A DNA stretch of 32,986 nt from Candidatus Nosocomiicoccus stercorigallinarum (lineage in GTDB: Bacteria > Bacillota > Bacilli > Staphylococcales > Salinicoccaceae): positions 1 to 32,986 of the forward strand of contig DWXM01000047.1 in assembly GCA_019119225.1 (NCBI GenBank). Reading direction: 5' to 3'. Shown here piece by piece: positions 1-32,986 of the stretch; positions within the stretch are counted from its first letter, which is position 1; each line of letters starts with the position of its first letter. Both the position numbers and the translations under genes were made by a program. The notes below the pieces were generated by a model. That model saw nothing but the letters and a program-made list of their open reading frames with translations, had not been told where the DNA came from and made no database searches.

Positions 1-60
1 GGTATCACGGATAACGGCTTTAAAAAGAAGTTGTTAGAGCTGAATGAGAAAGGAACGTGA
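1..60 (+). CDS. 3' end of YlxQ-like ribosomal L7Ae-family protein (partial)
   Basis: Frame 1 reads [19 protein letters not shown] directly upstream of infB; position and C-terminal pattern match the nusA-ylxR-ylxQ-infB operon. Confidence 0.7.
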
Positions 61-64
61 TTCA

Positions 65-2173
65 ATGAGTAAGATTAGAATTCATGAATACGCGAAACAA
101 CATAACTTACAAAGTAAAGAAGTCATCAATGCTTTAAAAGATAACGGTAAAGACTATAACTCACATATGCAGTCTTTAAATGATGACGATGTAAAATTAC
201 TAGATAGTAAGTTTGTTAAAAAAGACAATAATAAAGACAACAAGAAAAACAGCAATAAAAACAATAATCATAAACAAAATAATAAAAAACATAAAAATAA
301 CAAAAACAATAAAAAAGATCACAAGAAGAATAAGCATAATAACAACAACCAGAAAAACAATAAAAAAGACAATAAAAATAAGCAAGATAAACACTCTAAC
401 AACAAATCAATTGATTCAGGTGATCGTTCATTCACTTATGAAGAAGGAATCACTGTTGGAGATCTTGCAGAAAAAATCAATGTGGATGCATCTAAAGTTG
501 TAAAAGACTTATTTATGCTTGGTATTATGACAAATATTAACCAAAGTCTTGACGACGAAGCAGTTGAAATTGTAGCTGAAAACTATGAATTTACTGCTGA
601 AAAAGAAGAAGTCATTGATGATACAGACTTAGATATTTACTTCGATTTAGAAAACGAAGAATTAACAGAAGAACGTCCAGCAGTTGTTACAATTATGGGT
701 CACGTTGACCACGGTAAAACAACGTTACTCGACTCAATACGTAATGCAAATGTTACAGGTGGAGAAGCAGGCGGAATCACTCAGCATATTGGTGCATACC
801 AAATCCACTGGAACGATAAAGATATCACGTTCTTAGATACTCCTGGACACGAAGCATTTACAACAATGCGTGCACGCGGTGCTCAAGTGACTGACTTAAC
901 GGTACTTGTTGTAGCTGCAGACGACGGAGTAATGCCTCAAACAATTGAAGCATTAAACCACGCAAAAGCTGCCGGGACACCGATTATCGTTGCGGTAAAT
1001 AAAGTCGACAAACCAACAGCAAACCCAGACCGTGTAATGACTGAGTTAGGTGAACATGGACTATTCCCAGAAGACTGGGGTGGAGATACAATTTTCGTAC
1101 CACTTTCAGCATTAACAGGTGAAGGTATCGACGACTTACTTGAAATGATTACGTTAGTCAGTGAAGTTGAAGAGTTAAGCACGAAATCTGACCGTGATGC
1201 AATCGGTACAGTTATCGAAGCTGAACTTGACAAGTCACGTGGTCCTGTTGCGACGTTACTCGTACAACATGGTACACTGCACGTCGGAGATTCACTCGTC
1301 GTTGGTAACACGTTCGGTAAAGTACGTGCGATGACAAACGATTTAGGTGAAAGAATTCAAACTGCTGGTCCGTCATTACCAGTTGAAATTACTGGTCTTA
1401 ATGATATTCCTCAAGCAGGAGATCGTTTCGTCGTATTTAAAGACGACAAAAAAGCGAGAGCTGTTGGAGAAAAGCGTAAAGAAGACAAAATTATGCGCGA
1501 CCGCGAATCTACAAATAAAATTAGTCTAGATAACTTATTTGAAACGCTTAAAGAAGGCGAGTTAAAAGATTTAAACTTAATTCTTAAAGCAGACGTTCAA
1601 GGTACAGTTGAAGCACTCGCAGCATCACTTATGAAAATTGACGTCGAAGGAGTTAACATCCGTATTATTCATACAGGTGTTGGAGCAATTAACGAGTCAG
1701 ACGTTACACTTGCAAATGCATCAAACGCTATTATTATCGGATTTAACGTACGTCCAGATGCAAACGCACGTCGTACAGCTGAAAACGAAAAAGTAGATAT
1801 TCGTTTACACCGCGTCATTTATAAAGCACTAGAAGAAATCGAACAAGCAATGAAAGGTATGCTTGACCCTGAATATGAAGAGCAAGTGACTGGTTACGCA
1901 GAAGTACGTCAAACGATTAAAGTATCTAAAATTGGTACAATCGCTGGTTCTTACGTCACTGAAGGTAAGATTACTCGAGACTCAGGTGTTCGAGTGATCC
2001 GTGAAGGTGTTGTAGTCTTTGAAGGTGAAATCGACTCACTGAAACGATTTAAAGATGACGCTAAAGAAGTCGCTTCTGGATACGAATGTGGTATCACAAT
2101 TAAAAACTTTAATGACGTTAAAGAAGGCGACCAAATTGAAGCGTTCGAAATGGTTGAAGTTAGGAGAGTATAA
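65..2173 (+). CDS. infB: Translation initiation factor IF-2
   Basis: GTPase G1 [28 protein letters not shown]2 N-terminal domain. Start at ATG 65 ([11 protein letters not shown]) preferred over 44 because of AAAGGA RBS spacing. Confidence 0.97.
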
Positions 2174-2175
2174 TT

Positions 2176-2523
2176 ATGGCAAAGCGTAATGACCGTGTCG
2201 CAGAAGAAATTAAAAAGGTAGTTACAGAAGTCATTGATAACGAGGTTATGGACAAAGAATCATCGTTAAAACTCGTCACAGTAACTGAAGTTGAAGTTTC
2301 TGAAGAGCTAGAGTATGCGAATGTATACTTTACGACGTTAAACGAAAATAAATCAGAAGTTGAAGATATTTTAAATAAATATCGAGGTTTATTACGTACA
2401 GCAGTCGCAAAAAATATTCGACTTAGAAAAGCGCCAGAAATCTTCTTAAAATACGATCAGTCTGTGGATTATGGTAACAGAATTGAGAATATCTTAAACC
2501 AAATTAGAGACGAAGAAAAATAA
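2176..2523 (+). CDS. rbfA: 30S ribosome-binding factor A
   Basis: RbfA-like protein (NDRVAEEIKKVV...YFTTLNENKSEVEDIL...FLKYDQSVDYGNRI) right after infB. Confidence 0.95.
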   Translation: MAKRNDRVAEEIKKVVTEVIDNEVMDKESSLKLVTVTEVEVSEELEYANVYFTTLNENKSEVEDILNKYRGLLRTAVAKNIRLRKAPEIFLKYDQSVDYGNRIENILNQIRDEEK

Positions 2524-2527
2524 TCAA

Positions 2528-2556
2528 AGTGGCTAGAGTATCTAGCCACTTTTTTC
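2528..2556 (+). terminator. Rho-independent terminator after rbfA
   Basis: Stem AGTGGCTAGA / TCTAGCCACT with 3-nt loop followed by T-tract. Confidence 0.9.
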
Positions 2557-2660
2557 ATTTTAGTCATACTTCTACATATTTTAATATCATGTAATAAATG
2601 GTATATTTAATAGAAATAATACATTGGAGAGAAATCATGACTAATAGACTGTGATTTATA

Positions 2661-2831
2661 ATGTATTTAATACTACTTGGCCTAATCATTATCGGAATTG
2701 ATGCACTATTTTTTCATTTATTACCAACTGAATCGTTCAGCTCTGCATTTTTATCGCTAATATTTATAGGAGTCGTTGCAAGTATTATTGTATTTTTAAT
2801 TGAAAAATTAACAAAAGTCTTTGAAAAATAA
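2661..2831 (+). CDS. Small putative membrane protein, 56 aa (possibly nonsense-truncated at the N-terminus)
   Basis: Manual translation MYLILLGLIIIGIDALFFHLLPTESFSSAFLSLIFIGVVASIIVFLIEKLTKVFEK*; two hydrophobic segments. Not in the supplied track (below its length cutoff). An in-frame ATG at 2637 with a GGAGAG RBS is separated from it by a TGA. Confidence 0.5.
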   Translation: MYLILLGLIIIGIDALFFHLLPTESFSSAFLSLIFIGVVASIIVFLIEKLTKVFEK

Positions 2832-2843
2832 CGAGGTGACACT

Positions 2844-3755
2844 ATGTATCACGGAGTAATATGTGTAGATAAACCAAAAGGTATGACGAGTCATGATGTC
2901 GTATCTAAAGTAAGAAAAATCTTACATATGAAAAAAGTTGGACATACCGGCACATTAGATCCTGATGTGACGGGTGTGTTAGCAGTAGTTGTTGGGCAAG
3001 CGACACAGCTAACTGAAATTTTACAAGAAAGACAAAAGAGTTATGAGGCTGTTATAACGTTAGGAGTGTCAACAGATACTGAAGATGCTTCTGGTAAAGT
3101 GACACATACAAGTGACGTCTCACATATCACTACAGAAATGATTGACGAGACGATTGAAAATTTTGAAAGAGAATATAATCAAACCGTTCCAATGTATAGT
3201 TCTGTAAAAGTTAACGGTAAAAAGCTCTATGAATACGCACGTAATGGCGAATCAGTGACTCGGCCAAATCGAGTGGTGTATATTCATGATTTAAAACGTA
3301 CAGGGGATATTAATTTTGGTGAAACGATTGACATTCCAATTACTGTAACGTGTTCAAAAGGAACGTATATTCGAACGCTTGCGGTAGATATCGGGCGTAA
3401 ACTTGGAGTAGACGCACATATGTCTTATTTAAGACGTACAGAATCATGCGGATTTACTATAGATGATTCAATTGCATTAGACGACGTAACGAGTGAGTCA
3501 ATCATTCCAATTTTAGACGTTTTAGATGATTTTTATAAAATAGAGTTAAAAGATGAATTAGAGGCACGCGGTCCATTCTTTAAAACAGTCAATGGACAAA
3601 AAATGTCTCAAACTGATATGATGAAATTAACTAAAAATGAAGATGTAGAAACAGTGCTTTTTATAAAGGGCAATAGACCAATTGGTATTTATAAAAAGCA
3701 TAAAGAAAACGAATATAAACCGTTTAAAATGTTTTTATCGTCGAATGATTTGTGA
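2844..3755 (+). CDS. truB: tRNA pseudouridine(55) synthase TruB
   Basis: GVICVDKPKGMTSHDVV and KVGHTGTLDPDVTGVL catalytic motif. Confidence 0.97.
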   Translation: MYHGVICVDKPKGMTSHDVVSKVRKILHMKKVGHTGTLDPDVTGVLAVVVGQATQLTEILQERQKSYEAVITLGVSTDTEDASGKVTHTSDVSHITTEMIDETIENFEREYNQTVPMYSSVKVNGKKLYEYARNGESVTRPNRVVYIHDLKRTGDINFGETIDIPITVTCSKGTYIRTLAVDIGRKLGVDAHMSYLRRTESCGFTIDDSIALDDVTSESIIPILDVLDDFYKIELKDELEARGPFFKTVNGQKMSQTDMMKLTKNEDVETVLFIKGNRPIGIYKKHKENEYKPFKMFLSSNDL

Positions 3756-3762
3756 GGGTACT

Positions 3763-4704
3763 ATGGAAACATATCGATTATATTATCCAAATGACTTTGA
3801 CATACAATTAGAACCTACCGCTTTAGCTATTGGTTTTTTTGATGGACTACATTTAGGTCATAAAGAAGTTATTGAAAAAATGATTGAAATCGCAGATGAA
3901 AAAAATCTTAAAAAAGCAGTAATGACATTCGATCCACACCCGTCAGTCGTGTTAAATCCGAAAGCACGTCGTACGACGTATTTAACACCGCTACTTGAAA
4001 AAGAAAAGATGCTTGAAGAAAAAGGCATTGATTATTTATTTGTCGTAAACTTCTCAAGTGACTTCGCAGCATTGTCTCCGGACACTTTCGTTCATGAATA
4101 TTTAATTAAAAATAATGTGAAAGAAGTAATTGCAGGCTTTGACTTTTCTTATGGTCAGTACGGAAAAGGTTCAATTACAACGTTAAAAACGTATGACGCG
4201 TTTAATACGACAAAAGTATTACCGTTCACTGAAGATAATGAAAAAATCTCGACAACTAAAATTAGAGAATTACTTTTATCTGACCAGTTAGAAGAGGCGA
4301 ACAAATTACTCGGTAGAGAATACGAAATTAACGGTGTCGTTGTTCAAGGTGAAAAGCGTGGCCGTACGATTGGGTTTAGAACAGCAAATATAGAACCAAA
4401 TGGGCCATACTTACTACCGTCTTTAGGAGTATACGCTGTAACGATGACAATTGGTACTGATGACACAATTTACCGAGGTGTCGCGTCAATTGGTAAAAAA
4501 CCAACGTTTCACGATGATTATAAGGTAACAATTGAAGTTCATTTAATCGATTTTGACCGTACGATTTATGGTGAAGAAGTGACTGTATATCTTCACAATT
4601 TCTTACGTGGAGAAAAAAAGTTTGACGGTCTTGATGATTTAATCGAAGCAATGACAAAAGATAAAGAGAACGCAGTAAAACTGCTTGAAAAGTATAACGA
4701 ATAA
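3763..4704 (+). CDS. ribF: Bifunctional riboflavin kinase/FAD synthetase
   Basis: AIGFFDGLHLGHKEVI, TFDPHP, and C-terminal flavokinase GRTIGFRTANIEP. Start ATG 3763 after GAGGGT RBS. Confidence 0.96.
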   Translation: METYRLYYPNDFDIQLEPTALAIGFFDGLHLGHKEVIEKMIEIADEKNLKKAVMTFDPHPSVVLNPKARRTTYLTPLLEKEKMLEEKGIDYLFVVNFSSDFAALSPDTFVHEYLIKNNVKEVIAGFDFSYGQYGKGSITTLKTYDAFNTTKVLPFTEDNEKISTTKIRELLLSDQLEEANKLLGREYEINGVVVQGEKRGRTIGFRTANIEPNGPYLLPSLGVYAVTMTIGTDDTIYRGVASIGKKPTFHDDYKVTIEVHLIDFDRTIYGEEVTVYLHNFLRGEKKFDGLDDLIEAMTKDKENAVKLLEKYNE

Positions 4705-4713
4705 GCTTATAAT
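4685..4713 (+). promoter_or_regulatory. Sigma-A-type promoter for rpsO
   Basis: TTGAAA (4685-4690), 17-bp spacer, TATAAT (4708-4713); overlaps the ribF 3' end. Confidence 0.75.
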
Positions 4714-4719
4714 AGGACA

Positions 4720-4800
4720 AGTGCGATATCTTGGTTATTAGAAACCCTAACTTTTAACTCAGGTATTAGCGAATTTTTTAATAAAAGGGAGGACTTGACT
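4720..4800 (+). promoter_or_regulatory. rpsO 5' leader, candidate S15 autoregulatory leader
   Basis: About 80-nt leader between the promoter and rpsO with structured-looking GGTTATTAGAAACCCTAAC and CTCAGGTATTAGCG segments; S15 autoregulation via leaders is established in several bacteria. Fold not computed. Confidence 0.45.
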
Positions 4801-5070
4801 ATGTCAATGTCAAAAGAAAGAAAACAACAATTAATCGAAGAATACCGTGTACACGAAACGGACACTGGATCACCAGAAGTTCAAATTGCAGTGTTAACTG
4901 AAGAAATTAACACATTAAACGCACACTTAAAAGTACACAAAAAAGACCACCATTCACGTCGTGGACTTTTAAAAATGGTTGGTCGCCGTAAACACTTATT
5001 AAACTACTTACGCGATAAAGACGTTACACGTTACCGTGAGTTAATTCAAAGATTAGGTTTACGTCGCTAA
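4801..5070 (+). CDS. rpsO: 30S ribosomal protein S15
   Basis: [51 protein letters not shown] before ATG 4801. Confidence 0.97.
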
Positions 5071-5079
5071 GACAACCTG

Positions 5080-5106
5080 AGCATACCATTTGGTATGCTT
5101 TTTTTT
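5080..5106 (+). terminator. Rho-independent terminator after rpsO
   Basis: AGCATACC-ATTT-GGTATGCT stem-loop followed by T-tract. Confidence 0.88.
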
Positions 5107-5165
5107 ATATAAATTAATCGCTAAAAATGGTATCATAAAGAGAAGTATGTAGAGGAGAGAAAATT

Positions 5166-7303
<2,138 letters not shown>

Positions 7304-7304
<1 letters not shown>

Positions 7305-8983
7305 TGTTGGCTAAAGAAAAGAAACGTGACTCTAACGTAAAAATTATACCGCTTGGCGGTGTTGGAGAAATCGCGAAAAACATGTATATCATCGAAGTCG
7401 ATGACGAGATGTACATGTTAGATGCGGGGTTAATGTTCCCTGAAAATGAGATGTATGGTGTCGACGTCGTAATTCCAGATATTACGTATGTGAGAGAAAA
7501 TAAAGATCGTCTAAAAGCGATTTTTATTTCTCACGGACACGCAGATTCAATAGGGGCATTACCATATATTATCGAAGAATTAGATGCGCCGATTTATGCG
7601 TCTAAATTAACAATTGCATTAATTAAAGAGTCATTTAAAGAATTAAATGTACGTAAGAAGCAAAAATTCTTTACGATTAATAGCGAATCACGTATGAATT
7701 TTAAAAACGCGAGTTTTGAATTTTTCGAAACGAGCCATAGTATACCAGATTCATACGGATGCTCGATTAATACAAAATATGGTTCGATTGTTTATACAGG
7801 TGAATTTAAATTCGATCAAAGTCTTGAAGGAGATTTTGGGTTTAACGGTGCGAAAATGTATGATCTCGCGAGAGAAAACGATTGTCTCGTTTTAATTAGT
7901 GATTCGACTGAAGCAGAAAAACGCGGATATAACACACCTGAAAATATTATCGAAGGCCAACTATTAACGGATTTCTTAAAATCTAAAGGGCGTATTATCG
8001 TCTCACTTTACGCGTCAAACTTTATCCGTATTCAGCAAGTATTAACAAATGCGCATAAAGCAAACCGTAAAGTAACGTTTTTAGGTAAAACTCTAGAAGC
8101 TTCATTTAAAGTGGCGAGAAATTTAGGATATTTCGATATTCCAGACGGCTTATTAATTCCGTCACATCAAATTAAAAATTATCCAGATAATGAAATCGTC
8201 ATTATCGCAACAGGTGAACAAGGTGAACCATTTGAAGCGTTAGGTGAAATGTCTAACGGTACTCATGAAGTCACAAATATTAAAGAAAACGATGAAGTAT
8301 ATATTTTAACGACACCAAGTTCTAACATGGAAGTAATTTTATATTCAACGTTAAACGACTTAACAAAAGCAGGCGCTAAAATTTACTTACCAACAAGTGG
8401 GATTCACGCGTCAAGTCACGGGTTAAGTGAAGAATTAAAAATGATGTTTAACATTTTTAAACCAAAATATTTTGTACCGGTTCAAGGTGAATATAAAAAT
8501 CAAATCGCGCATGCCAAACTTGCTACTGAAAGTAATATTGAACCAGAGAATATTTTCTTACTTGAAAATGGAGACGTCGTCAGTTTTGATGGTAAAGAAA
8601 TGTTCTATCAAGAAAAAGTACAAGCAGGTAACGTATTAATCGACGGTAGAGGAATTGGTGACGTTGGTAACATCGTTTTAAGAGATCGTCGCATTTTAAG
8701 TGAAGACGGTATATTTATCGCGGTTGTTACGATTGATCGTGAAAACAGACAAATTAAAGCCGGACCAGAAATTCAAAGTCGTGGATTCGTATACGTAAAA
8801 GAAAGTGAAGAATTACTTTCTACTGCAGAAGCAATCGTAAAAGAAGTTGTAGAAGATTCAATTAGTACAGGTAACATGGACTGGAACGATTTAAAACAAA
8901 ACGTTCGAGAATCACTCGGTAAGTACTTATATGAAAGTACAAAACGACGTCCGATGATTATTCCAATTATATCTGAAATATAA
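7304..8983 (+). CDS. rnjB: Ribonuclease J2
   Basis: Metallo-beta-lactamase/beta-CASP fold; motif [13 protein letters not shown] deviates from HxHxDH as in J2-type paralogues; downstream of pnp; overlaps pnp via TAATG. Confidence 0.88.
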
Positions 8984-8989
8984 ATGTAA

Positions 8990-9034
8990 TTTTGGAGATA
9001 TTATAAGCTTGCTTTTAGTATCTCCAAATTTTTT
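8990..9034 (+). terminator. Rho-independent terminator after rnjB
   Basis: Stem ATTTGGAGATA / TATCTCCAAAT with 18-nt loop and T-tract. Confidence 0.8.
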
Positions 9035-9049
9035 AGGAAGGAGTTTCTG

Positions 9050-11392
9050 ATGGCGAAAAAGAAGAAAAAGCGTCGTACGAAAAAGAGTGAACGACAACAA
9101 TATTATGCACTGACGAGTTTTATAATGTTATTAATCGTCTTTATATCTGTTTTTCAACTCGGAACTCTCGGTGAGTATATAGATTCAATATTTACTTATC
9201 TATTTGGTATAAGTAGATATTTTACATATATTATCATCGTGTTAACTAGTATTTACGTCGCCATGAATCACAACTTTCCTTTCACAAAGAGAATGTTTGG
9301 GTACGTTCTTTTACAGTTTGGCTTAATCTTTTTATTTCACTCAGTGTTATATATTAAAAACCGTACGTTAATTAGTAACTACTATACGTTTGACGAAGTG
9401 AGATCATTAATTAGTCAAACAGGTGCGAAAAACTTTACCGGTGGTGGAGTCATTGGTCAAGTATTATTTACAGCAATGAATAACACGTTAAGTTTCATCG
9501 GTACAGTGATACTCGCAGCGGTCTTTATCTATTTCTCAGTGATAATGATTCGTAATAAAAGTGTTGAAACAGAACTACGTAAAGACTTTTCTAGAGTTGC
9601 TGCACTTCTTACTTTAAGCGGAGAAAAGATTTCTACAAAAACGTCAGAACTTATCGAGAAAAATAAAGAAAACCGTAAAGAACGTCCGAAAAAGGAAAAG
9701 AAAGAGAAAAAAGCACCAGTTATTGAAACAGACGATTCTATAGAAACACCTATTGAAAAACCATCAGTTGAAGAAGAACTCGTACAAGAAACTTACGAAC
9801 CAGAAATCGTCGGTAGTGATGACTTTGAAGATGACTCAATCGTAGAAAGTAAAGAAACTAGAAGAGACATAGAATATGATGAAGAAGAACTAGAAGAAAC
9901 GATTGACGAAGAATCCGTTGAGGATAATACACCACTCGACGAATTAGACGATGAAGAAATAAAAGAACTACTAGAATATAAAACACCACCAATCACTTTA
10001 CTAAAAGATGCTGAAGTCACTGAAAAAATGTCTAATGACGTTGTGTTAAAGCAAGGTAAAGTCCTTGAAGAAACGCTTCATAACTTCGGTGTGAAAGCAA
10101 AAGTATCTAAAATTAGAATTGGTCCAGCAGTGACACAGTTTGAAGTTCAACCGGATATCGGAGTAAAAGTGAGTCGTATTATTAATTTACAAAATGATAT
10201 CGCGTTGTCACTTGCAGCAAAAGATATTCGTATTGAAGCACCGATTCCAGGTAAGTCAGCAGTTGGTATTGAAGTGCCAAACTCTGTTGTTTCTATGGTG
10301 ACGTTACGTGAAGTGATTAAACGTAAGACGAGTACAAATCCACTTGAAGTTGCTCTTGGTAAAGATATTTCAGGTGCGCCAATTATGGCAGAGTTAAATA
10401 AGATGCCTCACTTACTCGTTGCAGGGTCTACAGGAAGCGGTAAATCTGTATGTATTAACGGGATTATCGTGTCGATTTTACTAAACGCTAAACCACATGA
10501 AGTAAAATTAATGATGATCGACCCTAAAATGGTTGAGTTAAATACGTATAATGGAATTCCACATCTATTAAGTCCTGTTGTAACGAACCCACAAAAAGCA
10601 GCGGATGCTCTTCAAAGAGTTGTAAACGAAATGGAAAGACGTTACGACTTATTTAGTGCAACGAACACGAAAAATATTTCAGCGTACAATAAATATTTAG
10701 AACGTACTGCTGAAGACCCTGACAAAGTATCTAAAATGCCGTATATTGTCGTTATTATTGACGAATTAGCAGATCTTATGATGGTCGCAAGTAAAGATGT
10801 TGAAGCGAGCATTACGCGTATTGCTCAAATGGCACGTGCTGCTGGTATCCATTTAATTATTGCAACGCAGCGTCCATCAGTTGACGTAATTACAGGAATT
10901 ATTAAAGCAAATATACCGTCAAGAATTGCTTTTGCAGTAAGTTCAACAACAGACTCACGAACAATTTTAGACTCTGGTGGTGCTGAGAAACTTCTCGGTA
11001 AAGGGGATATGTTATTCTTACCATCTGGACGCTCTAAACCAATTCGTGTACAAGGGGCATTTTTATCAGATGAAGAGGTTCATGGTGTTGTCGACTTTGT
11101 GACGAGCCAAATGAAAGCAAATTATGACAAATCTGTTATTTTAAATCAAAAAGAACCTAAAAAAGAAGAAGTTGAATCTGAAGACGAGTTATATCCAGAT
11201 GCTAAAATGTTTGTTATTACAGAGCAGCGCGCAAGCGCGAGTCTACTACAGCGTCAATTTAGAATTGGTTATAACCGCGCAGCGAGACTTGTTGACGATT
11301 TAGAGCGTAACGGAATTATTGGTCCAGCTGCTGGAAGTAAACCAAGAAACGTACTCGTCACAGAAAGTGATTTGGATATGAAGGAGAGTTAA
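9050..11392 (+). CDS. DNA translocase FtsK/SpoIIIE
   Basis: N-terminal TM segments, acidic linker, Walker [24 protein letters not shown]-terminal gamma winged helix ([27 protein letters not shown]). Confidence 0.95.
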
Positions 11393-11394
11393 TA

Positions 11395-12651
11395 TTGGAT
11401 ATTAACAAAACAGTTAACGGAAATATTCCAATCGTAACGATTAATACAAATAAATTTAAAACTTTTACATTGCGTATTACGTTTAGAAATGAGTTAGATG
11501 TAGACACAGTGACGTTAAGAAATATACTCGCACGTATGATGATTAAACGTACAAAAACGTATAACACTGAAGCAAAACTCATTCAATATTTATCAGAATA
11601 TTACGGTGCACATCTGACGTATCAAACGTCAAAAATTGGATCGAGTCACCTCGTTCACTTTACATTAGAGTTTGTGAACGAGCGCTTCATCCATGAAGAG
11701 CTTGATATTTTAGAAAATATGTCAAAACTTTTAAATGAGTTATTAAATACACCATTTTCATACGATGAAAATACTGTCGAGTATTTGGAAAAAGAGAAGC
11801 GCCTCTATAAGAATCGTCTAAAAAGTATGATGGATAATAGTATGCAGCGCGCCTATGTGAATTTACTCGACGAAATGTTCGGCGGTAGTGCTGAAGGTGC
11901 GTTATCATACGGTAAAATTGAAGATATCGATGATATTACAATTGACGATATTAAACGTGTGCATGAGTCAATGATGAGTAATGACGAGATGATGATTTTA
12001 CTATGCGGTAATATTAATGATAATACGCACGAGTCATTAGAAAGAATTTACAGTCGTAAAAATGAAATTAAATTACCATTTAACACGTATAAAATGGACA
12101 TTAATAAAGTTTTAAACTATAAAGTAGATTACGATGATGTCGAACAATCAAAAGCAATTTTAGGATTTAAAATTGATAAAGAAAATACGAGTGAAATGGC
12201 AGTACGTATATTAAATACGATGTTTGGTGGTAGTGCATCGAGCTACTTATTTAAACATTTACGTGAAGAGAGATCTCTTGCTTATCAAATTAGTTCGACA
12301 GTTGACATTAAAAATGGATTATTATTTGCACTCGCTGGTGTCGATCATTCACGTGTGAAAGAAACTGAAGAGCATATTTTAATTGAGCTTGAGAAATTCC
12401 AAAATGGTGATTTCACAGATGAGTTTTTAGAAGAAACGAAAAATAAAATTCTTTCAGATAGACAAAATAGTAAAGACCGCTCAAAAGCATTGATTAGTAT
12501 TGTTTATAATGAATATTTAATGGATACAGATGAACGTCAGTTTATTGAAAAAGTAAACAACATTACACGTGAGGACATTATTCAAGCAGCAAAATCTGTC
12601 CATATTGATACAGTCTATACGTTAACAGGAGGTCAAAGTGATGACAGTTAA
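11395..12651 (+). CDS. M16 family peptidase-like protein lacking HXXEH (YmfF-like)
   Basis: M16 fold (FGGSASSYLFKHLREERSLAYQISS); no HXXEH motif; TTG start with GGAGAG RBS. Confidence 0.82.
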   Translation: MDINKTVNGNIPIVTINTNKFKTFTLRITFRNELDVDTVTLRNILARMMIKRTKTYNTEAKLIQYLSEYYGAHLTYQTSKIGSSHLVHFTLEFVNERFIHEELDILENMSKLLNELLNTPFSYDENTVEYLEKEKRLYKNRLKSMMDNSMQRAYVNLLDEMFGGSAEGALSYGKIEDIDDITIDDIKRVHESMMSNDEMMILLCGNINDNTHESLERIYSRKNEIKLPFNTYKMDINKVLNYKVDYDDVEQSKAILGFKIDKENTSEMAVRILNTMFGGSASSYLFKHLREERSLAYQISSTVDIKNGLLFALAGVDHSRVKETEEHILIELEKFQNGDFTDEFLEETKNKILSDRQNSKDRSKALISIVYNEYLMDTDERQFIEKVNNITREDIIQAAKSVHIDTVYTLTGGQSDDS

Positions 12652-13918
12652 ATATTACGAAGCACTAGAAGAAACCGTCATTAGTGAAACACTTCCTAAC
12701 GGTTTAGAGGTTGTCTATGTTAAAAAACCGGGGTTTAATAAAAAGTACGCAACGTACACGACAAGATTTGGGTCTAAAGATAATCATTTTACAGTCGACG
12801 GTAAAGAACATAAAATACCAGACGGTATCGCACACTTTTTAGAACATAAAATGTTCGAAAAAGAAGATGGTGACGTCTTCCATAAATTTAGTGAGCACGG
12901 CGCAAGTGCGAACGCATTTACTTCGTTTGACCGTACGAGTTATTTATTTAGTTGTACAGAAAACTTTTACGATAACTTAGAACTTTTAATGGATATGGTC
13001 GAAAAACCTTATTTTACAGATGAGTCTGTAGAAAAAGAGATTGGTATTATTAACGAAGAAATTAAAATGTACCAAGATAATCCTGGGTTTAGATTATTCA
13101 CTACGATGATGGAGTCACTTTATCAGAAACATCCAGTGAGAATTGATATTGCTGGAACGTTAGAGTCAATTAGTGAAATTACGAAAGAAGACTTATATTT
13201 ATGTCATGATACGTTTTACGCACCGAATAACATGGTTCTAATTGTCGTCGGTGATTTAAATGAAGATGAGTTATTTAGCTACGTTAAAAATCATCAGTCG
13301 AAACGTGAACACTCTAAAAAAGATTTAGTCGTCCATACGGTTTCCGAGCCTAAAGAAGTGAATGATAAAGAAAAAACAGTAAGTATGAATGTATCAGAAG
13401 ATCGTTTTATGCTTGGGTATAAATTTAATAATGACTTATCAACAAAGAAATTATTAAAATTAGACTTTACGATGATGTTTGCGTTAGAAATGGTGTTTGG
13501 TCCTAAATCAGACTACTATTATGAGTTAATAAATAATGGACTTGTCGACGATAGTTTCCAATTTGCATTTAACGGGGAAAGTGATTTTGCGCATACGTTA
13601 TTCGTTTCTCACACAAATGATATTGAAAGAACAGTAAAAAGAATTAAAGAAATTATTGATGAAGTAAAGTCGACAGATTATTTCACAGAAGATATGCTAC
13701 TGAGTGAAAAACGAGAAACAATTGGCGATTATTTATCGTCATTAAATTCACCAGAATATATTGCAAATCAATATACAAAATATTTCTTAGACGGTGGAAA
13801 CCTATATGAAATTTTAGACATCATCGAAGCAGTAACAATTGATGACGTAAAAGAAGCATTTGAAACAGTATTAGATGATCACTACGTCTCTCAAGTAGAA
13901 ATGGTAAAAAATGCGTAA
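12638..13918 (+). CDS. M16 family zinc peptidase (YmfH-like)
   Basis: HFLEH zinc motif (GIAHFLEHKMFEKEDGDVF); overlaps the upstream M16 gene. Confidence 0.87.
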   Translation: MMTVKYYEALEETVISETLPNGLEVVYVKKPGFNKKYATYTTRFGSKDNHFTVDGKEHKIPDGIAHFLEHKMFEKEDGDVFHKFSEHGASANAFTSFDRTSYLFSCTENFYDNLELLMDMVEKPYFTDESVEKEIGIINEEIKMYQDNPGFRLFTTMMESLYQKHPVRIDIAGTLESISEITKEDLYLCHDTFYAPNNMVLIVVGDLNEDELFSYVKNHQSKREHSKKDLVVHTVSEPKEVNDKEKTVSMNVSEDRFMLGYKFNNDLSTKKLLKLDFTMMFALEMVFGPKSDYYYELINNGLVDDSFQFAFNGESDFAHTLFVSHTNDIERTVKRIKEIIDEVKSTDYFTEDMLLSEKRETIGDYLSSLNSPEYIANQYTKYFLDGGNLYEILDIIEAVTIDDVKEAFETVLDDHYVSQVEMVKNA

Positions 13919-14594
13919 CGTCGTATTAGTAGGAAGTAGCGGATCCATTGGATCCGCAATACATAATGAATTAAAGTCAGAACATGTGATTAGCTTTTCA
14001 AAACAAACACCGTCAAAATTTAATAACACACATCATTATATTGATCTTTCTCAACCAATTTCAGTTGATGAAATTAAAGAGAAGATAGATGTTGATGTGG
14101 TAGATGATCTTATATATACACCAGGAATCGCACATTTTAATATGTTAGAAGACACACCATTAAATATTATTGATGAGCAATATAACATTCAAGTCCGTAA
14201 CTTAATCGTTTTTATACAGGCGATTTTACCGAAAATTAAAAAGAGTCCACACGGGAGAATTGTTATTATTTCAAGTGTATACGGACAAGTTGGCGCGAGT
14301 TGTGAAAGTGTTTATGCGTCGATGAAAGGGGCACAAAACACACTCGTTAAATCACTTGCTGTAGAATATGCAGGAACAAACGTCACAGTGAATGCAGTTG
14401 CACCAGGCGTTGTTAAAGGTAAGATGACAGATTTACTTTCTGATGTTGATTTAAAAACTTTAATTGAAGATTTACCTCAGCGTCGTTTAATTGAACCGAG
14501 TGAAGTTGCTAAACTTGTTATGTATATACTGAGTGAAGATAGCCAGTCGATTACCGGTCAAATATTTAATATAAACGGTGGATGGTACACATAG
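13911..14594 (+). CDS. ymfI: SDR family oxidoreductase, YmfI-like (candidate EF-P 5-aminopentanone reductase)
   Basis: Rossmann GSSGSIGSAI, YASMKGA catalytic motif, NAVAPGVV; position downstream of the ymfF/ymfH pair. Confidence 0.8.
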   Translation: MRNVVLVGSSGSIGSAIHNELKSEHVISFSKQTPSKFNNTHHYIDLSQPISVDEIKEKIDVDVVDDLIYTPGIAHFNMLEDTPLNIIDEQYNIQVRNLIVFIQAILPKIKKSPHGRIVIISSVYGQVGASCESVYASMKGAQNTLVKSLAVEYAGTNVTVNAVAPGVVKGKMTDLLSDVDLKTLIEDLPQRRLIEPSEVAKLVMYILSEDSQSITGQIFNINGGWYT

Positions 14595-14611
14595 TAAAGA
14601 AGGGTTAGATT

Positions 14612-15361
14612 ATGAGATTAGGACCGTATTTAAGAAATATAAGAGAACAAAAAGGAATTACCCTCCGAGAAATGGAAGAGCGTTCTCTTATTCGTCGTGA
14701 CATCATACAAATTATAGAATCTGGTCGTTTTGAAGAGTTGCCAGATAACAGTCACACAAAACATCTAGTTCGTGCATATTGTGATGCGCTACAATTAGAT
14801 AGTGATGAAATTATTAATCGTTACGGTGACGAAATCCCATCTAAAGAAAAAGTCTATAAAGAAAGAAAAGAAAATAAAGTCAATAAAGACTTACAATACT
14901 TAAAAAAGACAATCTATGCATTTTTAACTATTGTCGCTATTCTTTTTATCATTTGGCTCGTATTACTCCAAATAGGGAGTCAAGGCGATTACTTTAGAGA
15001 GTCAAAAATATACGATCAAGTCGAAACTGACACCTCTCATAACGAAGAAATATTTAATATTAAACTAAATAAAGTTGAAGATAAGACCGCGCACTACGAC
15101 GTTAAAACGTCAGACGATATAAAAATTACGCTAAAAGGTGATGGGACTTTAGTAAACATTACAGATGATGAAGACCACACGTATGCAAATGAAGCAGTGG
15201 AAGACGACACGTTTTTAATTGAAAATGATGCGTCACAAGTATTCGTTGCAATAGAGGATAACTCTAAACTTAGCGTATTTGTGAATGATGTTAAACTAGA
15301 AGAAGATGAAGTTCAAAAAGAAGGTACGCTGTTTTATCAATTCAATATTGAGAGGGATTAA
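14612..15361 (+). CDS. RodZ-like/YmfM helix-turn-helix membrane protein
   Basis: N-terminal HTH_25 ([43 protein letters not shown]), single TM, extracellular domain. Confidence 0.82.
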
Positions 15362-15363
15362 TT

Positions 15364-15939
15364 ATGAATTTACCAAATTGGATTACAGTCATAAGAGTTG
15401 TTCTTATACCTGTATTTATAATATTTGCGATTAATGACTTTTCGTATGGGACAACTGAAATACTCGGAGGCCATGAGATTCTTGTAGAACAACTGATTGC
15501 AGCGATTATTTTCGTCGTCGCTTCAGTTACAGATGCTTTAGATGGTTATTTAGCACGTAAATTAAATTTAGTGACAAATATGGGGAAATTTTTAGATCCC
15601 CTAGCAGATAAGTTACTCGTTGCTTCTGGCTTAATTGTACTTGTTGAATGGACAACAATTTCAAGTTGGATTGCAATCGTTATTATTGCAAGAGAGTTTG
15701 CGGTGACTGGTTTAAGATTATTACAAATCGAACAAGGATACGTGAGTGCAGCAGGTAACTTAGGTAAGATTAAAACAATTTTCCAAATGATCGCACTCAT
15801 TTTACTATTATTTGGTGATCTGTTTGTAAACTATATTGGAGTTTCAATCGGTATGATTTCACTCTATATTGCAGTGTTTTTCACAATTCTTTCAATGATT
15901 GAATACTTCTATAAAGGCAGAGAAGTATTTTTAAATTAA
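15364..15939 (+). CDS. pgsA: CDP-diacylglycerol-glycerol-3-phosphate 3-phosphatidyltransferase
   Basis: CDP-alcohol phosphatidyltransferase motif [32 protein letters not shown]. Confidence 0.96.
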
Positions 15940-16019
15940 AAATACCGATATTTGATTTATTGCTTTAAAAATTAATATTGTTTTTAAAAAATTGAAATTA
16001 ATATTTTAAAAATTGGCGA

Positions 16020-16056
16020 ACAAAAGACGAACATATATTCGTCTTTTGTTTTTTTA
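16020..16056 (+). terminator. Rho-independent terminator between pgsA and recA
   Basis: 12-bp stem ACAAAAGACGAA / TTCGTCTTTTGT, 6-nt loop, T-tract. Confidence 0.85.
16028..16041. promoter_or_regulatory. Candidate LexA (SOS) box upstream of recA
   Basis: CGAACATATATTCG resembles the Gram-positive LexA box CGAACRNRYGTTYG with one core mismatch (G to A). Confidence 0.5.
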
Positions 16057-16061
16057 TATGT

Positions 16062-16067
16062 TATAAT
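16062..16067 (+). promoter_or_regulatory. recA promoter -10 (TATAAT)
   Basis: TATAAT about 50 bp upstream of the recA ATG; candidate -35 TTCGTC at 16038-16043 (18-bp spacer) within the hairpin. Confidence 0.6.
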
Positions 16068-16114
16068 TTAATTATTGAAAATGATTAAACTTAAAATTCG
16101 GAGGAATCAAATAT

Positions 16115-17161
16115 ATGGATGAAAGACAAAAAGCGTTAGAAACTGTTCAGAAAAATATGGATAAGATGTTTGGTAAAGGTGCAGTAATGAAACTTGGTGA
16201 CGATCCGGGACGTAAAGTAGAGACAACGTCTTCTGGATCGATTACGCTAGACCGTGCACTTGGTGTTGGGGGATACCCACAAGGTAGAATTATTGAAATT
16301 TACGGTCCAGAATCTTCGGGTAAAACGACAGTCGCACTACATGCGATTGCAGAAGTGCAGCGCCAAGGTGGTATTGCAGCATTTATCGATGCTGAGCACG
16401 CGCTTGATCCAGTATATGCTAAAAACCTCGGTGTAGATATTGAAAACTTATACCTTTCTCAACCAGACCACGGAGAACAGGGATTAGAAATTGCTGAAGC
16501 ATTTGTACGAAGTGGTGCAGTTGATATCGTCGTTATCGACTCAGTAGCAGCGTTAACGCCTAAAGCAGAAATCGAAGGTGAAATGGGAGATACACACGTC
16601 GGTTTACAAGCGAGAATGATGTCTCAAGCATTACGTAAACTTTCAGCAGCGATTTCTAAAAGTAATACGACTGCAATCTTCATCAACCAAATCCGTGAAA
16701 AAGTTGGAGTTATGTTTGGTAACCCAGAAACAACACCTGGTGGACGTGCACTTAAATTCTACAGTTCAGTACGTTTAGAAGTTCGTCGTGCTGAACAGTT
16801 AAAACTCGCACAAGATATCGTTGGTAACCGTACGAAAATTAAAGTCGTTAAAAACAAAGTTGCACCACCATTTAGAGTCGCTGAAGTAGACATTATGTAT
16901 GGACAAGGAATTTCTAGAACGGGGGAAATACTAGATCTTGGTGTAGAGTATGACATCGTCGATAAAAGTGGTGCGTGGTACTCATATGAGGGTGAACGCC
17001 TCGGTCAAGGTAAAGAAAATGCGAAAGAGTACTTAACAAACAATCCGGATATTTTAGACGAAATTAACGGTAAGTTAAGAAATGTTTTAGGGTTTGAAGG
17101 TACTGATGCTGAAGAGTCAGAAGAACATACAGACGAAGAAAATAGTCTATTTGACGAATAA
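16115..17161 (+). CDS. recA: Recombinase RecA
   Basis: [60 protein letters not shown]. Confidence 0.99.
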
Positions 17162-17167
17162 TTATAA

Positions 17168-17200
17168 TCAAGTATGAGACTTGTCTCATGCTTGATTTTT
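17168..17200 (+). terminator. Rho-independent terminator after recA
   Basis: ATCAAGTATGAGA / TCTCATGCTTGAT stem (one G-U pair) plus T-tract. Confidence 0.87.
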
Positions 17201-17300
17201 TAATGTAAACTCTATAGAATTAATCTGTATGATAAATTATTATATTTAAAATACAATTAATACCAACACGTGAATATCATGTATTAGGGAGGTGTTTTTT

Positions 17301-18860
17301 GTGGACATGAAAGACATTTTCTTAATCTTACTTGGTATTATTTTCGGTGTTGTTATCGGATATTTAATCGTCAATAGAATTTTGACTAATAAACAGCAAC
17401 AAGCGAGATCATCAGCTGAACATATCATCGAAGAAGCAAACAAAACAGCGATGAACTTAAAGAAAGAAAAAATGCTTGAAGCTAAAGAGTATAACCAAAA
17501 GTTAAAAGAAGAATTTGACCGTGAACAAAGTGACACGCGTCAAAATCTCCAAGCTTTTGAATCTAGATTACTTTCTCGAGAAGAAAGTCTCGATAGAAAA
17601 AGTGAATCTCTCGACAAGAAAGACGAACTATTAGATTTAAAAGAAGCGAAAATTGAAGACAAACAGCAATCGGTAGATGCCAAGGAAGAAAAGATTAATG
17701 AGATCATCAGTCAACAAAATGATGAATTAACTCGCATCTCCGGATTGACTCGAGCTGAAGCTAAAGATGAAATCTTTAGAGAGCTTGAAAAAGAACTGTC
17801 ACACGATATGGCTGTAATGCTAAAAGAACGTAAAGAAGAAGCGGAATATGAAGCGGACAAAAAAGCAAAAGAATTACTTGCAACAACTGTCCAAAGATAC
17901 GCAGCAGAATACACGAGTGAATCTACAGTATCTGTTGTAAACTTACCAAACGATGAAATGAAAGGTCGAATTATCGGACGTGAAGGACGTAATATTCGTA
18001 CAATTGAAACGCTAACTGGCGTCGATTTAATTATCGATGACACGCCTGAAGCAGTTATCCTTTCAGGGTTCGATCCAATACGTCGTACAATTGCTAAAAA
18101 CGCACTTGAAGACCTCGTTCTAGACGGTAGAATTCACCCAGGACGAATCGAAGAAATGGTCGACAAGGCAAGACGTAATATGGAAAGTGTGATTAGAGAC
18201 GCTGGAGAACACGCAGCGTTTGAATTAGACATTCATAACTTACACCCTGAACTTATTAAACATCTTGGTAAGATGAAATTCCGTTTAAGTTACGGTCAAA
18301 ATGTATTAAAGCACTCAGTAGAAGTTGGATTTTTAGCAGGAATGCTTGCAGCTGAACTCGGTGAAGATGTAAGTCTCGCAAGACGCGCAGGACTACTTCA
18401 TGATATTGGTAAATCAATCGACCACGAAGTAGAAGGTTCTCACGTTGAAATTGGAGTAGATTTAGCAAAACGTTATAAAGAAAATGAAACAGTTATAAAC
18501 GCAATTGCTTCACACCATGGTGACGTTGAACCAACGAGTATTATCTCGATTATCGTCGCAGCAGCAGATGCTTTAAGTGCTGCGAGACCAGGCGCACGAC
18601 GTGAAACGCTTGAAAACTATGTGAAGCGACTTGAAAACTTAGAAAAAATAGCAGAAGGCTATGAAGGTGTAGATAAGTCATTTGCAATCCAAGCTGGACG
18701 AGAAATTAGAATTATGGTAAGTCCAGAAGATGTAGATGATATAGAAGCATATCGCCTTGCTAGAGATATCAAATCACAAATCGAAGATGAACTGCAGTAT
18801 CCTGGACATATTAAAGTGACAGTTGTCCGTGAGATGAGGGCTGTAGAATATGCCAAATAA
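17301..18860 (+). CDS. rny: Ribonuclease Y
   Basis: N-terminal TM, coiled coil, KH domain ([15 protein letters not shown]), HD domain ([10 protein letters not shown]). Start GTG 17301 suggested by GGGAGG RBS. Confidence 0.96.
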
Positions 18861-18891
18861 AGATTGGAACATTCGTTTCCAATCTTTTTTT
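18861..18891 (+). terminator. Rho-independent terminator-like hairpin between rny and ymdB
   Basis: AGATTGGAA / TTCCAATCT stem with T-tract starting at the rny stop codon. Confidence 0.8.
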
Positions 18892-18908
18892 ATGAAAGGA
18901 ATATTAAA

Positions 18909-19667
18909 TTGAGAATCTTATTTATTGGAGATATCGTCGGTAAAATTGGTCGTAGAATGGTAAAAGAAAATTTACCAAATTTAAAACGCGAATACAATAT
19001 TCAGTACACGATTGCAAACGGTGAAAATTCAGCGCATGGAAAAGGAATTACAGAATCTATATATCGTGAGTTGATGTCTTATGGTGTTGACTTTATAACA
19101 CTCGGTAACCATGCGTTTCATAAAGAAGAAGTGTTTAATTTATTTGAGCAAAATAAGAAAATTATTCGTCCAATGAACTATCCTAAAATAGTTCCAGGTG
19201 ATGGATATAAAAAAGTTAATATTAACAATAAAGAATTAATGATCGTAAACTTACAAGGTCGAAGTTTTATGGAAGCAATTGACAATCCATTCATGATTAT
19301 CGATGACTTACTAGAAAAAGAAACTGCCGATGAAATATTTGTCGATTTCCATTGTGAAACGACGTCTGAAGCAATTGCGATGGGGCATTATTTGGACGGC
19401 AGAGTATCTGCAGTTGTTGGCACTCATACGCACGTTCAAACAAACGACGGAGTCGTTTTAGAAAATGGGACAAAATACATAACAGACGTTGGAATGACAG
19501 GGTTTAAAGATGGTATTTTAGGTATTGAAAAAGAAGCAGTCATTTCTAGATTTCTAAACCAACTACCCGCAAGACATAAAGTACCAGATAAAGGTAAAGG
19601 TATTTTATCCGCAGTCGTTATAGATACAGTAAAAGACACGATCGAACCGATATTAATACGTGAATAA
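18909..19667 (+). CDS. ymdB: YmdB family metallophosphoesterase
   Basis: MRILFIGDIVGKIGRR, ANGENSAHGKG, GNHAFHKEE, GTHTHVQTND; TTG start at 18909 with AAAGGA RBS. Confidence 0.92.
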   Translation: MRILFIGDIVGKIGRRMVKENLPNLKREYNIQYTIANGENSAHGKGITESIYRELMSYGVDFITLGNHAFHKEEVFNLFEQNKKIIRPMNYPKIVPGDGYKKVNINNKELMIVNLQGRSFMEAIDNPFMIIDDLLEKETADEIFVDFHCETTSEAIAMGHYLDGRVSAVVGTHTHVQTNDGVVLENGTKYITDVGMTGFKDGILGIEKEAVISRFLNQLPARHKVPDKGKGILSAVVIDTVKDTIEPILIRE

Positions 19668-19762
19668 TCGTACATAAGTATGATTTTAATATAATAAAAC
19701 AGTGTAAAACTGATTTAGATAGTTAAATTTGATATGATTTAATTGTCAGAGGAGGCACGAAA

Positions 19763-21481
19763 ATGATCAGTCAATTATCATGGAAAGTCGGTGGACAACA
19801 AGGTGAGGGAATAGAATCGACAGGTGAAATTTTCTCAACGACTTTAAATCGAATGGGGTACTACCTATATAGTTACCGCCACTTTTCATCAAGAATAAAA
19901 GGCGGACATACGAACAATAACATTCGTATTTCTACAAAAGAAGTCCGTTCAATTAGTGACCATACAAATATATTAGTTGCTTTTGACCAAGAAACAATTG
20001 ATATTAACGCCGCTGAACTTGTAGATAACGGTGTGATTTTAGCAGATGAGAAATTTAACCCAGAAGTGGATGAGAACTTAAACGTACAACTTATCTCAGT
20101 ACCATTTACTGAAATTGCAAACGAACACGGCAGCAAGTTAATGAAGAACATGGTCGCAGTCGGTGCAAGTGCAGGACTTATGCATCTTGATATCGATAAG
20201 TTTAAAGATATGATCTACACGATGTTCGCACGTAAAGGTGAAGAAATTGTAAATAATAACATCGAAGCGTTAAACGGTGGATTTAACTATATTCAAGAAC
20301 GCTTAAACGCTATAGAAGGCGATTTCGAATTAGAAAAAGTAAGTGAAAGAGAATCTCTATACCTAATTGGGAACGATGCGATTGGATTTGGAGCACTAAA
20401 CGCAGGTGTTCGTTTTATGGCTGCATACCCAATCACTCCAGCAAGTGACATTATGGAATATATGATTGAACACTTACCAAAAGTTGACGGAACAGTGATT
20501 CAAACTGAAGATGAAATTTCAGCAGTGACAATGGCGATTGGATCGAACTACGCAGGAGCAAGAAGCTTTACATCAAGTTCAGGTCCAGGTCTATCACTGA
20601 TGATGGAGTCGATTGGTTTATCTGGTATGACAGAAACACCACTTGTAATCGTAGATACGATGCGCGGAGGACCATCAACAGGACTTCCAACAAAACAAGA
20701 GCAGTCTGACTTAATGCAAATGATTTACGGAACGCATGGTGAGATTCCAAAAATCATCTTAGCACCAGCTGATGTAGAAGATGCATTTTATCTGACAACA
20801 GAAGCATTTAACTTAGCAGATAAATACCAAGCGCCAGTGATTTTACTTTCAGATTTACAAATGTCTCTTGGTAAACAATCTGCAAATCCATTTGACTTAT
20901 CAAAAGTTGAAATCGATAGAGGTCAAATCATTACTGAAGATATCGAAAATGACGGTGCTTACTTTGAGAGATTTAAACTAACTGAAAGTGGAATTTCAGA
21001 TCGTCCGATTCCAGGAGTAAAAGGTGGTATTCACCACGTAACAGGGGTTGAACATAACCCGAACGGTACTCCAAATGAAAGTGCTGTGAACCGTAAAGAA
21101 CAAATGGATAAGCGTATGCGTAAAGTGAAAGAGTTATCAATCGACACACCATTTAAAGTTAACGGTGAAGAAGAGTCAGATCTACTCGTCATTAGTTTCT
21201 TAAGTGGTAACGGTGCGGTCGATGAAGCGGTTGAAAGAGTTGGTGGAAATATTACAACGATTCATATGCGTCAACTCTTCCCAGTACCTATTGAAGCACT
21301 ACGCCCATATCTAGACGGTGCGAAAAAAGTGCTCGTCGTTGAACAAAACTATACCGGTCAATTATTTAACGTATTAAAAATGAATTACCATGATCACAAC
21401 AAGATGGAATCATTCAGTAAATATGACGGAACTCCATTAAAACCGATGGAGATTGAAAGACATATTAAACAATTTATGTAA
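19763..21481 (+). CDS. korA: 2-oxoacid:acceptor oxidoreductase subunit alpha (fused gamma/alpha)
   Basis: N-terminal gamma domain (WKVGGQQGEGIESTGEIF) plus pyrimidine-binding domain (AAYPITPASDIMEY, TMRGGPSTGLPTKQEQSDL). Confidence 0.92.
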   Translation: MISQLSWKVGGQQGEGIESTGEIFSTTLNRMGYYLYSYRHFSSRIKGGHTNNNIRISTKEVRSISDHTNILVAFDQETIDINAAELVDNGVILADEKFNPEVDENLNVQLISVPFTEIANEHGSKLMKNMVAVGASAGLMHLDIDKFKDMIYTMFARKGEEIVNNNIEALNGGFNYIQERLNAIEGDFELEKVSERESLYLIGNDAIGFGALNAGVRFMAAYPITPASDIMEYMIEHLPKVDGTVIQTEDEISAVTMAIGSNYAGARSFTSSSGPGLSLMMESIGLSGMTETPLVIVDTMRGGPSTGLPTKQEQSDLMQMIYGTHGEIPKIILAPADVEDAFYLTTEAFNLADKYQAPVILLSDLQMSLGKQSANPFDLSKVEIDRGQIITEDIENDGAYFERFKLTESGISDRPIPGVKGGIHHVTGVEHNPNGTPNESAVNRKEQMDKRMRKVKELSIDTPFKVNGEEESDLLVISFLSGNGAVDEAVERVGGNITTIHMRQLFPVPIEALRPYLDGAKKVLVVEQNYTGQLFNVLKMNYHDHNKMESFSKYDGTPLKPMEIERHIKQFM

Positions 21482-21498
21482 TTAAAGGATGAATAGTA

Positions 21499-22365
21499 GT
21501 GGCAAAATTTAAAGATTTTAGAAATGATGTAAAGCCAAACTGGTGTCCTGGATGTGGTCACTTTAGTATACAGTCTGCCATTCAACGTGCCTCAGCAAAC
21601 GTTGGATTAGAGCCTGAAGACTTAGCACTCGTTAGTGGAATTGGATGTAGTGGACGCGTGTCAGGGTACATTCGTTCATACGGATTCCACGCAACGCACG
21701 GAAGAAGTCTTCCAATCGCTCAAGGAATTAAAATGGCAAATAAAGACCTCGAAGTTATCGCAACAGGTGGAGACGGAGATGGTTTTGCGATCGGTGTTGG
21801 ACACACAGTACACTCGATTAAACGTAATATCGATATGACTTACATTGTTATGGACAACCAAGTATATGGACTAACAAAAGGTCAAACGTCACCATCAAGT
21901 GCGAAAGGATTTGTGACAAACACAACGCCAAAAGGTTCGATTGAAAGTCCAATTGTTCCTGTATCAACAGCAATGGCGTCAGGTGCAACATTCGTTGCTC
22001 AAAGTGTTTCTTCAGATATTAAAGGTTTAACAGCAATTATCGAAGCTGCAATTAAACATGACGGATTCGCATTTGTAAACGTCTATAGTCCATGTGTCAC
22101 TTACAACAAAGTAAACACATATGACTGGTTTAAAGAACACGTCACAGACATCTCAGAAATCGAAGACTATGATCACGAAGACCGTAACAAAGTAATGAAT
22201 TACATCAATGAATACGAGGGTCTACTAAAAGGTATTTTATATCAAGATAAAAATTCTAAATCATATGCAAAACATATCGACGGATATTTAGATGAAGCAG
22301 TCGTGAACCATGATTTAAAATTAAAAGAAGAACAATTTAATGACCTTATGAATCATTTCGCATAG
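21499..22365 (+). CDS. korB: 2-oxoacid:ferredoxin oxidoreductase subunit beta
   Basis: WCPGCGHFSIQ, GIGCSGR, TPP-binding GGDGDGFAIG and MDNQVYGLTKGQTSPSS. Confidence 0.94.
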   Translation: MAKFKDFRNDVKPNWCPGCGHFSIQSAIQRASANVGLEPEDLALVSGIGCSGRVSGYIRSYGFHATHGRSLPIAQGIKMANKDLEVIATGGDGDGFAIGVGHTVHSIKRNIDMTYIVMDNQVYGLTKGQTSPSSAKGFVTNTTPKGSIESPIVPVSTAMASGATFVAQSVSSDIKGLTAIIEAAIKHDGFAFVNVYSPCVTYNKVNTYDWFKEHVTDISEIEDYDHEDRNKVMNYINEYEGLLKGILYQDKNSKSYAKHIDGYLDEAVVNHDLKLKEEQFNDLMNHFA

Positions 22366-22372
22366 TAAAAAG

Positions 22373-22405
22373 CGCAAATTAAGTATAGACTTAATTTGCG
22401 TTTTT
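22373..22405 (+). terminator. Rho-independent terminator after korB
   Basis: 11-bp stem CGCAAATTAAG / CTTAATTTGCG, 6-nt loop, T5. Confidence 0.92.
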
Positions 22406-22418
22406 GTTTTAGTGAGAT

Positions 22419-22444
22419 AAAAAGAAAGTATTAACTTTCTTTTT
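22419..22444. repeat. Perfect 11-bp inverted repeat (hairpin)
   Basis: AAAAAGAAAGT-ATTA-ACTTTCTTTTT; ends exactly where the repeat array begins. Confidence 0.75.
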
Positions 22445-22620
22445 GTAAACGAAATTGATTACTCGTTAACGTAAACGTCGTTTGTGTTAATTCGTTTTTT
22501 ATCTTTTAACGAAAAAGCGATTTCTGTTAAAACAATACTCATTTCGTTTACGTAAATACCTTAATCGTCAACAAAACGAAGAGGATGTTAACGAAAAAGC
22601 GATTTGTGTTAACGAACACT
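22445..22620. repeat. Degenerate tandem array of nine GTTAACGAA-type boxes at about 20.4-bp period
   Basis: Boxes at 22445 GTAAACGAA, 22465 GTTAACGTA, 22486 GTTAATTCG, 22505 TTTAACGAA, 22526 GTTAAAACA, 22546 GTTTACGTA, 22567 GTCAACAAA, 22587 GTTAACGAA, 22608 GTTAACGAA; spacings 20,21,19,21,20,21,20,21. Confidence 0.85.
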
Positions 22621-22731
22621 TCAATTCATATGTCTAAAACGAGAAATCCAATCATTTTTATCAGAAAGTTCTTAATAATTATGCTAAAATTAGTTTAAAG
22701 TAATTCGAAAACCGAAATAAGAGGTGTCACT

Positions 22732-24453
22732 ATGCGTACAGTCTTTAGTTATACGCTAAAGTATAAATGGATTATTATTATCGGGCTTTTACTCATGCTT
22801 GTAGAGCTTGCTGTTGAACTGATTCAGCCGCTATTTATTCGCGGAGTGATTGATGACGGTATTACAGTAAACAACTTAAATAACGTTTGGATGTATTTAG
22901 GTCTTATGTTGGCCGCTTCAATCATTTCAACGATTGCAGGAATTTTTAATACATACTTATCAAGTTATGCAACGAACGCGTTTGGTAATGATTTAAGAAA
23001 TGCGATTTTTAGACGAGTACAACATTTTACGTTAGAAACTCTGTCTAAATTTAATGGATCGACATTAATTACAAGATTGACTCAAGACGTTTTAATTTCA
23101 GAAATGTTAGTGTTTTTCGGGATGCGTATTTTACTTCGCGCACCGCTTCTTGTAATCGGGTCACTCGTCATGTCGTTTGTCGTTAACGTTAAACTTGGAT
23201 TTTATTTAACGCTACTGACACCAATTTTATTTGTATTTTTATTTGTCACAGCGAAAATGGGTGCAAAGATTTTTAGTCGTATTCAAAAACGACTCGATAA
23301 AATCAACCGCTTCTTCCAAGAAAATTTAAGCGGTATGTTATTAATTAAAGTAAATAACCGAGCAGAATATGAATCAGAACGGTTTAGTGATATCGCAGGT
23401 AAACTCCGTGATGATATGATTTTTGGACTTCGTTTAATGGAGTCGATTTTACCCGTATTATTACTTATTATGAACGGAAGTTTACTACTTGTGCTTTATG
23501 TATCATCTGATTTAATTCAAACAAATAACGTTCAAGTCGGTGAAGTTGTTGCGGTCATTAACTACGCGTTAAGAATGCAAGGTGGCTTCTCAATGTTTAG
23601 TTTCTTAATTATCTCAGCGACGCGCGCGAAAGCTTCAGCTGATCGTATTAGTGAAGTACTCCATGAGGATGTTGATGTATTAGATGACGGTAGAAAAATC
23701 GAACACACTGAAGGAAGCTCGGTCGAGTTTCAAGATGTATCTTTTAAATATGTAAATAGTGTTTCGAACATATTAGAAGACGTTTCCTTTAAAGTCGATA
23801 AAAATGAAACACTCGTCATTATGGGGGCGACTGGTTCTGGTAAAAGTTCTCTCGTTAACTTGATTCCAAGACTTTACGATGCAACAAAAGGTAATATCTA
23901 TGTGGATGGGAAAAATGTAAAAGACTGGAATGTGAACGAACTGAGAGATTTAATTGGTTATGTGCCACAATCTGCGGTGTTATTTACTGGGACGATATTT
24001 GAAAATATGCTCTGGGGAGATGAGTATGCGTCTGAAGGTGACGTATATGACTCGACGAGAAAAGCACAAGTTCATGAAAACATTATTCGTTTTGATCATC
24101 AGTACAACACTCAAGTCGGTCAGCGCGGGGTACAGTTATCTGGTGGACAAAAGCAACGTCTTTCGATTGCTCGAGCACTCGTGAAACGTCCATCTATTTT
24201 AATACTCGATGACTCAACAAGTGCATTAGATGCTACAACAGAGAACAGTCTATGGGAAGAAATGGACAATTTAAATGTCACGAGAGTAATCATTACTCAA
24301 AAAATTTCCACTGCTAAAACTGCTGATAAAATACTTCTTCTTGAAGAAGGAAAAGTATCCGCCATTGGGACTCATGACTCACTACTTTTAGACTCTGAAC
24401 TTTATCAGTCTATAGTAGAAAGTCAGAAGACAGGAGGGTCGTTTGATGATTAA
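22732..24453 (+). CDS. ABC exporter half-transporter with degenerate NBD (heterodimer subunit 1)
   Basis: TM domain plus NBD: Walker A GATGSGKSS, signature LSGGQKQR, Walker B ILILDDSTSALD (catalytic E to D), H-loop position TQKIST. Confidence 0.93.
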   Translation: MRTVFSYTLKYKWIIIIGLLLMLVELAVELIQPLFIRGVIDDGITVNNLNNVWMYLGLMLAASIISTIAGIFNTYLSSYATNAFGNDLRNAIFRRVQHFTLETLSKFNGSTLITRLTQDVLISEMLVFFGMRILLRAPLLVIGSLVMSFVVNVKLGFYLTLLTPILFVFLFVTAKMGAKIFSRIQKRLDKINRFFQENLSGMLLIKVNNRAEYESERFSDIAGKLRDDMIFGLRLMESILPVLLLIMNGSLLLVLYVSSDLIQTNNVQVGEVVAVINYALRMQGGFSMFSFLIISATRAKASADRISEVLHEDVDVLDDGRKIEHTEGSSVEFQDVSFKYVNSVSNILEDVSFKVDKNETLVIMGATGSGKSSLVNLIPRLYDATKGNIYVDGKNVKDWNVNELRDLIGYVPQSAVLFTGTIFENMLWGDEYASEGDVYDSTRKAQVHENIIRFDHQYNTQVGQRGVQLSGGQKQRLSIARALVKRPSILILDDSTSALDATTENSLWEEMDNLNVTRVIITQKISTAKTADKILLLEEGKVSAIGTHDSLLLDSELYQSIVESQKTGGSFDD

Positions 24454-26260
24454 GTTTTTAAAAGAACCATTTGGTTTAAAGCCTATTTTAAAGAAAGAAG
24501 ATATTGGTAAACTAGGTCGAGAAAATCAGCGCCGGGCATCGAACATGTCAGGGACGTTAAAACGACTCTGGAAGTTTATGAGAGATGAACGTTTTAGAAT
24601 TTTACTCGTGATATGTATCGTTGTTATTACAAGTTTACTTGGAATTGTCGGGCCATTTCTAGTCGGACAGGTGATTGACAACTACCTCGTACCTAAAGAG
24701 TTCGATGGTTTTGTCACAGTGTTATTAATATTACTCGGTGTATATGTTCTGCATAGTGTATCAACATTAGCACAGTCATTTATAATGGTCGGTGCGAGTC
24801 AACGTACAGTATTCAACATGAGATATCGATTATTTAACCATATGCAGTATTTACCAATTGATTTTTATAATAAGCGTCAGCAAGGTGAATTAATGAGTCG
24901 TATGACGAATGATATTGAAACAATTTCTCAAACGTTGAATACGTCATTTATTCAATTTACGACGAGTGTGATTACATTAATTGGTACAGTCTCAGTCATG
25001 CTTTACTTAAGTCCGTTATTAACTGTTCTGACGTTAACGATTATTCCATTACTCGTTGTTTTAATTAAATATATTACGAATCGTACACGCCCACTATATA
25101 GAATTCGACAAAAACGCACGGGTGAGTTAAATGCGTATATTGAAGAAGTCATTTCTGGTCAAGAAATTGTTAAAGCATTTAGTCAAGAAGATTACGTCAT
25201 TGATCAGTTTGAAAAAAGAACGAGAAACTTACGTGACGTCACATTTTGGGCGAACCTTTATAGTGGAATGATTCCAAAAATCATGAATATGTTAAACAAC
25301 TTAAGTTTTACAATTGTTGCCGGAGTCGGTGGTATATTAGCACTGACAACAGACACTGTGACAGTTGGTATAATCGTTGTGTTTGCTGAATACGCGAGAC
25401 AATTTACGAGACCACTCGCGGATCTTGCGAACCAATTTAACCAAGTACTTTCAGCAATCGCAGGTGCAGAGCGTGTATTTGATATTATCGATACGGAAGC
25501 TGAAAAAGATGACGGCGTAATTACAAATAGAAACTTAGACGGTCATATTGAGTTTAAAAATGTTGTCTTTCGTTATGATAAAGACCAAAAACATCCAACG
25601 ATTAATGACGTGTCGTTTGATATAAAACCTGGTGAATCAATTGCCCTTATCGGTTCAACAGGTGCAGGGAAAACAACGATTGTACAGTTATTAAATCGTT
25701 TCTACGAAGTGGATGCTGGTGAAATCTTAATTGACGGAGACAAAATTGAAGACTATAAACGTGACGTATTAAAAGAAAATAGTGCATTCGTATTACAAGA
25801 TCCATTTATCTTTAACGCTTCAATTAAAGATAATGTGAGATTTGGTAAATTAGACGCGACAGATGAAGAAATCATCGAAGCATGTAAAAGTGCAAATGCA
25901 CATGACTTTATTATGGGGCTTGAAGACGGTTATGATACGATAATTGACGGAGAAACACAGGCATTATCTGTTGGAGAACGTCAACTCGTTTCAATTGCGC
26001 GGGCATTCGTTAGAGATCCAAACATTTTACTTCTCGACGAAGCAACGTCTAGTATCGATACGATTACTGAGTTGAAAATTCAAGAAGCATTAGAAAGTTT
26101 AATGAAAGACCGTACGTCAATTATTATTGCCCACCGTTTAAACACAGTTCGAGCTGTAGACCGTTTAATTGTGTTAGAACACGGTGAAATTATAGAGATT
26201 GGTAGCCATGAAGAATTACTTGAACAAAAAGGAATTTACTATAATATGGTAAATGGATAG
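24443..26260 (+). CDS. ABC exporter half-transporter (heterodimer subunit 2)
   Basis: Walker A GSTGAGKTT, signature LSVGERQ, Walker B ILLLDEATSSID, H-loop AHRLNT; overlaps upstream gene by 11 nt. Confidence 0.93.
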   Translation: MMIKFLKEPFGLKPILKKEDIGKLGRENQRRASNMSGTLKRLWKFMRDERFRILLVICIVVITSLLGIVGPFLVGQVIDNYLVPKEFDGFVTVLLILLGVYVLHSVSTLAQSFIMVGASQRTVFNMRYRLFNHMQYLPIDFYNKRQQGELMSRMTNDIETISQTLNTSFIQFTTSVITLIGTVSVMLYLSPLLTVLTLTIIPLLVVLIKYITNRTRPLYRIRQKRTGELNAYIEEVISGQEIVKAFSQEDYVIDQFEKRTRNLRDVTFWANLYSGMIPKIMNMLNNLSFTIVAGVGGILALTTDTVTVGIIVVFAEYARQFTRPLADLANQFNQVLSAIAGAERVFDIIDTEAEKDDGVITNRNLDGHIEFKNVVFRYDKDQKHPTINDVSFDIKPGESIALIGSTGAGKTTIVQLLNRFYEVDAGEILIDGDKIEDYKRDVLKENSAFVLQDPFIFNASIKDNVRFGKLDATDEEIIEACKSANAHDFIMGLEDGYDTIIDGETQALSVGERQLVSIARAFVRDPNILLLDEATSSIDTITELKIQEALESLMKDRTSIIIAHRLNTVRAVDRLIVLEHGEIIEIGSHEELLEQKGIYYNMVNG

Positions 26261-26319
26261 AATTAAAACATGATATACTCTATAATAGTGAGAGAAATTA
26301 TAATAAAAGGTGAGAAATA

Positions 26320-26745
26320 ATGGCGACTAAAGATGAGATTGTAGCAGCTGCTAAAGATGTTGGTAAGATGATTGCCGACACTGAAGAAGTAAAATTTTTT
26401 GAAAAGGCAGAAGCTAAAATTCATGAAAATAAAGAAGTCCGTGAAAAGATGGCAAGTTTACGTTCATTACAACAACAAGCGGTAAACTTCCAAAGTTACG
26501 GCAAAACACGTGCTTATGAACTTGCACAAGAAAAAATCGATGCGCTTGAAAAAGAATTAGATGATATGCCAATCGTACAGCAATTTATCGACGCACAAGA
26601 AAATGTAAATGATATTTTACAAATGGTTTCACATGCAATTAGTAGTTCAGTCACGTACGAAGTGATTGAAAGAACGGGCGGCGATCACCTTGAAGGTGAA
26701 ACAGGCGCAGGCATGAAAAATAAGGCAAGTAAAGACGTTGAATAA
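26320..26745 (+). CDS. ricA: RicA/YmcA family regulator
   Basis: YlbF/YmcA-like protein (DTEEVKFFEKAEAKIHENKEVREKMASLRSLQQQAVNFQSYGK) directly upstream of mutS. Confidence 0.85.
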   Translation: MATKDEIVAAAKDVGKMIADTEEVKFFEKAEAKIHENKEVREKMASLRSLQQQAVNFQSYGKTRAYELAQEKIDALEKELDDMPIVQQFIDAQENVNDILQMVSHAISSSVTYEVIERTGGDHLEGETGAGMKNKASKDVE

Positions 26746-26748
26746 AAG

Positions 26749-26774
26749 AGAGTGACTAGAGTCACTCTTTTTTT
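26749..26774 (+). terminator. Rho-independent terminator after ricA
   Basis: AGAGTGACT / AGTCACTCT stem plus T-tract. Confidence 0.87.
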
Positions 26775-26779
26775 CATGG

Positions 26780-26785
26780 TATAAT
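26780..26785 (+). promoter_or_regulatory. Candidate mutS promoter -10 (TATAAT)
   Basis: TGGTATAAT about 33 bp upstream of the mutS start; no clear -35. Confidence 0.45.
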
Positions 26786-26817
26786 TTATTAGATATTAAC
26801 GGTTAGGATGAGTGTAT

Positions 26818-29277
26818 ATGTCGAACGTAACTCCGATGATGAAACAATATTTATCGATTAAAGAAGAACATAAAGATGCGTTTTTATTTTTTAGACTTGG
26901 AGATTTTTACGAGTTATTTTATGACGATGCAGTTGAAGCTGCAAAATTACTTGAAATCACGTTAACGTCTAGAGATAAAACGAGCAATATACCGATGGCT
27001 GGTGTACCGTATCATTCTGCTACACGGTACATTGAAAAGTTGATTAACCATGGCTATAAAGTTGCGATTTGTGAGCAAATGGAAGACCCTAAAGCTGTGA
27101 AAGGCATGGTGAAGCGTGAAGTTGTACGCGTAATTACACCAGGGACATTAATTGATGACTTCGGAATTTCTCAAGATGAGAGTAACTATATATTATCTTT
27201 AAATCAACGAGATGATATATACGACGTCGTGTACGGTGATATTTCGACAGGCGATATGTATTCATTTGAAACGAAAGATCTCGATACACTTTACACTCAG
27301 TTGTCTCGAATTAACCCTAGAGAAATTGTTGTATCTAATAATAGTGAAGCGGTACTTCATAATTTTTATAATGATCCACCACTGATTACAGTTGTCGACG
27401 GTACGTCTAGTGAAGTGCAATTACTTTCATATATTGAATCTCAAAATAAGCAAAGACTTTCACATTTAAAAGATATTATAGAAATTAATGTCAACTCAAA
27501 TTTAAAATTATCTCAATCAACAATTAGTAACTTAGAACTCGTTGAAAATCTACAGACGAAAAAACAAAAAGGATCATTGTATTGGTATTTAAATAAAACT
27601 GAAACACCAATGGGCCGTAGAAAATTAAAACGTTTAATTGAATCGCCACTTGTAAATGTTGAAGAAATTAGAAATCGTCAAGATGTCGTCGGTAAATTAC
27701 TTGAAAACTTTATAGAACGTGAAGATATTAAAGCAGCTTTAAATAACGTGTACGATATTGAAAGATTGACTGGACGAATGAGCTTTGGAAATATAGATGT
27801 TAAAGGCTTTATAGAGCTTAGAGATTCTTTAGAAGGACTTCCGAATGTTTATAAGCTTTTATCATCTATTGGTTTAATCGATAACATATTATTTAAAGAC
27901 TTTGACGTATTAAGTGACGTATACGAAATGCTAAAAGTATTAAAATCTGACGCACCAAAGACGATTCGCGAAGGTAATATATTTGAATACGGTGTCAGTA
28001 AAGAACTAGATGAATTAAGAGATATCCAAAATAACTCTAGAGAATGGTTAGAAAATTATTTATCTAAAGAGAAAGAAAAGACAAATATTAAAAATATGAA
28101 AATTGGTTTCAATAAAGTGTTTGGATATTTCTTAGAAATCTCTAAAGGGCAAGCAGCGACATTTGATGCTGAAAAGTTTGGGTACGATCGTAGACAAACG
28201 TTAACTAATTCTGAACGTTACATTACACCAGAGTTAAAAGAGATGGAAGATAAAATTTTAAAAGCTGAAGATAAAAGTGTTATTTTAGAATACAACATGT
28301 TTATCGACTTAAGAGAAAAAGTAAAGACACATACTGAAAGACTTCAAAGAACGAGTGAACAGTTATCTATACTCGATTGCTTAATTAGTTTTGCGGACGT
28401 TTCAAATGAGTATCAACTCGTAAAGCCGGAGTTTACAGAAGATGAACTTGAAATTATCGACGGTAGACATCCAATTGTAGAAAAGATGCTCGGAGAAAGA
28501 ACGTACGTACCAAATGACGTTAAAATGGATGATGATACGTTTATTTATTTAATTACGGGACCAAACATGAGTGGTAAAAGTACGTATATGCGACAAGTCG
28601 CAATCATTACAATTATGTCTCAAATTGGTATGAACGTACCTGCTTCTTCTTGTAAAATTCCGATATTTGACGCGATATATACACGTATTGGAGCGAGTGA
28701 CGATTTATCAAGTGGTAAATCGACATTTATGATTGAAATGATGGAAGCAAACGACGCACTTAAACACGCGACTAAAAATAGTTTAATAATATTTGATGAA
28801 CTGGGTCGTGGAACTTCAACATATGACGGAATGGCACTTGCTGAAGCGATGTTAAAATATATTCATCACTATATCGGTGCTAAAACATTATTCTCAACAC
28901 ATTACCACGAGTTGACAGATTTAGATGCGTCGCTCTATCACTTAATGAACGTTCACGTAAAAGCAAGTGAGAAAAATGGTGTGTTAGAGTTTCAACATAA
29001 AGTTGAAAAAGGTGCCGTTGAAAAAAGTTACGGTATACAAGTTGCCGAGCTTGCAGATCTTCCGAGAGAAGTGACGATTGAAGCCCGTAAAGTATTAAAA
29101 CGTTTAGAAAATACGAATGACGATACAGTTGACGTTACGCAGTTAGAGTTAACGCTAGATGATACGTTAGAACAAACAAGTACTATCGAAGAAAAAATCA
29201 AAACGTTAAACATTAATCATATATCACCAATCGAAGCGTTAACGTTACTTAGTGAATTTCAAGACGAATTAAAGTAA
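26818..29277 (+). CDS. mutS: DNA mismatch repair protein MutS
   Basis: N-terminal TPMMKQYL...FFRLGDFYELFYDDA mismatch-recognition motif; ATPase TGPNMSGKSTYMRQ. ATG 26818. Confidence 0.98.
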   Translation: MSNVTPMMKQYLSIKEEHKDAFLFFRLGDFYELFYDDAVEAAKLLEITLTSRDKTSNIPMAGVPYHSATRYIEKLINHGYKVAICEQMEDPKAVKGMVKREVVRVITPGTLIDDFGISQDESNYILSLNQRDDIYDVVYGDISTGDMYSFETKDLDTLYTQLSRINPREIVVSNNSEAVLHNFYNDPPLITVVDGTSSEVQLLSYIESQNKQRLSHLKDIIEINVNSNLKLSQSTISNLELVENLQTKKQKGSLYWYLNKTETPMGRRKLKRLIESPLVNVEEIRNRQDVVGKLLENFIEREDIKAALNNVYDIERLTGRMSFGNIDVKGFIELRDSLEGLPNVYKLLSSIGLIDNILFKDFDVLSDVYEMLKVLKSDAPKTIREGNIFEYGVSKELDELRDIQNNSREWLENYLSKEKEKTNIKNMKIGFNKVFGYFLEISKGQAATFDAEKFGYDRRQTLTNSERYITPELKEMEDKILKAEDKSVILEYNMFIDLREKVKTHTERLQRTSEQLSILDCLISFADVSNEYQLVKPEFTEDELEIIDGRHPIVEKMLGERTYVPNDVKMDDDTFIYLITGPNMSGKSTYMRQVAIITIMSQIGMNVPASSCKIPIFDAIYTRIGASDDLSSGKSTFMIEMMEANDALKHATKNSLIIFDELGRGTSTYDGMALAEAMLKYIHHYIGAKTLFSTHYHELTDLDASLYHLMNVHVKASEKNGVLEFQHKVEKGAVEKSYGIQVAELADLPREVTIEARKVLKRLENTNDDTVDVTQLELTLDDTLEQTSTIEEKIKTLNINHISPIEALTLLSEFQDELK

Positions 29278-29289
29278 AGAGGGGATTAT

Positions 29290-31095
29290 ATGGAGAGAGT
29301 CCACGTACTAGATCCAGTTATCCAAAATAAAATAGCAGCGGGTGAAGTTGTCGAACGCCCAAGTTCTATCGTCAAAGAACTTGTTGAAAACTCCATTGAC
29401 GCGAACTCGACATCTATTGAGGTCTTTATCGAAGAAAGTGGACTTAAGAAAATTAGAGTTGTCGATAATGGTGAAGGTATTGACGATAGAGATAGCCGTT
29501 TAATATTCGAGCGTCATGCGACGAGTAAAATCGCTGAAGACTATGATTTATTTGAAATTCGCTCGATGGGATTTCGTGGTGAAGCACTTGCGAGTATTGG
29601 TGCAGTGTCTAAAGCTACGGTTGAAAGTTATCGTAAAGAGAGACAGCCATTTAAATTAGAATATAATGGTGGTAGAGAAGTTGGCTATCATGAAGGTAAA
29701 TCTCGCGTTGGTACAGTAGTGACGATAGAAGACTTATTTTTTAACACGCCAGCAAGATATAAATATATTAAAAGCTTAAGAACTGAAGCGGGCCGAATTA
29801 TCGATATGATGCAGCGCTTTAGTTTTAACCATCCAGATATTCAGTTTAAACTTGTATTTGACGGGAAAGTTCGTTTTCAAACTAAAGGAAATGGTAACTT
29901 AAAAGAAGTCATCGCAGATGTTTACGGACTAAATGTTGCAAGACATAGCGTAAAAGTTGAAGGTACAACACCAGACTATAAATTATCAGGGTTTGTTGTT
30001 CGACCTGAAATTACGAGAAGTAATAAAAACTATATTAACCTTTCAATTAATTCTCGAATTATTAAAGATTTTAGACTCGTTGCAAGTGTCGTTGAAAGTT
30101 ATCATACGTTACTCCCAAAAGATAAATTTCCAGTCGTCATTTTAAATATCGATATGGATCCAAAGCTTGTGGACGTAAATGTTCACCCTGCAAAAACTGA
30201 AGTGAGATTATCTAAGCTTAAAGAGTTACAGCAGTTAATTGAATCTACAATTAAAGATGCGCTACAGTCAGAGCGCTTAATTCCAGAAATGGAGACACGT
30301 GAGAAAAAAGAAAAACCAGTCATCACACAAAACGTCTTTGATTTTGCACCAAGACAAGTCATAGATGATTATGATTACACGTCTAATAGTGACAGTTATA
30401 CAAAAGAGTTTAGCTTAGACGAAAGTAATGATAATAAAGAAACATATATCGAACAAACAATTAACGATAACGTCAGTCACTCTAACGAAAGTTATGACGA
30501 CTATCAAGATTCTAAATTACCGTATTTAGAAATTGTCGGACAAGTCCACGGAACGTATATATTAATGCAAAATGACTCAGGAATGTATTTAATGGATCAA
30601 CACGCCGCGCAAGAACGCATTAAATATGAATATTTCTATGAGAACATTCAAAATAGTGATGAGCGTGTGCCACTACTTTTACCGTACCATTTCGAATTTT
30701 CATATGATGACGTCATTCGTATCGATGAAAAACTCAATGATTTACAAGCACTCGGATTTAATATTGAGAAAACAGGTATGAAACAATATACAGTGACGGA
30801 GTATCCGTCTTGGATATTAAAAGATGATCCAGAAGGAGATATCGAGTCAGTCATTGACTTTATCTCAAACACAGAAAACTTTTCAGTAAACAAGTACCGT
30901 GAAGATATGTCTATAATGATGAGTTGTAAACAGTCAATAAAAGCGAATCACTATTTAGATGAAATCCAAATGCGTACGTTATTAGATGACTTATCTAAAT
31001 GTAAGTCTCCATACACGTGTCCACATGGACGACCGGTTATCATTAAGTGGTCGACGTATGAGATTGAAAAGATGTTTAACCGTATTATGAAATAA
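29290..31095 (+). CDS. mutL: DNA mismatch repair endonuclease MutL
   Basis: IAAGEVVERPSSIVKELVENSIDA, GFRGEALASI, C-terminal endonuclease motif DQHAAQERIKYEY, CPHGRP. Confidence 0.98.
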   Translation: MERVHVLDPVIQNKIAAGEVVERPSSIVKELVENSIDANSTSIEVFIEESGLKKIRVVDNGEGIDDRDSRLIFERHATSKIAEDYDLFEIRSMGFRGEALASIGAVSKATVESYRKERQPFKLEYNGGREVGYHEGKSRVGTVVTIEDLFFNTPARYKYIKSLRTEAGRIIDMMQRFSFNHPDIQFKLVFDGKVRFQTKGNGNLKEVIADVYGLNVARHSVKVEGTTPDYKLSGFVVRPEITRSNKNYINLSINSRIIKDFRLVASVVESYHTLLPKDKFPVVILNIDMDPKLVDVNVHPAKTEVRLSKLKELQQLIESTIKDALQSERLIPEMETREKKEKPVITQNVFDFAPRQVIDDYDYTSNSDSYTKEFSLDESNDNKETYIEQTINDNVSHSNESYDDYQDSKLPYLEIVGQVHGTYILMQNDSGMYLMDQHAAQERIKYEYFYENIQNSDERVPLLLPYHFEFSYDDVIRIDEKLNDLQALGFNIEKTGMKQYTVTEYPSWILKDDPEGDIESVIDFISNTENFSVNKYREDMSIMMSCKQSIKANHYLDEIQMRTLLDDLSKCKSPYTCPHGRPVIIKWSTYEIEKMFNRIMK

Positions 31096-31106
31096 GAGGT
31101 GTTCTA

Positions 31107-31985
31107 ATGAAACAACAAATTGTATATACGAGAGACGAAGCAATCGATGTAAAAATTTACGAACCAGAAAATCCGAAAGCAGCTGTATTAGTACTTCACG
31201 GAATTTCTGAACATAGTGGACGCTATGATTATTTACTTAATTTCTTTAAATCGCATGATATTTACGGTGTAATTTATGACCATAATGGTCACGGTAATAG
31301 AGATAACGGCAATCGTGGTGAAATTGAAAGTTTTGAAAAGCTCGTCTTAGATGCTAAGGACGTGTACGATTCACTTCCAGATCACTTACCAAAATTTGTA
31401 ATTGGTCATTCTATGGGAAGTATTGTTTTAAGATTATTACTTACTTCCATCCGTCCAACAGGTGCAGTGATTGTTGGAACTGGAGACAGAACGACTCCAG
31501 TTGAAAAGATTGAAACAGCATTTGTGAATGGTGTTTCAAAAATCACACCAAACTTTAAAAGTTTACTATTAAATCAACTTGCATTCTCTGGATTTGACCG
31601 ACAAGTCGAAGGGACTGCTAAAAATAGATGGATTAGTAAAAATTACGAAAATGTCGTAAAGTTCAACCAAGATCCACTTTCAGGACACCCGGTGTCAGTT
31701 AATACATTTAAAGCGTTAAACAATGCGATTATTGCGGTGAATAGTGAAGAAATAATTAAAAAATATAATAAGGATACCAAATTCTTATTAATTAGCGGTA
31801 AAGATGATCCATTTAGTCACCAAGGAAAAGACATTGAGAAATTAGATGCGACATTAAAAGCGTATGGCTATAATACAAAATCTGTATTGTATGAAGGGTA
31901 TCGCCATGAAATTTTAAATGAAAATATTAAAAATGATGTCTACCGTACAATTTTAGACTGGATGGATAAAAGTATCGATGCCTAA
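31107..31985 (+). CDS. Alpha/beta hydrolase (lysophospholipase/monoacylglycerol lipase-like)
   Basis: VLHGISEHSGRYDYLLNFF oxyanion region and nucleophile elbow GHSMGS; C-terminal GYRHEILNE His. Confidence 0.88.
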   Translation: MKQQIVYTRDEAIDVKIYEPENPKAAVLVLHGISEHSGRYDYLLNFFKSHDIYGVIYDHNGHGNRDNGNRGEIESFEKLVLDAKDVYDSLPDHLPKFVIGHSMGSIVLRLLLTSIRPTGAVIVGTGDRTTPVEKIETAFVNGVSKITPNFKSLLLNQLAFSGFDRQVEGTAKNRWISKNYENVVKFNQDPLSGHPVSVNTFKALNNAIIAVNSEEIIKKYNKDTKFLLISGKDDPFSHQGKDIEKLDATLKAYGYNTKSVLYEGYRHEILNENIKNDVYRTILDWMDKSIDA

Positions 31986-32868
31986 ACCTAAAATTATTTG
32001 TCTCGTTGGTCCGACTGGTGTTGGTAAAACAGAGTTATCGATTAAAATCGCAAAGCATTTTAACTTTAATGTAATTAGTGGTGACTCAATGCAAGTTTAT
32101 AAAGGAATGGATATAGGTACCGGTAAAATTACTGAAAGTGAAATGGACGGTGTTCGTCACGAGATGATTGATATTTTATCACCAGATAAAAATTTTTCTG
32201 TAAAAGAATTTCAAGAACTCGTGACGAAGTTGATTAAAAAAGAATACGACAATAATAATACACCGTTTATCGTCGGTGGAACGGCATTTTACATTCATGC
32301 ACTAATTAACGATTTTCATTTTAGTGATGAAGATGAAGAAGAAAAATCAGAGTTAGTGAATTACTTTGAACAATTTACAAATGAAGCGCTTCATGAAAAA
32401 GTAAAAGAAATTAATGAAGATGTTCATATTAATAACCGAAAACGAATGATTCGAGTTCTAATTAAAAATAAACTTGGTCAAACAAAGCGTCATGACACGA
32501 CGAGTAAATATGACGCTTTGATCATTGGATTATATGACGACAGAGAAAAGCTATATGAGAGAATAAATACCCGCGTATTAAATATGATAGATAACGGACT
32601 TGAAAAAGAAGTAAGATATTTATTTGATCATTATAAGCTATCAAAAACAGCACTCGGTGCCATTGGCTATCATGAATTTATCGATTATTTTAATGGGGAC
32701 AAGTCTTTAGAAACAGTAATCGAAGATATACAGCGAGACTCAAGAAGATATGCAAAAAGACAATTAACGTATTTAAGAAATAAATTAGACGTTGAATGGT
32801 TTAAAGTCGGTATCGATGAAAGTGAGATTCTAAATAGAATTGAGTCATTTTTAAAAAAGTCCCATTGA
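31978..32868 (+). CDS. miaA: tRNA dimethylallyltransferase
   Basis: P-loop GPTGVGKTELSI, GDSMQVYKGMDIGTGK; overlaps upstream hydrolase by 8 nt. Confidence 0.97.
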   Translation: MPKPKIICLVGPTGVGKTELSIKIAKHFNFNVISGDSMQVYKGMDIGTGKITESEMDGVRHEMIDILSPDKNFSVKEFQELVTKLIKKEYDNNNTPFIVGGTAFYIHALINDFHFSDEDEEEKSELVNYFEQFTNEALHEKVKEINEDVHINNRKRMIRVLIKNKLGQTKRHDTTSKYDALIIGLYDDREKLYERINTRVLNMIDNGLEKEVRYLFDHYKLSKTALGAIGYHEFIDYFNGDKSLETVIEDIQRDSRRYAKRQLTYLRNKLDVEWFKVGIDESEILNRIESFLKKSH

Positions 32869-32888
32869 TTGTTCAATGAGACTTTTTT
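32853..32888. terminator. Bidirectional terminator between miaA and a convergent minus-strand gene
   Basis: AAAAAGTC-C-CATTGA / TCAATG-A-GACTTTTT, A-tract 5' and T-tract 3'; overlaps the miaA stop codon. Confidence 0.8.
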
Positions 32889-32893
32889 ATCTA

Positions 32894-32986
32894 TTAATGA
32901 GTTTCATAGAGATACGGTTCGAGTATTTTGTATAGATTATCATAAGTGATGTGAGTATTATTTATACGTTTAGCAATCTCACCTTC
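32894..32986 (-). CDS. C-terminal fragment of a minus-strand protein of unknown identity (partial)
   Basis: Reverse complement reads EGEIAKRINNTHITYDNLYKILEPYLYETH* open to the window edge, with the convergent terminator just downstream. Confidence 0.55.
   Translation of the reverse strand, partial: EGEIAKRINNTHITYDNLYKILEPYLYETH

What the first reader, a model, noticed from the sequence alone, without database searches (positions are those of the whole stretch)
22445..22620. Phased array of nine GTTAACGAA-type boxes with a two-helical-turn period
Seen directly: nine similar boxes start at 22445, 22465, 22486, 22505, 22526, 22546, 22567, 22587 and 22608, with spacings 19-21 bp (mean about 20.4). 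The best units share a longer consensus, GTTAACGAAAAAGCGATTTGT (units 4 and 8 are nearly identical, unit 2 diverged). A weak tenth unit (GTCTAAAACGA) follows near 22632. All units share one orientation relative to the CGAA flank. The period puts each box on the same DNA face, which suits cooperative binding of one protein. Hypotheses (inference): operator array for the downstream ABC exporter, an iteron-like or parS-like nucleoprotein site, or one copy of a dispersed intergenic repeat family. The array sits between the korB terminator and the exporter promoter region and is not explained by any coding feature.
Basis: partly seen in the sequence, partly recalled or inferred. Interest (0 to 1): 0.8.

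Follow-up and report, generated by a model that had tools for sequence, protein, structure and literature searches.

The report
Dispersed phased palindrome arrays in Nosocomiicoccus
The repeated boxes are one copy of a family of about a dozen DNA elements, each four palindromes locked at a 41-base rhythm behind gene ends, found so far only in the bacterial genus Nosocomiicoccus and apparently kept by selection as landing sites for a still unknown DNA-binding protein.

Summary
The nine boxes are real and not chance. Their unit is not the box. It is a 27-bp palindrome, (G/T)TTNAC(G/A)CAAA-n5-TTTG(C/T)GTNAA(C/A), present four times at centre spacings of exactly 40, 41 and 41 bp, plus a half-site upstream (22445). 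The array is one of about 11-13 in its own genome, and all three Nosocomiicoccus species held carry the family. It was not found in 154 other genomes of the order, 397 others of the class, phage or plasmid records, or (single-unit pattern) viral contigs.

Of 32 complete elements, 31 have exactly 40/41/41 bp. Two bases are invariant in 248 of 248 half-sites. At orthologous sites the half-site cores differ by 5-8%, centres by 31-49%, and length does not change. The two halves of a palindrome do not covary, so this looks like a DNA site for a dimeric protein, not an RNA hairpin. Elements lie at gene 3' ends, enriched between convergent genes; none lies between divergent genes. At korB the array stays with korB even in N. 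massiliensis, where two genes separate it from the exporter, so an exporter operator is unlikely.

Best reading: a genus-specific, sopC- or BIME-like architectural nucleoprotein site. Binding protein and function are inferred.

The parts
22438..22618 (+). whole element (about 180 bp), oriented by its 40/41/41 spacing
   Evidence: conserved columns run from -27 to +153 around U1 in 31 aligned elements
22445..22453 (+). half-site 0R (GTAAACGAA), upstream of U1
   Evidence: conserved position in most elements
22465..22491 (.). palindromic unit U1 GTTAACGTAAACGTCGTTTGTGTTAAT
   Evidence: PWM score 26.2
22505..22531 (.). palindromic unit U2 TTTAACGAAAAAGCGATTTCTGTTAAA
   Evidence: PWM score 26.5
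22546..22572 (.). palindromic unit U3 GTTTACGTAAATACCTTAATCGTCAAC; its right half is the 'variant' half (TT instead of AA at positions 9-10)
   Evidence: PWM score 23.7; exactly one variant half in 29 of 31 U3 units
22587..22613 (.). palindromic unit U4 GTTAACGAAAAAGCGATTTGTGTTAAC
   Evidence: PWM score 32.0
22368..22405 (+). intrinsic terminator of korB; the element starts about 30 bp after it
21499..22365 (+). korB (2-oxoacid:ferredoxin oxidoreductase beta subunit), the gene whose 3' end the array follows in all three species
   Evidence: PF02775, PF12367; synteny
22732..24453 (+). ABC exporter subunit; neighbour, not consistently linked to the array
   Evidence: PF00664, PF00005

Best explanation
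The array is one member of a genus-specific family of about 180-bp DNA elements. Each holds four dyad-symmetric sites (27 bp, half-site TTNAC[G/A]NAAA) fixed 40/41/41 bp apart, preceded by a half-site. Shown: the family, its fixed geometry, selection on the half-site cores, absence of covariation between halves, and location at gene 3' ends. Inferred: one homodimeric sequence-specific protein binds each dyad. Four neighbouring dimers on nearly one DNA face (half-sites every 20-21 bp) assemble cooperatively into a nucleoprotein complex that wraps or bridges DNA. The complexes act as architectural or insulating sites at transcription-unit ends, in the way sopC repeats load SopB or BIME-2 elements load gyrase. 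Confidence is about 0.9 for 'dispersed family of DNA-level multi-dimer sites' and about 0.45 for the architectural function.
For: 31 of 32 complete elements in three species have exactly 40/41/41 spacing. T2 and A5 are invariant in 248 of 248 half-sites. In orthologous pairs the core columns diverge 5-8%, centres 31-49% and spacers 17-29%, with no length change in 149 bp (korB locus chosen by synteny, p about 1e-10). Halves of a unit do not covary (1032 pairs observed, 1058 +/- 12 permuted), and the RNA fold is not unusual (z -1.19). Tandem elements keep nearly the same 41-bp phase across their junctions (121-123 and 165 bp). No credible isolated units exist outside arrays in 637 kb. Arrays lie between convergent genes in 7 of 17 sites versus 22 of 222 background gaps (p = 0.0016) and in no divergent gap.
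Against: No binding protein has been identified and no binding or expression data exist. N. massiliensis has copies at sites that are empty in its congeners, so the family also spreads or is lost like a mobile repeat. Elements with decayed units were under-sampled by the PWM, although the korB locus was chosen by synteny alone. Absence of divergent-gap copies alone is not significant (p = 0.15). A spacing of 40.7 bp is 3.9 turns at 10.5 bp per turn, so exact same-face placement needs about 10.2 bp per turn.
Confidence: 0.5

Rival explanations
1. Non-autonomous mobile repeat (MITE-like): the palindromes are recognition sites of a transposase or recombinase, and the copies are selfish insertions tolerated behind terminators.
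For: Multi-copy, intergenic, with copies at sites that are empty in congeners. At one N. massiliensis site the element lies between two similar terminators where the congeners have one. Tandem copies with a 243-245 bp period.
Against: No clear terminal inverted repeats or constant target duplication beyond the palindromes. Old orthologous copies are still under strong constraint at cores and spacing in three species, whereas dead MITE copies should decay. No RAYT-type transposase (PF01797) in the three genomes; other transposase families were not tested. No phage or plasmid relatives.
Confidence: 0.25
2. Operator array for a transcription regulator (of the exporter in this window, or a regulon).
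For: Dyad sites with a strict consensus resemble repressor operators. In two of three species the array lies 118-119 bp upstream of the exporter start.
Against: In N. massiliensis two genes separate array and exporter. Seven of 17 arrays lie between convergent genes, where there is no promoter to control, and none lies between divergent genes. Isolated single operators are absent.
Confidence: 0.08
3. Structured RNA or mRNA-3'-end stabiliser (REP-like hairpins) or terminator cluster.
For: Palindromes would form hairpins, and the elements sit behind genes. One unit (L003 1543-1575) has a long perfect stem next to an A/T run.
Against: No compensatory covariation, fold energy not unusual, no Rfam match. 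The korB terminator already lies upstream, and fixed 41-bp spacing is not needed for RNA hairpins.
Confidence: 0.07
4. Chance or simple sequence drift in AT-rich intergenic DNA.
For: The finding was made by eye in AT-rich DNA.
Against: Shuffle tests, genome-wide family, orthologous conservation.
Confidence: 0.01

Closest known systems
BIMEs / REP (palindromic units) of Enterobacteriaceae and pseudomonads
   Same: Short palindromes in extragenic clusters with regular spacing, higher-order tandem repeats and many dispersed copies. BIMEs are known sites for IHF and gyrase (PMC2817692).
   Different: REPs preserve pairing by complementary mutation, bear GTAG-type tags, usually exceed 100 copies per genome and go with RAYT transposases (PMC2817692). 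Here there is no covariation, no such tag, spacing fixed to the base, about a dozen arrays and no RAYT.
sopC / parS(F) centromere of the F plasmid
   Same: Tandem repeats of 43 bp, with inverted-repeat sites for a protein (SopB/ParB) that nucleates a large nucleoprotein complex (PMC6238139).
   Different: sopC is one plasmid locus of twelve repeats with 16-bp sites. Here the family is dispersed over the chromosome, has four units of 27 bp and about 41-bp period, is highly diverged between copies, and no cognate gene is known.
Dispersed chromosomal organising sites (parS, matS, Noc/SlmA sites; recalled from general knowledge)
   Same: Sequence-specific dyads scattered over a chromosome and bound by one protein.
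   Different: Those are single short sites. Here sites occur only as phased groups of four.
Prokaryotic MITEs (e.g. Correia, RUP, ERIC)
   Same: Small non-coding intergenic repeats with dispersed copies.
   Different: No clear terminal inverted repeats or target duplication, and constraint persists on the internal sites of old copies.

Membership tests
REP/BIME | extragenic palindromes of 20-40 bp in regularly spaced clusters | tested here: met
REP/BIME | palindrome preserved by complementary changes (stem-loop) | tested here: not met
   pairing not above permuted halves
REP/BIME | associated RAYT (Y1_Tnp) transposase gene in the genome | tested here: not met
   PF01797 absent from G000-G002 (own genome 87% complete; controls ring)
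REP/BIME | GTAG/CGTC-type tag next to the palindrome | tested here: not met
   element consensus shows none
MITE | terminal inverted repeats and target-site duplication | tested here: inconclusive
   no consistent ends; one site lies between two similar terminators
MITE | presence/absence at orthologous sites | tested here: met
   at least two N. massiliensis sites are empty in both congeners
sopC/parS-like centromere | tandem, helically phased dyads for one dimeric protein | tested here: met
   (architecture only; the protein itself is inferred)
sopC/parS-like centromere | linked parAB-type genes and ParB binding | tested here: inconclusive
   no parAB-type gene was recognised beside the window array or among the flanking ORFs listed (most not run through Pfam); binding not testable here
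operator of the ABC exporter | array stays with the exporter promoter | tested here: not met
   in N. massiliensis it stays with korB
structured RNA family | covarying helices or an Rfam match | tested here: not met
CRISPR array | identical repeats with variable spacers of about 30 bp and cas genes | tested here: not met
   repeats diverged, spacers 13-14 bp; cas families were not searched genome-wide; the N. massiliensis genome report lists 0 CRISPR repeats (PMC3910558)

The most novel reading that the evidence does not exclude
A chromosome-wide multi-site nucleoprotein system not described before: an unidentified Nosocomiicoccus protein assembles as four phased dimers on each of about a dozen elements at transcription-unit ends, organising or insulating the chromosome, with site sequence and protein co-evolving within the genus (the N. 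massiliensis consensus is shifted at half-site positions 1 and 4).
Probability: 0.35. Interest if true: 0.8.

Novelty: new variant of a known kind. Interest (0 to 1): 0.62.

Why it matters
Dispersed palindromic repeats in bacteria are usually read as mobile debris or RNA hairpins. Here old copies keep their spacing to the base and their recognition bases over species-level divergence, without RNA covariation. That makes a protein-bound architectural role directly testable in a small (1.5 Mb) genome. It would also give a clean sequence handle for finding a genus-specific DNA-organising protein.

Tried and rejected
Box-by-box reading as same-orientation repeats: rejected, because GTTAAC is self-complementary and the true unit is a dyad. 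RNA element: no covariation, fold z -1.19, no Rfam hit. Exporter operator: synteny in N. massiliensis contradicts it. RAYT/REP membership: no PF01797. Phage or plasmid origin: no match in 50,697 phage or 72,556 plasmid records; a single-unit pattern gave no hit in viral contigs. Isolated units as a pointer to an autoregulated binding protein: the 24 candidates are low-scoring and nearly all inside coding ORFs. Analogous arrays of different sequence in a sister genus: a sequence-free dyad/period scan of 400 kb of G006 found nothing like the clear (25-27 bp, 41 bp) peak of Nosocomiicoccus; this is about a quarter of that genome, so not exhaustive. Literature searches for a described match found none. 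Chromosomal distribution: copies look mid-arm in G001, but n is too small to claim.

Full report
WHERE IT IS. The window is contig C24 of a 1.39 Mb, 92-contig draft. korB homologues place it in Nosocomiicoccus: N. massiliensis NP2 is 94% identical (its coordinates coincide with genome G002), and the near-complete genome G001 (1.55 Mb main contig) is 99% identical. The array lies between korB, whose intrinsic terminator is at 22368-22405, and an ABC exporter gene at 22732.

THE OBSERVATION. All nine boxes are present at the stated starts. GTTAAC is its own reverse complement, so the boxes look like same-orientation repeats, but alignment with other copies shows the unit is a dyad: (G/T)TTNAC(G/A)CAAA, about 5 bp, then its reverse complement. 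The window holds a half-site at 22445 and four 27-bp units starting at 22465, 22505, 22546 and 22587, with spacings 40, 41 and 41 bp. A tenth unit is not supported. Shuffling excludes chance: 0 of 2000 dinucleotide shuffles reach the phased-dyad score, and 2 of 2000 the best autocorrelation.

A DISPERSED FAMILY. A BLAST of the region against its own genome found other intergenic copies. Covariance models of the whole array (R1) and of one unit (R2) then found about 11-13 arrays in the own genome, and about 9-10 array loci in each of G001 and N. massiliensis, some tandem. R1 found no array in the other 154 genomes of the order or in 397 other Bacilli, under the stricter filters used for large sets. 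BLAST of the region found nothing in phage or plasmid records, and an exact pattern for one unit found nothing in viral contigs. The sister genus has a short korB-exporter gap with a terminator and no array, and 400 kb of it show no analogous array of any sequence.

GEOMETRY. In 37 loci of the three genomes plus the window, 31 of 32 complete non-overlapping elements have spacing exactly 40/41/41 and one has 39/41/41. The conserved element runs from about 27 bp before U1 to about 4 bp after U4, roughly 180 bp. Where elements are adjacent, the distance from the last to the next first unit is 121-123 or 165 bp, close to 3 or 4 x 41, so the phase continues. A sequence-free dyad score peaks only at period 41 for these elements (30.9 versus 22-24 at other periods), and 237 kb of background does not exceed 30.

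SELECTION. Among 248 half-sites, T at position 2 and A at position 5 are invariant, and position 3 is T in 235. In nine comparisons with N. massiliensis at five orthologous loci, core columns differ by 7-8%, centres by 43-49%, spacers by 28-29%; between own and G001 the values are 5%, 31% and 17%. There is no length change inside the 149 bp. The korB locus was chosen by synteny, not by motif, and shows the same pattern (4/64 core versus 36/61 centre plus spacer, p about 1e-10). Caveat: other loci were found by motif, which favours intact copies.

DNA, NOT RNA. If the dyads worked as hairpins, the halves should covary. They do not: 1032 Watson-Crick pairs observed, 1058 +/- 12 when right halves are permuted within unit type and species. 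The whole element folds as RNA no better than shuffles (z -1.19), and nothing matches Rfam. Independent variation of two half-sites around a fixed centre is what a symmetric dimer on double-stranded DNA would produce. U3 is special: in 29 of 31 elements exactly one of its halves carries TT instead of AA at positions 9-10, on either side. This remains unexplained.

LOCATION. Distinct loci were classified from flanking ORFs: 7 convergent, 10 tandem, 0 divergent of 17. The background in sampled G001 stretches is 22, 176 and 24. Convergent enrichment p = 0.0016; absence from divergent gaps alone p = 0.15. Many sit directly behind terminators, including those of korB, tmRNA and an rRNA operon. At korB the array keeps its place in all three species, although in N. 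massiliensis a SNF2-helicase gene and an orphan gene separate it from the exporter. Isolated single units outside arrays are absent in 637 kb.

MOBILITY. Most positions are shared by two or three species, but N. massiliensis has copies at sites empty in both congeners. At one of them the congeners have a single bidirectional terminator where N. massiliensis has terminator-element-terminator. So the family has spread or been lost within the genus. No consistent terminal repeats or target duplications were recognised, and no RAYT transposase is encoded.

MECHANISM. The best reading is that each dyad binds a dimer of one sequence-specific protein and four dimers, at half-site steps of 20-21 bp, assemble into one nucleoprotein complex. 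The fixed spacing, the invariants and the absence of lone sites support cooperativity. Placement at transcription-unit ends and absence from divergent gaps favour an architectural or insulating role over promoter control. The closest functional analogues are sopC of the F plasmid (twelve 43-bp repeats with inverted-repeat sites, PMC6238139) and BIMEs, which bind IHF and gyrase (PMC2817692). Membership of either is not claimed: REP/BIME features (complementary changes, tag, RAYT) were tested and not met, and par-type genes were not recognised next to the array. A MITE-like origin is compatible with the spread and cannot be excluded; it may be the origin of sites that now have a host function.

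VERDICT. Observation confirmed. Interpretation partly right: the dispersed-family and nucleoprotein ideas are supported, the exporter operator is not. The binding protein is unknown, and finding it is the decisive step.

Noticed in passing
L175 1815-3140 (own genome C23) versus L189 (G001): A pyridine-nucleotide-disulphide oxidoreductase gene lies between two arrays in the own genome; in G001 the same two arrays are adjacent without it, and N. massiliensis has only one array there. Genes may be gained or lost between arrays.
   Followed up: partly
L174 / C34: Tandem duplication of a permease gene (two 362-aa copies starting LN(I/M)KELLKFAFAYCG) with an array between the two copies.
   Followed up: no
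L084 5135-7253 (N. massiliensis): SNF2-type helicase gene and a 181-aa orphan (no Pfam match) lie between the korB array and the ABC exporter.
   Followed up: partly
own contigs C61, C64, C74; G002 contigs C15, C21, C25, C39, C48, C119: Draft contigs often end at or close to arrays, so copy number is probably underestimated by short-read assemblies.
   Followed up: no
U3 units of 31 elements: Exactly one half of U3 carries a variant half-site (TT at positions 9-10), usually the right half and sometimes the left; meaning unknown.
   Followed up: partly
G001 C1: Strong arrays lie at 351-732 kb and 1030-1482 kb, with none in the first 350 kb from the apparent origin nor around the terminus (about 870 kb by GC skew); numbers too small for a claim.
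   Followed up: partly
window 15964-16015: AT-rich 20-bp tandem repeat (2.5 copies) upstream of recA.
   Followed up: no
window 217-381: Lys/Asn-rich low-complexity tandem repeat inside the infB N-terminal region.
   Followed up: no
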